A stretch of 64,000 bases of DNA, from assembly GCF_016403105.1 (NCBI RefSeq), contig NZ_CP046155.1, positions 496,001-560,000 on the forward strand, in the 5' to 3' direction. Of the stretch, positions 1 through 64,000 are shown in pieces. The DNA is from Leptolyngbya sp. BL0902 (GTDB taxonomy: Bacteria > Cyanobacteriota > Cyanobacteriia > Phormidesmidales > Phormidesmidaceae). The position numbers were made by a program, and so were the translations under genes. The stretch's first letter is position 1. Each line of letters starts with the position of its first letter. Under the pieces are notes generated by a model. The model was given only the letters and a program-made list of their open reading frames with translations, was not told where the DNA came from and did not search any database.

Positions 1-43
1 ATTTCCCCTGCCCTGACTGATTTAAAGCACGGAGAAGACAGAA

Positions 44-931
44 ATGTCAGCATTAGAAGTATCAGAACCCGATCTTGATGTTCACTTATTACAAGATGGA
101 TTTGCTATAGAGAGAGGTGTATTGAGCGCAGAAGAAATCCAAAGACTGCGAATTTCCTTGAAGGCTTACTTTCGATTAGAGGGCAAGCAAAATTTCTATG
201 GAGTTACTCAGTCAAATGCAGCTATCAAGATCCCTGACATTAGCTGGATTTGCTACCATGATAAAATCCTCGATGGTGTTCGTAGATCGCTAGGCACTGC
301 GGATATTATGTTCACGAGCCACTGTGATGCCCACGTCAGAACCTTAGCACAATGGCATAAAGACGATGGGGAAAGCTCCAATCCAGGAGGGTATTTTGGC
401 CAAACTACCTACGATATCCCCGATTGCAGAGTATATAAGGTTGCCGTTTATTTACAGGATCATCGCCATAATCGGAGTGGGCTAACGGTACGACGAGGCT
501 CGCATCGACGGGCTTCCCTCGTTGAGGGAGAATCTGTCTGCCTAGATACTGCCGCAGGAGATATTGTCATTTTTGACGTGCGCTTAACCCACCGAGGCCA
601 AACCGCATCTCTACCCATAAGAATGGCTAAGCGATCCCTGAACTCCCTTCAATCAGCATTTAGCAAACTAGAGTCATACTTCCCCTTTTATTCTCAAGCC
701 AAGCTGCCTAATCTATCTTTTCATCAAGCAGGCGAGCGCATGGCTATTTTTTTCACCTTTGGGTTGCCCAACACATTTACTCAAAACTTTGCCATTGCCA
801 ATATGGCTCGTCAATGTCGAGAGTCGGGCTGTGAAAATTTTTTGCTTCCGCCCGATGTACGCCAAGCGTTTCTTCAAAAAGGCGTTCTCCTTGCTGAAGA
901 TGTATTTACCGCCTCACAGATGGGTTTCTAG
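44..931 (+). CDS. Phytanoyl-CoA dioxygenase (PhyH)-family protein
   Basis: A 295-residue protein with the fold signature of Fe(II)/2-oxoglutarate dioxygenases of the PhyH family. The HxD iron-binding pair is visible in WHKDD (H105, D107) and the distal histidine in LTHRGQ (H183), preceded by a GLTVRRGSH strand. The family hydroxylates varied small molecules or lipids; the substrate cannot be told from the sequence. A GGAGAAG ribosome-binding site lies just before the ATG. The gene is visibly more AT-rich than the putA gene that follows, which suggests a different origin. It stands alone: what lies upstream is outside the window, and a 280-base gap with no recognisable feature follows it. Confidence 0.8.
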   Translation: MSALEVSEPDLDVHLLQDGFAIERGVLSAEEIQRLRISLKAYFRLEGKQNFYGVTQSNAAIKIPDISWICYHDKILDGVRRSLGTADIMFTSHCDAHVRTLAQWHKDDGESSNPGGYFGQTTYDIPDCRVYKVAVYLQDHRHNRSGLTVRRGSHRRASLVEGESVCLDTAAGDIVIFDVRLTHRGQTASLPIRMAKRSLNSLQSAFSKLESYFPFYSQAKLPNLSFHQAGERMAIFFTFGLPNTFTQNFAIANMARQCRESGCENFLLPPDVRQAFLQKGVLLAEDVFTASQMGF

Positions 932-1211
932 ATCGTGAAAAGTCGCTAAGTTCGGCGTTATAAGCGCCAATAATGCAAAGGCTGAATCTGATGAGTGATG
1001 TATTCATTGATAATGGAGTGAGAAGTAATAGCTAGCATGGGGTTCAGACTCAGTTCACACTTAGAAGAACTCAGCGCCCCTGCTTTCGGTAGTGCTAGAT
1101 ACGGAAGCGAAAATTAAAGACAGGGAATCTAGATAAAATATCTGGCCTAGTGCTGCCGTTAGGGCGGGTTTTCCCGGAAGATGGAGGGAGGGAACCTCAG
1201 GAGAAACTACC

Positions 1212-4211
1212 GTGATCGCCCCAGCCCATAACCCCCAAACCAATGCGATTCAGTATGAAGCGAAGACCCTGGCTATTGCCAACGCGCTATTATTAGCCAG
1301 CCGCGAGAAAAAGAATATTTTTGCCCAAATGCGCGACCAAATGCGCTGGGACGACAAAATTATGGACTTTGCCATGGGGAATCCTGGCTTGAAAGTCCAA
1401 CTCTTTCGCTTTATTGACGCTCTACCCGCCCTGCGCAGCAAGCCAGAAATTGCCCGTCACCTGCAAGAGTACCTATCCGCCGAAGAGGTGGAGCTACCCG
1501 CTGCCCTGAAGGGACTGTTGAACTTCACGAACCCCGATTCCGTTCCTGGTCAACTGGCGGCGACCACGGTGGCCCCGGCGGTGGAAACCCTGGCCTACCG
1601 CTACATTTCCGGCGACACCATCGAGAAATCCATCAAGGCCATCGAGCGAATGCGGAAGGACAAGCTCACCTTCACCATGGATTTGCTGGGCGAAGCGGTG
1701 ATCACCGAAACCGAAGCCCAGGCCTATTTGCGACGCTACCTGGATTTGATGGAGCAGTTGTCCGCTGCGGCGAAAAGTTGGAAGCCCGTAGATATCATCG
1801 ATACCGCTGACGGCAAGGAAATTCCCAAAGTCCAGGTTTCCGTCAAGCTCACGGCCTTCTATTCCCAGTTCGACCCGCTGGATGCGGCGGGCAGTCGGGC
1901 CAAGGTAAGCGAGCACATCCGTACCCTGCTGCGACGGGCTAAGGAACTGGGTGTGGCGGTGCATTTCGACATGGAGCAGTACCGCTACAAGGCGCTGACC
2001 CTGGCGATTTTGAAGGACATTTTGATGGAGGCGGAGTTCCGCCAACGGGACGACATTGGCGTGACCCTGCAAGCCTACCTGCGCGACAGCTACCACGACC
2101 TGAAAGACCTGGTGCTGTGGGCCAAAAATCGCGCCACCCCCGTCACCGTGCGCCTGGTGAAAGGAGCCTACTGGGATCAGGAGACCATCACGGCGCGGCA
2201 AAACGGCTGGCCCAGCCCGGTCTACAGCGAAAAGATCTCCACCGATGCCAACTACGAGCGCATGACCCGCCTGCTGCTGGAGAACCACGGCACCCTCTAC
2301 GCCGCCATCGGTAGCCACAATGTGCGCTCCCAGGCCCACGCCATGGCCATCGCGGAGGAACTCAACATTCCCCGTCGCCACATCGAGCTACAGGTGCTCT
2401 ACGGCATGGCCGACAAACTGGCCAAAACCCTGGCCGACAAGGGCTTTCGGGTGCGGGTCTATGCCCCCTTTGGGGAACTGATTCCGGGGATGTCCTACCT
2501 GATTCGGCGACTGTTGGAGAATACGGCCAACAGCTCCTTCCTGAAGCAAAGCCAGGAAGACGTGCCCGTCGAAAACCTGCTGGCGGCTCCAGAATTTGTG
2601 GGCGAAGACATCGAAGGAGCCGAGCGGCAACCCGTGGCGGTGCCCTTCCCCAATGCGGCGGATATTGATTTTGCCGTAGCTACCCAGCGCACCCTGTCCG
2701 CCGAAGCCCTGAAAACCGTCCACGCCCAACTGGGCCAGCGCTACAACCCGATCATCAACGGCGAATCCCTGGACACCGAGTTGGTAGTGGACTCCGTTAA
2801 CCCCGCCAAACCTGCGGAAATTGTCGGCAAACTGGGCCTCGCCAGCCAAGAACAGGCCGACCAAGCCATCGCCGCCGCCAAAGCTGCCTTCCCCGCCTGG
2901 GCCGCCACTCCGGCGAAGGAACGAGCCGCCATTCTGCGCCGCGCCGCCGACATTATGGAAGCCCGCCGCCACGAACTGAATGCCTGGATGGTCTATGAGG
3001 TGGGCAAACCCCTAGGGCAGGCCGACCCAGAGGTGTCCGAGGCCATCGACTTCTGCCGCTACTACGCCGACGAAATGGAGCGCCTAGACGCGGGCTACGC
3101 CTACGACTATCCCGGCGAAACCAACCGCTATCGGTACTTCCCCCGTGGGCTGGCGGTGGTAATTTCTCCCTGGAACTTCCCGCTGGCCATCGCCACGGGC
3201 ATGACCGTCGCCGCCCTCGTCACCGGGAACTGCACCATCCTCAAACCCGCCGAAAACTCTGCGGTCATCGCCGCCAAGCTGGCCGAAATCCTGATCGAAG
3301 CTGGGATGCCACCTGGGGTGTTTCAATACCTGCCCGCCAAGGGTTCCACCGTGGGGGCGCACCTGGTCAACCACCCCGATGTCCACATGATCGCCTTCAC
3401 GGGTTCCCGCGAAGTGGGCTGTCGCATCTACGCCGAAGCGGCCCAGTGGCGACCGGGGCAGCGCCACCTCAAGCGCGTGATCGCCGAAATGGGCGGCAAA
3501 AACGCCATCATCATCGACGAAAGCGCCGACCTCGACCAAGCCGTGCAGGGGGTGGTCTACTCCGCCTTTGGCTTCAGTGGCCAAAAGTGTTCCGCCTGCT
3601 CCCGCGCCATCGTGGTGGCCTCGGTCTACGACACCTTCGTCCATCGCCTCGTGGAAGCCACCCGCTCCCTCAATGTGGGCGATCCGGCCCAGCCCAGCAC
3701 CAAGGTTGGCCCCGTCATCGATGCCAAGGCCCAGGCCAACATTCAGCAGTACATCGAAAAAGGCAAGGCCGAAGCCACCCTCGCCCTGGAAATGCCCGCC
3801 CCCGCCACGGGCTACTTCGTTGGCCCCACGGTGTTCACCGACGTACAACCCGATGCGGTCATCGCCCAAGAGGAAATCTTCGGCCCCGTCCTCGCGGTGA
3901 TCAAAGCCCAGGACTTTGATGACGCCCTCCGCATCGCCAACGACACCGACTACGGCCTGACGGGTGGCCTCTATTCCCGCACGCCCTCCCACATCGAGCG
4001 GGTGCAAACCGAGCTGGCCGTGGGCAACATCTACATCAACCGGGGCATCACGGGGGCGATTGTCTCCCGCCACCCCTTTGGCGGCGGCAAAATGTCCGGC
4101 GTCGGCTCCAAGGCGGGCGGGCCAGACTATCTGCTGCAATTCCTAGAACCCCGCCACGTCAGCGAAAACGTGCAACGCCAAGGCTTCGCGCCGATTGAGG
4201 GGGTAGATTAA
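1212..4211 (+). CDS. putA: Bifunctional proline dehydrogenase / glutamate-gamma-semialdehyde dehydrogenase
   Basis: A 999-residue PutA that oxidises proline to glutamate in two steps. The FAD-dependent proline dehydrogenase barrel occupies roughly residues 130-440 (VSVKLTAFYSQFDP, VRLVKGAYWDQE). The NAD-dependent aldehyde dehydrogenase fills about 510-985, with the catalytic cysteine at C793 in SGQKCSACSR and the general-base glutamate in AEMGGKN. There is no N-terminal ribbon-helix-helix DNA-binding domain, so this is the catalytic-only form, not a PutA autorepressor. The start is GTG at 1212, supported by AGGAG about 9 bases upstream. A decayed second copy of its 3' end lies at 5889-6090. 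Confidence 0.95.
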   Translation: MIAPAHNPQTNAIQYEAKTLAIANALLLASREKKNIFAQMRDQMRWDDKIMDFAMGNPGLKVQLFRFIDALPALRSKPEIARHLQEYLSAEEVELPAALKGLLNFTNPDSVPGQLAATTVAPAVETLAYRYISGDTIEKSIKAIERMRKDKLTFTMDLLGEAVITETEAQAYLRRYLDLMEQLSAAAKSWKPVDIIDTADGKEIPKVQVSVKLTAFYSQFDPLDAAGSRAKVSEHIRTLLRRAKELGVAVHFDMEQYRYKALTLAILKDILMEAEFRQRDDIGVTLQAYLRDSYHDLKDLVLWAKNRATPVTVRLVKGAYWDQETITARQNGWPSPVYSEKISTDANYERMTRLLLENHGTLYAAIGSHNVRSQAHAMAIAEELNIPRRHIELQVLYGMADKLAKTLADKGFRVRVYAPFGELIPGMSYLIRRLLENTANSSFLKQSQEDVPVENLLAAPEFVGEDIEGAERQPVAVPFPNAADIDFAVATQRTLSAEALKTVHAQLGQRYNPIINGESLDTELVVDSVNPAKPAEIVGKLGLASQEQADQAIAAAKAAFPAWAATPAKERAAILRRAADIMEARRHELNAWMVYEVGKPLGQADPEVSEAIDFCRYYADEMERLDAGYAYDYPGETNRYRYFPRGLAVVISPWNFPLAIATGMTVAALVTGNCTILKPAENSAVIAAKLAEILIEAGMPPGVFQYLPAKGSTVGAHLVNHPDVHMIAFTGSREVGCRIYAEAAQWRPGQRHLKRVIAEMGGKNAIIIDESADLDQAVQGVVYSAFGFSGQKCSACSRAIVVASVYDTFVHRLVEATRSLNVGDPAQPSTKVGPVIDAKAQANIQQYIEKGKAEATLALEMPAPATGYFVGPTVFTDVQPDAVIAQEEIFGPVLAVIKAQDFDDALRIANDTDYGLTGGLYSRTPSHIERVQTELAVGNIYINRGITGAIVSRHPFGGGKMSGVGSKAGGPDYLLQFLEPRHVSENVQRQGFAPIEGVD

Positions 4212-4269
4212 GCTATTTCAGATGCCAGGGTTCTTTTGCGGACGGTCGATTTTCGTCGTCGCCCAACAC

Positions 4270-4318
4270 AGAATCCTGGGATTTAACCCGTTAGCGTCTC
4301 ACCAGATCCCAGGATTCT
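4270..4318. repeat. 13-bp perfect inverted repeat after putA
   Basis: AGAATCCTGGGAT at 4270-4282 is matched by its exact complement at 4306-4318, with 23 bases between. A third, imperfect half (AGAATCTTGGGAT) follows near 4352. There is no long T-run after the hairpin, so it is a weak candidate terminator; it may be a repeat end. The 305 bases between putA and the next gene hold nothing else I recognise. Confidence 0.6.
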
Positions 4319-4516
4319 CTTGCAGGCAGACTATGCGTTCTGTCTAGGCAACGTAGAATCTTGGGATTTATAATAAAGGGTTAGCCTTAAAGCCTTAGTC
4401 TCCGTGCGGCTTCAGGCTATAAACCAACAGTTATTGACAACCTTTGGTTTATAGTCCATAATTGGAACCAATGAAGCCAAGTAAAACTCGATGTAACAAC
4501 TCGACTTAGGTGCTTC

Positions 4517-5266
4517 ATGAGAGTTAGGAAAGTTCAAGAAGTCATTTGTGACGATCTGCCAGAAAAACTCGAAGGTGTTAGGCGCAATGCAGGCATAAGT
4601 CTGCTGAAAATTTGCAAGCGTTTAGATATTTCTCCAACTTATTGGTATCGACTAGAGCGTGGTGAAACAGACACGATCAATTACGAGTTGATCCAAAAAA
4701 TTGAGCAAGAACTTTCCTGTGATTTTGGCATTAATTTTCCAGATTCACCAAAACGTAATTCCAAAAAAGGAAGGCAAGGCATGGATTTGTCTAGATTGCA
4801 ATGGATTAAAGTCGTTACTCCCCCTGCGGATTACCACTCTCATTGGGCCTATACTCCTCAAGAGATTGAGAAGATGAAGAATTCTGGTTCTCAGGTCATC
4901 AATCATGGCGAGACTACTATTTTTCCTCTGGGCTTTAGGGGTAAGCAGAATGTGCCTCTAGAGGTAGGTGATCTGATTGCTCTAAAACAGCACGCCAAAA
5001 TAACTCACATTGTTGAAGTGTTAGATGAGCAGTTCTTCGGAACAGATGAATGGTCTAATCGCTATGTGAAGATTATTTGGTGGAAGCCGGACACTGATTG
5101 GGCCTCTCTGCCTCACGCCAAGGAGGTGCTTGGAGTTGATTTAACCCCAATGAAGGGAACTCCATATCTCTTTGATTCCTTCAAAGACTTTAGTAGCACG
5201 TGGAAAGGCCCAGATTCCCTAAAGGAATTCCAGGCTTTTGTTCTCAACCAACTGTCAAAGATCTAG
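4517..5266 (+). CDS. XRE-type HTH protein with an uncharacterised C-terminal domain
   Basis: A 249-residue protein. Residues about 17-72 form a Cro/C1-type helix-turn-helix (LEGVRRNAGISLLKIC, ISPTYWYRLERGE). From about residue 95 comes a second domain of some 150 residues rich in Trp, Tyr and Phe (DYHSHWAYT, VGDLIALKQHAKITHIVEVL, VKIIWWKPD). Its alternating beta pattern recalls PUA/EVE-like barrels, but I cannot prove that. The likely role is a DNA-binding regulator that senses a ligand or a modified base. It is the first gene of an AT-richer island between putA and the putA fragment, so it was probably acquired. The two small genes downstream may be co-transcribed. Confidence 0.65.
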   Translation: MRVRKVQEVICDDLPEKLEGVRRNAGISLLKICKRLDISPTYWYRLERGETDTINYELIQKIEQELSCDFGINFPDSPKRNSKKGRQGMDLSRLQWIKVVTPPADYHSHWAYTPQEIEKMKNSGSQVINHGETTIFPLGFRGKQNVPLEVGDLIALKQHAKITHIVEVLDEQFFGTDEWSNRYVKIIWWKPDTDWASLPHAKEVLGVDLTPMKGTPYLFDSFKDFSSTWKGPDSLKEFQAFVLNQLSKI

Positions 5267-5300
5267 TCCGTTAAATCTGAAGTAAGGAGTAGGTGAAGAA

Positions 5301-5510
5301 ATGACAATGCCACCTGAGACTGTTGATGTCATCTGTCCCAAATGTGGACATCAATATCAAGACTGGTATCGACCCTCTGTTAATCTCGATCTAGATGATT
5401 TTGATGATGAGTATCTTGACGAATGCTCAAGTGCCGTCTGTCCTCAGTGTGAACACAAAGTTTATTTCAGCACGTTGACTGTGAAAGATAATGTGTTCTA
5501 CCGTTGGTAA
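5301..5510 (+). CDS. Small zinc-ribbon protein
   Basis: A 69-residue acidic protein with two CxxC knuckles, CPKCGH near residue 13 and CPQCEH near residue 47, separated by an Asp-rich loop (LDLDDFDDEYLDE). This is the geometry of a single four-cysteine zinc ribbon. It begins 34 bases after the HTH gene, behind a good AAGGAG site at 5281-5287, so it is probably in the same transcript. Function unknown; possible roles are a metal-dependent adaptor or a partner of the HTH protein. Confidence 0.6.
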   Translation: MTMPPETVDVICPKCGHQYQDWYRPSVNLDLDDFDDEYLDECSSAVCPQCEHKVYFSTLTVKDNVFYRW

Positions 5511-5572
5511 CGGCAAGCTGGATTAGGGGACTCGGAGCTATAGGATTGAGCAAAACTCACGGAATTACCATA

Positions 5573-5713
5573 ATGTCACCAGCCATTTCCGAATTGCTGC
5601 CTGCGATTGCCGCACTTTCCTCCGCTGACAAGTTTCGGCTAGTCCAGTGTGTTTTGGCCCAACTAGCCCAGGAAGCTGACATTGAAACTGTGGAAGCGCT
5701 AGAAGAAATGTAA
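5573..5713 (+). CDS. 46-residue antitoxin-like peptide
   Basis: From ATG 5573 the frame gives a 46-residue peptide with the pattern SELLPAIAALSSADKFRLVQ and an acidic tail (ETVEALEEM). It resembles the short helical first genes of cyanobacterial type II toxin-antitoxin cassettes, where a 'solve-and-recruit' helix is followed by an acidic tail. The frame is open further upstream, but those residues overlap the zinc-ribbon gene and look unconvincing. A broken antitoxin-like frame begins 4 bases later. Assignment is by pattern only. Confidence 0.4.
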   Translation: MSPAISELLPAIAALSSADKFRLVQCVLAQLAQEADIETVEALEEM

Positions 5714-5716
5714 TCT

Positions 5717-5854
5717 ATGGCTAGAAAAAAGAGTTTGCGCGGTGGCTTAAGGCAGTACGCTAATCCTGCATTAATAGAGTAGGAACAAGATGTTTGGCAA
5801 ACCGTCGCAAGTGAGAAATATGAGCATTATTTGACAAAAAGATCAATAAGCTGA
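5717..5854 (+). pseudogene. Broken antitoxin-like gene with in-frame TAG
   Basis: ATG 5717 reads MARKKSLRGGLRQYANPALIE, then TAG at 5780-5782, then continues in the same frame with EQDVWQTVASEKYEHYLTKR to TGA at 5854. The two halves form one sensible small basic-to-acidic protein of the type encoded just before PIN- or MazF-like toxins in cyanobacteria. The TAG is one substitution from CAG (Gln). No toxin gene follows, so the cassette is dead. Confidence 0.5.
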
Positions 5855-5888
5855 TTCAAAAAGCAGACTAAGAGCGCCTGCTGTAGTT

Positions 5889-6090
5889 GTGGCCAACGAA
5901 GATCCTATCTTCGCCCCCGTCATCGTGGCCATCACAGCCCAAGACTTTGACGATATCCTCTGCATCTCCGACGACACCGACGATGGCCTCGCCGGAGAAC
6001 TCTATTTCCGCCCGCCCTTCCCCATCGAGCGGGGGCAAACTGATCTAGCCGTGGTCAACCTCTACACCAACCGAAGCTCACGGAGGCACA
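5889..6090 (+). pseudogene. Degenerate fragment of putA 3' end
   Basis: The frame from 5889 reads FAPVIVAITAQDFDDIL, then SDDTDDGLAGELYF, PIERGQTDLAVVNLYTNR. This aligns without gaps to PutA near residues 888-955 (FGPVLAVIKAQDFDDAL, NDTDYGLTGGLYS, IERVQTELAVGNIYINR). The nucleotide match is clear but well diverged. It lacks the rest of the aldehyde dehydrogenase and the reading frame drifts into unrelated sequence after 6090. It is a remnant, about 2 kb downstream of the intact gene and at the far edge of the AT-rich island. Confidence 0.75.
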
Positions 6091-6304
6091 ATACTGGCCG
6101 TCACACCCCGGTAAACCCTGACTGTGATGGGGCCACCCCGGGAACTAGACGCCAATCGTTAAGATAATCCTCTAAACTCCGACCGGAATACCGGGGTTTA
6201 TGCAAGAATAGGGAAACGATGGTGCCCATAGCGCACGAGTCGTTTGTCTGGAGGCGCGTGGTGATTGGCTACGCCCCGTTATTGAGATTCCTAGGAGATT
6301 TGCG

Positions 6305-6940
6305 ATGACCCTACAACTTGGTGATCAGGTTCCCAACTTTACCCAGCAAAGCAGCGAGGGTGAAATCAACTTCTACGACTGGGCTGGCGAGAGCTGGGTA
6401 GTGCTGTTCTCTCACCCCGCCGACTACACCCCCGTGTGCACCACCGAGTTGGGCAGCGTGGCCAAGCTCAAGGGTGAGTTTGACAAGCGCGGTGTGAAAG
6501 TGATCGCCCTCAGCGTCGATAGCGCTGAATCCCACAACGGCTGGATTGGCGACATCAACGAAACCCAAGGCGTGGCCGTGAACTATCCCATCCTGGCCGA
6601 CGAGGACAAGAAAGTGTCCGACCTCTATGGCATGATTCACCCCAACGCCAACGCCAAACTCACCGTGCGGAGCGTGTTTGTGATTGACCCCGCCAAGAAA
6701 TTGCGCCTCACCATCACCTATCCCCCCAGCACCGGACGCAACTTTGCCGAAATCCTGCGGGTGATTGACTCTCTGCAACTCACCGATAACTACAGTGTGG
6801 CCACCCCCGTAGACTGGAAAGATGGCGATGATGTGGTGGTTTCCCCGGCCATTCCCACGGAAGAGGCTCGTCAGCGGTTCCCCAAAGGCGTGACGGAAAT
6901 CAAGCCCTACCTGCGGATGACCCCTCAGCCCAACAAGTAA
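6305..6940 (+). CDS. 1-Cys peroxiredoxin (Prx6 family)
   Basis: A 211-residue thiol peroxidase that reduces hydrogen peroxide and alkyl hydroperoxides. The peroxidatic cysteine is C45 in DYTPVCTTELG, and the Prx6-type C-terminal extension (VATPVDWKDGDDVVV, PAIPTEEA) is present. There is no obvious resolving cysteine, which fits the 1-Cys class. The start ATG follows AGGAG closely. It is monocistronic, with a strong terminator 53 bases downstream. A cytoplasmic location is likely because no signal peptide is seen. Confidence 0.93.
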   Translation: MTLQLGDQVPNFTQQSSEGEINFYDWAGESWVVLFSHPADYTPVCTTELGSVAKLKGEFDKRGVKVIALSVDSAESHNGWIGDINETQGVAVNYPILADEDKKVSDLYGMIHPNANAKLTVRSVFVIDPAKKLRLTITYPPSTGRNFAEILRVIDSLQLTDNYSVATPVDWKDGDDVVVSPAIPTEEARQRFPKGVTEIKPYLRMTPQPNK

Positions 6941-6992
6941 GTTTCATCCACACACTTCGGTCTGGCCCTAGGGGGCTAGATCGGGATGATCC

Positions 6993-7020
6993 AGGCGCAT
7001 TCTACCGAGTGCGCCTTTTT
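6993..7020 (+). terminator. Intrinsic terminator of the peroxiredoxin gene
   Basis: Perfect 7-bp stem AGGCGCA / TGCGCCT (6993-6999 and 7010-7016) with a 10-base loop, followed by TTTTT. Confidence 0.85.
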
Positions 7021-7632
7021 AGATGGGCTATTTTCATGGAGCTTGCCTAGAATCTGATCCTCCATCCCGGTTGGTGAGAGTGATACTAGAGTGGGCCTTA
7101 GCTGCGAATGCGCCCTATGCCCCTTTGAGCATTCGGGGGCTTTGATGCGACTTTAGCTATCCGGCAGCATCTCCTAGGGCAAAAAGCCGGATTGCATGAG
7201 TTCTTGACTCCCAGTTAGGTTGGCACGATCCGATATCTGCTGCCCAAACCGAATCATATCGCTGAGGGAAAAGTCCATCCGCCATAGGCACAGGGCGAAG
7301 AGCATCCAGACCGCCGAACTAAAGACGATGTGGGATGCTTTGAGACCTTGGAAATGCATAGCCGACTCCAGACACAATCAGAGCGATAGGGAACAGGGAT
7401 TTGAGGAGAGATATCTTTAGGTCTTCTACGTAAATGCCGAAGATATATTCCTTGGGTTCTATGTAATCCCCTATACCTAAACCCCAGAGGTTATCCGGAG
7501 GGAAATCCAGGCGTGAATATGAACTTCTGTAACGGTCGATCTGATCTGGGTGGGATAGGTTAGTAAAGTCTGAAAGCTTTTGTGACTATAAGGTTTGGGT
7601 CTTGTTTGAATGGCCGATGTCTGGCCCTCAAG
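7021..7632. other. Gene-poor spacer
   Basis: About 600 bases without a convincing gene. A 67-codon frame on the minus strand (7174-7377) has no recognisable motif or ribosome-binding site and I do not call it. No repeat or RNA was recognised here. Confidence 0.4.
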
Positions 7633-7670
7633 CAAAACCCCTGAGCCCGGATGTCTCGGTGCCCAGGGGT
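7633..7670 (-). terminator. Probable terminator of the NCS1 permease gene
   Basis: On the minus strand ACCCCTGGGC (from 7670) pairs with GCTCAGGGGT (to 7637), followed by TTTTG. It lies 57 bases after the permease stop. Confidence 0.65.
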
Positions 7671-7726
7671 CGTACTCTCCTGGTAAATACGGAGTTTGAT
7701 TTGCTACAAGTCAGGTGCTTTCCCCA

Positions 7727-9025
7727 TCAGTCTTGGGAATATTCGGTGCTGGGCCAGCTTTTGCTGAGCAAAACGTAGAGTACGGCGGCAGAGACGATGC
7801 CGTTGACCGGAGCAATGCCCCAGCCCCACTGATTGGACCCGTAGGCGATGGCTGAAGCCAGGATGTAGGCCAAAATTCCGGGCCAGCGGAAGGCGGGTTG
7901 GGGGCTTTCTAGGGCGGGGAATTGGCCCCGGCGATAAATCCAGTAGTCGGCCATGATGATGCCGCCGATGGGAGGAATAAAGGTGCCCAGCAGAATCAGG
8001 TAGTTGACCAGCATGGCGTAGATGCCGCCCCAGGCCATAAACAGCGCTAGGGTAGCTCCGCCCAGCACAAACAGGGTGCGCTTGCTGGTGCGGAACATAT
8101 TGGCCCCGGCAATGGAAAAGGCGTAGATGGTGTTGTCCTGGGTCGTCCACATATTCAGGAAGAAGAGGATGAGGCCCCCCACCAGCAAGCCCTGCTGAAC
8201 CATCACCTGCACGATGTCTGGCTCGCCGTAGACCTTGGCGCAGAAGGCCCCGGAGAAAATCAAAAAGCCGTTGCCCAGAAAAAAGGCAATCAGGGTGGCA
8301 ATAAAGCCCACTTTGCCATTGCGGGCGAAGCGACTCCAGTTGGTGGCTTGGGTGCCCCCAGAGACAAAGGTGCCGACGATGATGGTGATAGCGGCACTCA
8401 GGGGCAGAGGATCTTCAATGGCGAGGGCTTGCAGCCCAGCAAAGCCGCCCACATCTCCTGCCGCGATAGACAGGCTGAGGCCCATCAACACCACCATGGC
8501 CGGAACCGCCAAACGGCTGAGCCAGTCCATGGCGGTATAGCCAAAGTAGGCTGTGGAGCAAAAGGCGTAGGTGAAGAAGAGGATAATCAGCCCATTCCAA
8601 GATTCGGGCACCCCGGCCAAACGGTTGAGCAACTGGGCCATTAGGGCTGAACCCCAGGCATACCAACCAATTTGGGTAAATCCCAGGATGAAATCCACCC
8701 AGCGAGATCCCACATTGCCAAAGCTGAAGCGGGCCATCAGCACCGTGGTGAGTCCGGTGTTCCCGGCGATGTAGCCCAGCAGCGCTGCATAGAGGCCCAA
8801 AATCAGGTTGCCAATCAAAATCAGGCCGATTAGATTAGGCCAAAACTGGAAGGAGGGGCCGATCAATCCTCCGGCAAATAGAGTGCCAGAGTAGAGGGTG
8901 AATCCGGCCAGGATGGGGGCTAGGGAAATAAAGGGGCGTCGGGCCGATGCTGGAACAGGGCCTAGGGGGTAGTCCTCATTGCCCGGGCGAGGTGGGGCAA
9001 CAGGTGGATCGGTAAGGGTGGTCAT
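7727..9025 (-). CDS. NCS1-family nucleobase permease (CodB-like)
   Basis: About 432 residues with some 12 hydrophobic segments and the NCS1 pattern of cytosine, purine and allantoin permeases: an N-terminal amphipathic stretch ending in RRPFISLAP, then GNTGLTTVLMARFSFG and WYAWGSALMAQLL. It should import a nucleobase or related compound by cation symport across the plasma membrane. The exact substrate is not readable. The frame is open to a TTG at 9040, but ATG 9025 is the better start. A 9-bp inverted repeat sits just upstream, between this gene and thiE, which is read from the same strand. Confidence 0.85.
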   Translation of the reverse strand: MTTLTDPPVAPPRPGNEDYPLGPVPASARRPFISLAPILAGFTLYSGTLFAGGLIGPSFQFWPNLIGLILIGNLILGLYAALLGYIAGNTGLTTVLMARFSFGNVGSRWVDFILGFTQIGWYAWGSALMAQLLNRLAGVPESWNGLIILFFTYAFCSTAYFGYTAMDWLSRLAVPAMVVLMGLSLSIAAGDVGGFAGLQALAIEDPLPLSAAITIIVGTFVSGGTQATNWSRFARNGKVGFIATLIAFFLGNGFLIFSGAFCAKVYGEPDIVQVMVQQGLLVGGLILFFLNMWTTQDNTIYAFSIAGANMFRTSKRTLFVLGGATLALFMAWGGIYAMLVNYLILLGTFIPPIGGIIMADYWIYRRGQFPALESPQPAFRWPGILAYILASAIAYGSNQWGWGIAPVNGIVSAAVLYVLLSKSWPSTEYSQD

Positions 9026-9056
9026 GGCAATGGGTCGCAAAGGGTAATAGGCGAAA

Positions 9057-9096
9057 TTGTAGAGAGCCTATTAGGTAAGAAAAGTGTTCTCTACAA
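9057..9096 (-). promoter_or_regulatory. Inverted repeat in the permease leader
   Basis: TTGTAGAGA at 9057-9065 and its exact complement TCTCTACAA at 9088-9096, spaced by 22 bases, lie 32-71 bases before the permease start. It could be an operator for a dimeric repressor or a leader hairpin. Confidence 0.45.
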
Positions 9097-9122
9097 CCTT
9101 TATTGCCGTGGCTAGGGGCAAG

Positions 9123-10220
9123 CTAGGCCGAGCGTTTAGCCCCGTGAATCTGGGCTAGGATGGCTTGGGCCGCTTGGGTGGGGTCTGCGGCCTCCATCAC
9201 GGCGCGGACGATGGCAACCTGCTGGGCTCCGGCTTGCAAAACCTCGCTTAGGTTGTGGGTATCAATGCCGCCAATGGCGAACCAGGGTACCGGGGCCTGG
9301 GCCGCTGCATAGCGTACATAGTCTAATCCGGCGGCGGCTTTGCCCGGTTTGGTGGGGGTGCTGTGGACGGGGCCAACGCCGATGTAGTCCGCGCCTTCGC
9401 GGAGGGCACGGTTCATTTCATCGGGGTTGGTGGTGGAGCGGCCAACAATGGCTTGGGGGCCAAGGATCTGACGGGCCACAGCCACGGGTAAGTCCGTTTG
9501 GCCGAGGTGGACGCCATCGGCCCCGACGGCCAGGGCTAAATCTACCCGGTCATTCACCAAAAACAAGGCTCGGTAGCGATGGCACAGTGCCTGCAACTGC
9601 TGAGCCCGCTGAAACCGCACCTCGTCCTCGGTGTTTTTGTCGCGATACTGCACTAGGGTGATGCCCCCCTTCAGGGCCGCTTCCACGGTGGCCACCAGAT
9701 TGTCCTGGGGCGAGGTGACGAGGTAGATCGGAGATTGCCGCAGCCGTTGCAGCCGTTGTGCCCGTTGCCCGTCCATCAGGTCGCTTTCGAGGGTATAGAC
9801 CTGATAGCGCATGGCTTTGCAGGCGGCGGCGAAATCGGCCCGATAGAGCTTGCCGTATTCCTCTAGCACCCGCAGCGCCTCCTGTACCCGGCAGAGGTTG
9901 GCCTGGAGCACGGCCTGGATGTCCTCCCGCTCGGTTTCTTGGGCGTGGGTGAGGGCCGTCCCCGGATCGCCAGGGGTATCGCGGGCTTGGCGGAGGTCGC
10001 GGGTGTGCCACTGGGCGAGGGTTTGGCGCAGGTGCTTGATCTGCTCAGTGTGGGCGGTATCGTTCAACCCAAACCGATACCATTCTTCAATAATCCGCAG
10101 CCCTTCCCTGGCCCGATCTAAATTGGCGTCTAGGATGCGATACACCGCTGTTTCGGAGGGGGTGGGCAGCGGTGAAAGGGTAGACTCGGCGGCGGACGGA
10201 TAGGAGCTTTGGGCCTGCAT
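9123..10220 (-). CDS. thiE: Thiamine-phosphate synthase with N-terminal domain
   Basis: About 365 residues. The C-terminal 210 form the ThiE TIM barrel that joins HMP diphosphate and thiazole phosphate (ITLVQYRDKN, FLVNDRVDLALAVGADGVHLGQ, VGRSTTNPDEM, GADYIGVGPVHSTPTK, AIGGI). The first ~150 residues are a helical domain (VYRILDANLDRAREGLRIIEE) that is characteristic of the long ThiE of cyanobacteria and some other phyla. ATG 10220 is the likely start; 18 upstream in-frame codons look non-conserved. Permease and thiE lie on the same strand, 97 bases apart. Confidence 0.92.
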   Translation of the reverse strand: MQAQSSYPSAAESTLSPLPTPSETAVYRILDANLDRAREGLRIIEEWYRFGLNDTAHTEQIKHLRQTLAQWHTRDLRQARDTPGDPGTALTHAQETEREDIQAVLQANLCRVQEALRVLEEYGKLYRADFAAACKAMRYQVYTLESDLMDGQRAQRLQRLRQSPIYLVTSPQDNLVATVEAALKGGITLVQYRDKNTEDEVRFQRAQQLQALCHRYRALFLVNDRVDLALAVGADGVHLGQTDLPVAVARQILGPQAIVGRSTTNPDEMNRALREGADYIGVGPVHSTPTKPGKAAAGLDYVRYAAAQAPVPWFAIGGIDTHNLSEVLQAGAQQVAIVRAVMEAADPTQAAQAILAQIHGAKRSA

Positions 10221-10330
10221 GGACTCAGAATACGGTGAAGATACTGGGGGGCAACAAGGGGGACGTTTCCCCATCCTATCAGGTGCCTTCCTTGGATCTG
10301 CGCCTGCTCTAGCGGCTAGCCTTCCCTCGG

Positions 10331-10879
10331 CTAACGTTCCTCAATCACCCGGCCCAGACTGAGAAAGGAGACCCCCTGCTGGGAGGCGGTACTAATCATC
10401 ACCGCCTCAATCACCGGATCGCTAACCGAGGTTGCCGCCCGCCAGGTGACGAGGAAATTGGCCCCGGAGCCACCGAAGGTATTGCCGCTTTCCACCACTA
10501 CGGCGGTGGAAGCCAGCGGGCCAAGCTTTAGGGGTTGGCTGAGATAGGCCGTAACCAGGGTACCGCTGGAGTCATAGTAATCCACCGCTTCCACAAAAAT
10601 GGGGTGGACGGGGTCGGTATTGCGCAGGCTTAGGGTGGCGGTGAGCTGAAAGGGGCGACTGGGGCCAAAGTCGTAGATTTCGGAATACACCGGAACGTAG
10701 ACCACTTGCCCCTGGGCCACGGGCGGCAGTTGATCGGGGGCGATTTCCGTCACATTGGGGTTGACCGCCAACCCTAGGGGCACCCCCGTCGTGGGCATGG
10801 GGTTTGGGGCCGTTGAACGAGGGGGGCTCGGCGCACAGGCCGCCATCAACCCTACGGCGATCAGCCCACCAAGGCGCAT
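10331..10879 (-). CDS. DUF3124 lipoprotein
   Basis: About 182 residues. From ATG 10879 the protein starts with a short positively charged, hydrophobic signal ending in the lipobox LMAAC, so it should be lipid-anchored and face the periplasm. The mature part (QVVYVPVYSEIYDF, LSLRNTDPVHPIFVEAVDYYD, FLVTWRA) matches my memory of DUF3124, a beta-sandwich family of unknown function. A more distal start at 10948 would bury the signal and is unlikely. Confidence 0.75.
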   Translation of the reverse strand: MRLGGLIAVGLMAACAPSPPRSTAPNPMPTTGVPLGLAVNPNVTEIAPDQLPPVAQGQVVYVPVYSEIYDFGPSRPFQLTATLSLRNTDPVHPIFVEAVDYYDSSGTLVTAYLSQPLKLGPLASTAVVVESGNTFGGSGANFLVTWRAATSVSDPVIEAVMISTASQQGVSFLSLGRVIEER

Positions 10880-11108
10880 CCCGACGCCCCTAGATCTGCC
10901 TCTAGCCGTGATTGCTGGAACCGTAAGCCAAAACCTGCTGTATCCCATCGCGTTGTCCTAACGTCCTAATCTTGCCCTCGCTCAGAATTATCGGGCTCTT
11001 GTCCAGTGCTGAAAACTGGCCTGGGAACCGCTTTACCGTGGGTAGGGTCAGTCTAGACTAAACTATCTAGGGCGACCTAATAATGCAGTGTGGGAGAGGA
11101 AAACGGCC

Positions 11109-11882
11109 ATGAAACGGCGCAAACTATTGGGTTATGCAGGATCTGGGTTAGGGGCCACCGTGGGCCTAGGGCTGATGAATCGTCAGGCCGTCCAGGCGCA
11201 GCAGGCGGATCGGCTCACCCTCCGCAGTTTGGGCCACACCGCTTTTCTGTTTACCGGAGGCGGTCAGCGAATTTTGTCCAACCCCTTCCGCCGCCTAGGT
11301 TGCACCGAGGGCTTCCCTTCCCCAGCCCAGCCCGCCGACATTGTGATGATTAGCAGCCGCCTGCTAGACGAGGGCTACCTCAACGACCTCCCCGGCAATC
11401 CCCAGGTGTTGGCCGAGCCCGGAGTCTACGACATCGGCAGTCTGCGGATTCAGGGCGTGAGCGCCCCCCACGACCGCGAGGGCGGACGCCGCTTTGGCAC
11501 CAACACCATCTGGCGATGGACGCAGGCTGGCGTCACGATTATCCACATGGGTGGCGCAGCCGCTCCCCTGCGGGTGGAGGATCAGATTTTGCTAGGACGG
11601 CCCGATGTGCTGCTGGTGCCCGTGGGCGGTGGCCCCAAAGCCTATACGGCGGAAGAAGCGGTGCAGGCCATCCAGGTGTTGCGGCCCAAGGTAGTCATCC
11701 CCACCCACTACCTCACGACCGCCGCCAACGACACCTGTGACCTTAGCCCCCTAGACGACTTCCTAGCACTGATGCAGGGCACCCCCGTCACCCGCGCTCC
11801 CCAGGGCACCCTTTCCATTCGGCCCAGCGATCTGCCCAACGAGGGGATGCGGATTCAGGTCTACCAATACCCCCGCGCCTAG
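11109..11882 (+). CDS. Tat-exported MBL-fold hydrolase-like protein
   Basis: About 257 residues. The N-terminus MKRRKLLGYAGSGLG followed by a hydrophobic run is a twin-arginine signal. The mature part has the layout of UlaG-like metallo-beta-lactamase-fold proteins: LRSLGHTAFLFTGGGQRIL, DIVMISS, GVTIIHMGGAA, LRPKVVIPTHYLT. The canonical HxHxDH motif is not seen: the position after DIVMISS reads RLLDEGYLND. It may therefore be catalytically altered or inactive. It is divergent from the DUF3124 gene. Start at ATG 11109, preceded by GAGAGG. Confidence 0.7.
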   Translation: MKRRKLLGYAGSGLGATVGLGLMNRQAVQAQQADRLTLRSLGHTAFLFTGGGQRILSNPFRRLGCTEGFPSPAQPADIVMISSRLLDEGYLNDLPGNPQVLAEPGVYDIGSLRIQGVSAPHDREGGRRFGTNTIWRWTQAGVTIIHMGGAAAPLRVEDQILLGRPDVLLVPVGGGPKAYTAEEAVQAIQVLRPKVVIPTHYLTTAANDTCDLSPLDDFLALMQGTPVTRAPQGTLSIRPSDLPNEGMRIQVYQYPRA

Positions 11883-11888
11883 GGCCTC

Positions 11889-12184
11889 AGCCGTCTGTGG
11901 GCGCAGTCCCCAGTGTGAGGGCGGCGGTATATGGCGCGGCTTTGGCGGCGGGATTACGTTATATATAAGTGCATAGATGACGGTGCAGGCTAGACCCAAA
12001 CCCGTGGCAGAGGGCCGATCCCTGCCCTGGTCTTGGCAGGTTTTGACCTAGGCCAAAGGTGGCCAAGCGGGCCGCTCTCACCCCGTTGGGAGCGGCTGAA
12101 GCTGAGGGGGAGCCACACCCAACGCCTGGATCTCAAGTCTGCACCTACGTCGTACCGCTGTTCTTGTCGAGTTTCTGCATTCCT
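11889..12184. other. Spacer upstream of pepP
   Basis: About 300 bases with no gene. The pepP frame is open through much of it, but those codons lack family similarity. No promoter element was identified with certainty. Confidence 0.35.
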
Positions 12185-13492
12185 ATGGTTAATGTCTATG
12201 CCCAGCGCCGCCAGCGCGTGATGGAGTTGATTGGGGGCGGTACCGCTATTTTTGCCAGCGCCCCTACGGCGGTGATGCACAACGATGTGGAGTATCCCTT
12301 CCGCCAAGACAGCAATTTCTACTACCTCACCGGGTTCAACGAACCGGAAGCGGTGGCGGTGTTGGCCCCCCACCACCGCCACCGCTTTGTGCTGTTTGTG
12401 CGGCCCAAGGATTTGGAAAAAGAAATCTGGTCGGGCTATCGGGTGGGCATCGAGCAGGCTAAGGAACGCTACGGAGCCGATGAGGTCTACCCCATTGCCG
12501 AGTTGGGAGAACATCTGCCGAAGTATCTGGCCCAGGCGGATCGGCTCTACTACCACTTTGGTCACGACCAAGCCCTCAACACCACGATCTTAAAGCAGTG
12601 GCAGCGGCTGTTGGCCACCTATCCCAAGCGCGGCACTGGCCCGGTGGCCATTGAAGATGCCGGATTGCTGATGCAAACCCTGCGGCGGGTGAAGGACAGC
12701 GACGAACTGGAACGGCTGCGGCGGGCCATCGCCATTGCCGCCAAGGCCCACAACCATGCGCGGGAGATTACCGCCCCCGGTCGCTACGAGTACGAAATTC
12801 AGGCGGAAATGGAGCACATTTTCCGGCTCGAAGGGGCGATGGGGCCAGCCTATCCCTCCATCGTGGCCTCCGGCGATAATGCCTGCATCCTCCACTACAT
12901 CGAAAACACCCGCCAAATGCAAGCGGGCGACCTGCTGCTCATCGACGCCGGATGTGCCTACGACTACTACAATGCCGACATTACCCGCACCTTCCCGGTG
13001 GGAGGGCAATTCAGCCCAGAGCAGCGGATTTTGTACGAACTGGTGCTAGAAGCCCAACTCAAGGCCATTGACGCCGTGCAGCCCGGTGCGCCGTTTAATG
13101 CCTTCCACGATGCCGCCACCCGCACCCTCACCGAGGGCATGGTGGAGTTGGGCTTGCTGTCCGGATCGGTGGAGGATCTGATTGAAGAGAAAAAGCACAA
13201 GGCGTTTTTCATGCACGGCACCGGGCATTTTCTGGGGCTAGATGTCCATGATGCGGGCATTCTTCGCAACCCCGACAAAACCTGGAAACCCTTTGAGGCG
13301 GGCAACGTGGTGACGGTGGAGCCAGGGATTTATATTTCTCCCTATTACGAACCCGCCGAAGGCCAGCCCCCCATTGAAGATCGCTGGCGCGGCATCGGCA
13401 TCCGCATTGAAGACGATGTGCTGGTGACGGAGATAGGGCATGAGGTGCTGACAACTGCCGTTCCCAAGTCTTTGGACGCGATGGAGCACTGA
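12185..13492 (+). CDS. pepP: Xaa-Pro aminopeptidase (aminopeptidase P, M24B)
   Basis: About 435 residues from ATG 12185. The enzyme removes the N-terminal residue from Xaa-Pro peptides and has a dinuclear metal site. The N-terminal creatinase-like domain (NDVEYPFRQDSNFYYLTGF) is followed by the pita-bread domain with metal ligands in LIDAGCAYDYYNADITRTFP, HGTGHFLGLDVHD, TVEPGIYI and GIGIRIEDDVLVT. The length is typical of the family. The frame is open to GTG-type codons further upstream, but homology starts at VNVYAQRRQRVME, so 12185 is chosen. Confidence 0.93.
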   Translation: MVNVYAQRRQRVMELIGGGTAIFASAPTAVMHNDVEYPFRQDSNFYYLTGFNEPEAVAVLAPHHRHRFVLFVRPKDLEKEIWSGYRVGIEQAKERYGADEVYPIAELGEHLPKYLAQADRLYYHFGHDQALNTTILKQWQRLLATYPKRGTGPVAIEDAGLLMQTLRRVKDSDELERLRRAIAIAAKAHNHAREITAPGRYEYEIQAEMEHIFRLEGAMGPAYPSIVASGDNACILHYIENTRQMQAGDLLLIDAGCAYDYYNADITRTFPVGGQFSPEQRILYELVLEAQLKAIDAVQPGAPFNAFHDAATRTLTEGMVELGLLSGSVEDLIEEKKHKAFFMHGTGHFLGLDVHDAGILRNPDKTWKPFEAGNVVTVEPGIYISPYYEPAEGQPPIEDRWRGIGIRIEDDVLVTEIGHEVLTTAVPKSLDAMEH

Positions 13493-13527
13493 GCGATTAC
13501 ACTCTCTTAAGGGGCGGCGACTGCTCC

Positions 13528-13998
13528 ATGAACGTTGGGCCTACCATGCAAGACAATGTAGCGGCACCAAAAACCAACTTGAGCTACCAACAAACCAGTC
13601 AAATTCAAGTTCCCACCGATCCCACAGCCCTGCAATCGGTGCTGACTTGGTTTGACCAGTTTCAAACAGCTCCCGTTCCCCGTCCTCTGTGGTTGCAGTG
13701 TCAACTAGCGCTTATTGAGGGCTTTACCAACGCCATCCGCCATGCCCATGGGGGCCTGCCCAGCACCACCCCCGTCACCATCGAAGTCAGCATTTCCAAC
13801 CGCACCATCGACATCCGAATTTGGGATCAAGGGCCAGGATTTGACCTCAACACGGTGCTAAAAACCAAACTTCGCACCCACAGCCTCCATGACGAAGGCG
13901 GTCGCGGCCTAAAAATCATGTACCTCGTGGCCGATCACCTCAGCTATTGCCCCACCGACCAAGGCAACTGCCTCCACTTGCACAAGACCTATGCCTAA
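13528..13998 (+). CDS. Anti-sigma-factor-type serine kinase (RsbW-like ATPase)
   Basis: A 156-residue GHKL ATPase domain. The N box LIEGFTNAIRHAHGG binds magnesium-ATP; IWDQGPGFD and EGGRGLKIMYLVADHLSY are the G1 and G2 boxes. RsbW-like proteins phosphorylate STAS anti-anti-sigma factors and hold or release sigma factors. It sits 35 bases after pepP and 12 bases before the DUF92 gene, so all three may share a transcript. A paralogue lies at 51978-52424. No STAS partner is in the window. Confidence 0.8.
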   Translation: MNVGPTMQDNVAAPKTNLSYQQTSQIQVPTDPTALQSVLTWFDQFQTAPVPRPLWLQCQLALIEGFTNAIRHAHGGLPSTTPVTIEVSISNRTIDIRIWDQGPGFDLNTVLKTKLRTHSLHDEGGRGLKIMYLVADHLSYCPTDQGNCLHLHKTYA

Positions 13999-14010
13999 TA
14001 AGAACACACC

Positions 14011-14796
14011 ATGGCACTATCGACTGGGTTAACGGCCCTCTTCCCTTGGGTGGTGGGCGCAGGATTAAATACGCTGCTGCTGGGTCTTGCCTGGGGGCTG
14101 CCCAAAAAACTGCTCACCCCCGCCGGATACCTACATGCCTGGATATTGGGGGTGCTGGTGTGGGGTGCCCTAGGCTGGCAGGGCTATGCCGTGGTGATGG
14201 TCTACTTCCTGCTGGGCTCGGCGGTAACGCGGGTGGGCATGGCGCGGAAGCTAGCCGCAGGCATTGCCGAAGGTCGGTCAGGAGTGCGGGGGCCAGAAAA
14301 TGTCTGGGGTTCTGCCCTGGTGGGTGCCCTCTGTGCCTTAGCCATCGTTGGGCTTTCCGTGGGGTTTGCAGCGGGAGAGCCCGCGCCCTGGCCTCAGTTG
14401 TTGGCTCTGGCCTACGTCAGCAGCTTCAGCACCAAACTGGCCGATACCACCGCCAGCGAAGTGGGCAAAGCCTACGGCAAGCGCACTTTTCTCATCACCA
14501 CCCTTCAGCCTGCCCCTCCCGGCACTGAGGGCGCGGTCAGCCTAGAGGGCACCCTGGCCGGGTTGGGGGGATCTTTAGCCATTGCCCTGGTTGGCTGGGG
14601 CGTTGGGCTTATTCCTGTCTGGGGGATTGCCCTGTGCCTAGTGGCCGCCTTCATCGCCACCAACCTCGAAAGCGTGATTGGGGCAACCCTGCAAACCCAA
14701 ACCCCCTGGCTTACAAACGAGTTGGTCAACATCATCAATACCGCCATCGGTGCTGTCCTAGCCCTTGGCCTGGGCTACGGGTGGCTGCAAAGATGA
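14011..14796 (+). CDS. DUF92 membrane protein, VTE6-like (phytyl-phosphate kinase family)
   Basis: A 261-residue protein with about six membrane segments and the DUF92/TIGR00297 signature (LTPAGYLHAWILGVLVWG, YVSSFSTKLADTTASEVGKAYGKRTF, AFIATNLESVIGA). Plant VTE6, which phosphorylates phytyl phosphate for tocopherol and phylloquinone synthesis, belongs here, and cyanobacterial members are thought to do the same. The role in phytol salvage is therefore a family inference. The start lies 12 bases after the anti-sigma-type gene. Confidence 0.8.
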   Translation: MALSTGLTALFPWVVGAGLNTLLLGLAWGLPKKLLTPAGYLHAWILGVLVWGALGWQGYAVVMVYFLLGSAVTRVGMARKLAAGIAEGRSGVRGPENVWGSALVGALCALAIVGLSVGFAAGEPAPWPQLLALAYVSSFSTKLADTTASEVGKAYGKRTFLITTLQPAPPGTEGAVSLEGTLAGLGGSLAIALVGWGVGLIPVWGIALCLVAAFIATNLESVIGATLQTQTPWLTNELVNIINTAIGAVLALGLGYGWLQR

Positions 14797-15250
14797 CCGC
14801 TGACACAATCCTTTCACGCCCTTTTTGTTAGGAATTGTTAACCTGGGCCAAGAATTAACCGATGTTTTAGCCAAAAACGACATTTCCATCGGTTTATTGC
14901 TCTCCCAAGAGAACGGGGTGAGGGTAGCGCTCTAGGGAGAAATTGCGTATACCTACTTAGGCTTTTTTCTTGCTGACAGAGGCGGCGCAGCTTCGCTGAC
15001 CGTTATTATCGGCTGATGATGGGCTTACTGAGAAACTTTACTGAAGAAATATGAATTCTTTCAGAATTATCTATAAAGGCTAGTGAATATTCTTAGGCTT
15101 TGTCTCAGTGTCTCCCCCGTCGCGGGTACGCTCCTCATCAGCGTTAATAGAACTATCAGGTTTTTAACACTGTTCTTTAGGGAGCGTCTACCCTCAGAAT
15201 TCTTCCCTCTGCGGGCAAAAAGTATTCTGGGGCCGTAACGATATACCGCT
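14797..15250. other. Non-coding spacer
   Basis: 454 bases, AT-richer than the flanking genes. I see no gene, tRNA or clear terminator in it. Confidence 0.4.
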
Positions 15251-15448
15251 ATGAAGCAACTGACTTTGCAGTCCTCTTGTCCTCACCGCCTTGTGCTTAC
15301 CATTGGCACCCTCTCTCTAGGAGTCATGCTGCTGTTTCAAGCCTTTGGTACGGCCTCGGTAGCCAGCGCCAACAGTCGCGATGAGTTCCCTGGACGGCGG
15401 CAGGGTGGCGGCACCCATTGGGTGATGCCCTCCGATAGTGCCCCCTAG
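15251..15448 (+). CDS. Small exported peptide with GRRQGGGTHW motif
   Basis: A 65-residue frame. Residues 1-40 make a good Sec signal (a basic N-terminus, then VLTIGTLSLGVMLLFQAF, then ASVASAN). The mature peptide is only about 25 residues and contains FPGRRQGGGTHW. A similar GRRxGGGT segment occurs near the start of DUF928 proteins in cyanobacteria, so this is either a free-standing short relative or the stump of a longer gene. The codon after the last residue is a normal TAG and no continuation is seen in other frames. No strong ribosome-binding site. Confidence 0.5.
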   Translation: MKQLTLQSSCPHRLVLTIGTLSLGVMLLFQAFGTASVASANSRDEFPGRRQGGGTHWVMPSDSAP

Positions 15449-15488
15449 TGGGTTGTCTTCCTATTGCCAAGTTGCCAGACTAATCCTT

Positions 15489-15514
15489 GTTGTCAGATTA
15501 AGTTGTCAGATTAA
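15489..15514. repeat. Tandem duplication, period 13 bp
   Basis: GTTGTCAGATTAA occurs twice head to tail (15489-15501, 15502-15514), with a degenerate third copy just before (GTTGCCAGACTAA). Confidence 0.8.
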
Positions 15515-15557
15515 TCTTTCGCGAGATAGCTTCACCTATACTAAATCCGAATCAAAG

Positions 15558-15668
15558 ACCCCCTAAATCAATCGAGGTTTTCCTCGTTGAGGAGGCTGCA
15601 CCAACGGCAAGCTCAGCCTGAGCGAGCTCGGTTTTTAATTTGGGGGTGAACAGCCGGGATTTAGGATT
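15558..15668. repeat. Interspersed repeat, family B, short copy
   Basis: This 111-base stretch shares ordered blocks with 27307-27513: CCTCGTTGAGGA, then GC(A/G)CCAACG(G/A)CAAGCT, and a shared end CCGGGATTTAGGATT. It lies in the 450-base gap between the small exported peptide and the fusion protein gene, which otherwise holds only the 13-bp duplication. Confidence 0.7.
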
Positions 15669-15900
15669 AAGCGTTCCTATGGTTGAAATCCCTCCATCTA
15701 CATTGTGGGGATATTGACAGCCCATCAACCCTAGCCAGGGCCGCTTAGTCTCTGACGGGCACAACACTAAAAAGTAGTGGTCTCTCGTTGTCTACGAAGG
15801 TCTAGAGCGATGGCTGACGGTGGTGGGTGCGCCCATCACCGTTTTTACTGGGTGATTTCTCTGGGGTTGCTTGGGTAGCGCTGTGGCCCTCTCTCCAACG

Positions 15901-18423
15901 CTAGTACCCAACAATTAGCCCCCACAGGCTGATGCCGTAGACGAGGGTGCAGCCCTGCTGGCCCCAGCGAGACAGACCTGCCTGACGATGGAGCTTACCC
16001 GTCAGCCCTAGGGAGAGGATAACCCCTAGCAGTAGCGTCACGCCCTGGAGAAAGGCCACCACCGCTGGATCGGCGATCCAAAAGGGCCAGGGAACATCTG
16101 TGAGGCCCAGGGTGTCGCCCAGCACAGGCAGGACTCGTCCGCCCTCTAGCAAGCCCAACCGCAGATAGTGGGCGAGATTGGCGGCCCACACTAGGGGCAA
16201 ATAGCCATAGGCCAGTCTAATAAAAGATCGCGCTGCCAGGGTGGGATAGCGCCACCGCAGCAGACGGTACAGCCCCTCTAGGGCGAGGGGGAGCCCAGCG
16301 GGCAGGGTCAGCAGCAGCATCGACACAAGGCTGTGCCCAGCCAGGGTATCCACAGGCAGGGCAATGCCCCACTGGGTTTGAATTTCGGGCAGACGGTGGA
16401 GATAAACCGCCCCCAACAGCAAAAACATCAGCGCGACTTCGTAGGAACGGGGCTGGTGGGTGGTCCACAGTTCAATGCCGGGGGGGCGCAAGTTGAACTC
16501 CACCGAGCGGTGGGGGCAGGCTTTTAGGCAGGTCATACACAGCACGCAATCGCGGTTGTCCTCCAGTTGGGCCGGGTGGGAATAGAGGGGGCAGCCGAGG
16601 GTGTCCTGGCCTTCTCCCTTGGCGGGGCCACCTTTGTAGCATTGATAGGTGGTGCATTCCGCCGAGCAAATGCCCTGCTGGGCGCGAAGTTCCGTCATGG
16701 AGAGCTTGGCGAAAAGGCCGTTCATACCGCCGATGGGGCAGAGGTAGCGACACCAAAAACGGCGTTCAAACAGGGCGGAGAAGATCATGGCCCCGGCGGT
16801 AATCAGCAGCAGCAGGCAGGCGGAGAGGTAGGCGGTGTCTTCCAAGTCCCAGACCTCTTCCCAGACCAAGATCAGGGCAAAGAGGCCAAACATGAACCAG
16901 CCGCCCCAGCGATCTGCCGCCTGTCGGGGCCAGCGTTTGCTTAAGCCCGGAAACCACTGTTGAGTCAGCGTTTGGGTGACTTCGCCGTAGATCATAAACG
17001 GGCACACCGAACACCACAGCCGTCCCACGAACGGAAAGCCCAGCAAAATCAGGGGCCACCACCAGGCCCAAAACACCGTGAGGGCGGCGTTGTGCTGCCG
17101 TGCCTGGGGGCCAAGGCACAGAACGCCCACCACCACCGCAAACAGCGTTAGGGTGAGGCCGTAGTTGATGCGATTGGGCCACCAGGGGCTGCGTAGAAAG
17201 CGCCGCAGTTGGGGATAGCGGTTGAGCAGGTTCAGCCGCAGCAGGCGTTTTTTCCCTTGGTTGGGCCAGATCAGTTCTTCGGTGATGGTGTCGCCAGAGA
17301 CCCGTTGGGAGGCGGCCCGTTCCACCAGGCTTTGGAGTTCCCGCAGGTTGTTGGGGAAGTCGTAGGCTTGGAGCCGTCGCAGGGCTTCGGGGGCCAGGGT
17401 GAGCCGCGCTTGCCGCCGCCGCCGACACCACAGGGCCAGGTAGTAGTTCACCCAGTCGTCGATGTCGGCTTTGCGTACCCGCAGGGGGGGCACCTTGATG
17501 CGGTGGGCTACCCGATTATCCAGTGCCGCTACCGCCTGTTCAGAAATCAGGATAATTCGGGCGTTGGAAACCTGCATCGGCACCGTTTCCCCCTCGCGGC
17601 TGACGGGCTGGTACTGCCCGGTTTGCATCAGCCGCGCCACGGGTTCCCGCAAATCTGGATCCAGTTCCCCCGGATTACTGAGTACCAGGGTGCCTTCCCC
17701 CAAGGCTGCCAGCAGTCCCGGCTTTCCCCCCGCTCGTCCAAACAAATCTGCCCCGCTGGCCTGAAGTTGGCTGCAATCCACCTGCACCATGGGGGTACGC
17801 CGCTGGCTAGATCCATAGTGAACCAGGGCGGCGAGGTTGTCCTTTTCTAGGCCCGGTTCGCCAAAAATCAGCACGGGTTGACGATCCGCTGCGGCCTCGC
17901 GCAGTTGGCCCCGCAGCCGATCTGCATAGCGACTGCGGCCCACCACCCCTCGGCTGGCCCGCGTCACCAGGTAGGGGCGCAAAATGGCCTGTCGTTCTTG
18001 CTCGTAGCTGAACTGAAAGGAGAGCCGCCGCACCGCCTCTACCAGTTGCCGGGTGAAGGTTTGCAGAATATCTGGGTAGTCCTGCACTAACCGCTGGAAC
18101 TGGTCTCGCTCGACAAACCAGAGGGTGCTTTCGGTGAGGGTTTGCACCGTTTGCGCCACGGGCTGATTGAGTAAGAGTGCCTCCAGATTCAGCACCGCAC
18201 CGGGCAAAAAACTGATGCCCCCCACGCCAGTTTCCAAGGTTTCTAGTTTGCCCTGCCACAGCAAATACAAACCCTCTGGGGGCTGTTCCGCTGTGACCAC
18301 GGCCCGATGGGCGGGCAGGGTTATCACCTGAAGGCAGCGGGCGATTTCGGCCAGGGTGGCCGGGGGGAGCAGGCCGAGGGGGGTGCGCTCCTGCAAAAAG
18401 GCAAGGCGGTCGGATACAGTCAT
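15901..18423 (-). CDS. cNMP-binding / AAA+ / membrane polyferredoxin fusion protein
   Basis: An 840-residue fusion. Residues ~15-130 are a cyclic-nucleotide-binding-like beta roll. Residues ~155-385 resemble the AAA+ core of sigma-54 activators (KVPPLRVRKADIDDW, YDFPNNLRELQSLVERA). However, the P-loop reads GEPGLEKDN, the Walker B region reads GTLVLSNPGE, and the GAFTGA loop is missing. From ~410 come hydrophobic helices with Fe-S motifs as in NapH/NosR: CSVCP, CRYLCPIGG, CSAECTTYQC and CVLCMTCLKACP. No DNA-binding domain ends the protein. It is likely a membrane redox protein gated by a regulatory head. A 29-residue membrane peptide is divergently encoded 39 bases away. Confidence 0.75.
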   Translation of the reverse strand: MTVSDRLAFLQERTPLGLLPPATLAEIARCLQVITLPAHRAVVTAEQPPEGLYLLWQGKLETLETGVGGISFLPGAVLNLEALLLNQPVAQTVQTLTESTLWFVERDQFQRLVQDYPDILQTFTRQLVEAVRRLSFQFSYEQERQAILRPYLVTRASRGVVGRSRYADRLRGQLREAAADRQPVLIFGEPGLEKDNLAALVHYGSSQRRTPMVQVDCSQLQASGADLFGRAGGKPGLLAALGEGTLVLSNPGELDPDLREPVARLMQTGQYQPVSREGETVPMQVSNARIILISEQAVAALDNRVAHRIKVPPLRVRKADIDDWVNYYLALWCRRRRQARLTLAPEALRRLQAYDFPNNLRELQSLVERAASQRVSGDTITEELIWPNQGKKRLLRLNLLNRYPQLRRFLRSPWWPNRINYGLTLTLFAVVVGVLCLGPQARQHNAALTVFWAWWWPLILLGFPFVGRLWCSVCPFMIYGEVTQTLTQQWFPGLSKRWPRQAADRWGGWFMFGLFALILVWEEVWDLEDTAYLSACLLLLITAGAMIFSALFERRFWCRYLCPIGGMNGLFAKLSMTELRAQQGICSAECTTYQCYKGGPAKGEGQDTLGCPLYSHPAQLEDNRDCVLCMTCLKACPHRSVEFNLRPPGIELWTTHQPRSYEVALMFLLLGAVYLHRLPEIQTQWGIALPVDTLAGHSLVSMLLLTLPAGLPLALEGLYRLLRWRYPTLAARSFIRLAYGYLPLVWAANLAHYLRLGLLEGGRVLPVLGDTLGLTDVPWPFWIADPAVVAFLQGVTLLLGVILSLGLTGKLHRQAGLSRWGQQGCTLVYGISLWGLIVGY

Positions 18424-18462
18424 AACAGCTATCGCGTCATCGAGACACCGGAGGTTAGCCCC

Positions 18463-18552
18463 ATGATGACTGGAAATGCGCTCTGGGTGCCCCTGGCATT
18501 ACTCAGCTTAATCATCATCGCCGCTGTTTACTTTTGGCGGGTGGAGGCCTAG
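18463..18552 (+). CDS. 29-residue single-span membrane peptide
   Basis: ATG 18463 is preceded by GGAGG at 18450-18454 (8-base spacing). The product reads MMTGNALWVPLALLSLIIIA followed by a short tail, VYFWRVEA: one membrane helix and a charged C-terminus. It resembles in form, but not in sequence that I recognise, the tiny subunits of photosynthetic complexes (PetL, PetN, PsbM and so on). It is divergent from the fusion gene (39 bases between starts) and its last 4 bases overlap the converging D,D-peptidase gene. Confidence 0.5.
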   Translation: MMTGNALWVPLALLSLIIIAAVYFWRVEA

Positions 18553-19352
18553 GGGTCTTGCTGATAAAACGTTTCCAGGCTGTCAATATCACCCGTAAAG
18601 CGCCAGTGCCAGGGCTCGAAGGCAATGCCCTGATCGTTATTGCGCGGGAAAGAGAGCTCAAAGCCGTAGCGGCTGGCGTTGGCGTCCATCCAGCGATAGG
18701 CGCGGGTGTTTTCAAAGGATTGGCTTAGGTGGGTGCCCGTTTGGGTGCCGTCACCGATGTCGATGGCGTAGCCCGTGTGGTGTTCGCTATAGCCGGGAGG
18801 GGCGCTAACCTCGGCGCGGGTTTGGGCATCTTGGCCACGGGCGGCGCGGACGCCAAAGAAAATCTCCTCCTGCTCGCGATGGGAGCGAAACCCTGAGAGT
18901 GGGACGATCTGCGCCCCATCCTGCCGCGCTGCCTGTACCATCGCTTCAAACTGTCTGGCCGCGCTGGTGCGGAGCCGAATCTGGCGGTTCATCGACAGGG
19001 GCACCAGATCAGCTTCGGGGGCTTCGGCATAGGCCCGATGGCCCAGCAGGGTACGGCTGGTGGGGGCCAATTGCAGGGCACGATTGCGAGCCTCGGTGCT
19101 AGCCATGCCCGCCTGGGGAGCCACCCCCGACTGAGCAATCACGCCTTGCATGGGCTGTACCCCCTGAACGGACGACCCGCGATACCAGGCCATCCCACTG
19201 CCTGTCGCTAGGGCTACTAGCATCACCAGTCCGGCGACCGCCGCCCATCGCCCCCAGCGAGGCAAGGCCCGCCAGGGATATCCCGTCTTGGGTTGGCGAT
19301 ACCCTAGGGGTTGGTCTCGAGTCGCTTCTGGGAGATCGTCCAAGGGCAGCAT
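18549..19352 (-). CDS. D-alanyl-D-alanine carboxypeptidase, VanY/M15 family
   Basis: About 267 residues from ATG 19352. It has an N-terminal membrane anchor or uncleaved signal (WAAVAGLVMLVALATGSGMA). The zinc peptidase domain shows the M15B motifs: SGFRSHREQEEIFF, then SEHHTGYAIDIGDG (first His and Asp ligands) and EPWHWRF (last His). It trims the terminal D-Ala from peptidoglycan stem peptides in the periplasm. The frame is open upstream to 19442, but MLPLDDLPEA is the more natural start. Confidence 0.9.
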   Translation of the reverse strand: MLPLDDLPEATRDQPLGYRQPKTGYPWRALPRWGRWAAVAGLVMLVALATGSGMAWYRGSSVQGVQPMQGVIAQSGVAPQAGMASTEARNRALQLAPTSRTLLGHRAYAEAPEADLVPLSMNRQIRLRTSAARQFEAMVQAARQDGAQIVPLSGFRSHREQEEIFFGVRAARGQDAQTRAEVSAPPGYSEHHTGYAIDIGDGTQTGTHLSQSFENTRAYRWMDANASRYGFELSFPRNNDQGIAFEPWHWRFTGDIDSLETFYQQDP

Positions 19353-19503
19353 AGGGTTGGTGCAGAGTTCGATATCATTATTACCCCTGGACTGGACGCC
19401 ATGACAACCCGCCTTGACGCCCCTGGGTTCCGGCGGCACCATAACCAGACAGTAGGGTTCACCACATCCAGGCAGAGCGGCCTAGGGAAGAGAGCATCAA
19501 CTT

Positions 19504-20487
19504 ATGCCACTGTTTGGGGTTTTGCTGCGGCTGTATCTGCCCATTGGAGCGGGAATTTTGGCGGGGGTCGGGCTGGGGCAAGCCTTGACCTACCTCCAGG
19601 TAAGCCAAGCGCCCAGCCAGCGTTTATACCAGCGGTTCCCCTTGGCCCTGGGCAAGTTTTTATTCTGGGTGGGCATTCCGGTCAGCATTGTCGGCTTTAT
19701 GCGACGAGCGGATTTAACCGGGGCGGTCTACGTTGCCCCAATGGTGGCCTGGGGGGCTATGCTGCTGGGCCTCCTGGTCAGTCGTCTGTGGATGACCTGG
19801 CGGGGATCAACCTGGCCCCGCCCCACCCAGGGCAGCTTCTCCCTCGCCTCAATGCTGGGCAATACGGGCTACATTGGTTTTCCGGTGGTGTTGCTGCTGC
19901 CTCAGTTGGGGGTGGGGGTATTTAGCTGGGCGCTGTTCTACGATGTGCTGGGCACCCTGTTTGGAGCCTATGGCCTCGGCGCTATTTTGGCCGCCCACTA
20001 TAGTGACCGTCCCCAGGGGCTAGCCCGCCCCGCCTGGGTTGACTGGCTGCTGGAGGTCATACGCAATCCCATTATTTTGGCCTTCCTAGCTGGGCTAGCG
20101 TTGCGGCCTGTTCCCCTACCCCCTACCCTAGAAACCGCGCTGCAAAGCCTATCCTGGGGCGTTATCATGCTCTGTCTGCTGTTGATGGGGCTGCGCCTTC
20201 AGCAAATTCGCACCTGGCAACACCTCTCTCGGGCCGGGGCAGCGACAACGATTAAGCTGCTGATTATGCCCCTCGTCGTCGGGCTAGGGCTGACGGCCAT
20301 CGGCATTGATGGGCCACCGCGCCTCGTGATGGTGCTCCAGTCTGGGATGCCCAGCGCCTTTGCCAACCTCGTATTGTCCGAAGCCTACAACCTCGACCGA
20401 GAGCTCTCCGTCACCTGTGTGGGACTGAGTTCGGTCGGGCTACTATTAACCTTGCCGCTTTGGCTCTGGGGGTTTGCTCCAGCCTAG
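19504..20487 (+). CDS. Auxin-efflux-carrier (AEC) family transporter
   Basis: A 327-residue protein with about ten hydrophobic segments in two sets of five, separated by a short polar loop. The family pattern includes NTGYIGFPVVLLL in the first half, and LQSGMPSAFANLVLSEAYNLD and the closing GLLLTLPLW in the second. Bacterial AEC proteins export or exchange organic anions; the substrate is unknown. It is divergent from the D,D-peptidase gene. Confidence 0.85.
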   Translation: MPLFGVLLRLYLPIGAGILAGVGLGQALTYLQVSQAPSQRLYQRFPLALGKFLFWVGIPVSIVGFMRRADLTGAVYVAPMVAWGAMLLGLLVSRLWMTWRGSTWPRPTQGSFSLASMLGNTGYIGFPVVLLLPQLGVGVFSWALFYDVLGTLFGAYGLGAILAAHYSDRPQGLARPAWVDWLLEVIRNPIILAFLAGLALRPVPLPPTLETALQSLSWGVIMLCLLLMGLRLQQIRTWQHLSRAGAATTIKLLIMPLVVGLGLTAIGIDGPPRLVMVLQSGMPSAFANLVLSEAYNLDRELSVTCVGLSSVGLLLTLPLWLWGFAPA

Positions 20488-20585
20488 AAGAATCCCCCGT
20501 CTCTGGGCCTCCTAGGCTCACTCCAGATGCCCGGTGCGCCCGGTGCGCCCCTTGCCTCCTGTTCCCCTGTATCCCTTGCCTACCC

Positions 20586-21023
20586 ATGCCTGGAGTCCTT
20601 CCTTCGCCTACCTTCCCCTGGCCCAGCCCTCTCCCCCTTGCGCCGGGAGATCAGGGAGAAGCTGTTCAGCACCTCCAACGCGCCCTCGCCCAAGGGGGCT
20701 GGTATCAAGGGGAGATCGACGGATACTACGGCAGCAACACGGCCCTCGCTGTCCAAGCCTTTCAGTCTCACCAAGGGCTCCCAGTCAACGGCATCGCTGA
20801 CCCAGACACCTGGCAATCTCTCCTGTTTAGCCTAGAGCCCCAGCGTATTTGGGCCGTGCTGCCCCTACTCTCGGCTGATAGCCTTACCTTTACGCCCCTC
20901 GTGGTGGCTCAGCCTTCTCCGCCGCCCTCGCCCCTATGGCTGCTGCTGATGGCCTTTATTCCCCTGCTAGGAGGGGGGCTCACCTACCTCCACCACCATT
21001 GGCAAGTTCGCCGCAAACCCTAG
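20586..21023 (+). CDS. Peptidoglycan-binding domain protein with C-terminal membrane anchor
   Basis: About 145 residues from ATG 20586. Residues ~20-80 are a PG_binding_1 three-helix domain (GDQGEAVQHLQRALAQGG, GYYGSNTALAVQAFQ, GLPVNGIADPDTWQSL). A Pro-rich linker and one membrane helix (LWLLLMAFIPLLGGGLTYL) end the protein. The start is uncertain: the frame is open to 20460, overlapping the AEC gene, with a Cys-rich, unconvincing N-terminus. It is probably a cell-wall-linked membrane protein. Confidence 0.65.
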   Translation: MPGVLPSPTFPWPSPLPLAPGDQGEAVQHLQRALAQGGWYQGEIDGYYGSNTALAVQAFQSHQGLPVNGIADPDTWQSLLFSLEPQRIWAVLPLLSADSLTFTPLVVAQPSPPPSPLWLLLMAFIPLLGGGLTYLHHHWQVRRKP

Positions 21024-21193
21024 GCAAGCCCCTAGCATTGGCGAAGAGCCCATTGATTTGCCCCCAGCCCCAGGTCTCGCCTTCAGGCGGTTTTGCCAGA
21101 CATGGAACCCGTTGGGCCATCGCCGAGGGCTTGGGGGTCAATCGTGGCCGTCCTGGGGGCCATCCCACGGGGCGACCCCCAACCTCGATGGGG

Positions 21194-24100
21194 CTAGGCT
21201 ACCGTCGTTCTCACAATCACATCGTTGAAGTCGCGGTCGCCGCCGCCCCAGGTGTCTTCGTAGCCCAACGTATTTTGGCCCAGCAGCCGCACATGGCTTT
21301 GGCGGTCGCCATTGGCCGCGACGTGGTTAAAGAACACCCTGGGGTCATTCCCAGGATTAGTATCCAACAGGGCCGACACGGGGCCACCTACCACCAGGAA
21401 TGTACTGAGCAGTTGGTTGGTGGCCAAGGTGGCGGTGACGGTGGTTGTGCGGTCATTGCGACCCACCAAGTCGCCCACCGCCCGATTCGCTAAGGCCGCC
21501 TGTAGATAGCCTGCCCCACCGGGTTGAATCAACGTTCCGGTCAGGGGATCGCGTACCCGGCCCTGGGTATCTTCTACACGGTAGAAGCCAACGGTGTTAT
21601 TGAAGGTAGACGCCTGAGTCATCTGGAATCTGAGGGTGAGGGTGGATGAGCTTTGGCCCCTGAGATCCAGGAGTCCGCCTGGGGTGGCTAGGGTGGGGGC
21701 GAGGCTGTCGGCACTGCTGCTGAGGGTGAGGCTGGAACGGGCGGCAATTAGAGGACTGACGGCGCGGGTGGGGGCACTGGTGACGCTCTCCCGCCGTCCA
21801 AAGCCATCGGTATAGCTGGCGGTAACGGTCATGGCCCTGCCTACTTGGGCCTGGGTGAGGGTAAATGTGCTACTGGTGGCTCCCCGGATGGCGGTTCCGT
21901 CGGCCCGCCACTGGTAGGAAATGGGGCCGAGGCCATCGCGGTCGGCCAGGGTGTTGCTGGCGGTGAGAATTTGGCCCTGGGTGGCGGTGCCGCTGATGCG
22001 TACCGTTCCCGTGGGGGCATCGTTGATATTAACGACGGCGCGGGTGGGGGCACTAGTGACGCTCTCCCGCCGTCCAAAGCCATCGGTGTAGCTGGCGGTA
22101 ACGGTCATGGCCCTGCCTACTTGGGCTTGGGTGAGGGTGAATGTGCGATTGGTGGCTCCCCGGATGGCGGTTCCGTCGGCCCGCCACTGGTAAGAAATGG
22201 GGCCGAGGCCATCGCGGTCGGCCAGGGTGTTGCTGGCGGTGAGGATTTGGCCCTGGGTGGCGGTGCCGCTGATGCGTACCGTTCCCGTGGGGGCATCGTT
22301 GATATTGACGACGGCGCGGGTGGGGGCACTAGTGACGCTCTCCCGCCGTCCAAAGCCATCGGTGTAGCTGGCGGTAACGGTCATGGCCCTGCCTACTTGG
22401 GCTTGGGTGAGGGTGAATGTGCGATTGGTGGCTCCCCGGATGGCGGTTCCGTCGGCCCGCCACTGGTAGGAAATGGGGCCGAGGCCATCGCGGTCGGCGA
22501 GGGTGTTGCTGGCGGTGAGGGTTTGGCCCTGGGTGGCGGTGCCGCTAATCCGTACCGTTCCCGTGGGGGCATCGTTGACGGGAGTGACATTAAAGGTCAC
22601 GGTGCCCGGTGTCGCGCTCAGAAACTGGCCATCGCTAACTTGAAACTGAAAGCTGGCGTAGGCCAAGCCGTTGGCATCAGCGGCGGGTCTGAACTTCAGT
22701 TGGTTGAGGTTGGCCACGGCAATGTCTTGATTTTCGGTAATCAACTCGCCAGCATTGACCTGGTTGTCGTTGTTAGCATCGAGGAACAGTTGCCCAGCGG
22801 TGGGTAGTTGGGTCACACGAATCCCTTGCAATGTATCGCTTGTATCGGCATCGGCAAAGGGGAACAGATGACTGGCAAAGGTGAACACCGTGTCTTCATT
22901 GAGGGTCAGGGTGACGTTGCCTGTGGTTGGTGGGCTGTCGTTGTCGGCGATGGTGATTGTCTGGCTGATGCTATTGCCCAGCATAAGACCCGTGGAGGGG
23001 TTGTTGAGGGTAAGAATCGCTGTTTCGGTGCCCTCAGGAATGGCATCGTCGATGACGGTGAACGTGATAGAACCTGCGGTAGCTCCGTCGGCGATGGTAA
23101 TGATGCCGTTATTGCTCAGGCCGTAGTCCTCGGTGGTGATACCCGTGCCGGAGACCCCAACGGCTACGGTCTGGTTGCCTGTAACAGCACTGGAAGCCGT
23201 AGCCGTAACGGTAATTTCTGTGGTTCCGGCTTCGCTACCTGTGGTAGCCGAGACAGACAGGTTAACCGCAGGCGGGTCAGCAATGGTTAGCGTTGCGGAA
23301 CCCCCAGAGGTGGAGGCAATGACAACCTGGTTGCCGGAACGCAGCGAGGTAGCAAAGTCGATGTGGCCATCCCCATTGAAGTCGCCCAGGGCAATGGCGT
23401 TGGGTTCATTGTCTAAGGCTAGCCTGATGTTGCCTGAGAATCCGCCCAGTCCATCCCCCAGGTACACCCTCAAACTGGTGTCGGACGAATGACGATTAGC
23501 CGTGACAAAATCAAGGTGGCCATCGCCGTTAAAATCGCCGACTGCCACCGAGATGGGCGATGTACCAACGGCTACATCGGTGGTGCCAGAGAAGCCCCCT
23601 GCGCCATCTCCCAGGCGGATAGAAACGGTACTAGTCCCGTTGTTGGCCACGGCCAAATCGAGGTGGCCATCGCCATTAAAGTCGCCCAGCGCCACCGACT
23701 GAGGCCGGAACCCCGTCAACACAGTATCCGCAGCGGAGAAGCCCCCTGTGCCATCCCCCAGGCGAATGGCAACACCACCGAGGCCGAAGCTAGCCACGGC
23801 CAAGTCGAGGTGGCCATCGCCATTAAAATCGCCCATCGCCACCGACTGAGGCCCGGCACCAACGCCGACCGCCGTCGCCACAGTGGAGAAGCCCCCTGCC
23901 CCATTCCCTAGGTGAACCAGGAGGTCGCTGCTGCCACTCGTGTTGAGGGTGACAAAATCGAGATTCCCATCGCCATTTAAGTCGCCGACCGCCAAAAACT
24001 CAGGAGTTGAGCCGACGGCTGCATTGGGAGCGGCGAGAAATTCGCCTAATCCGTTGCCCAATCTGACCGCAACACTATTAATATTGCTGCCGAGATTGCC

Positions 24101-24676
24101 ACTATGAGCCGTGATGAAATCAAGATTGCCATCGCCATTGAAGTCACCAACCGCCACAAAACGGGCAGCCACACCACCACTAGGTAGATTGGTACTGCCC
24201 GAAAATCCCCCTAAGCCATCCCCCAGGCGCAGGGAAACCGTATTGTTCAAGCTAACCGTGATGAGATCGAGATTGCCATCGCCGTTGAAGTCACCCACGG
24301 CCACCGAGATAGGGAAAGCATCCACAGTGGCCGACCCCAGGGTCGTCAGGGAGGGAAGGATGGTGTAGCCAGTCCCCGAAGCAAGGGTCAATCGCACGGT
24401 TTCGTCAGGGTCAGCCAGACCGTCATTGATGGCATTAACCAGCAGGGTGGCTGTGGTTTGCCCCGCAGCAATGGTAAAGCTGCCGCCCGTGACGGCGGTA
24501 ATATTCGTACCTGCGATCAGGGTGTAGTCCACCAAGTTAGTGGCGGTGCCAGCCAGACCATAGTTGACCGTTAGACCACCGACGGGGGCAGGGCCATCTA
24601 GGGTGATGGTATAGAGCCCTTGGGTGATGCCCTCAATGGGATTGGTTCCGGCTGTGATGCTGATCTTGATGGTCAT
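21194..24676 (-). CDS. Large surface/secreted protein: Calx-beta, FG-GAP, tandem Ig-like repeats, DUF4114
   Basis: A 1160-residue protein in this order: Calx-beta (1-110); FG-GAP/VCBS units with Ca-binding loops such as GDFNGDGHLDLAVA (about 120-470); a second Calx-beta (~475-580); a cadherin-like VTLTLNEDT module (~585-700); three near-identical 92-residue repeats starting APTGTVRISGTATQGQ; and a C-terminal DUF4114 domain ending GYEDTWGGGDRDFNDVIV. There is no N-terminal signal; cyanobacterial proteins of this build often leave by type I secretion. Likely an adhesin or S-layer-associated protein. Confidence 0.85.
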   Translation of the reverse strand: MTIKISITAGTNPIEGITQGLYTITLDGPAPVGGLTVNYGLAGTATNLVDYTLIAGTNITAVTGGSFTIAAGQTTATLLVNAINDGLADPDETVRLTLASGTGYTILPSLTTLGSATVDAFPISVAVGDFNGDGNLDLITVSLNNTVSLRLGDGLGGFSGSTNLPSGGVAARFVAVGDFNGDGNLDFITAHSGNLGSNINSVAVRLGNGLGEFLAAPNAAVGSTPEFLAVGDLNGDGNLDFVTLNTSGSSDLLVHLGNGAGGFSTVATAVGVGAGPQSVAMGDFNGDGHLDLAVASFGLGGVAIRLGDGTGGFSAADTVLTGFRPQSVALGDFNGDGHLDLAVANNGTSTVSIRLGDGAGGFSGTTDVAVGTSPISVAVGDFNGDGHLDFVTANRHSSDTSLRVYLGDGLGGFSGNIRLALDNEPNAIALGDFNGDGHIDFATSLRSGNQVVIASTSGGSATLTIADPPAVNLSVSATTGSEAGTTEITVTATASSAVTGNQTVAVGVSGTGITTEDYGLSNNGIITIADGATAGSITFTVIDDAIPEGTETAILTLNNPSTGLMLGNSISQTITIADNDSPPTTGNVTLTLNEDTVFTFASHLFPFADADTSDTLQGIRVTQLPTAGQLFLDANNDNQVNAGELITENQDIAVANLNQLKFRPAADANGLAYASFQFQVSDGQFLSATPGTVTFNVTPVNDAPTGTVRISGTATQGQTLTASNTLADRDGLGPISYQWRADGTAIRGATNRTFTLTQAQVGRAMTVTASYTDGFGRRESVTSAPTRAVVNINDAPTGTVRISGTATQGQILTASNTLADRDGLGPISYQWRADGTAIRGATNRTFTLTQAQVGRAMTVTASYTDGFGRRESVTSAPTRAVVNINDAPTGTVRISGTATQGQILTASNTLADRDGLGPISYQWRADGTAIRGATSSTFTLTQAQVGRAMTVTASYTDGFGRRESVTSAPTRAVSPLIAARSSLTLSSSADSLAPTLATPGGLLDLRGQSSSTLTLRFQMTQASTFNNTVGFYRVEDTQGRVRDPLTGTLIQPGGAGYLQAALANRAVGDLVGRNDRTTTVTATLATNQLLSTFLVVGGPVSALLDTNPGNDPRVFFNHVAANGDRQSHVRLLGQNTLGYEDTWGGGDRDFNDVIVRTTVA
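21762..22575 (-). repeat. Three coding tandem repeats, period 276 bp
   Basis: Units begin at 21762, 22038 and 22314, exactly 276 bases (92 codons) apart, and differ at only a few positions. The repeat next to DUF4114 differs most (SST in place of NRT). Confidence 0.9.
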
Positions 24677-25417
24677 TGAGCTATGTCCTTAAAAATAAAA
24701 TGCAGCAAATGCATAGGCAGATACAGGGCACAGCGCCCCAGGACTTGGCCCTGGGTAAAAGCACCCTAGTCAGTTCCCATCTCCCCTGCCGCAGCGGTGG
24801 CGACAGGGGGATGAGAGGCATGAAGTATCGGCCCAGGTTGAGCCCTGGCTACCTCAAATGGATTAGATCAGCCAGGGGGTGAAGACGCTCAAATGAGTGC
24901 TCCCACGCACGCTTGAGGTTAATCAGAAGGCGAACGACCAAGAATAAGCGCGATCTGAATCGCGCAAACATCCCACAGATAACCACGTAATCAGGCTTCT
25001 AGTTATCGGAGGAAACTGCCGAGAAAATCTAGCGCCCGATGGTCGTAGTTTTCCCAGCATACCCACCCTTGTCGGTAAAACCGACAGGCCACCTCCCAAA
25101 AAATGCCCAAGGTCGTGAAAGACTGAATCTTCATAAATGTCACCACAACACCGCTGTGCTCAATTCCCTAAATTTTTCAGAATAATGCCGATCCCGCAGC
25201 GGCTGGGTAGGATCACACGCCTCATAAAATGACTCAAGATTCAGTATGGGCCAGGGCTAAGCTCAACCAAAACAACACACCCAAAATCGCACTGCCTACT
25301 ATAAAGTGGCCGACCTATTCATGCCCTGCTGGGCAAGCTGTTTACCAGTGCTTAATGCCCCGGTTTCCATGCGGCAAAGCTAGGCAATCCTACCCGCCAG
25401 AGAACTCTTCCCTAGCG
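24677..25417. other. Upstream region of the surface-protein gene
   Basis: About 740 bases with no convincing gene. A 64-codon frame at 25229-25423 lacks any motif. The region must hold the promoter and leader of the surface-protein gene, but no element is clear enough to place. Confidence 0.35.
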
Positions 25418-25541
25418 GGTTGACTGACAAAACTGGCTAGAGCCCATAGCTGTTAGAGGGGCAGGAGACCTGACCCCTAGGTGAACCCAATGCTGTGGGG
25501 GCATGGTTTTCGCGCCCACAGCAAAACCTTTTGTCGGCTAG
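25418..25541. repeat. Interspersed repeat, family A, copy 1
   Basis: 124 bases, matched over its whole length by 62159-62282. It contains two palindromic parts: GGGGCAGGAGACCTGACCCC, and a hairpin with 8-bp perfect arms GCTGTGGG/CCCACAGC. Both copies lie in non-coding DNA. Confidence 0.85.
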
Positions 25542-25630
25542 TCAGCTTCCCTAGACATCGCTGGGGCTTTAGGTTCTCCGACAACTGAGTTTTTGGTAGA
25601 TTTGCCGCACCTAATTTGGAGGCGGTAAAA

Positions 25631-25702
25631 TGGCTCAGGCGTGATTTGAACACGCGACCAAGGGCTTATGAGTCCCCTGCTCTACCACTGAGCTACTGAG
25701 CC
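25631..25702 (-). tRNA. tRNA with CAU anticodon (elongator Met or Ile2)
   Basis: The minus strand folds into a 72-base cloverleaf: acceptor GGCTCAG/CTGAGCC, D arm GCTC/GAGC, anticodon loop CTCATAA (CAT), T arm GCGTG/CACGC with TTCAAAT loop, discriminator A. CCA is not encoded. The anticodon stem closes with an A-G mismatch at 31/39. CAT anticodons serve initiator Met, elongator Met or lysidine-modified Ile2. The paired first base excludes a typical initiator; the variable loop TTGGTC resembles E. coli Ile2. Confidence 0.92.
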
Positions 25703-25825
25703 GTAGCATGGCGCTGAGTCCTACAAACTCAACCCACGATTAAGAACTATAGCATAGAACGAATCACCTCCCAAGGGGTTGCCTAGGAAAATGGAAGAAA
25801 AAGGCGAAGTTTTTGATCGGGGTGC

Positions 25826-27101
25826 TTACCAGCGGAACTGACTGACTAAGCCCTGAAGTTCCTGGGCCATGCAAGAAAGGTTGGCTACCACCGCGCTGAC
25901 CTCTCCCATGGAGTGGGAAATCTCCTTGGTGCGCTTTAGGTCAGCGACCGCAAGCGCAATGTGATCAACCTGGTGGGAGACAGCGTTGAGGGCATTGAGG
26001 GCGTTGTCAATGCCTTGGCGATGGAGCACCACTTGGCTATGGCCCGCCTGGACGGTGGTGGAGGTCTGTTTGAGCGTCTGCATCAAGTCAGCAACCGACT
26101 GCTGAATCTCCGCTGTACCCTGTTTTACCTCATCGGAAAGGCGGCGAATTTCCTTGGCTACAACGGCAAATCCCTGGCCAGAATCTCCGGCCCGTGTTGC
26201 TTCAATGGCGGCATTCAGGGCTAGCAGGTTGGTTTGCTGCGAAATGTCGTGAATTAGCGTGGCCATGTGATCGATAGTTGCGGTTTTATAGTCTAAATTG
26301 CCGATGGCCTGGGAAGACGCCCCCAAACTTTGGCGAATAGCCTGCATTCCTTATTTCCGCCTGACGAGCAGCCTGTTCTCCCTGTTGAGCTAGTTGATGA
26401 GTTTCCTGAGCACCTTGGGTAATCTCTGCAATATTGGTGACGACCTGCTCCACCGTGAGCATAACAGTTTGAACACTGGCCCCTAGTTCTTGAGAGGTCG
26501 CTGACATACTGTGGGCCGCCTGGGCAATTTGGCCCACCATGTCTTGGAGCTGTTGCTGCATTCGCGCTAGGGCCAACAAGATATGATTAAATTCTCGATT
26601 AGCCCGCGATTGATCTTGGTTTAGAACATTGGTTGAAACTCGTAGTAATCCCTCAGGTAAGTACTGGAAAATCGTTGCTGTTAACTGAGAAGAAAACTTC
26701 ATCCGATCTACCAGTGCATGGCTCTCCCACAAAGGCTGCCCATCGATGGTGAGCATGGGCACATCAACGGCGGTAGTCTGCTGGCTAATCTGGTTGGTAA
26801 TAGTCAGGGTGCGGCGGTTTTGCTCGTCTAGCGAGATGGTTCCCCCCTCCGCCAAAATGTACTGGGCTGTCGCCAAATCAGCATCGAGTTTCTCTAGGCC
26901 GAGCTGATGAACAATACGAGCCTGCTCAATCAGGGTCTGGGTGTGGTGCTGCAAATCCTGTTCCACCTGCACAAGGGTATGTTGACGGGTGGAGCCATAG
27001 AGAACGGCCCCTAGGGTAATGACGGGAACAGCAACTAAAAGAACCATCACCGACAAAAGCTGCGTCCGAAAACGCCACTGTCTGACCCGCAGGTTTACCA
27101 C
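25826..27101 (-). pseudogene. Methyl-accepting chemotaxis protein split by a +1 frameshift
   Basis: The first part (27101 down to ~26345) has a membrane helix (LLSVMVLLVAVPVITLGAVLY), a periplasmic-type domain, and the start of the coiled coil (MSATSQELGASVQTVMLTVE). The second part (26347 to 25826), in another frame, continues seamlessly with [14 protein letters not shown] and the conserved hairpin tip [19 protein letters not shown]. One extra base near 26345 (around GGAATGCAGG on the minus strand) separates them. Rejoined, it would be about 425 residues, a short receptor with only one clear membrane span. Either a recent pseudogene or a base-call error. Confidence 0.8.
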
Positions 27102-27306
27102 GATCTTCGCTCCTAAATTCTTGAGTAGCCGGATTCAACCTGGAACGATCATGGACAACATCCTGGGCACCGCAGGGCTTTCCATGCCACCAACCGTAGC
27201 GTCGCTTGGGGCGTGCTTCTCTAATCTGGCATATGGAATCCAGAAACAAGCTGCAAAAACCTTAAAAGAAGTCAAAACTCTGCTTTTTGACTGAGCCCGA
27301 AGGGAA

Positions 27307-27513
27307 ACCCCCCTACATAAATTGGAGCTTGCCTCGTTGAGGACGCAGCGCCAACGACAAGCTTAGTCTGGGTGAGATCAGCCTTTCCCATTGAGGTAAG
27401 GCTTCGATCAGTTCAGCCTGAGTGGGATCGGCCTTTCCCATTGAGGCTTTGACAGGCTCAACCGGGGTGAGATTAGCCTTTCAATCGGGGATAGATGACC
27501 GGGATTTAGGATT
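27307..27513. repeat. Interspersed repeat, family B, expanded copy
   Basis: Shares both ends and the CCTCGTTGAGGA core with 15558-15668, but is longer because an inner ~45-base unit containing TGAGATCAGCCTTTCCCATT is present about three times with drift. It fills most of the 520-base gap between the receptor pseudogene and the LysM-M23 gene. Confidence 0.7.
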
Positions 27514-27548
27514 GGGGGGAGCCACTCAAACCCAGGCAAAATTCTGTA

Positions 27549-27581
27549 CAAAAACGGGCTAACCCCCGCAAGAGTTAGCCC
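27549..27581 (-). terminator. Terminator of the LysM-M23 gene
   Basis: On the minus strand GGGCTAAC and GTTAGCCC form an 8-bp stem with a 10-base loop, followed by GTTTTTG. It lies about 40 bases after the stop codon. Confidence 0.85.
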
Positions 27582-27621
27582 ACTTTACCTAAGTTTTAGT
27601 TTTCTTGATGGAGACCCTTGC

Positions 27622-29823
27622 CTAGCGACGCGGCAGGTGAGCCATGGGGTTCACAGTTCCGGTTCCGGGCAGGTGAATCTCAAAGTGAAGGTGGGGGCCT
27701 GTGCTGCGGCCTGTGCTACCCATCTCAGCAATTTGCTGACCTTGGGCAACTTGCTGTCCTTCCCGCACTAGCAGGCGGCTGTTGTGGGCATAGCGGGTTA
27801 GGCTACCGTCGGGATGACGAATGTCCACTAGGTTGCCATAGCCGCCGGAGTTCCATCCAGAGCGCACCACGACACCACCCGCCGCCGCCACGATGGGCGT
27901 ACCCACAGGGCCAGCCACGTCAATGCCCCGGTGCATCCGGCCCCAGCGCCAGCCATAGCCAGAGGTAAAGACGCCGTGGGTTGGCCAAATATAGCCGTTG
28001 AACCGATTGGGAGCTTCGGGCAGGAAGCTGTCAGAGCCAGGAAGCAACGGCATGGATGGGGAAACCGTTTGGCCAGCTTCCACCGTGGGGAAGGGGCGAT
28101 AAGCTTCAGCGCCCATGGGAGCCGCCGCTAGCAGGTTGCCTCGGTCTAGGCGAGACTCGGGTGCCGTGGCGGGCAAGTTAGGGAGCTGCACCTGGGGAGC
28201 CAGTGCCACTTGGGGCGAGGGGGCTTCGACGTCAGCCGCCACATCCGTCACCGTCCAGCCTTGGGGCTCAGCGGTTGCGGCATCGGCCTCGACCACGGGA
28301 GCGGTAGCAAGGCGGGAAGACAGGTTGGGCAGGACAGGGCCAGAGGCAGGCGTCCGAGCCACTTCTGGGGTTGCCTCCTGTTCAAAGGTAGACTCCCGAG
28401 CCAAGAGGGCAGAACTCTGCGCCACGGGCGTTCTGGGTTCTGCGGTTGCGCTCACTTCGGGATCCGATTGTGCCGCTGAAGGCATGGTGCGGGTACGCTC
28501 TAGCTCCAGTCGAGCCTGACGAATCCGCTCGTTGAGCATTTCCCGATCAACGAGCGTGCCGTTAGATTCCCGAATTCGCGCCAGGTGATCTTGAATGGTT
28601 TGCTCACGGGTGCGAGCTGGGGCGGCTGATGTGGAATGAGTCTCCGTATCAAGGCTATCTACCGCAGCAATGACTTCTGAGGAACGATCAACCTCAGCAG
28701 ACGCATCGGGAGATGGCTGAGCTGGGGGCGCAGCGGCCACGGGCTGAGAGGCAGGGCGAGGGGATGGCCTGCTCACGGTGGTTGGTGAGGTCTCGTGCAG
28801 GGCCCTGCTCATGGGCAAGGGTGCAGCCTCTGAAGTCGGGCTGGTCGCTGGTGCTGCTGGTCTAGCACTATCGAGGCCAGCGGGGACAGCCGCTAGATCG
28901 ACCGCTGCATCCTGCCATCCGTTCGATGCGGCGGTAGCTGTCTCAGCCTGGGGTTGGGGGGCGGTGGACAGTGCTTCACTGGGCTGAGCTGCTAAACGCT
29001 CCTCTTGGCGGCTGTTCTGATCGGCCTCACTCCAGGATGATGAGGGTGCGGCTGTGGCCAGGGAAACAGAGTCATTGGCTGGGGCGGCAGGGAGGCTGTC
29101 CTCAGCCAGGGCCAAGGCATTGTCTTCCAAATCCTCGGCTTCCGCTTCTAGCTCTAGGGGGTCGGGGTCAGCGCTAGACTCCAGCGTTACCCAGCCTTGG
29201 CTCAGCCCATCGACGGAGAGGAGGGCGAGGGAACTGGGAGCCTCGGCCATATTCAAATCTTCACCACCGACAGCGCCGGGGGCGGCGGCCATGGCGGTCA
29301 TGCTTTCCGTGGGAAGGCGAAGTACCTGACCTTCGCGCAGAACGTCGGTTTGGGAAATACCGTTGACGGTTTTGATGGTGTCTACATCGGCTTGGTGACG
29401 AGCCGCGATGTGCCAGAGGGTGTCACCCTCGCTCACCGTGTAGTAGTCCGCCGGAGCGGGAGGCACAGCACCTAGGGGAGCCATAATCACGGGCTCCTGC
29501 ACAGAGGAACTGGCAGCGGGCAAGACCACAATGGAAGACCCTTCGGCAGCTAGGGCAAGACCCGGAATCGAGACTACCGAAGCCGTTGCTCCCACAGAAA
29601 GGGCTAAGCCCAACATGCTGATTGGAGCGTTTACCTGCTGGCGACAAACTCCTACGAGCCCAATAGCCTCAGAGTCATCGCTGCGGATGGGGGCTGAGAC
29701 GAGGGACTGCTTTCGAAATACACGCTTCAAGGAACGACCTCCTGTAAACCAGTGCTCGACGTTTTGAACATTGCCGCTTTGGCGACCCGATGGAACGAAA
29801 AAGTATCGCTCTAACGGCTTCAA
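27622..29823 (-). CDS. LysM and M23 peptidase domain cell-wall hydrolase
   Basis: A 733-residue exported protein. A hydrophobic segment at ~70-92 (MLGLALSVGATASVVSI) ends in ALAA. One LysM domain follows (YYTVSEGDTLWHIAARHQ). Then come ~400 residues of low-complexity Ala/Pro/Ser sequence, and a C-terminal lysostaphin-type M23 domain with zinc ligands in MHRGIDVAGPVGTPIVAA and GPHLHFEIH. It should cleave peptidoglycan cross-bridges or act as an EnvC/NlpD-like activator; all visible M23 ligands are present, so cleavage is plausible. The long N-terminus before the signal makes the exact start uncertain. Confidence 0.88.
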   Translation of the reverse strand: MKPLERYFFVPSGRQSGNVQNVEHWFTGGRSLKRVFRKQSLVSAPIRSDDSEAIGLVGVCRQQVNAPISMLGLALSVGATASVVSIPGLALAAEGSSIVVLPAASSSVQEPVIMAPLGAVPPAPADYYTVSEGDTLWHIAARHQADVDTIKTVNGISQTDVLREGQVLRLPTESMTAMAAAPGAVGGEDLNMAEAPSSLALLSVDGLSQGWVTLESSADPDPLELEAEAEDLEDNALALAEDSLPAAPANDSVSLATAAPSSSWSEADQNSRQEERLAAQPSEALSTAPQPQAETATAASNGWQDAAVDLAAVPAGLDSARPAAPATSPTSEAAPLPMSRALHETSPTTVSRPSPRPASQPVAAAPPAQPSPDASAEVDRSSEVIAAVDSLDTETHSTSAAPARTREQTIQDHLARIRESNGTLVDREMLNERIRQARLELERTRTMPSAAQSDPEVSATAEPRTPVAQSSALLARESTFEQEATPEVARTPASGPVLPNLSSRLATAPVVEADAATAEPQGWTVTDVAADVEAPSPQVALAPQVQLPNLPATAPESRLDRGNLLAAAPMGAEAYRPFPTVEAGQTVSPSMPLLPGSDSFLPEAPNRFNGYIWPTHGVFTSGYGWRWGRMHRGIDVAGPVGTPIVAAAGGVVVRSGWNSGGYGNLVDIRHPDGSLTRYAHNSRLLVREGQQVAQGQQIAEMGSTGRSTGPHLHFEIHLPGTGTVNPMAHLPRR

Positions 29824-30323
29824 AACCCAAATGAACAGCGAAATCCAAACAGTTGCACAACAGCGAACTCAATGAACCGGGCTTAGCTAGGTAAGAATAC
29901 CTTGCAGGTGAGACTTAGGCAAGTTTACACAAGTCAAGGGAAAAATCAATGCCCTAGGCTATCCCGATTGTGCAGAGGGGCTCGATAAAACACCGAGGGC
30001 TTCTGAACACAACATATAGGTTTAACCCCATAAAAAACGATTTGGCAAGCGTGGGCTCTGGGAGTGCCACTTTTAGAATCACCTCAAGCCACCAAGCATT
30101 CGGGGGGCGGCCTTTTGATAGCGTTGATGGCTAGAATCCTTAAGGGACAAGGGCTGTGAATGATTTTTCACAGCCTAAAACAATGAATATTCTCCCCTCT
30201 TGATCCCTGTTTTTTAGCCTTTAGGCCATGTGCATATGAATTTCTTATCTAGATGAGCAACATTTTGTAGCGGGAATCACTTCATCTTTAGAAACCATTG
30301 TCCTAGCCCCCCATCGGTCGTTG
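29824..30323. other. AT-rich spacer with a perfect hairpin
   Basis: 500 bases without a gene. GGCTGTGAA (30152-30160) and TTCACAGCC (30167-30175) form a perfect 9-bp hairpin with a 6-base loop. No T-run follows on either strand, so it does not look like a standard terminator. Confidence 0.5.
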
Positions 30324-30791
30324 TTAGGCGGATGGCCAGTGATCCAACTGTCGCAGCGCCTCGAATAGGCCAACGGCAGCGCTACTCGAAAGGTTGAGAC
30401 TTCTCACGGCCTGACGGTTCATGGGAATAGATACCACCTGTGTACACTGTTCCATGACTGCCAGTGGCAACCCTTGGGTTTCGCTGCCAAAAAGCAGCCA
30501 GTCCTCAGATTGGTAGGCCCAGTCGGTATAGCGACAGGTGCCAGAGGCGCTAAAAGCGATGGTACGCCCCCCCAGCGACTGGCGATGCTGTGCAAAGCTG
30601 GCCCACTGGTCGTGGAGCGTGAGGTTGACGTGGGGCCAATAGTCTAGCCCTGCCCTCTTGAGATATCGATCACTGAGATCAAAGCCGAGGGGGCCAACTA
30701 GGTGGAGATGAGTATTGGTAGCCGCGCAAGTACGGGCAATATTACCCGTATTTGGCGGAATTTGAGGATGGACAAGAACAAGGCGAGGCAT
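30324..30791 (-). CDS. trmL: tRNA (cytidine/uridine-34 2'-O)-methyltransferase
   Basis: A 155-residue SPOUT methyltransferase. The family motifs are all present: PRLVLVHPQIPPNTGNIART at the start, LFGSETQGLP for motif 2 and IPMNRQAVRSLNLSSSAAV for the knotted AdoMet site. TrmL methylates the ribose of the wobble base of certain leucine tRNAs. The size is typical and no extra domain is present. Confidence 0.92.
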   Translation of the reverse strand: MPRLVLVHPQIPPNTGNIARTCAATNTHLHLVGPLGFDLSDRYLKRAGLDYWPHVNLTLHDQWASFAQHRQSLGGRTIAFSASGTCRYTDWAYQSEDWLLFGSETQGLPLAVMEQCTQVVSIPMNRQAVRSLNLSSSAAVGLFEALRQLDHWPSA

Positions 30792-30991
30792 GGCAACACA
30801 AAAATCAAGACGCTAAAAGTAATCACAAGATTGCTCTTTTGTCTACAACCTATAGAAAAGTTTTATCTTTTGGTGTAATTTTTGACCGAGGAGCCGATGC
30901 TTGCCGCAAAGGTCTGCCGCGCCACAAAAGATAACCTCAGATTATCTAAAGATTAGCTGATCTGATGAGTTGAGATAGACGAGGAAATGGC

Positions 30992-32143
30992 CTAGGCAGC
31001 GCAGGGTTCGCAGAGGTCTTGGGCCAGCTGATCCTCCTGGGTTTGCACGCTTTGGATCGCCCCCCGCAGGATGGATGGCACCGATTGACCTGCTTCGTAC
31101 TGCCTTAGCCAGCGCTGGGCTTCGTTGCCTTCTCGCAAAATTTTCTTGATGGGGCTGAGGAAGCAACTGATGCCGTTGGCCTTGGCGATGGGCCATACCT
31201 CATCATAGAGCTGCTGGATCCATTCCTTCGCTATTAAGGAACGGCCATCTTCCCAGTGGCGTAGTTCGGCCTCTAGGCTGTGCTTGGCGGCGGCCATTTC
31301 GTTGGCATCGCTAAGCTGCACGAGGTCACGGTTGCGGCTCTCGGCGGGGAAATGGCTCATCACCAAGGGATCCAAGTCAGGATTTTGAATCAGTTGCATC
31401 AAACGCGCCTCTAGCAATGCCGTGACCGCGAGCAGGCCAATGGGGTCGCTGATCAGGTCGCAAATCCGCAGTTCTAGGCGGTTGAGGTTGTAGGGACGGC
31501 GATCTCCGTTGGGCCGCACGGCTGACCACAGATGGCGGACGTTCTGCATGGTGCCTGCCGCCAGTTGTTTTTCCATCCAGTGGATATGGTGGGCGTGGCT
31601 TTCAAAGAGGGGGACATGGTTGGGGGTTTTTGGGAAAACCTGCCAGCGGCTAGAGTGGGAACCCGTGGCTTCCCCATTCAAAAATGGCGAGGAGGCCGTG
31701 AGCGCCAGGTATAGCGGTGCTTCCACTCGCACCAGGCGACAGGCCCGCATCAGGGTTTCGGGATCGGAGATGCCGATGTTGATGTGAATGCTGGCGGTGA
31801 CGACGGTGGTGCCGTAGGTTTGCTCGATGTAGCTGTGGTAGGGGTTGCTGAGGTCGGAGCGGAAGAAGCGATCCGTGGGGCCGAGGGCCAGGGTGCTGCC
31901 GGGGATGAGGGTGTAGTCGCCTAGACCGCGTAGATACTTTCGTAGTTCATGGCGGGGGCGCACCAGTTCGCAGAGGAGTTTCTCGTACTGGCAGAGGGGT
32001 GGGGTGGTGTATTCCACGTTGCGGCTGTCGGGCTCGCGCACAAAGCCGTTGAGGTCGGCCACAATGCGGTCGGATAGTCCGACGATTTCCCCGCTGGGGG
32101 TACCCGTGTACATTTCTACTTCAAAGCCTTTGGACAGCAACAC
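30992..32143 (-). CDS. gshA: Glutamate-cysteine ligase, cyanobacterial type
   Basis: A 383-residue enzyme that makes gamma-glutamylcysteine, the first step to glutathione. The start MLLSKGFEVEMYTGTP and the segments EPDSRNVEYTTPP, ASIHINIGISDPE and RPYNLNRLELRICDLISDP are characteristic of the cyanobacterial GCS2-like form. The enzyme is cytoplasmic. It stands alone, transcribed away from the RNase HI gene's terminator side with a 230-base gap upstream. Confidence 0.92.
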   Translation of the reverse strand: MLLSKGFEVEMYTGTPSGEIVGLSDRIVADLNGFVREPDSRNVEYTTPPLCQYEKLLCELVRPRHELRKYLRGLGDYTLIPGSTLALGPTDRFFRSDLSNPYHSYIEQTYGTTVVTASIHINIGISDPETLMRACRLVRVEAPLYLALTASSPFLNGEATGSHSSRWQVFPKTPNHVPLFESHAHHIHWMEKQLAAGTMQNVRHLWSAVRPNGDRRPYNLNRLELRICDLISDPIGLLAVTALLEARLMQLIQNPDLDPLVMSHFPAESRNRDLVQLSDANEMAAAKHSLEAELRHWEDGRSLIAKEWIQQLYDEVWPIAKANGISCFLSPIKKILREGNEAQRWLRQYEAGQSVPSILRGAIQSVQTQEDQLAQDLCEPCAA

Positions 32144-32375
32144 GGCAACCCCCGCAATTTAAGTTTCAAATTTTCTCTATATATAAATAGTATCGGTCGT
32201 GCGCTGCCGCCGAAGGGCGTTTATGATCGTCGGCTATCCGCACACCTAGCCTAGGCCACTGTGCTCAGTCCAGGGAGGACTACAGCAAATTAGCTCCCGA
32301 TTTCGGACGATAGACGCTTTCGGGACATGGGTGACTCCATGGCCCGAGTCCTTCCTGACTTAGGGAGGTGGTCGC

Positions 32376-32861
32376 CTACAGGGTGGTGAGATCAATGGGG
32401 CGATTGGCGGCAAAGGCACGGGCGATGGTGTCGCAGCGTTCGTTGCCCACGTTACCTGAATGGCCTCGCACGTATACCCATTGCAGGGGTTTGTCTAGGG
32501 TTTGGTTGACCTCGGTGGTCACTTGGTCGAGCTGCTCCCACAGGTCGCGGTTGAGAACGGGCTTTTTGGCGGAATTCACCCAGCCTCGGCGCTTCCATCC
32601 AGCGATCCATTGGGTGATGCCCTTCAGGACGTACTCGCTGTCGGTGTAGATGGCGGCGGGTGCCGTTTGGCCACTATCGCGCAGCCAGGTGAGTCCAGCG
32701 ATGGCCGCCTGCATTTCCATACGGTTGTTGGTGGTTTGGCGAGTGCCACCCCCCATTTCGTGGATGCCGCCATCGGCAAAATACAGTACCGTGCCCCAGC
32801 CCCCTGGTCCCGGATTGCCGGAACAGGCCCCATCGGTATAAATTTTTTCAACCACCGCCAT
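32376..32861 (-). CDS. rnhA: Ribonuclease HI
   Basis: About 161 residues from ATG 32861. It cleaves the RNA strand of RNA-DNA hybrids. The catalytic carboxylates are visible in IYTDGACSGNPGPGGWG (D), NNRMEMQAAI (E), IYTDSEYVLKGI (D) and GNERCDTIAR (last D). The length equals that of the classical enzyme. The frame extends 14 codons upstream, but those lack similarity. Confidence 0.94.
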   Translation of the reverse strand: MAVVEKIYTDGACSGNPGPGGWGTVLYFADGGIHEMGGGTRQTTNNRMEMQAAIAGLTWLRDSGQTAPAAIYTDSEYVLKGITQWIAGWKRRGWVNSAKKPVLNRDLWEQLDQVTTEVNQTLDKPLQWVYVRGHSGNVGNERCDTIARAFAANRPIDLTTL

Positions 32862-33056
32862 CGTGTTATTACAACTCCTCAATACGGGGGATGTTGACCC
32901 CACAAAAACTTCACCCTACCCCAGTGCGGAATGGGCCGAGTTTAGGGCACATTAGAAGTAATACCCCAATCCTTCCCAAGGATAAACCGCTAAGGTCATG
33001 GGTAGGGTGCGTCGCCTAAGATTCCCTGTTACCTCCTTTGCCGCCCAGGTAAGCCC

Positions 33057-33569
33057 ATGCTGCTACGCGAACTTGAGGCCTTTGAAGCCTGCTGGCTAGA
33101 CTTGAAAGACCAATACCCAACCAGCCGTGACGATAACACCCTCATTGCCCACGCGATGGGGCAAATTGTGGACTTGGTGGAAAAACCTGACCAAGTGGAG
33201 CGCAACCTGCCTGAACACCTCAAGATTTTATTTCGGCGGCTGGCGATTGCCTATTTTCAGGGATATATTGCTCACCAGGCCCAGCCCAAGCCCACCCAGG
33301 CGGTGCTCAAGCCTCTGGCTATGGCTACTCCGGCCCGGGTGGATACCGCCGTCCAAACCCCGCTTGAACCGATAGCACAACCCGATCACCAACAAAAACA
33401 GGACATTTCTGCTGCGGTGGAGCAGGTGCGCCAGTTGGCCAATCAAGCCCAAGCTCGTCTGCGAAAGGCTAAGGTGAGCCGCGACTGCCCCGTTCCTAAT
33501 GGCTGTAGCATCGAGGAAATGGAGACCCTGATTGTAGACTTCCCAGATCACTGGCATACCAACGCCTAG
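33057..33569 (+). CDS. Conserved-looking protein of unknown function
   Basis: A 170-residue mostly helical protein I do not recognise. The first ~75 residues are well-formed helices (LRELEAFEACWLDLKD, HLKILFRRLAIAYFQGYI), then a Pro/Gln-rich linker, then a short helix of coiled-coil type (ISAAVEQVRQLANQAQARLR). It has no membrane segment. It is 54 bases upstream of dnaX on the same strand, so it may be co-transcribed with it. Confidence 0.55.
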   Translation: MLLRELEAFEACWLDLKDQYPTSRDDNTLIAHAMGQIVDLVEKPDQVERNLPEHLKILFRRLAIAYFQGYIAHQAQPKPTQAVLKPLAMATPARVDTAVQTPLEPIAQPDHQQKQDISAAVEQVRQLANQAQARLRKAKVSRDCPVPNGCSIEEMETLIVDFPDHWHTNA

Positions 33570-33623
33570 CGTCCTTGCCCCTAGCTGTGGCCCAAGGTTG
33601 GATAGGCAGGGTATCTTAGTGCT

Positions 33624-36600
33624 ATGGCCTACGAACCCCTGCACCACAAGTATCGTCCCCAGCGGTTTAACCAACTGGTGGGCCAAACGGCCATTGCCAC
33701 CACGCTGACCAATGCCCTGAATCAGCGGCGGATTGCTCCGGCCTATCTGTTCTGCGGCCCTAGGGGCACGGGTAAAACCTCTAGTGCCCGAATTTTGGCC
33801 AAATCCCTCAACTGTATTGCCCAAGATCACCCCACCCCAGAACCCTGCGGCACCTGCGAAACTTGCCGATCCATCACCAACGGCTCGGCCTTGGATTTCA
33901 TTGAAATTGACGCCGCCAGCAACACGGGCGTTGACAACATCCGCGAACTGATTGAACGCGCCCAATTTGCCCCGGTGCAGTGTCGGTACAAGGTTTACGT
34001 CATTGATGAATGCCTGACCGGAGACTCCCTGGTTCTCACCGCCGATGGCCCTATGAGAATCGACAACCCCGCCATTGAGGGGAAACAGATCCTCAGCTAC
34101 AACGAGCAGTCCCAACAGTGGGAATGGAAACGGGCGGTGCGATGGCTAGACCAAGGAATCCGCCCCATCTTGGAAATTCAGACCACCCGTCGTAAGATCA
34201 GGTGTACTGCAAACCACTTGATTAGGACAACGGAAGGATGGATTGCCGCCGGAAAACTTCAAGCGGGACACCAAATCTTATCCCCTGCGCCTGCGGGTGC
34301 GGCAGCCTCATCTCTGCTGTTGGATCCGACCATCGACCGCGCCGCTTCGTGCGGGGACACCAATTTAAGGGCAACACCTACGGCCAAAAGCCCTACAGCG
34401 CTGAGCGTATTGCTGAACAAGCAGAACGTTTGCGTCCCCATTGTCAATGCGGCTGTGGAGAGAAACTCAACATTCCAGCCTTCCTTTTACAAAAAGGGAA
34501 AGGGCTCAAGAGTATCCAATCCTATTGGGACAGGCATCCCTACAAAAAGTCTCACGGACTCTGGGAGAAACGAACGGAGCAGATTGTCCAACAATCCCAA
34601 AGCCTCTCCACCGAAGTCCTGGGGCTCATCTACGGCACCCTCCTGGGCGACGGATCGATTGTCTACCCTAATTTCCACAGTCGCTTTCCCCGCTTGGTCT
34701 GGACGCACGGACAGCGGCAGCAAGGCTGGATGGAATACAAAGCCGCTAGGCTCTCCTGTTTGCAAACCCGGTGCTACATTGCCGCTAATGCAGGATATGG
34801 CGCAACCTCCATTTGTGGCCGTACAGCTTGCCACCCCGACTTGGTGGAGGTCTTCCATCGGGTCAGAGGAGTCAGTGGGAACAAAACCGTCACCCAAGAC
34901 TGGTTATCCTGCATTACCCCAGAAGGTTTGGCCTGGTGGTACCTGGATGATGGATCCCTCAACCTTAGTCCACAAGGTAGCCCCCGGATTCAGTTCCACA
35001 CCGAAGGCTACTCCCCCGAAGAGAACCACCTCATTGCAGCATGGCTTACCGACCTGGGGTATGCGGCCACATTCCGCTCCTACACAAGGACTCGCAACGC
35101 TAAGCAGTACTCCTACATTGCCTTGGGTGCGAAGTCAGCCCGCAAGTTGTTGGCCGACTTGCGACCATTCTCCATCCCAACCATGGACTACAAATTTGGA
35201 GACGGTCGTATCTGCCCGCCACGCTGGGGTTGAGGCGGTTTACGACATTGAGGTGGAAGACAACCACAACTTTGTGGCCAATGGGTTGCTGGTGCACAAC
35301 TGCCACATGCTCAGCACCGCCGCCTTCAATGCCCTGCTAAAAACCCTGGAGGAGCCGCCCAGCAATGTGGTGTTTGTGCTGGCCACCACCGACCCCCAGC
35401 GGGTGTTGCCGACGATTATTTCTCGCTGCCAGCGGTTCGACTATCGGCGCATTCCCCTAGAGCCGATGATTGACCACCTGGGCAAAATTGCGGCCCAGGA
35501 AAATATCGCCATTAATGATGAAGCGCTACGGCTGGTGGCCCAGGTTTCCCAGGGGGGCTTGCGAGATGCCCAGAGTTTGCTGGATCAGCTCAGTTTGCTA
35601 GAGCCGCCCGTGACCGCTGATGCGGTGTGGGATTTGGTAGGAGCAGTGCCAGAGCGGGATTTGCTGGCCCTGGTGCAGGCCATCCTCACCGACGATAGCA
35701 GCACCGTGTTAGACCAGGCCCGTAAGCTGATGGATCGAGGCCGGGAACCGCTGATTGTGCTGCAAAACTTGGCCGGGTTCTACCGAGATTTGCTGATTGC
35801 CAAAACGGCGGGCAGTCGTCAGGATTTGGTGGCCATCACCCCCCCCACCTGGGCGGAAATGCAAACCCTGGTGCAGCGTCTTGAACCCTCGCTCTTATTG
35901 ATGGGCCAACAACACCTCCGCAGCGCCGAAGCTCAGGTGAAAAACACCACCCAGCCCCGTCTATGGCTGGAGGTCACGCTATTAGGACTGTTGCCATCGA
36001 CCCTCGCCCGCCCGATTCCGGCGACTTCTGCCATGGGAGTCGCCCCTCGTCCGGCAGCGCCCCCACAACCCGCCGCCCCCCCACCAGAGAAACCCGCTGC
36101 GCCCAGTGCGCCCCCGCCAACCCCGACCGCTTTCACCTCGCCGCCAGCATCCGCCCCATTGCCAGATGCTCCTACGTCCGATCAGGCTCCAGCGGCCCAC
36201 GTCCCAGCGGCCCACGCTCCAGCCACTCACCCCTTAGCCACTCACCCCCCAGCTAATCGCCTTGCTGATCCAACGCCAGTACATCCAACGCCAGTACAAG
36301 GGTCGGATCAAATGCCGCCGCCGAATAATGGCCAGGGTGCCACCGTTGCCAGTGGCGATTTGCCCCATCTGTGGGCGCAGGTGATTGCGGTGCTAGAGCC
36401 CTTGGGTACCCGTGCGCTGATGCTTCAGCAGGGCAACCTAGTCTTTTTTGATGGCACCGTGGCCAGGGTGGGGATTAGCTCTCGGCCCCTGTTTAAGATG
36501 GCCCAGGGCAGGGTCGAAAATGTGGAAGCGGCCTTCCAGAAAGTCCTTAACCGAAAAGTCGTCGTTTCCCTGGAGGTGTTACCCGACCCAAAGCCTGAGC

Positions 36601-37040
36601 CCCCAGCCCCAAACATTTCCCAGGCACCGGGGCAGGGGGTAGCCGAGCCGCCCACGGCCCCCTATCCCCAATATCCAACGACGAATGCGGCCCCTACTCC
36701 TGCGGCCAACTCACCCCAAGCCACGGAGTCAGCCGCTTCCGTTCCCGTTTCTAACCCCGTTGCCCCCGTACCGACAACGGGAGACTCAACCTCGCCAGTC
36801 TCGCCCATGGCGTCTACGGTGGCGGCAGACCCCATGGCCAGCGCCATGCCCACCAGACCACCTCTGCCGGAAATTGCCAGCGACTTTGATCGGGCCGTGA
36901 AGAATTTTGCCCAGTTTTTCAATGGGCAGGTGGTGGACATCGACGACGACCTAGACCTGCTATTGGGTAGCCCTAGCCCCAAACCCTCCACGGCGGCGGC
37001 TCATCAGCCCTCCCACCCCGATAAGGACGTGCCCTTTTAG
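33624..37040 (+). CDS. dnaX: DNA polymerase III gamma/tau subunit precursor containing an intein
   Basis: A 1138-residue precursor; removal of the 430-residue intein (residues 130-559) leaves 708 residues. The clamp-loader ATPase shows Walker A GPRGTGKTS, a CxxC zinc module (CGTCETC), Walker B VYVIDE / CHMLS split by the intein, and sensor 1 VLATTDPQRV. A Pro/Ala-rich tail of about 330 residues follows from ~residue 800, with a conserved-looking patch near AQVIAVLEPLGTRALM. The clamp loader opens and loads the beta clamp during replication. Splicing is required to rebuild Walker B, so host ATPase activity depends on the intein working. Confidence 0.95.
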   Translation: MAYEPLHHKYRPQRFNQLVGQTAIATTLTNALNQRRIAPAYLFCGPRGTGKTSSARILAKSLNCIAQDHPTPEPCGTCETCRSITNGSALDFIEIDAASNTGVDNIRELIERAQFAPVQCRYKVYVIDECLTGDSLVLTADGPMRIDNPAIEGKQILSYNEQSQQWEWKRAVRWLDQGIRPILEIQTTRRKIRCTANHLIRTTEGWIAAGKLQAGHQILSPAPAGAAASSLLLDPTIDRAASCGDTNLRATPTAKSPTALSVLLNKQNVCVPIVNAAVERNSTFQPSFYKKGKGSRVSNPIGTGIPTKSLTDSGRNERSRLSNNPKASPPKSWGSSTAPSWATDRLSTLISTVAFPAWSGRTDSGSKAGWNTKPLGSPVCKPGATLPLMQDMAQPPFVAVQLATPTWWRSSIGSEESVGTKPSPKTGYPALPQKVWPGGTWMMDPSTLVHKVAPGFSSTPKATPPKRTTSLQHGLPTWGMRPHSAPTQGLATLSSTPTLPWVRSQPASCWPTCDHSPSQPWTTNLETVVSARHAGVEAVYDIEVEDNHNFVANGLLVHNCHMLSTAAFNALLKTLEEPPSNVVFVLATTDPQRVLPTIISRCQRFDYRRIPLEPMIDHLGKIAAQENIAINDEALRLVAQVSQGGLRDAQSLLDQLSLLEPPVTADAVWDLVGAVPERDLLALVQAILTDDSSTVLDQARKLMDRGREPLIVLQNLAGFYRDLLIAKTAGSRQDLVAITPPTWAEMQTLVQRLEPSLLLMGQQHLRSAEAQVKNTTQPRLWLEVTLLGLLPSTLARPIPATSAMGVAPRPAAPPQPAAPPPEKPAAPSAPPPTPTAFTSPPASAPLPDAPTSDQAPAAHVPAAHAPATHPLATHPPANRLADPTPVHPTPVQGSDQMPPPNNGQGATVASGDLPHLWAQVIAVLEPLGTRALMLQQGNLVFFDGTVARVGISSRPLFKMAQGRVENVEAAFQKVLNRKVVVSLEVLPDPKPEPPAPNISQAPGQGVAEPPTAPYPQYPTTNAAPTPAANSPQATESAASVPVSNPVAPVPTTGDSTSPVSPMASTVAADPMASAMPTRPPLPEIASDFDRAVKNFAQFFNGQVVDIDDDLDLLLGSPSPKPSTAAAHQPSHPDKDVPF
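34011..35300 (+). mobile_element. Intein inserted at the DnaX Walker B motif
   Basis: 430 residues in the dnaX frame. Splicing block A begins with Cys1 (CLTGDSLVLTADGPM). Block B is RCTANHLIRTTEGW, with T66 and H69 of the intein. Block F is YDIEVEDNHNFVANGLL, and block G ends VHN with the penultimate His and last Asn. The next host residue is Cys. All residues needed for canonical splicing are present. The middle part in this frame (SPAPAGAAASSLLLD onward) is Ser/Thr/Pro/Trp-rich with no endonuclease motif; the endonuclease lies in another frame of the same DNA. A DnaX intein at this same site is known from Synechocystis. Confidence 0.95.
34238..35233 (+). CDS. LAGLIDADG homing endonuclease, out of frame inside the intein
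   Basis: A 331-residue protein in the -1 frame relative to dnaX. Two CxCGC knuckles (C17-C21 in IPCACGCGSLI, C69-C73 in HCQCGCGEK) flank PRRFVRGHQFKG. The two LAGLIDADG helices are LGLIYGTLLGDGSI (about 127-140) and GLAWWYLDDGS (about 229-240), each with its catalytic Asp. ATG 34238 follows AGGA by 10 bases; a TAG in this frame at 34223 excludes read-in from upstream. The stop at 35231 falls just where intein block F begins. Such enzymes cut intein-less alleles so the element is copied in. Confidence 0.88.
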   Translation: MDCRRKTSSGTPNLIPCACGCGSLISAVGSDHRPRRFVRGHQFKGNTYGQKPYSAERIAEQAERLRPHCQCGCGEKLNIPAFLLQKGKGLKSIQSYWDRHPYKKSHGLWEKRTEQIVQQSQSLSTEVLGLIYGTLLGDGSIVYPNFHSRFPRLVWTHGQRQQGWMEYKAARLSCLQTRCYIAANAGYGATSICGRTACHPDLVEVFHRVRGVSGNKTVTQDWLSCITPEGLAWWYLDDGSLNLSPQGSPRIQFHTEGYSPEENHLIAAWLTDLGYAATFRSYTRTRNAKQYSYIALGAKSARKLLADLRPFSIPTMDYKFGDGRICPPRWG

Positions 37041-37059
37041 GTCACTAACCCTAGGCAAC

Positions 37060-37410
37060 CTAGCCAAAGGTGCCGCCGTTCCAGCCCCACATGGCCCCGG
37101 TGGCATCGGCAAATTCGATATAGACGCGGTTCTTGGGCACCCCTAGGGCGCTTTCCACGAGGGCACAGAAATCCTGGCTCATGGCCTTGGTCTTGCTGCC
37201 CATGGTACCCACGCTTTTGATTTCGAGGTAGCAGACGGGGTCGGTGGTGCCCGCAAAGGTCATGGGAACATCAGCGGTAAAAGCTGTCATCACGTAGGAT
37301 TCGGGCTTGCCCAAATGGCTGGCTAACCGGGCGGAGAGATCCTTCAGCAGGTTCTCCACTTGGGCCTTGTCGGGGGACGGGATAGAAGTTTTCACCTGGA
37401 TAAGTGGCAT
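37060..37410 (-). CDS. MIF-like tautomerase-superfamily protein
   Basis: About 116 residues from ATG 37410, which places Pro at position 2 (MPLIQVKTS), the catalytic base of this superfamily. LGKPESYVMTAFTADVPMTFAGT, VPKNRVYIEFAD and the C-terminal MWGWNGGTFG match phenylpyruvate tautomerase / MIF-like proteins. It is cytoplasmic. The physiological substrate in cyanobacteria is unknown. Confidence 0.88.
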   Translation of the reverse strand: MPLIQVKTSIPSPDKAQVENLLKDLSARLASHLGKPESYVMTAFTADVPMTFAGTTDPVCYLEIKSVGTMGSKTKAMSQDFCALVESALGVPKNRVYIEFADATGAMWGWNGGTFG

Positions 37411-37658
37411 GGGCGTTGCTCCTGCGAATGGGGTCACTCCTAGGGTAGATCGTTTGGAGAGGGCTGGATTGTCCCTGTAGCAAAGGATACGCGACTTCTA
37501 CGGGCATCGCCACCGTGATTTATTGCAAAGAACTGTGAGTTTCTACCACGAAAAATATTAAGAAACGCATCGAAATAGATAGGGAGGCGCTCTCCTTGGG
37601 AAGCTTAAAGGTAGCTCAAGATTTTCAGGCGTTATCCCTAATTGTGGGGAGGTTGACC

Positions 37659-38432
37659 ATGACCGTAATCAATGAATTGACCCCCAAAGAAATCACAGTA
37701 AGCCGTCAGTCTGACCGTGAGGAGCGGCAAACGGCCCTGCGCCAGATTTATGCCCAAGTTCTAGAGCGTCAGCCCTACGCCTACGAACGAAAAGTATTGG
37801 CTAAGGATGAGGAAGATTTCCTTAGAAATAAAATTGGTGTCAAGCGTTTCCTGCGTATTTTGGGCCAGTCTGAGGTTTATCTGAATGAGTTTTACTATGG
37901 CTCCTCAAACCTAAAATTTATCGAACTGTGCTTTAAGCACTTCATTGGCCGTGCTCCCAAAGATGGCGATGAAATGCGCGAATATTGTGATGTTCTCATG
38001 CGTCATGGCGTGAAGGAGTTGATTACAGCCCTGCTCGATTCTGACGAGTACGATCATCACTTTGGCTGCTTTACTGTGCCCCATGCTTGGACGGATGAGC
38101 AATACCCTTCGCCCCGCACCTATTGGGAAACGGACGTTCTGCTCCATGAGCTCCATGGCCGCCGGGGTTGGGTGCTGCCCACCATGACCTGGCACGATCT
38201 CCACCTCAACTGCGACGGTGGGAGTTGTGCCCTAGATACCGCCCCTGCCTCCGTATCTCAGCCCATGAGCGTGCCGACGAGTCCTACCCCCTCTACGGCG
38301 GCGATGGGTGCCCTGCATCAGGTGCTCAGTACCATGAGCCCAGCGGATATTGCCGCCTTTGCCCAAACCCTCTCCCCCGGCGAACGGGAGAAACTGCGGG
38401 CGATGCTGATGCAGCCGGTGGGTGCTTCCTAG
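37659..38432 (+). CDS. Phycobilisome linker-domain protein
   Basis: About 257 residues from ATG 37659, behind GGGGAGG. Residues ~25-140 form a pfam00427-type linker domain ([66 protein letters not shown]). After it come a Trp-rich segment ([18 protein letters not shown]) and a Ser/Pro linker with a final helix ([20 protein letters not shown]). It is not an ordinary rod or rod-core linker: only one domain is present and no phycobilisome genes are nearby. Binding to a phycobiliprotein or an accessory role is inferred. Confidence 0.75.
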
Positions 38433-39667
38433 TCCACAAGGCGAACAAACTTTTTCTTGCCCACCTGAATCACCTTGCCCAGCAAATCGGCTGGGCTAGC
38501 GAACTCCTGGTTGGGGTCGGCAAGCTTTTCGCCCTCTAGTTTGACCGCTCCCCCCTGGATTTGGCGGCGGGCATCGCTGCTGCTGGCACAGAGGCCCGTT
38601 GCCCCCACCAGGTAGAACAGCTTGGCGGGAAATTGAACGCTACTCAAGGAAAATTCGGGCACCCCTTCGGCGGGTTCCCCGGTGCCCTGCACTAGGCTGA
38701 TGGCGGCCTGTTGGGCCTGCTGGGCCGCATCGGAGCCGTGGAACTGCTCGGTGACGGCGAGGGCCAGTTGCTTTTGCTGGTCTCGCGGATTGCTGGGCAG
38801 GTTGTCTAGGGGCAGGTCGGTGAGCAGTTCAAAGTAGTTGCGGATCAAGGCATCGGGCACCTTCTCCAGTTTGGAGTACATGGTGAGGGGGGCTTCCTGG
38901 AGGCCGACGTAATTGCCCAGGGATTTGGACATTTTCTGGTGGCCATCGGTGCCCAGCAGCAGGGGCAGCAGCATCCCAAATTGGGGCGTTTGGCCAAAGT
39001 GGCGCTGGAGATCTCGGCCCACGGCAATGTTAAATTTTTGGTCGGTGCCGCCCAGTTCCACATCCGCCTGCACCGCCACAGAATCGTAGCCCTGGAGCAG
39101 AGGATAGAGAAATTCGTGCAAAAAGACGGGGTTGCCCTTTTCGTAGCGCTCGGCAAAGCCTTCCTTGGCTAGCATTTGCCCTACGGTCATGGTGCCCAGC
39201 AGCTCGATAATTTTGCCCAAATCTAGGCTCGATAGCCACTCGGAGTTGTAGCGAATCTCTAGGCGTCCGGGGGTGTCGAAATCTAAAATTGGGCGCACCT
39301 GTTCGAGATACGTTTCGGCGTTGGCCTTCACTTCGGCCTCCGTGAGCTGGCGGCGCACCTCAGATTTGCCTGTGGGGTCGCCAATGCGGGCCGTAAAGTC
39401 GCCAATGATGAGGACGGCAGTATGTCCGGCATCCTGAAATGCCCGCAGCTTACGCACCGGAATGCTGTGGCCGAGGTGAATTTCGGCCCCGGTGGGGTCA
39501 ATGCCTAGCTTGACGCGCAGGGGCCGCTGGGAGGTTTTCAGGCGATGGGCCAGATTTTGCTCCGGGTCGCTAGAATGGGGCTGATCGGGAAAAACCTCGC
39601 TAATTCCCCGGTAGATGCCCTGAAGCTCAGGGGGCAGGGCGAAGGCGGAAGGAAGGTCTTGGGCCAT
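38429..39667 (-). CDS. tyrS: Tyrosyl-tRNA synthetase (KMSKS type)
   Basis: 412 residues from ATG 39667. Class I signatures are [12 protein letters not shown] (HIGH) and [13 protein letters not shown] (KMSKS). This combination marks the TyrZ-like branch, not the E. coli-type TyrS with KFGKT. A C-terminal S4 RNA-binding domain is seen from about residue 345 ([20 protein letters not shown]). The end of the gene overlaps the converging linker-protein gene by 4 bases. Confidence 0.95.
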
Positions 39668-39843
39668 GGTGCAAGAATGGTTTACTGAGCTAGGGTGCAG
39701 TTTGTCGGGCGGCGGGCCGGATCGGTCTGACAAGTCGCGACTATAATTGCAGCTACTCACCGTTTGAGGCGGTTATAAGCTGCCAGGGGTGTCGTTCCGC
39801 TGAGACCGTTCCTGACGTTCTTCATTAAATACTGATATCTAAC

Positions 39844-41763
39844 GTGTCTACAAATACGATTCGCCAAAAAACTCGAACTCAGCCTAAGCCCCTGCGCCGC
39901 AACACGGGGGTGCTGAAGTATGTGCAGGATGTTGGCCAAGTCACAGCGGCTACCCTGCTGGGAACCACGATGCTGGTGAGTGCGGTGGTGGCTGGAGGGT
40001 TGGTGGGGCTGGCGATCAGCTTCCGCAACCTGCCCGATGTGCGGGTGCTGCGGAACTATGCCCCCAGCGAAACCAGCTATATCTACGACATTGACGGCAA
40101 TCTCCTTTTCCGTCTCCACGACGAAGCTAACCGCGAGGTGGTAGACATCAACGACATTTCGCCCCACCTCAAGCGGGCGGTGCTGGCCATTGAAGACAGC
40201 TATTTTTATTCCCACAACGGCATTAACCCCAGCAGTGTGGGCCGTGCCCTGTTGGCCAACGCCCAGGCTGGATCGACGGTGGAGGGTGGTTCCACCATCA
40301 CCATGCAGTTGGTGAAGAACCTGTTCCTCACACCGGAACGATCCATTAGCCGGAAGGTGGCGGAGGCCGTTTTGGCCCTGCGCCTAGAGCAGGTGTTCTC
40401 CAAGGAAGAAATCCTGGAAATGTACCTCAATCAGGTCTATTGGGGCCACAACAACTATGGGGTGGAGACAGCCGCCCAAAGCTACTTCAACAAATCGGCG
40501 CGGGATCTCACCCTACCCGAGGCGTCGGTGATGGCAGGGTTGATCCAAGCCCCAGAGCGCTATAGTCCCTTCAACAACTATGGAGCCACCAAACAGCGGC
40601 AGGCGATGGTGCTAAGCCGGATGCGCCAACTGGGCTGGATTTCCGCTGAGGAGCAGGCCAGTGCCCAGGGGGCTCCCCTGCTGATTGGTGAAATCACCTC
40701 CTTTGGCAGCAGCAGCGTGCCCTACGTCACCGATGCCACGGTGCTGGAACTGAAGGATCGCTTTGGTACCGATGCGGTGCTGAAGGGAGGAATGCGCGTC
40801 CAAACCACCATCGACCTCACGATGCAGCGTCAGGCGGAGGAAGTGGTGCGTCGCCATAATAGCCGCATTGCCCGCATGGCCGACCAAATGGCCCTAGTTG
40901 CCATCGATCCGCGCACCCACTTTGTGAAGGCAATGGTCGGTGGTGTTGACTACAGCAAGAGCCAGTTTAACCGCGCCACCATGGCCCAGCGCCAGCCCGG
41001 TTCGGCCTTTAAGCCCTTCGTGTACTACGCCGCCTTTGCCACCGGACGCTACGCCCCCGACAGCAGCATTGCCGATACCCCGGTCAGCTATCCCGACGGC
41101 TACCGTTCCTACAGCCCCCGCAACTATGACGGATCCTTTATGGGAGATATCTCCATCCGCAAGGCGCTGGAGGTGTCTCGCAACGTGCCCGCTGTGAAGT
41201 TGGGGCAAACGGTAGGCATCAACAACATTATTGAACTTTGCCGCACCCTCGGCATCCAAAGCCCCATGCTGCCCGTGACCTCCCTTCCCCTTGGGGCGGT
41301 GGATCTCACCCCCATGGAAATGGCCGGAGCCTATGCCACCTTTGCCAACAACGGCTGGCATTCTGACCCCACCTTCATCGTCCAAGTTACCGACAGCAGC
41401 GGCAACCTGCTGCTCGACAATACCCCGAACCCCCAACTGGTACTCGACCCCTGGGCCGCCGCCGCCCTCAATGACGTCTTGCAGGGGGTGATTGTGCGCG
41501 GTACGGCCAGAAGCGCCGACATTGGCCGTCCGGCAGCGGGCAAAACCGGAACCACCGACTCCCAGCGGGACGTGTGGTTTGTGGGCTATGTGCCCCAACT
41601 GGCGACGGCGGTGTGGGTCGGCAACGACAACTACCGCCCAATGCGATCCGGGGCCACGGGGGGAACCTACGCCGCTCCAGTTTGGCGAGACTTCATGCGC
41701 CAAGCCCTAGCTGATGTGCCCGTTGAAAACTTCCGACGGCCCTCAGACTTTGTACGGCCCTAG
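39844..41763 (+). CDS. Class A penicillin-binding protein (PBP1A family)
   Basis: A 639-residue bifunctional peptidoglycan synthase. After a short cytoplasmic tail, one membrane helix (about 40-58) anchors it. The GT51 glycosyltransferase shows EDSYFYSHNGI, EGGSTITMQLVKN and KEEILEMYLNQVYWG. The transpeptidase shows the active-site serine in PGSAFKP (S387), SRN and KTGTT. The start is GTG 39844. It is divergent from the tyrosyl-tRNA synthetase gene. No PASTA or other C-terminal domain is present. Confidence 0.93.
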   Translation: MSTNTIRQKTRTQPKPLRRNTGVLKYVQDVGQVTAATLLGTTMLVSAVVAGGLVGLAISFRNLPDVRVLRNYAPSETSYIYDIDGNLLFRLHDEANREVVDINDISPHLKRAVLAIEDSYFYSHNGINPSSVGRALLANAQAGSTVEGGSTITMQLVKNLFLTPERSISRKVAEAVLALRLEQVFSKEEILEMYLNQVYWGHNNYGVETAAQSYFNKSARDLTLPEASVMAGLIQAPERYSPFNNYGATKQRQAMVLSRMRQLGWISAEEQASAQGAPLLIGEITSFGSSSVPYVTDATVLELKDRFGTDAVLKGGMRVQTTIDLTMQRQAEEVVRRHNSRIARMADQMALVAIDPRTHFVKAMVGGVDYSKSQFNRATMAQRQPGSAFKPFVYYAAFATGRYAPDSSIADTPVSYPDGYRSYSPRNYDGSFMGDISIRKALEVSRNVPAVKLGQTVGINNIIELCRTLGIQSPMLPVTSLPLGAVDLTPMEMAGAYATFANNGWHSDPTFIVQVTDSSGNLLLDNTPNPQLVLDPWAAAALNDVLQGVIVRGTARSADIGRPAAGKTGTTDSQRDVWFVGYVPQLATAVWVGNDNYRPMRSGATGGTYAAPVWRDFMRQALADVPVENFRRPSDFVRP

Positions 41764-41867
41764 GCGCAGCGGCATCTCGCCTCGCGATCATGGGCTAACG
41801 TTGACCTGAATTGCGCGGCAGCAGCGGCGTTGAGAAGAATGTGCTACCTTCCAGGGTAGACCCATGA

Positions 41868-41992
41868 AACAGGGAGTTCAGGGCTCGATCTGGAGACGGT
41901 GAGTAAGCCGTTCGCTGAGGACATCTCAGCGAGTGCCGACGGCTTAACGCTTCTCCCAACGGCGGCTTTCGCCACGGATGGACTTCCCTGTT
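41868..41992 (+). ncRNA. Candidate structured RNA / leader (three-way junction)
   Basis: Base pairing visible in the DNA: P1 AACAGGGAG (41868-41876) with TTCCCTGTT (41984-41992, including one G-T pair); P2 TAAGCCGT (41904-41911) with ACGGCTTA (41939-41946), capped by CGCTGAG/CTCAGCG (41913-41919, 41925-41931); and P3 GGCG/CGCC (41961-41973). GGAGA (41892) can also pair with TCTCC (41952). It ends 30 bases before the small gene at 42023, so it may be its leader or an independent RNA. I do not recognise the family. Confidence 0.45.
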
Positions 41993-42022
41993 GGCTTCTT
42001 CACCCTATTCAAGGCTCTCCCC

Positions 42023-42262
42023 ATGGAAATTGAACGTCCTAATGCGGCTCCCCTCACCAAAGCTGACCTCGCTCACCTAGAAACCCTACGGAGGGTTGTA
42101 GAACACGCCGTTGCAGATGGGCTGATTACCAACGAGGAACGGGAGGACATTGCCCGCGTGATTTGGGCGGATGGTGAAGCAACGCCCGAAGAACTCGATC
42201 TGGTTCAAGACTTGGTTTGGTCAAAGTTGTCGTCTGGAGACCTGATGGTGGATTGGAGCTAA
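42023..42262 (+). CDS. 79-residue acidic protein of unknown function
   Basis: From ATG 42023 the product is a 79-residue helical, strongly acidic protein (ADLAHLETLRRVVEHAVADG, TNEEREDIARVIWADGEAT, EELDLVQDLVWSKLSSGD). The repeated helix-loop-acidic pattern has a faint EF-hand or TerB-like feel but no clean consensus. The frame is open to 41978, but those codons lie in the structured leader. A hairpin with T-run follows at 42478-42545. Confidence 0.6.
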   Translation: MEIERPNAAPLTKADLAHLETLRRVVEHAVADGLITNEEREDIARVIWADGEATPEELDLVQDLVWSKLSSGDLMVDWS

Positions 42263-42477
42263 CCTCCTGTTCTGTCCCTGGCCTCTCGTTAATGGAGCCT
42301 CGCCACTGATCGCGCTTTCCCGGACGTCTTCCTAGCAAGGCTGCCTAAAAAGTCCTAGATTTGCCAACCTCCAGAACCAGATCCAGAACTTTTCAGAACT
42401 TTCATGGATTGGCGAATGGGCGGCTATAACCGAAGATACAGTCATCCTGTAGACTCGCGTGTGCTCCAAAGCCAAGA

Positions 42478-42545
42478 CCGGGTCAGGCCTCAGGACATTG
42501 TGGGGGTTCGCTCCTTCTCAGTGATAGCGCCTGACCTGGTTTTTT
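42478..42545 (+). terminator. Long-loop hairpin with T-run
   Basis: CCGGGTCAGGC (42478-42488) pairs with GCCTGACCTGG (42529-42539; one G-T) and is followed by TTTTTT. The 40-base loop has an inner GGGGG-TTCG-CTCC element. It could end the 42023 transcript or be the 3' end of a small RNA whose body is 42.4-42.55 kb. Confidence 0.55.
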
Positions 42546-42647
42546 ATGCCTTTCCTACCTTCCGTGCCCCAGATGACTAGGCCCAGGTCATTCAGCCGTC
42601 TGCGATCTTTGCCGCAGACCGTGGCCGCCCATAGCTGGGGCTATCCA

Positions 42648-43436
42648 TCAACCCAAGCCGGAGGAGGCGAGGTTGCCATGGCGGCTGTGGCCGTTGGTTT
42701 CGGCGGTTACGCGCTCGACATTAAAGCGATACCCCACGTTGCGGACGGTCTGAATGATGTTGGGCTGGCGAGGATCGACCTCAATCTTTTTGCGTAGGGA
42801 CAGAATATGGGTATCGACGGTGCGGGGATTGTCGATGGCATCGGGCCAAGCTCGTCGTAGCAAATCGGTGCGGCTGAGGGGAGCCCCAGATGCCTGGGTC
42901 AGGACGTAGAGCAGGCTAAATTCTTGGGGGGTAAGGTCGATATATTCGCCTCGGAAATGCACTCGGCGCTGCACTAGGTCAATGTTGAGGTCGCCATAGG
43001 TGAGGGAGGCCGGAGCTGTCATCAGCCGACTACGACGGGTGAGCGCCTCTACCCGAGCCAAAAATTCCTGCATCCCAAAGGGCTTGGTGAGGTAGTCGTC
43101 GGCTCCGGCCCGCAGACCCGCTACAATGTCTGCCTCGGTAGTGCAGGCGGAGAGGATCATAATGAGGGGTTGACCGTGGCTGTGCAGCCAACGGCACAGC
43201 TCCAAACCATTACCATCGGGCAACTGAGAATCTAGGATAACCAGGTTGGGCTGTTTGGCCCGAAATAATTCGCGAGTTCGCACCATATCGGCTGACTGAA
43301 AGACTTTGTAGCCAGCCTGCTGAAGGTGCCACCCCAGGAGTGAACGCAAGTGGGGGTTGCCCTCAATGACGTGAACGGATACAGAACCCACAGAAATTAG
43401 CGATAGACGGCAGCTTTCACCAGCCCAACATATCAA
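42648..43436 (-). CDS. OmpR-family response regulator
   Basis: About 262 residues (or ~246 if the GTG at 43388 is used). The receiver domain shows the phospho-accepting Asp in NLVILDSQLPDG, a Ser in MILSACTTEADIV and the invariant Lys in DDYLTKPFGMQEFLARVEAL. The winged-helix output (LTPQEFSLLYVLTQASG, VDTHILSLRKKIE, TVRNVGYRFN) binds DNA. The usual N-terminal acidic pair is reduced to VIEGNPHL, so metal binding may be weak. No sensor kinase is adjacent. I do not assign a named regulator. Confidence 0.88.
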   Translation of the reverse strand: MICWAGESCRLSLISVGSVSVHVIEGNPHLRSLLGWHLQQAGYKVFQSADMVRTRELFRAKQPNLVILDSQLPDGNGLELCRWLHSHGQPLIMILSACTTEADIVAGLRAGADDYLTKPFGMQEFLARVEALTRRSRLMTAPASLTYGDLNIDLVQRRVHFRGEYIDLTPQEFSLLYVLTQASGAPLSRTDLLRRAWPDAIDNPRTVDTHILSLRKKIEVDPRQPNIIQTVRNVGYRFNVERVTAETNGHSRHGNLASSGLG

Positions 43437-43775
43437 AGGCTGATGGTCTTTTTTGTAGCTAGAGTTACCCCCACCCTCCCAAGATAGCGCTAGGGTTTTG
43501 GCGGCCTTCTATCCCCTTCGTTAAGGCGCTTTCCTGCCTATTATCGACCTGGCCTTGGCCCTCTGTCCGTCGATCTAATCCCCAGGCAACCTGGCCTTTG
43601 AGGGGAGGCGATCTCTTGATTTTGGCTAGAACCTAAAAAAAATGGAAGAACGGTGGGATCAAAAAGGGGGCAAATGGCCTCAAAATGGCCTAATACCTTC
43701 AAAAAAGCCGCTATACTCCCGAAATCAGGATTTAGCCTCGCCGCTACTATGGGGTTAGCGATAGGTTCGCAAACC

Positions 43776-44174
43776 ATGATTTCGATCCATGATGGCTATA
43801 TTCTCGTCCTAGACCCAGAGCACCAGGAGATCCGCAATATTCACGCCATGGAGGCCGACTTGCCCTACCCGGTGTTGGTGGCCCAGTCTGCGGAGCAAGC
43901 CATCGGCTGGCTGAGGCAGGGCCAGCCCTGCTTGGTCATTTTGGTGGGCAATAGTCGCCAAGCCTGGTCATCAACGCTGGCACGACATTTACGACAAATA
44001 TCACCCAATAACGCCGTTACGATTGTAGCCCTTACCGATTCTGCGAGCCCCCAGTGGAACCACACAGAGGATGTGCCAGAATTAGATGGGTTTCTTGTCA
44101 AACCGCTCAGCCTTGATATTATTAGATCCTTGGTTGAATCGGCCCAAGCTCGACAGACCTGGCAAGGGGCTTGA
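43776..44174 (+). CDS. Receiver-like protein lacking the phospho-acceptor
   Basis: About 132 residues from ATG 43776. It has a receiver-like beta/alpha rhythm: GYILVLDPEHQEIRN, CLVILVGNSRQAWSS, AVTIVALTDSASPQ, LDGFLVKPLSLDIIRSLV. The Lys-Pro motif (VKPLS) is kept, but the Asp of strand 3 is replaced by VGNS. It would thus be a pseudo-receiver. It is divergent from the OmpR-type regulator gene, 339 bases away. An upstream ATG at 43653 gives 41 extra, non-conserved-looking residues. Confidence 0.6.
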   Translation: MISIHDGYILVLDPEHQEIRNIHAMEADLPYPVLVAQSAEQAIGWLRQGQPCLVILVGNSRQAWSSTLARHLRQISPNNAVTIVALTDSASPQWNHTEDVPELDGFLVKPLSLDIIRSLVESAQARQTWQGA

Positions 44175-44321
44175 GAATTTTTTTGACAAGCCTACCCAAG
44201 GCCAGGGATAGGTGTTAGAAAAATTTTTATTTGATTGCGTATTTTAACGGTTTAAATACAGAAAAATCTCAATTCGGTTGGCTGAAATGGGTATGCTTTG
44301 AAAAGGCCAAGGGAGCCCTCC

Positions 44322-44618
44322 ATGCTGCCAAAAATTCTCGAAGAACGTCGCATTCAAGTCTTTAAGTTTTGGTTTGGTGGGGCATTACAGGATGGCTCGC
44401 ACTATCAGAATGAGCTGTACTACCGTGCCCTGACGGTGGAGAGTACCCAGCGTACGCGGCTCTATCACCTCGCCTGTAAGCTCAGTGAACAGGGCGGCAC
44501 GGTGTTGATCACCGTTGGCGATGAGCAGTACAGCATTTGGATTAGCCTCCGTAACCAATCCCTCATGCATCAGGTGATGGAGAATCGGCTGGCGGGGTTG
44601 CCCCGTCCGTCACTCTAG
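44322..44618 (+). CDS. 98-residue protein of unknown function
   Basis: From ATG 44322 a compact protein with KILEERRIQVFKFWFGGA, HYQNELYYRALTV, RTRLYHLACKLSEQGGTVLI and EQYSIWISLRNQSL. It looks like a small single-domain cyanobacterial protein (beta-alpha pattern) but I do not know its function. The frame opens 8 codons earlier at 44298. The region just upstream (44175-44297) is AT-rich and likely holds its promoter. Confidence 0.55.
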   Translation: MLPKILEERRIQVFKFWFGGALQDGSHYQNELYYRALTVESTQRTRLYHLACKLSEQGGTVLITVGDEQYSIWISLRNQSLMHQVMENRLAGLPRPSL

Positions 44619-44631
44619 GGCAGGCTGGGGG

Positions 44632-45783
44632 CTAGGTGGTTGGGCACCACTGCCCCTGATCGATCACGCCCTGGATTGTCCATTGGTGCGGATCAAACAC
44701 CACGACATTTGCGCCGTATCCTGGGGCCAGTTTTCCTAGGGTTTGATCCACACCAATGGCGCGGGCCGGATAGAGGCTGGCCATCCGTAGGGCTTCGGCC
44801 AGGGGCAAACCTACTTGATCGACGCAGTGACGCACCGCTTCGATCAGGGTGAGGGCCGATCCGCCTAGGGTGCCCTCCGCCGAGACACATTTGCCCTCGC
44901 GGTAGAACACCTCCTGCCCGCCGATGATGAAGGACGCCATCGCTGTGCCCACGGGGGGGGTGGCGTCAGATACCAGAACCAGGTGATCCCCCTTCAGCCG
45001 ATGGGCCAACTGCACCGAATCAAAGTGGACATGGTGGCCATCTACAATGATGCCCGCGTAGACGTCAGGACGGCTAAACGCAGCGCCGACCAAACCGGGC
45101 GACCGTCCCATCCAGGGCGACATGGCATTGAACAAATGCGTCACCATGCGGATGCCCGCCTCAAACCCTGCTATCGCCGCCTCAAAGTTGGCGTCGGAAT
45201 GGCCCGCTGATACCCGAATGCCCGCCTCCACTAGTCGCCGAATCTGAGCTGCCGAAACCTGTTCTGGGGCTAGGGTGATTAGGCGGACTCGCTCTGGGCC
45301 AGCTTCTATCATCTGGGTCATCATGGCGTCATCCGCAGGGCGCACATAGCGACCGTCGTGGATGCCTCGCCGTTTGGGGTTGAGGTAAGGCCCTTCTAGA
45401 TGCAGCCCCAGCACCCGATGAGGATACTGCCGCCGATAGGCATCTACCACGGCTATGGCCTGCTCCATCGCCTGATCGGAGGTCGTGATCAAAGTGGGCA
45501 GAAAGCTGGTGGTACCACTTCGCAGGTTGGTGCGATGCATGGTGCTCAGGGTGTCTGGGGTAATGGCATCGTTAAACATCACCCCGCCGCAGCCGTTGAG
45601 CTGGAGGTCAATGAAGCCCGGAGCCGCCACCCAGCCCGATCCCTCCTGGCGGGGCAGGTCTGAGGGCAGACTGGCCGTGGGCACCACATCCAAAATGGTG
45701 GATCCATCCACAATCAGGGCGTGGTTCGACAGAATGCGATAGCCCGTATATAGCGTGCATTGGGTTAGGGCATATCGGGTCAT
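44632..45783 (-). CDS. nagA: N-acetylglucosamine-6-phosphate deacetylase
   Basis: A 383-residue amidohydrolase that removes acetate from GlcNAc-6-phosphate in amino-sugar recycling. Motifs: APGFIDLQLNGCGGVMFND near the N-terminus, VLGLHLEGPYLNPKRRGIHD (metal and substrate site), SAGHSDANFEAA (His ligand), THLFNAMSPWMGRSPG, and VLVSDATPP (catalytic Asp). The length is typical. No nagB is adjacent in the window. Confidence 0.93.
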   Translation of the reverse strand: MTRYALTQCTLYTGYRILSNHALIVDGSTILDVVPTASLPSDLPRQEGSGWVAAPGFIDLQLNGCGGVMFNDAITPDTLSTMHRTNLRSGTTSFLPTLITTSDQAMEQAIAVVDAYRRQYPHRVLGLHLEGPYLNPKRRGIHDGRYVRPADDAMMTQMIEAGPERVRLITLAPEQVSAAQIRRLVEAGIRVSAGHSDANFEAAIAGFEAGIRMVTHLFNAMSPWMGRSPGLVGAAFSRPDVYAGIIVDGHHVHFDSVQLAHRLKGDHLVLVSDATPPVGTAMASFIIGGQEVFYREGKCVSAEGTLGGSALTLIEAVRHCVDQVGLPLAEALRMASLYPARAIGVDQTLGKLAPGYGANVVVFDPHQWTIQGVIDQGQWCPTT

Positions 45784-45885
45784 GGCGTTCGGTCTTGGTG
45801 AAGGTCGGGGTTAATCATAGGCTACGGCAGCGTGGATGGCCCAGCCATGCCTGAGCAGTCCGATGTTCTTGCCCTAATGCGGCAA

Positions 45886-45984
45886 TCACAATATTCCAGC
45901 CACAATATTCCAGCCACAATATTCCAGGTACAACGCCTCAATCACGATGGTTTAGCCGCAATGGTTTAACCAAAATGGTTTAAC
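45886..45984. repeat. Two arrays of three 14-bp tandem repeats
   Basis: Array 1 (45886-45927) is three units of CCACAATATTCCAG. Array 2 (45943-45984) is three units of CGCAATGGTTTAAC with drift. A 15-base spacer separates them. They lie between the divergent nagA and YedE-type genes. Confidence 0.9.
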
Positions 45985-46007
45985 CGCAGCGTTACCCTAT
46001 CTAGCAA

Positions 46008-46030
46008 TTAACGTATTACTATATCGTTAA
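46008..46030 (+). promoter_or_regulatory. Possible operator before the YedE pair
   Basis: TTAACG (46008-46013) and CGTTAA (46025-46030) form a 6-bp inverted repeat with an AT-rich 11-base centre, 48 bases before the first YedE start. It could bind a dimeric repressor; YedE genes are often controlled by ArsR-type sulfide sensors. This is suggestive only. Confidence 0.3.
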
Positions 46031-46077
46031 GTGGTAAATTTATTGATCCACAACCTTGCAACAACGAGAGGAACCCT

Positions 46078-46497
46078 ATGGTGATTGATTGGTGGTATGG
46101 CCTATTAGGCGGCGGGCTGATTGGCCTTAGCGCCACGCTGCTGCTGGCCTTTAACGGACGCATCGCAGGTATTAGCGGCATGGTCAATGGGGCGATTAGC
46201 TTCGCTAGGGCCGAGAGTTGGCGCTGGATTTTCCTGGTGGGGATGCTGGGTGGCGGCGCACTGTATGAGTATGCCCTGGCCCCCAATCCCACCCCAACCT
46301 ATGACTTTGCCCCCGTCACCATGATCATCGCCGGATTGCTGGTGGGTTTTGGCACCCGCATGGGCAATGGCTGTACCAGTGGCCACGGCGTTTGTGGGTT
46401 GGGGCGGCTCTCGGTGCGATCCTTAGTGGCAGTAGTGAGCTTCATGGTGGCGGGCTTTGTGACGGTGTTCATCACCCGCCATATTCTGGGGCTGTAG
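46078..46497 (+). CDS. YeeE/YedE-family membrane protein, first half-type
   Basis: A 139-residue protein with four hydrophobic segments and the conserved GNGCTSGHGVCGLGRLS motif carrying the cysteine of the sulfur-transport (YeeE/YedE, PmpA-like) family. Family members take up thiosulfate or move sulfur compounds across the membrane. It is paired with the gene at 46593, and the two probably form one transporter. Confidence 0.85.
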   Translation: MVIDWWYGLLGGGLIGLSATLLLAFNGRIAGISGMVNGAISFARAESWRWIFLVGMLGGGALYEYALAPNPTPTYDFAPVTMIIAGLLVGFGTRMGNGCTSGHGVCGLGRLSVRSLVAVVSFMVAGFVTVFITRHILGL

Positions 46498-46592
46498 GTC
46501 ATTTTTTGCCTCAGTCGTCCCCGGTCTCCTATCCAAGTGCCATCTGCTTCTCGAAACTATCTCTACAACACGCCTTCACCGCACCCATAACC

Positions 46593-47054
46593 ATGAAATT
46601 TCAACAACACCTTGTCACCCTCGTTTCTGGTCTGCTCTTCGGCCTAGGTTTAGGCTATGCCCAGATGATCGATCCCGAAAAGGTCATTGGCTTCCTCGAC
46701 TTACTAGGATCTTGGGATCCAACCCTAGCCTTTGTCATGGGAGGGGCGGTCGCCGTGACGCTGGTGACGTTCCGATTTATCCTCAAGCGGCCTCACCCCA
46801 TCTTCGGCAGTAAATTCTATGTGCCCACCCGCCAAGACATTGACAAGCCCCTCATCCTCGGAGCGGCCCTGTTTGGCATTGGCTGGGGCATTGGCGGCTA
46901 TTGTCCTGGCCCCGCCATTACGGCCTTGGTGCTGGGGTCTTTGAACCCGGTACTGTTCCTTGGGGCGATGGTGCTTGGATCGCTCTCCTACAAGTGGATC
47001 AGTGATCGCACCCCGCCAGAATCGACCCCTACGCCAGAAAGTCGCCCTAGCTGA
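46593..47054 (+). CDS. YeeE/YedE-family membrane protein, second half-type
   Basis: About 153 residues from ATG 46593. It has hydrophobic segments and the companion motif GIGWGIGGYCPGPAITAL, again with one conserved cysteine. The N-terminus (LVSGLLFGLGLGYAQMIDPE) matches PmpB-like partners. It begins 95 bases after the first gene and on the same strand, as is usual for this two-gene transporter. The C-terminus is Pro-rich. Confidence 0.85.
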   Translation: MKFQQHLVTLVSGLLFGLGLGYAQMIDPEKVIGFLDLLGSWDPTLAFVMGGAVAVTLVTFRFILKRPHPIFGSKFYVPTRQDIDKPLILGAALFGIGWGIGGYCPGPAITALVLGSLNPVLFLGAMVLGSLSYKWISDRTPPESTPTPESRPS

Positions 47055-47224
47055 TAGAACGGTCACAAAACCGTGGAGGCCGATGCCGCGACGGGATTGG
47101 TAGCGGCGGTGATGGCAACCCCTAAAATCCAAAGAAGGCTGAACTTATTGGGGCAAGCTCAAAGATTGGCACTATCCTGATAAAGACTTCTTTGATCACG
47201 CCATCATCCAGTCCAGCCGTAGTT

Positions 47225-48139
47225 ATGCAAAACTTTCTGCCCATTGCCTACTTTGAAGGCCAGTTTCGGGACTTTCAAGACGCCAAGCTCTCCATTGCCA
47301 CCCACGCCCTCCACTACGGAACGGGAGCCTTTGGTGGGCTGCGGGGCATTCCCGATCCTCACCACGAGGGGCAGATTTTGCTGTTTCGCCTAGATCGCCA
47401 CAGCCAGCGCCTTAGCACCAGTGCACGGCTGCTAAATTACGATCTCCCTGCCGAAACGATCCAGTCGGTGCTGATTGATTTCGTCAAGAAAAACCAGCCG
47501 AAGGTATCGTTTTACCTGCGCCCCTTTGTCTACACCTCTGATTTAGGCATTTCTCCCCGCCTACACAAGGTGGAGAAAAATTTCTTTGTCTACGGCCTAG
47601 AACTAGGGGACTACCTCTCGCCGGAGGGGGTTTCCTGTCGAATTAGCTCCTGGTATCGCCAGGAAGACCGCAGCCTGCCCCTGCGCGGCAAAATCAGCGG
47701 AGCTTACATCACCTCCTCCTTGGCCAAGACCGAAGCGGTGGAATCAGGCTTTGACGAAGCCATTTTGATGAACTCCCAGGGCAAGGTGAGTGAAGCTTCC
47801 GGGATGAATGTATTCATCGTCCGCAACGGCAAGCTGATCACGCCGGGGTTTGAGCAAGACATTCTAGAGGGCATTACCCGCGACAGCATCCTCACCGTAG
47901 CCCGCGACCTCGGCATTGAGGTCGTCGAGCGCCCGGTCGATAAAACCGAACTGTTCATTGCTGATGAGGTGTTCCTCAGCGGTACAGCGGCCAAAATCAC
48001 CCCTGTGCGCCAGGTCGAAACCTACATGACCCCCACCCACCGCCCCATCACCACCCAGCTTCGCGAAAAACTGACGGCCATCACCGAGGGCCGTGATCCT
48101 GCCTACGACCACTGGGTTTTCCGGGTGCCGCTGGCCTAG
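47225..48139 (+). CDS. ilvE: Branched-chain amino acid aminotransferase
   Basis: About 304 residues from ATG 47225 (MQNFLPIAYFEGQFRD). A class IV PLP enzyme that makes Val, Leu and Ile from their keto acids. The PLP lysine lies in ISGAYITSSLAKTEAVESGF; GKVSEASGMNVFIVRNGKL and FLSGTAAKITPV are further family motifs. The length is normal. The frame extends 11 codons upstream without similarity. Confidence 0.93.
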   Translation: MQNFLPIAYFEGQFRDFQDAKLSIATHALHYGTGAFGGLRGIPDPHHEGQILLFRLDRHSQRLSTSARLLNYDLPAETIQSVLIDFVKKNQPKVSFYLRPFVYTSDLGISPRLHKVEKNFFVYGLELGDYLSPEGVSCRISSWYRQEDRSLPLRGKISGAYITSSLAKTEAVESGFDEAILMNSQGKVSEASGMNVFIVRNGKLITPGFEQDILEGITRDSILTVARDLGIEVVERPVDKTELFIADEVFLSGTAAKITPVRQVETYMTPTHRPITTQLREKLTAITEGRDPAYDHWVFRVPLA

Positions 48140-48278
48140 GGAATGTCGCCAGCCCAGGAAGTGCCGCCCGCATGGCCCCTGCCCTGAGTCGCCATCGTGG
48201 TCATCGCCGATACATTGACCGATCCATCAGCAGAGCCAGGGAATCTTAGCCCGATCAACGGCCCCAGACCGAGGCGAG

Positions 48279-50540
48279 TTAGGGGCCACATTGGGGATGG
48301 GTGCCCCCCTGCTGGCAAATGTAGCCAAGCTGATCGGGATCTAGGTTTTTCGCCCTAGAAAAGTCCACCCCAGCTAGGGCATTTCCGGTTTCTGGCTCGG
48401 CGAGGGTGGCAATAAACCCGCTGCTAGGGGGAGCCGTGGCCGTAAAGAAAACTGCGCCTTGCAAATTGGCCCCGGCCAAATTGGCCCCGGTCAGCACCGT
48501 ATCTTGAAGGTTGGCGTTTTGGAGATTGGCGTTTTGGAGATTGGCATTTTCTAGGTGAGCCTGGGTGAGGCGACTGTTGCGGAGATCGGCCTCGGCTAGG
48601 TTGGCTCCGGTGAGGGTGCTTGCTCGCAGGTCGGCGGCATTGAGGTCGGCGCGGGACAGGATGGCCTGGGTGAGATTGGCCCCGGCCAGGGTGGCTTCCC
48701 GCAGGCGGGCTTCGGTGAAGTCGGCCTGGGTGAGTTGAGCTTCGGTAAAGTCGGCCCCGGACAAACTGGTGCCCCGGAAGCGGGCCTGGTCAGCCTCGGC
48801 AGCGATGAACAGGGCGCTGCTGGCGTTAGCCCCAGAGAAGTCGGCATACTGGGCTTGGGCGTTGCTGAGGTTGGCCCGCAGCAGGCTGGCATTGTGAAAC
48901 AGGGTGTGGCGCAGTTGGGCGGCAACCAAGCTGGCCTCCGTCAGGTCGGATTGGCTGAGGTCAGAAATCCAGTCGTCGAAGGTATCAGGACGACCATCGG
49001 GGCCTGGATCAAACAAAATGACCTTGCGTAGCCGCGCCCCAGACAGCACGGCCTGGTTCCAGCGAATTCCGGCGAGGTTCTGTTGCTCTAGCACTAGGGT
49101 AAAGGCATCGGGGCCTTCTGCTACCTGGGCCAAGTTGGTGCCGCTGAGATCAACCCCCTGGAGCTGGCCGCTGTGGAGCACCAAAATTTTGGCTAGGGTG
49201 CGCTTCACGGTGCGCTGACGCAGTTGGGCAATCAGGCGTTGATCGGGGGCCAGGGCAACGATATCGTTGGCCAAGGCCAGGTTGAGGCGTTGGAGATGGG
49301 GTAGGGCTGGTGGCCCCAGGGTAACAAGCGCCTGCTGAATCGTATCCAGCAGGGCCGGATCCCCCGTTTGAGCCAGGAGATCTACCAGCAGCGTGATGGC
49401 TCTCGGATCTTGGCTGCTGGCTAGGGCCAGGGCAGCGGCCTGCTGATCCCGAAAGGTATTGGCTCTCAGGCTGAGGTTCTCTACCAGGGCCAGGAACAAA
49501 TCGTCGCTCCCCCCGGCAGGGGCGGATAGGGCAGTGCCCACCAAGGCCTGTCGCCGCAGACCATGGCCCAGGGCCAAGGCCAACGTAACCCCCGCTACCC
49601 CAAGGGCCATCGACCCCCAGGACAACCGCTGCCACCACCGCTGGGGCTGGGTCTCCTCCAAGGGGGAAATCACAATCGCCCGCAGGCCGCCCTCCTCCTG
49701 GGTCATGGTGAGCAATTGGGCCTGGGCAAAGGGAAACAGCCGATGGGCCGCTGTGGCCACCGTGGGCCGCACAAGGGCCGTTTGCGTCCCCAGGGGGGAG
49801 ACCGTGCCGTCGGGGGCTAGGTCTACCGTGGCAGTTTTAACTTCGCCATGGTGGACAGGATGCCTAACGGGCAACCGTCCCCCCCGCAGCAGCAGCACCT
49901 TAGTCCCCGCCCAATAGTCGTGGAGGGCACGGCGAGACTGGTTCGTTAACCCCGTGGCCCCCAACACCAAGGCGCAGGCCAGTACCGTGCTGCCGCCTGT
50001 CATGCCTGTCAACAACGCGCCGCTGCCCAGCCACACCAGGTAGGCCGCCCCCAACGGAGCCCCGATTTTGCCTCCCCCTTCGCGTAGGAACGCGGCCCGA
50101 TAACCGGGCATCCCATTCTCTAGCGTCACTACTTGCAGCCCCAGCCAAGCTTTCGGCCAACTTTTGCCCGTTTTGGCCACCTGGTGAAGGTGGACTCCTA
50201 GCAGACCCATGGGCAGCAGCACACCGCTGAACCACAGCAAATTGGTGGTGACGGGCACCTCCTGAATGAGGCTAGAACGGGGTTGTCCTAGGGTGCGCGC
50301 TACCCCCCCCTGCACAATCTGCGACACTGGGTTTAGGGGCACCAGATCAGCCTCGACCCGTTGACGTATCCCTTCACCCAACCCCCAGGGCACCGCCGCC
50401 GCCCCCACCAAAAAACCGACCTCCAGCCCCCAGGCCAAAAGCCGCCGCAGGGCCAAGCTGTGGCGATTAGACAGCACCCCCTTCACCCGATCCGCCGATA
50501 CGGGGGTTGCCATGGATTGGGGATGGGAAGTCTGCGCCAT
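48279..50540 (-). CDS. RDD membrane domain / helical repeat / pentapeptide-repeat protein
   Basis: A 753-residue protein. An RDD-type membrane region (~30-220: RRLLAWGLEVGFLVGAAAV, a conserved Arg/Asp pair, three to five hydrophobic helices) is followed by another membrane helix (~305-325). Residues ~345-425 look like HEAT-type helical repeats (DPRAITLLVDLLAQTGDPAL). From ~445 come pentapeptide repeats of A(D/N)LxX form (ADLRNS, ENANLQNANLQNANLQDTVL) that build a right-handed beta helix. It is likely a plasma-membrane protein with a cytoplasmic or periplasmic solenoid. Function unknown. Confidence 0.8.
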   Translation of the reverse strand: MAQTSHPQSMATPVSADRVKGVLSNRHSLALRRLLAWGLEVGFLVGAAAVPWGLGEGIRQRVEADLVPLNPVSQIVQGGVARTLGQPRSSLIQEVPVTTNLLWFSGVLLPMGLLGVHLHQVAKTGKSWPKAWLGLQVVTLENGMPGYRAAFLREGGGKIGAPLGAAYLVWLGSGALLTGMTGGSTVLACALVLGATGLTNQSRRALHDYWAGTKVLLLRGGRLPVRHPVHHGEVKTATVDLAPDGTVSPLGTQTALVRPTVATAAHRLFPFAQAQLLTMTQEEGGLRAIVISPLEETQPQRWWQRLSWGSMALGVAGVTLALALGHGLRRQALVGTALSAPAGGSDDLFLALVENLSLRANTFRDQQAAALALASSQDPRAITLLVDLLAQTGDPALLDTIQQALVTLGPPALPHLQRLNLALANDIVALAPDQRLIAQLRQRTVKRTLAKILVLHSGQLQGVDLSGTNLAQVAEGPDAFTLVLEQQNLAGIRWNQAVLSGARLRKVILFDPGPDGRPDTFDDWISDLSQSDLTEASLVAAQLRHTLFHNASLLRANLSNAQAQYADFSGANASSALFIAAEADQARFRGTSLSGADFTEAQLTQADFTEARLREATLAGANLTQAILSRADLNAADLRASTLTGANLAEADLRNSRLTQAHLENANLQNANLQNANLQDTVLTGANLAGANLQGAVFFTATAPPSSGFIATLAEPETGNALAGVDFSRAKNLDPDQLGYICQQGGTHPQCGP

Positions 50541-50551
50541 GATCCACCGTT

Positions 50552-50593
50552 ACCAATTCAGCATTACCAACACAGCATTACCAATACAGCCCC
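50552..50593. repeat. Three 14-bp tandem repeats
   Basis: ACCAATTCAGCATT, ACCAACACAGCATT and ACCAATACAGCCCC follow head to tail, immediately upstream of the RDD-pentapeptide gene start (minus strand). Confidence 0.8.
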
Positions 50594-50666
50594 ACCCCTG
50601 CACCCAGGCGAGGAACGGAGATTCCTGAGGGCCATTCGCCATCCGAGGCACTCCCAAGAGACAGGG

Positions 50667-50790
50667 CAATCGCGCCTAGCAATCGCGCCTAGACGTCACG
50701 CTGCCAAGGTTGAGGTAAGGCGATGGTGCTTTATGTTTTAGCACTCAATTCCCGTTCTGAGCACAGAACTTTGGGGAACCTTTGGGGAAC
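50667..50790. repeat. Two short tandem duplications (13 bp and 11 bp)
   Basis: CAATCGCGCCTAG twice at 50667-50692, and CTTTGGGGAAC twice at 50769-50790. They lie in the 439-base spacer before the next gene. Confidence 0.8.
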
Positions 50791-50979
50791 CTGCGGGTCA
50801 GCCAACCGTCTATCCCTTGGCTGTTGCCCAACCGATGGATTCAAGGCACTCTGCAAACTGGCATAGATCGATGCTGGTCACTGTCGAGACTGCCTACCAT
50901 AGAGATAAGTAACCCAGCGTCCCAGCCGTCTACAACGCTAGGCGCTGCCCCCTTTTCGGGCCAAGGAGGCCGTGCGGTG

Positions 50980-51393
50980 ATGAAAACAATGCGTCAAACC
51001 CTCACTCTTTCCGTTGTGGCGTTGGCTCTGTCCTTCCTAGGGGGCACGGCCCTGGCTCAGTCTGTGGCCCGCACCCCCCTTACCCAGACCGTTCAGGCCC
51101 AGGGATCGGTCACGCCAAGCCAACCCTCTGCCTGTGGCCTTCGTGCCCCTGGGGCCGCTCAAGTGCTGGATGTGCGCGAAGACTTTACGGCGGTCAATAT
51201 CGCTGTCAGCGGTAGCCCTGGTCTCACCCTCTTCATCGAAGGGCCAGAGGGCTTTAGCGAGTGCCACACCACCAGCGGCCCATCCGGGACTGTGAATGCG
51301 CCGGGGCTGCTCAACCGAGGGCGCTACACCTTCTATGTTGGCAACGCCAATCCCGTTACGACCACCTACCAACTTGCCATCAGCCAGGACTAA
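50980..51393 (+). CDS. Small exported protein of unknown function
   Basis: About 137 residues from ATG 50980 (an adjacent in-frame GTG also exists), with AAGGAGG about 11 bases upstream. A Sec signal (LTLSVVALALSFLGGTALAQ) is followed by a beta-rich domain with one Cys pair (ACGLRAPG, SECHTTSG). TLFIEGPEGF and LNRGRYTFYVGNANP suggest a pre-peptidase-type or Ig-like beta sandwich. Periplasmic or secreted; function unknown. Confidence 0.65.
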   Translation: MKTMRQTLTLSVVALALSFLGGTALAQSVARTPLTQTVQAQGSVTPSQPSACGLRAPGAAQVLDVREDFTAVNIAVSGSPGLTLFIEGPEGFSECHTTSGPSGTVNAPGLLNRGRYTFYVGNANPVTTTYQLAISQD

Positions 51394-51490
51394 CCTTGGC
51401 CTGCCCTCCAAGCCAATCCCAGAAAGGCTGAGTAGGCTGCGCCGCTTGGGAATCAGGGCGATAGAACCTGGAGGGGGCAGGAGGCAAATC

Positions 51491-51916
51491 TCAGTCCTGC
51501 TGGCCCTCTGGCAGGGTGGGGGGAACGTCTAGGGTAAGGGTGTCCGCTGTAATATCCACCACATCCACGGCTGTGATGTCGATGGTGCCTTCCTCTGCTG
51601 GCCGCTGGAAGCCCTTGGCGGTCGTGGTGAGCAGGGTGCCGCAGTTGGGACACTGGGTAGCCGCGTCCTTAAGGCCCGTGAGGGGGGTAGTACAGACCGG
51701 GCAATCGGCCTGGATCAGATTACGCTTGAGCCAAAACCGCGCACCCACAAAGGCAAAGACGGGGATCAGCAAAATCAATACCACAATCACCGCTAGGGAC
51801 TTCACAATCCACCCTAGCCCCACCGCCCCCAGCAGCCAAAGGAAGCCCAGCAGGGTGAGCCAGCAGCCCAGGCCCGATAGGTTGAACTGGATTTGGCGAA
51901 ATCCGGGTTGGCTCAC
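51491..51916 (-). CDS. Membrane protein with a zinc-ribbon tail
   Basis: A 141-residue protein. Two hydrophobic segments (LGCWLTLLGFLWLLGAVGLG, VIVVLILLIPVFAFVGARF) are followed by a four-cysteine ribbon (CPVC, CPNCG) and an acidic Asp/Thr tail. I do not recognise it as a named family. It may be read with the downstream anti-sigma-type gene's neighbours, but it lies on the same strand 61 bases after that gene. Confidence 0.6.
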   Translation of the reverse strand: MSQPGFRQIQFNLSGLGCWLTLLGFLWLLGAVGLGWIVKSLAVIVVLILLIPVFAFVGARFWLKRNLIQADCPVCTTPLTGLKDAATQCPNCGTLLTTTAKGFQRPAEEGTIDITAVDVVDITADTLTLDVPPTLPEGQQD

Positions 51917-51977
51917 GGCATGATTCCTTGATAACGGTGGGCATGAAGACGGGCTATGGTTGCCGGGAAGGGCGCGG

Positions 51978-52424
51978 CTAGCCTAGGGTGCAGACGCCGT
52001 ACTTCACAATGGAGAGGCAGTTCCGCCCATCTTGGAGGCGTTGATAGGTGACTCGGTCGGCCAATCGACGCAGCAGGAACCAGCCATAGCCCCCATTATC
52101 TAACAGTTCTCCAGGTTGTGGCTCTGGCAAAAGGTCGGGATTGAAGGGCTGCCCGTGATCCCAGATCCGAATCTCGACGCAATCGTTCGCGAGGTCAACG
52201 TCGATATTGATGGCCGTATCGGGGGGAAGATGGGCATGGGCATGGCGAACGGCGTTGGTAAAGCCTTCGGTGAGGGCTAAACCCAAGCGGTCGGTGTAGT
52301 GCGTCACCCACGCACAATCGTCTTCTAGGGTTCGGCAAACCTCGTTAAACCAGCGCTGCACATGACTGACGAGGTCAATCTGGCTGGTCACTTTGAGCCG
52401 TTCCTGTCGTACCGTTTTGACCAT
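51978..52424 (-). CDS. Anti-sigma-factor-type serine kinase, second copy
   Basis: A 148-residue GHKL ATPase domain with N box ALTEGFTNAVRHAHAHLP, G1 IWDHGQPFNP and G2 NGGYGWFLLRRLADRVTYQ. It is clearly paralogous to the protein at 13528. In the second glycine box this copy has GGYGWFLL where the first has GGRGLKIM. It lies between the petBD genes and the zinc-ribbon membrane protein. No STAS or PP2C partner is in the window. Confidence 0.8.
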   Translation of the reverse strand: MVKTVRQERLKVTSQIDLVSHVQRWFNEVCRTLEDDCAWVTHYTDRLGLALTEGFTNAVRHAHAHLPPDTAINIDVDLANDCVEIRIWDHGQPFNPDLLPEPQPGELLDNGGYGWFLLRRLADRVTYQRLQDGRNCLSIVKYGVCTLG

Positions 52425-52624
52425 CTTCTACCTGTCCCCACGAACAAGAGTTTAGCAAGCCAGCTTTGATGGGCGATGGTGATTGAATGTTGTAGTTTTC
52501 TATACGTTCTATGATAAGTTTAGCGAACAATTATTTGCCAACAAAAAACTTGCGTAAAACGAAACAGTTCTACGCAAGTCGATAGGATATTAGGAAATCC
52601 TAATATCTTCTGGCTGATTAGATC

Positions 52625-53107
52625 CTAGAACAGGCCCAGGGTCAGGGATTCTTGGATGGGGAAGGTAGCGCCAATGCCCAGCCACAGGGTCACTAGGGTA
52701 CCGAACAGGAACAGGGTGGTGGCCACAGGACGGCGGAAGGGATTTTGGAACTTGTTGATGCTCTCGATGAAGGGCACCAGCATCAGCCCCAGGGGAATAG
52801 CGGTCATTGCGCCGATACCCAGCAGCTTGTTAGGCACAATCCGCAGAATTTGGAAGGTGGGGTACAGGTACCACTCCGGCAGAATTTCCAGGGGGGTGGC
52901 GAAGGGATCGGCGGGCTCACCCACTAGGGCAGGATCGAGCACGGCCAGGGCTACGCAACAGGCAATGGAGCCCAGAATCACCACGGGGAAGATGTAGAGC
53001 AGGTCGTTGGGCCAAGCAGGTTCGCCGTAGTAGTTGTGGCCCATGCCCTGCTTGAGCATTTCTCTGAGCTTAGGATCGCTGAGATCCGGCTTCTTAATGG
53101 TTGCCAT
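52625..53107 (-). CDS. petD: Cytochrome b6-f complex subunit IV
   Basis: 160 residues, the exact usual length. It starts with the typical [20 protein letters not shown] and contains [15 protein letters not shown] and [13 protein letters not shown], with three membrane helices. It binds with cytochrome b6 to form the quinol-oxidising core in the thylakoid membrane. RBS AGAGGAG precedes the ATG. It follows petB by 169 bases, a spacer with a strong hairpin. Confidence 0.98.
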
Positions 53108-53215
53108 TCAAATGTTCTCCTCTTAAATAAAGTTGGTGAGGCCGTGCCTCAACAAAGTCGGTAAGGTTAAGCCTCAGCACACACAGCGGGGACTGTCCCC
53201 TAGCCTAAATAGAAG

Positions 53216-53250
53216 GGGATGAGTTGACCCATGATAGGTTGACTCATCCC
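53216..53250 (-). promoter_or_regulatory. Long hairpin in the petB-petD spacer
   Basis: GGGATGAGTTGACC (53216-53229) and GGTTGACTCATCCC (53237-53250) pair over 14 bases with about two wobbles and a 7-base loop. A second smaller hairpin (GTTGGTGAGGC / GCCTCAAC) lies nearer petD at ~53130-53150. Likely a partial terminator or an RNA-processing/stability element that sets the petB:petD ratio. Confidence 0.6.
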
Positions 53251-53276
53251 AGTTCCCAAGCCTCCTTAGCCCTCGT

Positions 53277-53945
53277 TTACAAAGGCCCGGAGATGCCTTG
53301 CTTGCGGATCATCAGGAAGTGCATCAGCATGAACACGGCAATCGCCCAGGGTAGAACGAAGGTGTGCAGGCTGTAGAAGCGGGTAAGGGTAGCTTGGCCC
53401 ACCGCTTCGCCGCCGCGCATCAGTTCAACCACAGTGCCGCCCACCACGGGAATCGCACCAGGAACGCCGGACACGATTTTCACGGCCCAGTATCCCACTT
53501 GGTCCCAAGGCAGAGAGTAGCCCGTCACACCGAAGGTTACGGTGATGACGGCCAGAATCACGCCCGTCACCCAGGTGAGCTCGCGGGGCTTTTTGAAGCC
53601 GCCCGTGAGGTACACGCGAAAGACGTGGAGGATCATCATCAGCACCATCATGCTGGCAGACCAGCGGTGGATGGAGCGGATCAGCCAACCAAAGTTGACG
53701 TCGGTCATCAGGTACTGAACCGAGTTAAACGCTTCCGTTACCGTGGGTTTGTAGTAAAACGTCATGGCGAACCCAGTGGCGAACTGGATCAGGAAGCAGG
53801 TGAGGGTAATGCCGCCTAGACAGTAGAAGATGTTGACGTGGGGAGGCACGTACTTGCTGGAGATGTCGTCGGCTAGGGCCTGAATTTCCAGCCGCTCATT
53901 GAACCACTGATAGGCCTTAGAGTCGGTAACTTGCTTGGTAAACAT
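53277..53945 (-). CDS. petB: Cytochrome b6
   Basis: 222 residues from ATG 53945 ([20 protein letters not shown]), the usual length. Heme-ligating His pairs are in [21 protein letters not shown] and [20 protein letters not shown], with Cys35-type covalent heme site near IFYCLGG. It carries the quinone sites of the b6-f complex between the photosystems. It is the first gene of petBD; ctpA is divergent on the other side. Confidence 0.98.
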
Positions 53946-54315
53946 GAAGCGGGAAACTCTATATATCAATAATTGCCATCAATGAAAAATGTAACATAGC
54001 CGTAACGGCAGAACGACCCTTGCCCCGGTTGTTTCACCCTATTTTTCCGGTGACGATACCCCCAGGATCGCCCCCAAACGGCTTAAATCAGCACTTTTGC
54101 CCAGTTCTGGATGAGAGGCGGGCTTCACTTTTTTAACATTTTGTTACATTCTCTCTCAAAGGCTTAATCCAAAGGCCCTAGGCGGGTTTCCCTGAGATCG
54201 GTCAATATGAACAATAGGAAGCGCCTAAGGTAAGGTACAACCAACCTAGGGGATTTCCGGTTACTTGGTGACTATATAGATCGGTGAATAATGTTTTGGT
54301 AGGTTGCAGAGTCTC

Positions 54316-54415
54316 GGAAGCCCTTACCCCTAACCCCTCTCCCAGGAGGAGAGGGGAGCAGGAAGGAAGTCAAAGTCCCTCTCCCACCATGGGAGAGGGA
54401 TTTAGGGAGAGGGCC
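54316..54415. repeat. Palindromic CCCTCTCCC-type intergenic repeat
   Basis: CCCTTACCCCTAACCCCTCT...GGAGAGGGGA, then GTCCCTCTCCCACC / ATGGGAGAGGGATTTAGGGA. Similar CCCTCTCCC-rich imperfect palindromes are common between genes in cyanobacterial genomes. It sits in the 555-base petB-ctpA spacer, which must also hold both promoters. Confidence 0.7.
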
Positions 54416-54500
54416 AATCTAAGACGAAGGGAAGCCTTCTCTACATAAGTGAATAAGTGAGACGACCCTTTAACAATCTTGTTCGTGGTTTGCGAGGACT

Positions 54501-55742
54501 ATGAGATCACTGCTACGGCTGTTGGTGTTGGGACTGTGTATCGCTGGGCTGGTGTTTGGCGCTGTGGGGGCAAGGCCCGCCTTGGCCCTGACGTCGGATC
54601 AGGACTTGGTAGCGGAGGTGTGGCGCATCGTCAACCGCGCCTACGTGGATGAGACCTTTAACCATCAAAACTGGTGGTTTATTCGTCAGCGGGCGCTGAA
54701 GCGGAACTTTGCCACCCACGAGGAAGCCTACGACGCCATCCGCGAAATGCTGGCGAACTTGGACGATCCCTACACTCGCCTGCTGCCGCCGGATCAGTAC
54801 CACAGCCTGCAAACCAATACCTCCGGCGAACTGACCGGGGTGGGCCTGCAAATTACTAAGGACGACGATCCGGGCTGGCTGCGGGTGATTGCCCCCATCG
54901 AAGGATCACCCGCCGAACAGGTGGGCCTACAGCCTAAGGATTTGATCCTTTCCATTGACGGCACCACGACGACGGCTCTTTCTTTGGATGAGGCGGCGGC
55001 AAAAATGCGGGGGCTGCGCGGCACCACCGTCACCCTGGAGGTGAGGCGCGACGCGGAAACCACCTCCCGCCAGGTGATGCTGACCCGCGATGTGATTACC
55101 CTCAACCCGGTTTATGCCCAGATGGACTTCACCCCCGGCGGTCAGCCAATCGGCTATATGCGCCTAAGCCAGTTCAACGGCAATGCGGCGGAGAGCGTGG
55201 CCGGAGCCATTCGTGACCTGACTGACCAAGGGGCCGAGGGCTTTATTTTGGACTTGCGGAACAACCCCGGTGGGCTGCTCCAGGCGGGCATCGAAATTGC
55301 GCGGCTGTGGCTACCGGAGGGCACCATTGTCTACACCGTCAACCGCCAGGGTATTTTGGACAGCTTTGAAGCCTTTGGCCATGCCCTCACCGATGCGCCC
55401 TTGGTTGTGCTCGTGAACGAAGGCACCGCCAGCGCCAGCGAAATCTTGGCCGGAGCCTTGCAGGACAATGGCCGCGCCAAACTGGTGGGCAGCACCACCT
55501 TCGGCAAGGGGCTGATTCAATCGCTGTTTGATCTCCCCGATGGGGCGGGCTTAGCTGTGACTGTGGCCAAGTACGAAACCCCTGACCACCACGACATCAA
55601 TCGCCTCGGCATTACCCCTGACCGCATGGTCAAAGGGGTGCCCCTCACCCGCGACACCATTGCCACCGAGGCCGACCCCCAATATCGGGCAGCGCTGGAG
55701 ATGCTGAGCCAGTCACCCGTAGTGGTGGCGAAGGCTCCCTAG
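54501..55742 (+). CDS. ctpA: C-terminal processing peptidase
   Basis: A 413-residue S41A protease with an N-terminal Sec signal (LLVLGLCIAGLVFGAVGARPALA). A PDZ domain spans ~110-190 (LTGVGLQITKDDDPGWLRVI, VGLQPKDLILSIDG). The catalytic Ser is in TASASE (about 311-313) and Lys in FGKG (K336). Cyanobacterial CtpA trims the C-terminal extension of D1 (PsbA) in the lumen so the manganese cluster can assemble. Its place beside petBD is a conserved cyanobacterial neighbourhood. Confidence 0.94.
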   Translation: MRSLLRLLVLGLCIAGLVFGAVGARPALALTSDQDLVAEVWRIVNRAYVDETFNHQNWWFIRQRALKRNFATHEEAYDAIREMLANLDDPYTRLLPPDQYHSLQTNTSGELTGVGLQITKDDDPGWLRVIAPIEGSPAEQVGLQPKDLILSIDGTTTTALSLDEAAAKMRGLRGTTVTLEVRRDAETTSRQVMLTRDVITLNPVYAQMDFTPGGQPIGYMRLSQFNGNAAESVAGAIRDLTDQGAEGFILDLRNNPGGLLQAGIEIARLWLPEGTIVYTVNRQGILDSFEAFGHALTDAPLVVLVNEGTASASEILAGALQDNGRAKLVGSTTFGKGLIQSLFDLPDGAGLAVTVAKYETPDHHDINRLGITPDRMVKGVPLTRDTIATEADPQYRAALEMLSQSPVVVAKAP

Positions 55743-55830
55743 GCAGGGGCAAAATCAGCTCTGTCTGGGGCGTTTGAATCGTTCTAGGGGGCTTGGGGTT
55801 GCCAGGGGCTGTGCCACCGCCGAAGGGAGC

Positions 55831-56727
55831 TTAGGCATCACGGCTGATGAAGCGCAATGTCCCGGAGGCCAGCAAGGCTCCGCCCACGATCAGGATACTG
55901 GAGAGGAGCAGTGTCCAGGAGGGATCCGCTTGCCTTGCCAGCACCAGCAGCAGGGTAGACAGGAGCGGAGCCAGGTAGGAGAGGGTGCCCAACGTCCGTA
56001 GGTTGCCTTGCTTAACACCGTAATCCCAGGTGAAAAAGGCCAGCCCCACCGGGCCAATTCCTAGGGCGAACACCGCCAGCCATTGCCACCCCACGGGCAA
56101 CACCGAGGTTTCTGTCAGCCCATGACACACCCAGGCCAGAACCGCCGTGACGCCACAAAACCCGCCAACGGATTGGGTAGGAATGGCCCCAAAGTAGCGC
56201 GACAGCACCGAATAGCCCGACCAGGTGAAGGCGCAGACCAACGCCGCCAGGTAGCCCGTGGTGTATTCCGCCCGTAAGGATAACCCCTGCCCCTGGGTAA
56301 TCAGCAGCCCCGCCCCCAAAAAGCCCAACGCCGCCCCCGCCCCGTGGAACCAGCGCAGTCGCTCACCGGGCAGCCAGGCCGACATCAACACAATCAGCAG
56401 CGGCCAGAGGTAGGCAATCAGGCTGGCCTCCACCGCCGGGGCGTGGCGCAGGGCCAAAAAATAGAAAAAGTGATACCCAAAGAGGCCAAATAGCCCCACC
56501 GCCCACACCGCAGCGGGCAGCTTCAGGTAGCGCCAGGGCGATTCACCCTCCCGCCACCACAGCAGCACTCCCACCCCAAAGGCCAGGGTAAAGGCCATCG
56601 CCGTGAGCTGAAAGGGCGGAATGGGGCCGCTGAGTTGGGTCAACAGCGCCAGGGTGGCCCACATCCCAATGGCGGTGAACCCAATTAGCGTCGCTCTAGG
56701 ACTGGCAGAAACCGAGGAGGAGGTCAT
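55831..56727 (-). CDS. EamA/DMT-family exporter
   Basis: About 298 residues with ten hydrophobic segments in two EamA halves (LIGFTAIGMWATLALLTQLS in the first, CAFTWSGYSVLSRYFG in the second). The family exports amino acids and related metabolites; the substrate is not readable. ATG 56727 or 56742 may be the start. The gene converges on ctpA and is divergent from dam. Confidence 0.85.
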   Translation of the reverse strand: MTSSSVSASPRATLIGFTAIGMWATLALLTQLSGPIPPFQLTAMAFTLAFGVGVLLWWREGESPWRYLKLPAAVWAVGLFGLFGYHFFYFLALRHAPAVEASLIAYLWPLLIVLMSAWLPGERLRWFHGAGAALGFLGAGLLITQGQGLSLRAEYTTGYLAALVCAFTWSGYSVLSRYFGAIPTQSVGGFCGVTAVLAWVCHGLTETSVLPVGWQWLAVFALGIGPVGLAFFTWDYGVKQGNLRTLGTLSYLAPLLSTLLLVLARQADPSWTLLLSSILIVGGALLASGTLRFISRDA

Positions 56728-56919
56728 CAGAAAAGCGCCCATAACGAGAAATTAGGGTGACGAAGGGCAACCCAACCCACGGTTTGCGACACCCCATGCT
56801 TAACATGCCTTGAAAAAGTGCGTTTTTCCAAGCCCTTTGGTATAGTGGGGAGTAATACAAGCGATCTGGATCCGAAACGACATCTATTTCTGCTAGAGCC
56901 TCTATCAAAGGTAGCTACT

Positions 56920-57795
56920 GTGGCTGTCCCCGTTGCCTCCATCCCTACGCCGACTACCGCTGCGACTGTTGTGGCGTCCAACCCGGTGGCTCGCCCGTTT
57001 TTAAAGTGGGCGGGGGGAAAGGGCCGTTTGCTCAGCCAGTATGAACCCTTTTTCCCCACATCCTGCCACACCTATTACGAACCCTTTGTGGGCGGAGGGG
57101 CCGTCTTTTTCCACCTGGCTAACCGAGTGCAGCGGGCCGTCCTAGGCGACATCAACCCCGAACTCGTCAATGTCTACCGCTGGGTGCGCGATGCCCCTAG
57201 GGCGCTGATGGCCAAACTAGAGCACCACAAACGCCACCACAGTCCCGACTACTATTACCACATTCGGCAACAGCACCACCTGCCCCTGCCCCTCGACCGG
57301 GCGGCGCGGCTGATTTACCTCAACAAAACCTGCTACAACGGTCTCTACCGAGAAAATTCCCAGGGCCAGTTCAACGTCCCCGTCGGGCGCTACAAAAATC
57401 CAGGCATCTGCGACCCCGATCTCCTCTGGGCGGCTTCGTCGGTGCTGCAACGGGCGCAAATTGTGGAGACCCCCTTCACCGAGATTCTGCAACAGCCCCT
57501 TACCCCCCAAGATTTTGTCTACCTCGACCCGCCCTACCATCCCATCAGCGCCACCAGCCATTTCACTGGCTACAGCCGCTACGGCTTTGGCCCTGCCGAT
57601 CAGGAATGCCTCGCCCAGGTGTTCCGCCAACTGGCCGAGCGCGGAGTCCGGGTGATGTTGTCAAATTCTGACTGTGAGTTTATTCGCAGTCTGTACGAGG
57701 GCTTTTCGATGCACTCGATCCAGGCCAGTCGGATGATTAACACCAACGCCCAACGCCGGGGCAAAATTAGCGAACTGCTGATCACCTCCTACTAA
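56920..57795 (+). CDS. dam: DNA adenine methyltransferase (Dam type)
   Basis: About 291 residues from GTG 56920. Alpha-class N6-adenine methylase motifs: FLKWAGGKGRLL (motif X), EPFVGGGAVFFHL (motif I), VLGDINPELVN, and catalytic LDPPYHPIS (DPPY). The recognition-like region YNGLYRENSQGQFNVPVG matches the D12/Dam family that modifies GATC. No restriction enzyme gene is adjacent, so it acts alone in replication, repair or gene control. Its last codons take part in a 14-bp tandem duplication at the stop codon. Confidence 0.9.
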   Translation: MAVPVASIPTPTTAATVVASNPVARPFLKWAGGKGRLLSQYEPFFPTSCHTYYEPFVGGGAVFFHLANRVQRAVLGDINPELVNVYRWVRDAPRALMAKLEHHKRHHSPDYYYHIRQQHHLPLPLDRAARLIYLNKTCYNGLYRENSQGQFNVPVGRYKNPGICDPDLLWAASSVLQRAQIVETPFTEILQQPLTPQDFVYLDPPYHPISATSHFTGYSRYGFGPADQECLAQVFRQLAERGVRVMLSNSDCEFIRSLYEGFSMHSIQASRMINTNAQRRGKISELLITSY

Positions 57796-57808
57796 TCACC
57801 TCCCACTA
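57781..57808. repeat. 14-bp tandem duplication across the dam stop codon
   Basis: ATCACCTCCTACTA (57781-57794) is followed directly by ATCACCTCCCACTA (57795-57808); the dam stop codon TAA straddles the junction. Confidence 0.85.
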
Positions 57809-57846
57809 ATCAGTAAGGTTGCGGTGCATTGCTGGGCGAATGCACC

Positions 57847-58698
57847 CTACAGCGCATCATCCACATAGGCGGGACGGGCCGCTTGGGTTTGGGCAAGAAA
57901 GTGATGCAGGCCGTCCCAATCTTCTACCTCAACGAGGGCGCGAATTTGGCCCAGTTGGCGCTGGTATAGGGCGATGGAGGACAGTAATGCCTCCCGGTTG
58001 TAGCGGGCCATGAGGGTGCCCAACTCAGGCACGCCGCCGCCGACCCGGCTGGTGTCGTAAAAGCCAGAACTGGCCAGGGCTTGGGCCAATTGGCGTAATT
58101 CCGGCTTCGGCTCCTGCTGGCAAGCTTGGATTAAGCTACTGCTGACCATCACAGGCAGGTGAGAAATCCAGGCCACGGCTTGATCATGCTCCTGGGGTGA
58201 GCAGCAATACCGACGGGCTTCCAGTTGATCGACTAATCCTGCCATCGCGTCTAAATCCTGGGGGACGGTATCCGCTGTGGGCGTGAGCACGTAGGGACGC
58301 CCCCGAAACAGATGGGCTTCGGCGACGGCCAAACCCGCCTCCGCTTTGCCCGCCATGGGATGCCCGCCGATGAAGTGGGGCCAAAGGGCCGTTAAGCCTG
58401 GTACTAGAGCACCTTTGACAGAACTCACATCGGTCAAAATGGCCTCGGCCTTGAGATGGGGCACCACCTGTTGGGCAATCTCGATCACCCTGTCGATGGG
58501 AGTGCAGAGAAACACCCCATCGGCTTCGGCGACCAAACTCAGATCGGTGCTTCCTTGGTGGATAACCCCTCGTTTTAGGGCCATGGCTACCGTTTCGGGG
58601 CGACGGGCCACCCCCAACACCCGATAGCCCAGCCGGGAAAAATCGAGGCCGAGGGAGCCACCAATGAGGCCCAATCCAACAATGGCGATGGTTTGCAT
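57847..58698 (-). CDS. tyrA: Prephenate/arogenate dehydrogenase
   Basis: A 283-residue TyrA for tyrosine synthesis. The NAD(P)-binding site is IAIVGLGLIGGSLGLDFSRL; TDVSSVKGALV, FIGGHPMAGK and SHLPVMVSSSLIQA are family motifs. Cyanobacterial enzymes mostly prefer arogenate and NADP; the residues after the glycine-rich loop (GVARRPET) fit NADP. It is a stand-alone enzyme without a chorismate mutase domain. Confidence 0.93.
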   Translation of the reverse strand: MQTIAIVGLGLIGGSLGLDFSRLGYRVLGVARRPETVAMALKRGVIHQGSTDLSLVAEADGVFLCTPIDRVIEIAQQVVPHLKAEAILTDVSSVKGALVPGLTALWPHFIGGHPMAGKAEAGLAVAEAHLFRGRPYVLTPTADTVPQDLDAMAGLVDQLEARRYCCSPQEHDQAVAWISHLPVMVSSSLIQACQQEPKPELRQLAQALASSGFYDTSRVGGGVPELGTLMARYNREALLSSIALYQRQLGQIRALVEVEDWDGLHHFLAQTQAARPAYVDDAL

Positions 58699-59024
58699 AG
58701 GTTCACAATCTGGGGGGTAAAGAACAGAATCTCAGGGGTTGGCGGCAGGATCTGACCCAAATCCTATCGGATCAACCCCAGAACTCTGGCCTCTCTCGCA
58801 GCCTAGGGGCGAAATTCCAGGATTCTTTCCCATCCCTGACTCCAAGCTCAGCCGATTAACCACAGACCTCTGGGATCTTCGCCGCCTAGGGGGCCTTCCC
58901 CACCGAGGAATCCACACTAGAGGCGATCTATCGGAGGCGAACCAAAACGGCTAGGATGAAGAGTACGTCCTAAACAAGCATAGTATAGGCGTTCTATCTT
59001 CGTTGTTCCACTCCCTCCCCCATC
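58699..59024. other. tyrA-accD divergent spacer
   Basis: 326 bases between the divergent tyrA and accD starts. Promoters for both must lie here. No repeat or RNA gene was recognised. Confidence 0.35.
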
Positions 59025-59969
59025 ATGTCCCTGTTTGACTGGTTTGCTAATCGCCGTAAGTCTGGCCCCATCAGCGAAGATCGCCAAGAGCGCGAGATTG
59101 CCGATGGTCTGTGGACAAAGTGTGAGCACTGCGACGTGCTGACCTACACCAAGGATTTGCGGGCCAACCAGTGGGTGTGTGGAGAATGTGGCCACCACCA
59201 CCGCATTTTCAGCGATGAGCGCATCCGCCAACTGATCGACGCCAACACCTGGCAGGCGTTGGATAGCCACATCCAGCCCAAGGATCCCCTAGGCTTTAAA
59301 GATCGCAAGGGCTACAGCGACCGCATCCGCGAAACCCAAAGCAAAACCCAACTGGCTGATGCCGTGCAAACCGGGCTGGGAGAACTGGACGGCTTGCCCG
59401 TGGCGTTGGGGGTGATGGATTTTCGTTTCATGGGCGGCAGCATGGGGTCTGTGGTGGGGGAAAAACTCACCCGCATGATTGAGCGCGGCACCGAGGAACG
59501 CCGCCCCGTAGTGATTGTCTGTGCCTCGGGGGGGGCACGGATGCAGGAGGGGATGCTGAGCCTAATGCAGATGGCCAAAATTTCTGGAGCCTTGCAGCAG
59601 CACCAGTCCGCTAATCTGCTCTACATGCCCGTGCTGACCCACCCCACCACCGGGGGCGTCACTGCCAGCTTTGCTATGCTAGGGGATATCATCATTGCCG
59701 AACCCAAGGCCACCATTGGCTTTGCCGGACGCCGGGTGGTAGAACAAACCCTGCGGGAAAAACTGCCCGACGATTTCCAAACTGCCGAATACCTGCGGGA
59801 ACATGGCTTTGTGGATCTAATTGTGCCCCGCACCCAACTGAAGCCCACCCTGGCCCAACTGATTCGCCTCCACCAGCCCACCCCCAGCGCTCTGTCCATC
59901 GAGACGTCATCGTCCTGGGCCAACGGCCTCAACCACGCCGCTTCCCCCCATCTTGTGACCGATCCCTAG
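59025..59969 (+). CDS. accD: Acetyl-CoA carboxylase carboxyltransferase beta subunit
   Basis: 314 residues. The N-terminal four-cysteine zinc finger ([17 protein letters not shown]) is followed by the crotonase-like carboxyltransferase core ([55 protein letters not shown]). With AccA it transfers the carboxyl group from biotin to acetyl-CoA in fatty acid synthesis. The length is typical, with a short Ser-rich tail. Confidence 0.95.
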
Positions 59970-60144
59970 GGCCGCTAAACTCCCCCTAGGGGGGCTGGCC
60001 TTAGCCCTAGGAAATCGCTGAGAAAGCTTGGGAATCGCCCCCTTCGGTGGCATGATAGTCATTACTACATGGACTGAGGGAAATTTTTTTCGCCGTCCGC
60101 TGTGTTGATGTCCATACTTGAACTCTATACATTCGAGGAGAACC

Positions 60145-60651
60145 ATGTTGAAGAGATGCCTGTGGCTAGTTGCGGTCGCACTCTTCTTTGTCAGCCAACT
60201 GATGATGGGAGAGGCCGTTGCGGCTGAGCTAGATGCGGCCACCCGCACGGTACAGCTCAATCCTGAAGGAGACACCGTTGTGCTTTCCCTGGAGCAAGTG
60301 ACCCGTGGCCGCCGCCAGTTTAACTACGCCTGTGGCACCTGCCATGTGGGCGGCATTACCAAAACCAACCCCACCGTGGGCTTGGATCCTGATTCTCTGG
60401 CCGGGGCGCTGCCTCCCCGCGACAACATTGAAGCCCTGGTGGACTACCTGAAGTCCCCCACCACCTACGACGGGTTGACCGATATTTCCCAGGTTCACCC
60501 CAGCAAAAAGAGTGCCGACATCTTCCCCAAAATGCGTAGCCTAACGGAGGAAGACCTCGTCGCCATTTCGGGCCACATTCTGCTTCAGCCCAAGGTGATC
60601 GGCGATATGTGGGGTGCGGGTAAGACTCGTTTCTCGGCTCCCCCGGTCTAA
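60145..60651 (+). CDS. psbV: Cytochrome c-550, photosystem II extrinsic subunit
   Basis: 168 residues from ATG 60145, behind GAGGAG. A signal peptide (CLWLVAVALFFVSQLMMGEA) directs it to the thylakoid lumen. The heme-binding motif CGTCH is at about residues 64-68, and the second axial ligand His lies in SGHILLQPKVIGDMWG, as in other cytochromes c-550. It stabilises the oxygen-evolving complex on photosystem II. A terminator follows. Confidence 0.96.
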   Translation: MLKRCLWLVAVALFFVSQLMMGEAVAAELDAATRTVQLNPEGDTVVLSLEQVTRGRRQFNYACGTCHVGGITKTNPTVGLDPDSLAGALPPRDNIEALVDYLKSPTTYDGLTDISQVHPSKKSADIFPKMRSLTEEDLVAISGHILLQPKVIGDMWGAGKTRFSAPPV

Positions 60652-60687
60652 GTTATCCAGCAGCCCCGCCATCGGGGGAAGAGAAAG

Positions 60688-60710
60688 CAAGGGGTTTCGG
60701 CCCCTTGTTT
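60688..60710 (+). terminator. Terminator of psbV
   Basis: CAAGGGG / CCCCTTG stem with a TTTCGG loop, followed by TTT. Confidence 0.8.
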
Positions 60711-60819
60711 GCGTTGAGAAGCTACCCAAGAGGGTAGGATTAGCAGGTAAGATGCCATAGAGCGCTGAAATTCAGCCGCATCATTGATTGAACTGGAGAT
60801 AAGCCCTTAGAGGTAGTTT

Positions 60820-61236
60820 ATGAATCGTATCCTTCGTGCCGCCCAACGCTTGGGCATTGCTGCGCTGTCCGTTCTCGTTGTGTTGGGTGCCCTAACCCTC
60901 ATTTCTGCCCCCGCTTCCGCCACCAACTACGAAGTGAAAATGGGTAACGATGCGGGTCTGCTGGTGTTTGAACCCAGCACCATCACCGTGAAGCCTGGTG
61001 ACACCGTAACCTGGGTAAACAACAAAATGGCCCCCCACAACGTCATTTTTGACGATGCTGGTAGCCCTGGCGATAAGGAACTGGCCGATAGCCTGTCCCA
61101 CACCCAACTGACCTTTGCCCCTGGCGAAAACTACGCCACCACCTTCACCAGCGATATGCCCGCTGGCACCTACACCTACTACTGTGCTCCCCACCGTGGG
61201 GCTGGCATGGTCGGCAAGGTAATCCTGGAAGGTTAA
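60820..61236 (+). CDS. petE: Plastocyanin precursor
   Basis: 138 residues: a signal peptide ([19 protein letters not shown]) followed by a ~99-residue mature type I copper protein starting about [10 protein letters not shown]. The copper ligands are His in [10 protein letters not shown] and Cys, His and Met in [11 protein letters not shown]. It carries electrons from the b6-f complex to photosystem I in the lumen. In cyanobacteria petE is usually copper-induced; the copper-type ATPase gene 1 kb away fits a copper-handling neighbourhood, though on the other strand. Confidence 0.97.
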
Positions 61237-61286
61237 TAACAACCCACTAGCCCTGACAAAACCTGGGTTAGAACGATCATTTCCCC

Positions 61287-61314
61287 AGAGCGTCTTCTTA
61301 GGCGCTCTTTTTTA
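61287..61314 (+). terminator. Terminator of petE
   Basis: AGAGCG / CGCTCT stem (61287-61292 and 61303-61308) with a 10-base loop and a following T-run. Confidence 0.85.
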
Positions 61315-61373
61315 TGAGCTTTATGAGCCTCAGCAACAGCATTGCCATAGAACCCATGGCCATAGAACCCATG
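61311..61373. repeat. Short tandem duplications (9 bp and 15 bp)
   Basis: TTTATGAGC twice (61311-61328) and GCCATAGAACCCATG twice (61344-61373), next to the petE terminator. Confidence 0.8.
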
Positions 61374-61429
61374 CCGACGGCGGTAGCCAGTTCCCAGGAC
61401 GCAAACGACGGAACTAGCACGCCCAGGCT

Positions 61430-61843
61430 TTAGATCACGCGGGTGGCCAGCAGTTGTTCTTCGAGGGCGGCAATGCGGTGATAGGCGGCGGTGAGTTGGG
61501 CTGTGAGGCGCTGAATCTGGATGTCTTGGGAGAGGTTGGCGTCTACCGTCTGCCGCTCTGAGGGCTGATAGTCGCCATCGACCAGCACATCTTTGTGTTC
61601 ACACACGGCGTCTAACCCAGAAGCCCCTGAGCTTGGGGATGGGCGGGATAGGCTGTGCGGGGCACTATAGCGAGGCATTCCGTAGGTGCTGGATCCTCCA
61701 ACTCTCAGGTCAGCCCTGACATCTAGGGGGGGATGAGAGGAGCCCAACATGGCAGAGATTTGATCCTTGACTTGGTCAATCAGATGATGCAGTTCGTCAA
61801 CTTTTTCAGTCAAGATAACGACTTGCGTTTGGATGGAGTCCAT
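61430..61843 (-). CDS. Small protein with helical ends, function unknown
   Basis: A 137-residue protein. The N-terminal 35 residues form a predicted coiled coil (MDSIQTQVVILTEKVDELHH) and the last 35 a second one (IQRLTAQLTAAYHRIAALEE). The centre is Ser/Pro-rich and unstructured-looking. No family recognised. It converges on petE. Confidence 0.55.
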   Translation of the reverse strand: MDSIQTQVVILTEKVDELHHLIDQVKDQISAMLGSSHPPLDVRADLRVGGSSTYGMPRYSAPHSLSRPSPSSGASGLDAVCEHKDVLVDGDYQPSERQTVDANLSQDIQIQRLTAQLTAAYHRIAALEEQLLATRVI

Positions 61844-62158
61844 ATGACGCCTACAGGGGAAATGTCATCCCCATCCTAAGTCTGCTAACCTCTATTACCC
61901 GGTCTTTCCTGAATCATTTAACGTTTGTTTGACTAAGTTTTAAACTATTTTCAATCAAAAGAGCTTTACCATCGTGCCTACAAAGAACCGTGGCAGATTA
62001 TGGTGATTTGTAGGTGATGAACGAAAAAACGTTACATTTAGCACTGAAGTTCGTGGTTTTACTGGAATACTTCGATCTAGCTCTCCCCTCCCCACCCCGA
62101 ATCTGCGGTGAGGTTTTTATTTTTTCATAACAGAAAAAATACCCTGGGGCTGGGCCCT

Positions 62159-62282
62159 GGTTGACTAACAAAACTTGCGAGAACCCATCGTGGTCGAAGG
62201 GGCAGGAGCCCTGACCCCTAGGTGAATCCAAGGCTGTAGGGGCGTGGTTTTTGCGCCCGCCGCAGAATCTTTTGTCCGTTAG
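62159..62282. repeat. Interspersed repeat, family A, copy 2
   Basis: Aligns end to end with 25418-25541 (shared GGGGCAGGAG.CCTGACCCCTAGGTGAA and CTTTTGTC at the end), with scattered substitutions. It lies in the 460-base gap before the ATPase gene, which otherwise shows nothing clear. Confidence 0.85.
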
Positions 62283-62303
62283 AACTGGGCCATTGGCAGG
62301 GGG

Positions 62304-64000
62304 CTAAAGCCCCTTCCCTGAACGGCTTGATGGCTGAAAAGACCGTCGTAGCAGGAGTGAGTTAACCACCACCGTCACCGAGCTAAAGGCCATCAGACCT
62401 CCAGCGGCAGCGGGGCTGAGGCTGGTGCCAAAGGAGGGAAGTAGCACTCCGGCGGCAAGGGGAATGGTGATGAGGTTGTAGGCAAAAGCCCAGGTTAGGT
62501 TCTGACGAATTTTGCCGACGGTGGCGCGGCTCAGGTCGAGGGTTTCCAGCAGGCCAGAGAGGTGGTTGGCCATCAGAATGACGTCAGCGGTGTCTACGGC
62601 GATGTCGGTGCTCGATTGCAGGCTGACCCCCACATCGGCCTGGGCGAGGGCAGGCGCATCGTTCAGGCCATCTCCCACCAGAGCAACGGTGTGGCCATCG
62701 GCTTGAAGCGCTTGGAGGGCGGCTACTTTGGCCTGGGGCGAGGCTTCTGCCATCACCTGATCGGCGGGGAGATGCAGTTGGGCTGCAATGGCCTGGGCGA
62801 CGGCGGATCGGTCGCCGCTGAGGAGGTAGACAGCGAGGCCCCGCTCTTGCAACTGCTGTACTACGGCAGCGGCTTCGGGACGCAGGGAGTCGGCGATGGC
62901 CAGATAGCCCACCAAGGTTTGGCCTAGACCCAGATAGACCACCGTTTGGCCGTTTTGTTCTAAGGCTTCCACCGCTGCGAGAACGGACTCAGGGATCGTG
63001 ATGTCCTGCTGTTGCAGCCAGGTGGGATTGCCAAGAATGCAGGGGGTAGGAGTGCCTTGCCAGGTGACGGTCGCCACCACGCCAAGGCCCGGTTCGGTGA
63101 TGAAGTGATCGGCTGGAAGCAGCGGTAAAGCGTCGGCTTGGGCCGCCGCTTGAATCGCTACGGCCAGGGGATGCTGGGTGCCGCTTTCCACGGTGGCGGC
63201 GAGTTGCAGAATATCTGAAGGACTCCGACTGCTGACCAGGGCTTCGATGGCCGTGACCCTAGGTTGGCCCAGGGTGAGGGTTCCAGTTTTGTCAAAAACC
63301 ACGGTATCGACCTGGCCTAGGGCTTCGATTCTATCGCCGCCGCGAATCAGCAGACCTCGTTCGGCTCCTAGGCCCGCACCCACCAAAATGGCCGTCGGCG
63401 TGGCCAACCCCAAGGCACAGGGACAGGCTACCACCATCACCGCAATCGCTAACTTGAGACTCACCAGCACGGTGGAGGAGGTGGCGGTGATCGCGTGATC
63501 CATGGCGGCCATGCCGAGGGTGGCGGACATTACCTCAGGCCAGCGGGGAAGACCAATGAAGTACCAAAACAGGAAGGTTAACACCGCCAACGAAAGGACG
63601 CCGTAGGTGAAATAGCCGGAAATGTTGTCGGCTAACCGCTGGATGGGGGCCTTGCGGCTTTGAGCCGTGTCCACCAGATGAATCATCTGAGCGAGCAGGG
63701 TGTTTTGCCCCGTGCCCGTCACCTGAACGGCAATGGCTCCCGTCTGGTTGAGGGTGCCTGCGGCTACGCTGTCCCCCGGTTGTTTGAGGACAGGAATTGA
63801 TTCCCCAGTCAGCATGGCTTCGTCTACGGTGGATTGCCCCGCGACGATTACCCCATCGGCGGGGATTTTCTCCCCCGGTAGCACCTGCACCCATTCCCCT
63901 GGTTGCACATAGCTAGCCGGAACTTCTACCCCCGCTTGGGCCACCTCCGAGGTGCTAGGGTCAGCAATTAAGCGAGCCACACTGGGCTGAAGCTCCACCA
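62304..64000 (-). CDS. Copper-type P1B ATPase, N-terminus beyond the window
   Basis: At least 564 residues, incomplete at the N-terminus. The actuator TGES, the metal-binding [11 protein letters not shown] in the membrane, the phosphorylation site [11 protein letters not shown], and the hinge [16 protein letters not shown] are all visible. The CPC motif and the final segment [13 protein letters not shown] mark the CopA/CtaA/PacS (Cu+) group. In cyanobacteria CtaA and PacS deliver copper to plastocyanin; which one this is cannot be told without the N-terminal metal-binding domain. It is transcribed toward the petE region. Confidence 0.93.

Follow-up and report, generated by a model that had tools for sequence, protein, structure and literature searches.

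A conserved cyanobacterial NapH/NosR-like membrane protein with a putative pseudo-ATPase of the sigma-54-activator type and a candidate microprotein partner

Gene and domain organisation

The window, by which we mean the whole stretch of 64,000 nucleotides of Leptolyngbya sp. BL0902 that was analysed (NZ_CP046155.1, positions 496,001 to 560,000), contains on its minus strand a single open reading frame of 840 amino acids (15901-18423, ATG to TAG), lying exactly where the original prediction had placed it. The encoded protein exceeds the curated Pfam cut-offs for cNMP_binding (aa 35-116, E 4e-11, 43 bits against a cut-off of 27.5), Sigma54_activat (aa 161-296, 1.6e-11), AAA_lid_14 (aa 315-386, 9e-11) and the Fer4_5 membrane Fe-S segments (8e-8). 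NCBIfam models reveal a similarity to NapH (TIGR02163, 2e-13, about 50-52 bits versus a cut-off of 213; a second NapH model, 44 versus 234) and, far under the cut-off, a NorR/NifA-like similarity of the AAA part. An AlphaFold2 model of the 840-aa protein, for which 55 homologues served as input, reached a mean pLDDT of 85.5. Neither a DNA-binding helix-turn-helix (HTH) or known output domain nor an FMN-binding domain was found by Pfam anywhere in the protein. The large parts that had been read from the DNA alone are all present: the cNMP-type beta roll (Pfam, together with the strands of the AlphaFold2 model), the AAA+ domain of the bacterial enhancer-binding protein (bEBP) type (Sigma54_activat and AAA_lid_14, together with an NtrC1-like fold detected by Foldseek) and the NapH-like membrane helices, although the NapH score of the latter stays far under the curated cut-off. 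The features of the locus are the following (window coordinates, with the basis of each assignment in brackets):

15901..18423, minus strand: whole gene, 840 aa (open reading frame, homologues, AlphaFold2 model)
18034..18372, minus strand: CRP/cNMP-type beta roll, aa 18-130, cassette Arg (V89) and Glu (L80) absent (Pfam, MlotiK1 alignment, column counts)
17524..17952, minus strand: sigma-54-activator-type AAA+ core, aa 158-300, putative pseudo-ATPase (Pfam, Foldseek to NtrC1, motif counts)
17836..17865, minus strand: altered Walker A FGEPGLEKDN, aa 187-196, K194 invariant, G193 replaced by Glu (motif counts)
17671..17694, minus strand: former Walker B GTLVLSNP, aa 244-251, Asp-Glu replaced (motif counts)
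17254..17496, minus strand: AAA+ lid, aa 310-390, conserved PPLRVRKxDI and YDFPxN.xEL...R (Pfam AAA_lid_14)
16771..17184, minus strand: four NapH/NosR-type membrane helices, aa 414-551 (hydropathy, models, NapH similarity)
16999..17013, minus strand: CX2CP, C471-C474-P, at the cytosolic end of helix 2 as predicted (invariant)
16735..16752, minus strand: CX3CP, C558-C562-P, at the cytosolic end of helix 4 as predicted (cysteines invariant)
16513..16668, minus strand: two four-Cys sets, C586/C590/C595/C611 and C626/C629/C632/C636, likely two cytosolic [4Fe-4S] clusters (invariance; Fer4-type matches weak, below cut-off)
15913..16446, minus strand: C-terminal membrane helices, aa 660-837, five helices beyond the NapH-type module (models)
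18463..18552, plus strand: divergent 29-aa single-helix microprotein MMTGNALWVPLALLSLIIIAAVYFWRVEA, candidate partner (coding signal, linkage; GGAGG ribosome site at 18450-18454)

Elsewhere in the window, the minus strand encodes a protein of 1160 aa (21194-24676) of the FG-GAP/Calx-beta/Ig-like kind, the tandem domains of which are nearly identical and which ends in a DUF4114 domain.

Relatives and family structure

A match to the protein, mostly over its full length, was obtained in 49 of 59 relatives. By hand count, about 105 of the 386 sampled genomes of the phylum carry a strong match, all of them within the class of the window, and a scan across GTDB, with one genome for each species, returned 499 relatives, the best 80 of which are all cyanobacterial; no non-cyanobacterial homologue with an intact AAA part together with the Fe-S part stood among these best 80 of 499 loci. 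Because of this wide spread across the class, we regard the gene as a member of an old family and not as a one-strain chimera; the family is ancient and strongly conserved in Cyanobacteria. As to the observations that the original prediction had named beforehand as speaking against it, homologues with an intact P-loop do exist, GAFTGA was seen in none of those examined, and a recent chimera confined to a single strain is ruled out by the homologues found throughout the phylum.

The phylogenetic tree, the root of which it does not infer, splits the family with full support into two groups. Group A comprises the window type (50-90% identity), while group B is paralogous, shows approx. 40% identity and consists of proteins of ca. 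900-970 aa. Group B shares the domain order and the 12 motif cysteines with the window protein; it differs from group A in having kept the P-loop glycine, in its cysK neighbourhood, in occurring also on plasmids and in that the divergent microprotein was not found with it. A stand-alone version of the membrane Fe-S module, with all 12 cysteines kept, is present on a plasmid of Deinococcus ficus (L139, 7935-9290), where it is preceded by a 308-aa protein without Pfam match.

A conserved putative pseudo-ATPase

The AAA part of the model resembles NtrC1 (3m0e; Foldseek E 4e-12, TM 0.84 normalised to the target), and the fold of core and lid is shared with the bEBPs NtrC1, PspF and NifA. In contrast to these, the window protein lacks Walker B, GAFTGA, the arginine-finger segment and the HTH, and is fused to membrane Fe-S helices. 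Its P-loop, GEPGLEK, retains G188, G191 and K194, with Glu in place of G193, and deviates from the consensus GxxGxGK. The group A proteins have FGEPGLEKDN or a near variant at this site, with Lys194 in 111 of 111 and with Glu (95), Gly (14) or Gln (2) at residue 193; the glycine at this position is kept in all 21 group B proteins. The Asp-Glu of Walker B reads Ser-Asn in the window protein, and Asn is found at position 249 in 105 and at position 250 in 110 of the 111 group A members. The arginine-finger segment is shortened in comparison to NifA, columns 302-308 not being conserved, and the GAFTGA loop is absent from every homologue examined, including group B, which combines a near-canonical P-loop (glycine and lysine kept) with the loss of both the Walker B Glu and GAFTGA. 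The claim that P-loop, Walker B and GAFTGA were all lost therefore stands for the latter two, whereas the P-loop is merely altered, its K194 being invariant.

Calculated against five relatives, dN/dS amounts to about 0.07-0.19 in the AAA core, 0.08-0.27 in the lid and 0.04-0.11 in the Fe-S part. Since the AAA+ part is under purifying selection and its predicted fold is intact and NtrC1-like, it was wrongly described as decayed, and a degenerating pseudodomain is ruled out by the same two observations (dN/dS about 0.1; intact predicted fold). Judged by these sequence data, the AAA+ part is a conserved pseudo-ATPase, which is probably non-hydrolysing and could still bind a nucleotide through the P-loop lysine, itself invariant. 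That same lysine, as well as the near-canonical P-loop of group B, could be taken to indicate an active AAA+ ATPase or even a transcription activator of the sigma-54 type; with the Walker B Asp-Glu, GAFTGA and the arginine-finger segment missing, no HTH in the protein and no sigma-54 in the genome, we find this scarcely credible.

The absence of sigma-54 from cyanobacteria, presupposed by the original prediction, is borne out: its DNA-binding domain (PF04552) has no match in the strain's own genome and exceeds the cut-off in only 2 of 244 genomes of the phylum, in agreement with the report that sigma-54 and its activators are missing from all 29 cyanobacteria examined (PMC3162934). One cyanobacterial genome contains a strong match to this domain within a 207-aa frame (G169:C1:411956-412339, minus strand, E 2e-16), which may be an acquired fragment or contamination. 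That bEBPs can cease to work with sigma-54 has precedents in the GAFTGA-less TyrR, DhaR, HupR and VpsR, and bEBPs without GAFTGA that work with sigma-70 have been named (PMC3162934); these four, however, are DNA-binding transcription regulators, whereas the window protein is a predicted membrane redox protein without HTH. In another class of the phylum, proteins with two sigma-54 activator domains in tandem, their P-loops and Walker B motifs intact, were encountered (L142, 1752-3731; L143, 1090-3126; L144, 2754-5087); considered as intact relatives, they were rejected as ordinary regulators without Fe-S parts.

The CRP-like roll

The roll shares its beta-roll fold with the cNMP domains of CRP/FNR proteins and CNG channels, and the closest solved structure is the cAMP-binding domain of MlotiK1, to which it aligns without gaps over the cassette. 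The cassette Arg of MlotiK1, i.e. the residue differing in 3clp and 3co2, corresponds to Val89 and the cassette Glu to Leu80 in the window protein. Unlike in the cNMP domains, the Arg is absent in all relatives counted and the Glu in nearly all, and no HTH follows: position 89 is never Arg in 132 homologues (V, A, T, S, P or I in the 111 group A and Y or H in the 21 group B proteins), and position 80 is Leu in 106 of the 111 group A and Tyr in 20 of the 21 group B proteins. Moreover, the whole cNMP roll is absent in the marine-type members with small genomes, in some other group A members and in one group B member. A frame-shifted cNMP remnant was looked for upstream of the short versions and not found, ruling out a hidden cNMP domain there.

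Cyclic-nucleotide sensing, as first proposed, is thus unsupported because the cassette Arg (in 132 of 132 homologues) and Glu are missing and because the domain was lost several times. On these residues the roll is probably not a canonical cyclic-nucleotide sensor, and non-canonical ligands are possible. A putative orthologue of the gene is slr0593 of Synechocystis. The latter is annotated as 'cAMP binding membrane protein', and its level was approx. 2.5-fold lower early in iron starvation (PMC3516471). A cAMP- or cGMP-gated redox protein would be in line with this annotation, with the Pfam cNMP_binding match above cut-off and with the cAMP domain of MlotiK1 as the closest solved roll; given the replacement of both cassette residues and the absence of the domain in several lineages, we hold it to be very unlikely. 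What remains of the proposal that a regulator was repurposed into a ligand-gated redox membrane protein is the takeover of a sigma-54-activator AAA+ part, without the gating by cyclic nucleotides.

The membrane redox part

The NapH/NosR/RdhC module is known to consist of four helices with two CX3CP motifs, and quinol oxidation has been proposed for it (PMC5928378). The window protein has in common with it the four helices with two Cys-Pro motifs and, as in NapH and NosR, C-terminal Cys sets; it differs in the first motif, which is CX2CP, in the first soluble set, C-x3-C-x4-C-x15-C, and in its extra C-terminal helices. The FMN domain of NosR and RdhC was not found in the window protein, the scores of which lie far under the NapH cut-offs, and the fold search yielded no solved structure matching the membrane module (best E 0.85). 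The Cys motifs are CX2CP (471/474), CX3CP (558/562), C-x3-C-x4-C-x15-C (586-611) and CX2CX2CX3CP (626-636). The earlier count of at least four Cys-rich Fe-S motifs is therefore right as regards four invariant Cys groups, of which only the last is of the canonical CX2CX2CX3CP form.

All 12 motif cysteines are invariant in 55 aligned homologues, covering both groups as well as versions without the cNMP domain, and they are also kept in the stand-alone Deinococcus relative at 31% identity. With its dN/dS of 0.04-0.11, the Fe-S/membrane part is the most constrained region of the protein. Because none of the 12 motif cysteines varies, we regard the membrane redox part, as far as sequence conservation can tell, as the functional core. 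Its two invariant four-Cys sets likely carry two [4Fe-4S] clusters on the cytosolic side; the AlphaFold2 pLDDT falls below 50 at residues 583-605, so that little confidence can be placed in the Fe-S region of the model and the cluster geometry is only predicted. The positively charged side is that of the AAA part and the Fe-S sets, and, to judge from the arrangement of helices and charges, the front half and every Cys set face the same, presumably cytosolic, side. A haem b at H676/H752 in the C-terminal helices was considered and rejected: across the two main groups H752 does not vary, but its invariance is lost once the marine short forms are added to the alignment.

A divergent microprotein and two genomic settings

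The 29-aa open reading frame listed above, which would encode a membrane microprotein, is read divergently from the gene, their start codons being 39 bases apart, and has a strong ribosome site; it is unannotated and has no match in Pfam or NCBIfam. The consensus of 35 such sequences is MxxxxxLWVPLALLGLIxLAAIFFSRxx. The frame is under coding constraint (pN 0.20 versus pS 0.75, pS exceeding pN in every pair). Of 80 named group A loci, 44 have it in divergent orientation no more than 300 bases from the gene and 3 at a greater distance upstream; in about 40% of the named relatives it was not found beside the gene. Matches with E < 1e-10 in genome-wide searches mostly adjoin a group A gene, and in one genome (G112) both of the two group A genes are accompanied by a microprotein of their own; beside group B genes none was seen. 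Probably the microprotein acts as a small subunit or regulator in one complex with the large protein, to which it would presumably bind.

Conservation of the larger neighbours of the group A gene stops at the genus boundary, and no gene for an electron partner was found adjoining group A loci. In nearly all members of the genus group to which the window belongs, a coiled-coil protein of about 310 aa is encoded downstream of the group A gene (L003-L022, a cluster of 37 loci); it was not found downstream in the window itself.

The 21 group B loci present a different picture: cysK adjoins in 13, a rhodanese gene is nearby in 9, and petC (6), DUF3365 (5) and psbA (4) recur, whereas cysK, rhodanese or petC were found in the flanks of none of 90 group A loci. 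In Pseudanabaena and Aulosira, group B occurs on plasmids together with psbA and petC copies; the Pseudanabaena plasmid additionally encodes DsrE, a rhodanese, a regulator of the ArsR type and a flavoprotein akin to sulfide:quinone reductases (SQR). Plasmid islands of a sulfur/low-oxygen kind (L195, 6943-24077; L196, 10145-22409) contain group B along with cysK, petC and psbA copies, to which L195 adds DsrE, a rhodanese and, accompanied by ArsR, an SQR-like flavoprotein; group B is annotated there as 'nitrogen assimilation regulatory protein' or as cNMP-binding protein. In PCC 7002, polysulfide raises the transcripts of psbA, petC, rhodanese and cysK2 (PMC12466478), and the setting of group B, that of a sulfide/polysulfide island, fits this response. 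Groups A and B have the machine in common and differ in the setting.

An assembly or maturation factor, as argued for NosR, may be considered at this point, the electrons then being spent on the reduction of a metal site or disulfide while photosynthetic or respiratory complexes are built. Relatives of the membrane module do act in maturation, namely NosR in that of NosZ (PMC5928378), and group B adjoins copies of petC and psbA; group A, however, is without petC-type neighbours, and Pfam detects no FMN domain, which leaves this role rather improbable.

Proposed function

Our preferred reading, tentatively held, is a cyanobacterial membrane redox protein of the NapH/NosR type, with electron transfer on the quinone/ferredoxin side, a regulatory pseudo-AAA scaffold and a microprotein partner. 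Electrons would be passed between a cytosolic donor or acceptor, most naturally ferredoxin, and either the quinone pool or a partner in the membrane, the link to quinol being modelled on the proposal for NapH; we infer the occupancy of the Fe-S sites, the donor and the acceptor alike. The pseudo-AAA half could serve as a platform for oligomerisation, docking or nucleotide-dependent gating, the CRP-like roll might be an optional extra input for a ligand other than a canonical cyclic nucleotide, and the 29-aa microprotein would act as a small subunit or regulator within the complex. A more far-reaching version, in which the protein and the microprotein form a phylum-specific electron-transfer complex, the former sigma-54 activator provides nucleotide-sensing or oligomerising control and the paralogue has a related task in the sulfide response, is possible, if doubtful as a whole.

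The same parts could instead make up a redox sensor, with the Fe-S sites and helices sensing the quinone, oxygen or sulfur state and the pseudo-AAA/CRP half relaying it to a protein partner. Such a role would account for a front half that derives from two regulator families, is under selection and has no catalytic output of its own, and it would suit the condition-specific islands of group B. Yet Pfam detects neither a DNA-binding domain nor any known output domain, conservation is far higher in the redox part, which occurs by itself in Deinococcus, than in the front half, and the CRP-like part is dispensable; we consider signalling as the main function unlikely. This role and that in maturation are the rivals to be reckoned with.

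Returning to the electron-transfer reading, a former gene switch has probably been rebuilt as a control part for membrane electron transfer. Literature searches on the family and the microprotein yielded no biochemical work, only an expression table for slr0593. Labels such as 'cAMP-binding' or 'nitrogen assimilation regulatory' are best avoided for these proteins. The microprotein and the paralogue of the sulfide islands offer two direct experimental handles. The family represents a rare case of a transcription-activator ATPase that lacks the catalytic features and is nevertheless strongly selected inside a predicted membrane redox protein, and, being unstudied in the literature found and widespread in Cyanobacteria, it may involve an unrecognised component of their electron-transfer network.

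What the first reader, a model, noticed from the sequence alone, without database searches (positions are those of the whole stretch)
34238..35233. Homing endonuclease overprinted out of frame inside a DnaX intein
Seen: a complete 331-codon gene with two LAGLIDADG helices (LGLIYGTLLGDGSI, GLAWWYLDDGS) and two CxCGC knuckles sits in the -1 frame between intein blocks B and F. The dnaX frame stays stop-free over the same 996 bases and gives a Ser/Thr/Pro-rich linker. A TAG at 34223 in the endonuclease frame rules out making it by frameshift from upstream, so it needs its own start (ATG 34238, AGGA 10 bases before). Known: intein endonucleases are normally in frame with the splicing domain and are released by splicing. 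Here the nuclease would be a free protein made only by internal initiation, and the linker is a by-product of overprinting. Both frames must avoid stops, which couples host viability to the nuclease gene. I recall the Synechocystis DnaX intein as of similar size, but cannot check whether it also hides such a frame.
Basis: partly seen in the sequence, partly recalled or inferred. Interest (0 to 1): 0.92.

Follow-up and report, generated by a model that had tools for sequence, protein, structure and literature searches.

The report
Nuclease gene hidden inside a dnaX intein
Inside a self-splicing insert of a cyanobacterial DNA-replication gene lies a second complete gene, read one base out of step, for a DNA-cutting enzyme that probably helps the insert spread; the same double-coded arrangement recurs in other cyanobacteria and in one phage, and a broken-up version occurs in other phages.

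Summary
The 430-residue DnaX intein (34011-35300) carries, in the -1 frame, a 331-codon LAGLIDADG gene (34238-35233); both frames are open. All 39 cyanobacterial homologs found in named genomes lie in a dnaX intein, all in the -1 frame. The dnaX frame has no stop in 70 of 70 distinct inteins. In 14 close pairs the nuclease frame is under purifying selection (omega-like 0.21) and the linker nearly neutral (0.82); dnaX-frame stops are avoided, 0 observed against 244 expected in 43 genes. The nuclease model matches I-SceI (Z 22.6); the linker is modelled as disordered. Most likely this is a mobile intein whose homing endonuclease is a separate protein, started at an ATG formed by the intein's Gly-Trp codons; expression, splicing and cutting are inferred. 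A phage helicase intein (FoX3) has the same layout; in phages Ymer and ES the host frame is broken into apparent split halves. The closest published case I could read is the ShiLan insertion (PMC11855218), not an intein; one older paper that may bear on this was not held.

The parts
33624..37040 (+). dnaX (DNA polymerase III gamma/tau) with intein, 1138 codons
   Evidence: NCBIfam PRK14948.1 E = 6e-243
34011..35300 (+). DnaX intein, 430 residues, C1 to N430, inserted at VIDE|CHMLS; Cys is the +1 extein residue
   Evidence: Intein_splicing PF14890 E = 5.3e-13; PDB 7cfv Spl DnaX mini-intein E = 2.2e-36
34011..34298 (+). N-terminal splicing segment (intein residues 1-96, blocks A and B)
   Evidence: outside the pLDDT < 50 stretch 97-388; 10-residue block means 90 or above up to residue 90
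34299..35174 (+). dnaX-frame linker (intein residues 97-388), Ser/Thr/Pro-rich, modelled as disordered
   Evidence: pLDDT < 50 over residues 97-388; aa-level nearly neutral
35175..35300 (+). C-terminal splicing segment (residues 389-430, blocks F and G)
   Evidence: 10-residue block means 90 or above from residue 391
34238..35233 (+). overprinted homing endonuclease gene (HEG), 331 codons, -1 frame relative to dnaX
   Evidence: LAGLIDADG_2 PF03161 E = 1.2e-16; I-SceI Z 22.6
34238..34240 (+). HEG ATG, made by the intein's Gly-Trp codons GGA TGG
   Evidence: Gly codon is GGA in 46 of 46 HEG-length inteins with Gly-Trp
34224..34227 (+). AGGA, candidate Shine-Dalgarno (lies in the Arg-Thr codons AGG ACA)
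   Evidence: SD core in 24 of 43 homologs at -16 to -5, background 14%
34223..34225 (+). TAG in the HEG frame, the nearest upstream stop (4 codons lie between it and the ATG)
34286..34303 (+). first Cys knuckle CACGCG (HEG residues 17-22)
   Evidence: two CxC[GE]C knuckles in 40 of 43 homologs, one in 3
34442..34459 (+). second Cys knuckle CQCGCG (HEG residues 69-74)
34619..34660 (+). LAGLIDADG motif 1 LGLIYGTLLGDGSI with D138
   Evidence: D138 invariant in 18 sequences
34925..34957 (+). LAGLIDADG motif 2 GLAWWYLDDGS with D237, D238
   Evidence: both invariant in 18 sequences
35231..35233 (+). HEG stop TGA, made by the intein's Val-Glu codons
   Evidence: TGA from Val-Glu at the same distance from the intein end in 17 of 43

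Best explanation
It is a mobile intein in dnaX whose homing endonuclease is not a domain of the intein but a separate protein, overprinted in the -1 frame of the intein's central insert. The dnaX frame gives a precursor that splices itself; the 292-residue tract between the two halves of the splicing domain is an unstructured by-product kept free of stops. The nuclease, an I-SceI-like two-motif LAGLIDADG enzyme with an N-terminal pair of Cys knuckles, is translated from its own ATG, in about half of the homologs with a Shine-Dalgarno-like core upstream. It cuts intein-less dnaX at the conserved Walker B coding site, and repair copies the intein in. Shown by computation: both frames, conservation, selection on the nuclease frame, stop avoidance in dnaX, predicted fold, patchy distribution, signs of horizontal transfer. 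Inferred: internal initiation, cleavage of the empty site, splicing.
For: Homologs: 10 of 96 genomes, own genome included; 19 of 386 phylum-wide, own included, of which 15 in dnaX inteins and 4 only distant proteins elsewhere; 53 loci in named genomes, 39 of them cyanobacterial. All 39 lie in a dnaX intein in the -1 frame; one, L056, is cut by a contig end. Selection: omega-like 0.21 (95% 0.18-0.23) for the nuclease, 0.82 (0.69-0.96) for the linker; control N-extein 1.57 in the -1 frame, 0.07 in dnaX. Stops: 0 observed, 244 expected over 43 genes. Linker identity between distant homologs is only slightly above what nuclease conservation alone gives (0.267 against 0.250, 0.305 against 0.275). 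Fold: I-SceI Z 22.6, rmsd 2.1, 191 residues; linker pLDDT < 50. Start: Gly codon GGA in 46 of 46, against 28 of 47, 21 of 43 and 9 of 44 at three other conserved Gly. Mobility: in one genus of 26 genomes 16 empty contiguous sites, 5 with a full-length element (one with a stop in the nuclease), 2 shortened, 3 unresolved; Dendronalium L049 and five Nostoc/Desmonostoc-type loci (L018, L052, L054, L059, L064) share 92-93% of the intein but 80-82% of the extein.
Against: No expression, splicing or cleavage data. SD core absent in 19 of 43; mean anti-SD pairing at -19 to -13 (-2.0 to -2.7) is within one SD of background (-1.15, SD 2.21), and its best value, at -4, overlaps the ATG. Weak RNA structure at the start also occurs elsewhere in the scanned stretch, and no shuffle control was run. 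The GGA codon is also kept in 20 of 22 shortened inteins with Gly-Trp, so its conservation is partly inheritance. A frameshift inside the overlap is not excluded. The linker value lies just below 1, so a weak constraint on it is possible. Identity between L049 and its Nostoc-type partners does not decline smoothly away from the site, so a co-conversion tract is not clear. Broken copies show no clear relaxation.
Confidence: 0.82

Rival explanations
1. The nuclease is made by -1 ribosomal frameshifting within the overlap, as a fusion of DnaX, the intein N half and the nuclease, rather than from its own start.
For: The frame offset is -1 in dnaX and in the three phage layouts FoX3, Ymer and ES. 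AAATTTG occurs at +81 in 15 of 43 homologs. In Ymer and ES the nuclease frame also overlaps the N-half frame, so a slip is possible there too.
Against: The nearest upstream stop in the nuclease frame lies 1 to 29 codons before the ATG in 43 of 43, so the slip must fall in a short zone or after the ATG. No slippery heptamer is shared by most homologs, and the commonest lies after the first Cys knuckle. An ATG at the Gly-Trp (or Ala-Trp) codons is kept in all 43, though 43 were chosen for having it; of the 47 HEG-length inteins the other 4 also have it.
Confidence: 0.12
2. The nuclease gene is a dead relic: it was once mobile, and the second frame survives by inheritance only.
For: Broken copies (5 of 37) and shortened copies (e.g. 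L009, L010, L023, L024, L073) exist.
Against: omega-like 0.21 over 14 non-overlapping pairs at 81-98% nt identity, with the wrong-frame control at 1.57. Motif WYxDDG kept in 43 of 43 and a GTLLGD-type motif in 42 of 43.
Confidence: 0.05
3. The nuclease has been kept for another purpose (for example as a regulator or maturase acting on dnaX) rather than homing.
For: Wide persistence across cyanobacteria; nothing computed here tests cleavage.
Against: Patchy presence with empty sites within one genus, intein more alike than extein in some pairs, and frequent breakage or absence of the gene fit a homing cycle.
Confidence: 0.06
4. Assembly artefact: two compensating indels put a normally in-frame nuclease out of frame.
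Against: Same layout in all 39 cyanobacterial loci from named genomes; stop avoidance is absent in eight control genes without an intact overlapping host frame.
Confidence: 0.01

Closest known systems
Bifunctional inteins with an in-frame LAGLIDADG domain (e.g. PI-SceI, PI-PfuI)
   Same: Splicing domain, nuclease coded between blocks B and F, same fold superfamily (PI-PfuI Z 13.7, PI-SceI 12.8)
   Different: Here the nuclease is in another frame, is a separate protein, and is far closer to the intron enzyme I-SceI (Z 22.6) than to intein enzymes
ShiLan domain (Arsenault, Gosselin, Gogarten 2025, PMC11855218; abstract, section 4.3, first of two parts of the results, and passages read)
   Same: Insertion that is open in the host frame and hides a homing endonuclease in another frame, with its own start
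   Different: ShiLan is HNH type in a phage methylase and has no splicing domain; here the carrier has an intein splicing domain and sits in a chromosomal replication gene
Ssp DnaX intein of Synechocystis (Liu and Hu 1997, known from reference lists only; used as a tool in PMC3443213, introduction, discussion and passages read, and PMC3620165, passages read)
   Same: Same host gene and intein family; its length of 430 aa is my recollection. [quoted passage not shown]
   Different: Whether it carries the overprinted gene could not be checked here
Fractured genes with split inteins and a homing endonuclease (Dassa et al. 2009; not held, recalled)
   Same: A free nuclease gene between the two halves of an intein, as in phages Ymer and ES here
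   Different: In the window the host frame is intact; the nuclease family recalled for that paper is different
I-SceI / I-WcaI intron endonucleases (LAGLIDADG_2, PF03161)
   Same: Fold over 191-206 residues, both motifs
   Different: Carrier is an intein, not a group I intron; extra N-terminal Cys-knuckle region

Membership tests
Intein (class 1) | N-terminal Cys/Ser, block B TxxH, C-terminal His-Asn followed by Cys/Ser/Thr | tested here: met
   CLTGDS, CTANH, VHN|C in the window; first Cys, last His-Asn and +1 Cys in the complete inteins listed
Intein (class 1) | Splicing-domain (Hint) fold | tested here: met
   Confident model of residues 1-96 and 389-430; best match 7cfv DnaX mini-intein
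Intein (class 1) | Protein splicing | not testable with these tools
   no bench data for this protein
Bifunctional intein | Endonuclease domain in frame with the splicing domain | tested here: not met
   nuclease in -1 frame; dnaX-frame insert modelled as disordered
LAGLIDADG homing endonuclease, LAGLIDADG_2 (I-SceI-like) | Family profile above curated cut-off | tested here: met
   PF03161 61.6 bits, cut-off 25
LAGLIDADG homing endonuclease, LAGLIDADG_2 (I-SceI-like) | Two LAGLIDADG motifs with acidic residues, two-domain fold | tested here: met
   D138, D237, D238 invariant in 18; I-SceI Z 22.6, rmsd 2.1, 191 residues, on a predicted model
LAGLIDADG homing endonuclease, LAGLIDADG_2 (I-SceI-like) | Cleavage of the empty target site | not testable with these tools
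   needs protein
ShiLan-type hidden endonuclease insertion | HNH nuclease in an insertion without splicing domain | tested here: not met
   LAGLIDADG, and a splicing domain is present
Fractured gene / split intein with free HEG | Host frame interrupted between intein halves | tested here: not met
   0 stops in the window; 13 and 10 stops in phages Ymer and ES
Group I intron-borne HEG | Group I intron around the HEG | tested here: not met
   Rfam on the whole window: only a tRNA reaches a gathering cut-off

The most novel reading that the evidence does not exclude
Overprinted inteins are a recurrent architecture of their own: one I-SceI-like nuclease lineage sits in the -1 frame of intein genes in cyanobacterial dnaX and in a phage helicase, its start and stop codons lying inside codons of the splicing domain. 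Because the nuclease is already an independent protein, loss of the host frame can leave a working split intein with a free nuclease between its halves. That state is what phages Ymer and ES appear to show, so this would be a route from contiguous to natural split inteins.
Probability: 0.38. Interest if true: 0.88.

Novelty: new variant of a known kind. Interest (0 to 1): 0.76.

Why it matters
A dual-coded mobile element, apparently old, sits in the middle of an essential replication gene. One frame is selected for protein, the other mainly against stops, and natural controls exist (intact, broken, shortened, split). It makes testable how bacterial genes-within-genes are translated and kept, and whether natural split inteins arise by loss of the host frame around an overprinted nuclease. 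It also means that the 'endonuclease domain' assumed in DnaX inteins of this family may be an out-of-frame reading.

Tried and rejected
Sequencing artefact: rejected by conservation. Group I intron: no Rfam match in the window beyond a tRNA. In-frame nuclease degraded beyond recognition: no Pfam family other than Intein_splicing passes its cut-off in the dnaX-frame insert (the weak matches there, such as DinB and Baculo_DNA_bind, have E 0.15 and 0.38), and the insert is modelled as disordered. PF14528 (LAGLIDADG_3) in the own genome: no match. Close relatives in viral contigs: none; FoX3 nuclease: one locus, identical, from a contig of FoX3's length; Ymer nuclease: none. The scan of named genomes rested on two short peptide patterns, so copies lacking them were not seen by it. 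Relaxed selection in broken copies: not seen; some of these could be assembly errors. Co-conversion tract: no clean decline. Extein outliers involving L043 and the pair L002-L043 look like misaligned or truncated flanks (extein identity was taken without gaps) and were not used. The N-terminal Cys-knuckle region (residues 1-105) was barely tested by the fold search. Two phage loci, L155 (crAss-like) and L156 (huge phage), were read but the relation of nuclease to host gene stayed unclear; L158 was fetched and not analysed. Publication check: ten library searches. They found the ShiLan paper and, in their listings, no report of an out-of-frame nuclease inside an intein. Gorbalenya 1998 and Dassa 2009 are not held, and Liu and Hu 1997 was seen only in reference lists. 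The ShiLan paper cites reference 53, Gorbalenya 1998, in a sentence on overlapping reading frames, so that paper may already note something of this kind.

Full report
What is there. dnaX (33624-37040) holds an intein of 430 residues (34011-35300), from Cys1 to Asn430, inserted at VIDE|CHMLS. In the -1 frame an ORF of 331 codons runs from 34238 to 35233. It matches LAGLIDADG_2 (E = 1.2e-16); in the dnaX-frame insert Intein_splicing (5.3e-13) is the only family over its cut-off. AGGA lies at 34224-34227 and an in-frame TAG at 34223-34225. The ATG is formed by the intein's Gly-Trp codons and the TGA by its Val-Glu codons, so both ends of the nuclease gene run into codons of the splicing domain.

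Not an artefact. With the window's nuclease as query, 10 of 96 genomes had a match, the own genome included. With a seven-row profile, 19 of 386 genomes across the phylum had one at 1e-5, own included; four of those 19, and one of two matches in a fifth, are distant proteins of 22-30% identity (where tblastn reports one) that are not in dnaX (L026, L027, L030, L031, L034). In named genomes 53 loci were returned: 39 cyanobacterial and 14 Bacillaceae. All 39 cyanobacterial loci lie in a dnaX intein with the nuclease in the -1 frame; L056 is cut by its contig end (the printout was cut, one search covers every locus). They include Nostoc, Anabaena, Calothrix, Microcoleus, Planktothrix, Pseudanabaena, Microcystis and Leptolyngbya. 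In the phylum sample 32 of 386 genomes have a DnaX-type intein (hits at E <= 2.9e-29): 10 with a full-length nuclease gene, 5 with part of it, 16 short ones with no recognisable nuclease gene or only its last residues, and 1 not fetched. Among the 31 read, no in-frame nuclease was seen.

Which frame is selected. From 43 nuclease genes open for at least 270 codons from the ATG I took 14 non-overlapping close pairs (81-98% nt identity). Substitutions were sorted by their effect in both frames and compared with expectation. Omega-like values were 0.21 (95% 0.18-0.23) for the nuclease and 0.82 (0.69-0.96) for the linker; with kappa 1 they were 0.16 and 0.65, with kappa 4 0.27 and 1.03. As a control, the N-extein gave 1.57 in the same -1 frame, which holds no gene, and 0.07 in dnaX. 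At 50-60% nuclease identity the linker identity (0.267, 0.305) is slightly above what nuclease conservation alone gives (0.250, 0.275); among closer relatives the excess grows, as shared ancestry predicts.

Stop avoidance. Shuffling synonymous codons within each nuclease gene predicts 244 stops in the dnaX frame over 43 genes (2.7 to 8.3 per gene; highest single-gene chance of none 3.2%); none is seen. The third sense frame of the same genes holds 10 to 27 stops each. The dnaX frame is open in 70 of 70 distinct inteins, one of them, L002, cut by its contig end, while 5 of 37 inteins of exactly 1290 bp have stops in the nuclease core. Every shortened intein measured keeps the dnaX frame. So dnaX must stay open and the nuclease may die. 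Frameshifts in the nuclease would be removed by selection on dnaX, but nonsense mutations are not, unlike in an ordinary in-frame intein.

Structure. The nuclease model (mean pLDDT 82.8) matches I-SceI (1r7m, Z 22.6, rmsd 2.1, 191 residues) and I-WcaI (Z 21.9). The next enzymes, including the intein enzymes PI-PfuI (13.7) and PI-SceI (12.8), are far below. The intein model is confident only for residues 1-96 and 389-430; residues 97-388 have pLDDT below 50. Its best match is the solved Spirulina DnaX mini-intein 7cfv. The nuclease thus resembles intron-type enzymes, which argues that it was acquired separately and is not a frameshifted version of a typical intein nuclease. The distant Bacillaceae homologs fit this: of 11 such loci given to Rfam, 10 have group I intron matches near the nuclease, on the opposite strand; the 5 distant cyanobacterial loci have none. 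Against a strict division, relatives of 22-37% identity also occur as in-frame intein domains (see below).

Translation. The Gly codon before Trp is GGA in 46 of 46 HEG-length inteins, against 28 of 47, 21 of 43 and 9 of 44 at three other conserved Gly. In the one without Gly-Trp (L065, Ala-Trp) the frame still has Met at that point. An SD-like core lies at -16 to -5 in 24 of 43, background 14%; the Arg codon at that place is AGG in 25 of 41, against 103 of 608 elsewhere. These counts ignore shared ancestry, and shortened inteins keep GGA in 20 of 22. Averaged anti-SD pairing at -19 to -13 is not outside background, and its best value overlaps the ATG; RNA structure at the start is weak but not uniquely so. 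A frameshift in the overlap is possible but no site is general. Internal initiation therefore remains an inference.

Mobility. In the window's genus (26 genomes) 16 have a contiguous, empty dnaX site, 5 a full-length element (L005 with a stop in the nuclease), 2 a shortened one, and 3 are unresolved. Dendronalium (L049) and five Nostoc or Desmonostoc-type loci (L018, identical in the intein to L058 Desmonostoc, L052, L054, L059, L064) share 92-93% of the intein but only 80-82% of the extein, while the pairs L014/L040 and L015/L016, with broadly similar extein identity, share 81-83% of the nuclease gene. This points to transfer of the element. A clean co-conversion gradient was not seen.

Other carriers. 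tblastn against phage records gave 20 records and against plasmids 1, none covering 80% of the query. I compared frames with the host annotation in six of these 21 and looked at three more loci (L155, L156, L157). In Xanthomonas phage FoX3 the nuclease (L148 2315-3073; it lacks the Cys knuckles) is in the -1 frame of a helicase CDS whose intein is intact (Intein_splicing 5e-11); 0 stops against 3.2 expected, P = 0.008. In Pectobacterium phage Ymer and Escherichia phage ES the nuclease, again in the -1 frame and with a CKCGCG knuckle, overlaps the N half and the C half of a helicase intein. The host frame between the halves has 13 and 10 stops, about as many as shuffling predicts (13.4 and 12.2). 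Each half of Ymer alone scores below the Pfam cut-off for Intein_splicing (2.9e-6 and 5.4e-5), and trans-splicing is not shown. Four further Pectobacterium phages and phage AN_ECEAS share the nuclease at 95-100% and 42% identity to Ymer but were not checked base by base. KLEP7, Gostya9, Miltoncostaea and one huge phage (L157) have it in frame. One nuclease superfamily therefore occurs in frame, overprinted, and between apparent split halves.

What is known. Ten searches of the paper library found one close precedent, the ShiLan insertion: an out-of-frame HNH nuclease in a phage methylase without a splicing domain (PMC11855218; abstract, section 4.3, first part of the results and passages read). 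PMC3620165 (passages) counts the Ssp DnaX intein among those with a putative endonuclease domain. Gorbalenya 1998 and Dassa 2009 are not held and Liu and Hu 1997 was seen only in reference lists, so priority is open. An unsolved point is origin: an insertion that gave several host-frame stops at once would have broken dnaX, so the element may have been tamed in a dispensable copy, a phage, or a stop-poor genome. This is speculation.

Changes after checking: confidence in the best explanation was lowered from 0.84 to 0.82 and in frameshifting raised from 0.10 to 0.12, because the Ymer and ES layouts do not exclude a slip and the averaged anti-SD signal is not above background; the probability of the novel case was lowered from 0.40 to 0.38 because trans-splicing and independent starts are not shown.

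Noticed in passing
L148 1884-4250 (Xanthomonas phage FoX3, MT161383.1): Helicase intein with the same nuclease superfamily in the -1 frame and an intact host frame: a second overprinted intein in an unrelated gene.
   Followed up: partly
L149 1764-4874 (Pectobacterium phage Ymer) and L153 1785-4919 (Escherichia phage ES): Helicase apparently carried as a natural split intein, with the nuclease gene overlapping both halves in the -1 frame; 13 and 10 host-frame stops between the halves.
   Followed up: partly
L026, L027, L030, L031, L034: Distant LAGLIDADG-like proteins (about 211-240 aa) with similar neighbour ORFs in several of these cyanobacterial genomes; looks like a fixed, perhaps domesticated, family.
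   Followed up: no
L074-L087 (Bacillaceae): Distant homologs lie near group I intron matches (10 of the 11 Bacillaceae loci scanned), the nuclease being on the strand opposite to the intron; neighbour ORFs look like flagellin (recalled).
   Followed up: partly
own genome G000:C2:40792-41550: A second DnaX-like gene, 57% identical to the extein query; genome G002 has one too.
   Followed up: no
L007, L008, L067: Nuclease variant with a longer N-terminal region, in which the Cys-knuckle unit aligns twice.
   Followed up: no
window 25631-25702: tRNA gene, minus strand; the only Rfam match in the window at gathering cut-off.
   Followed up: no
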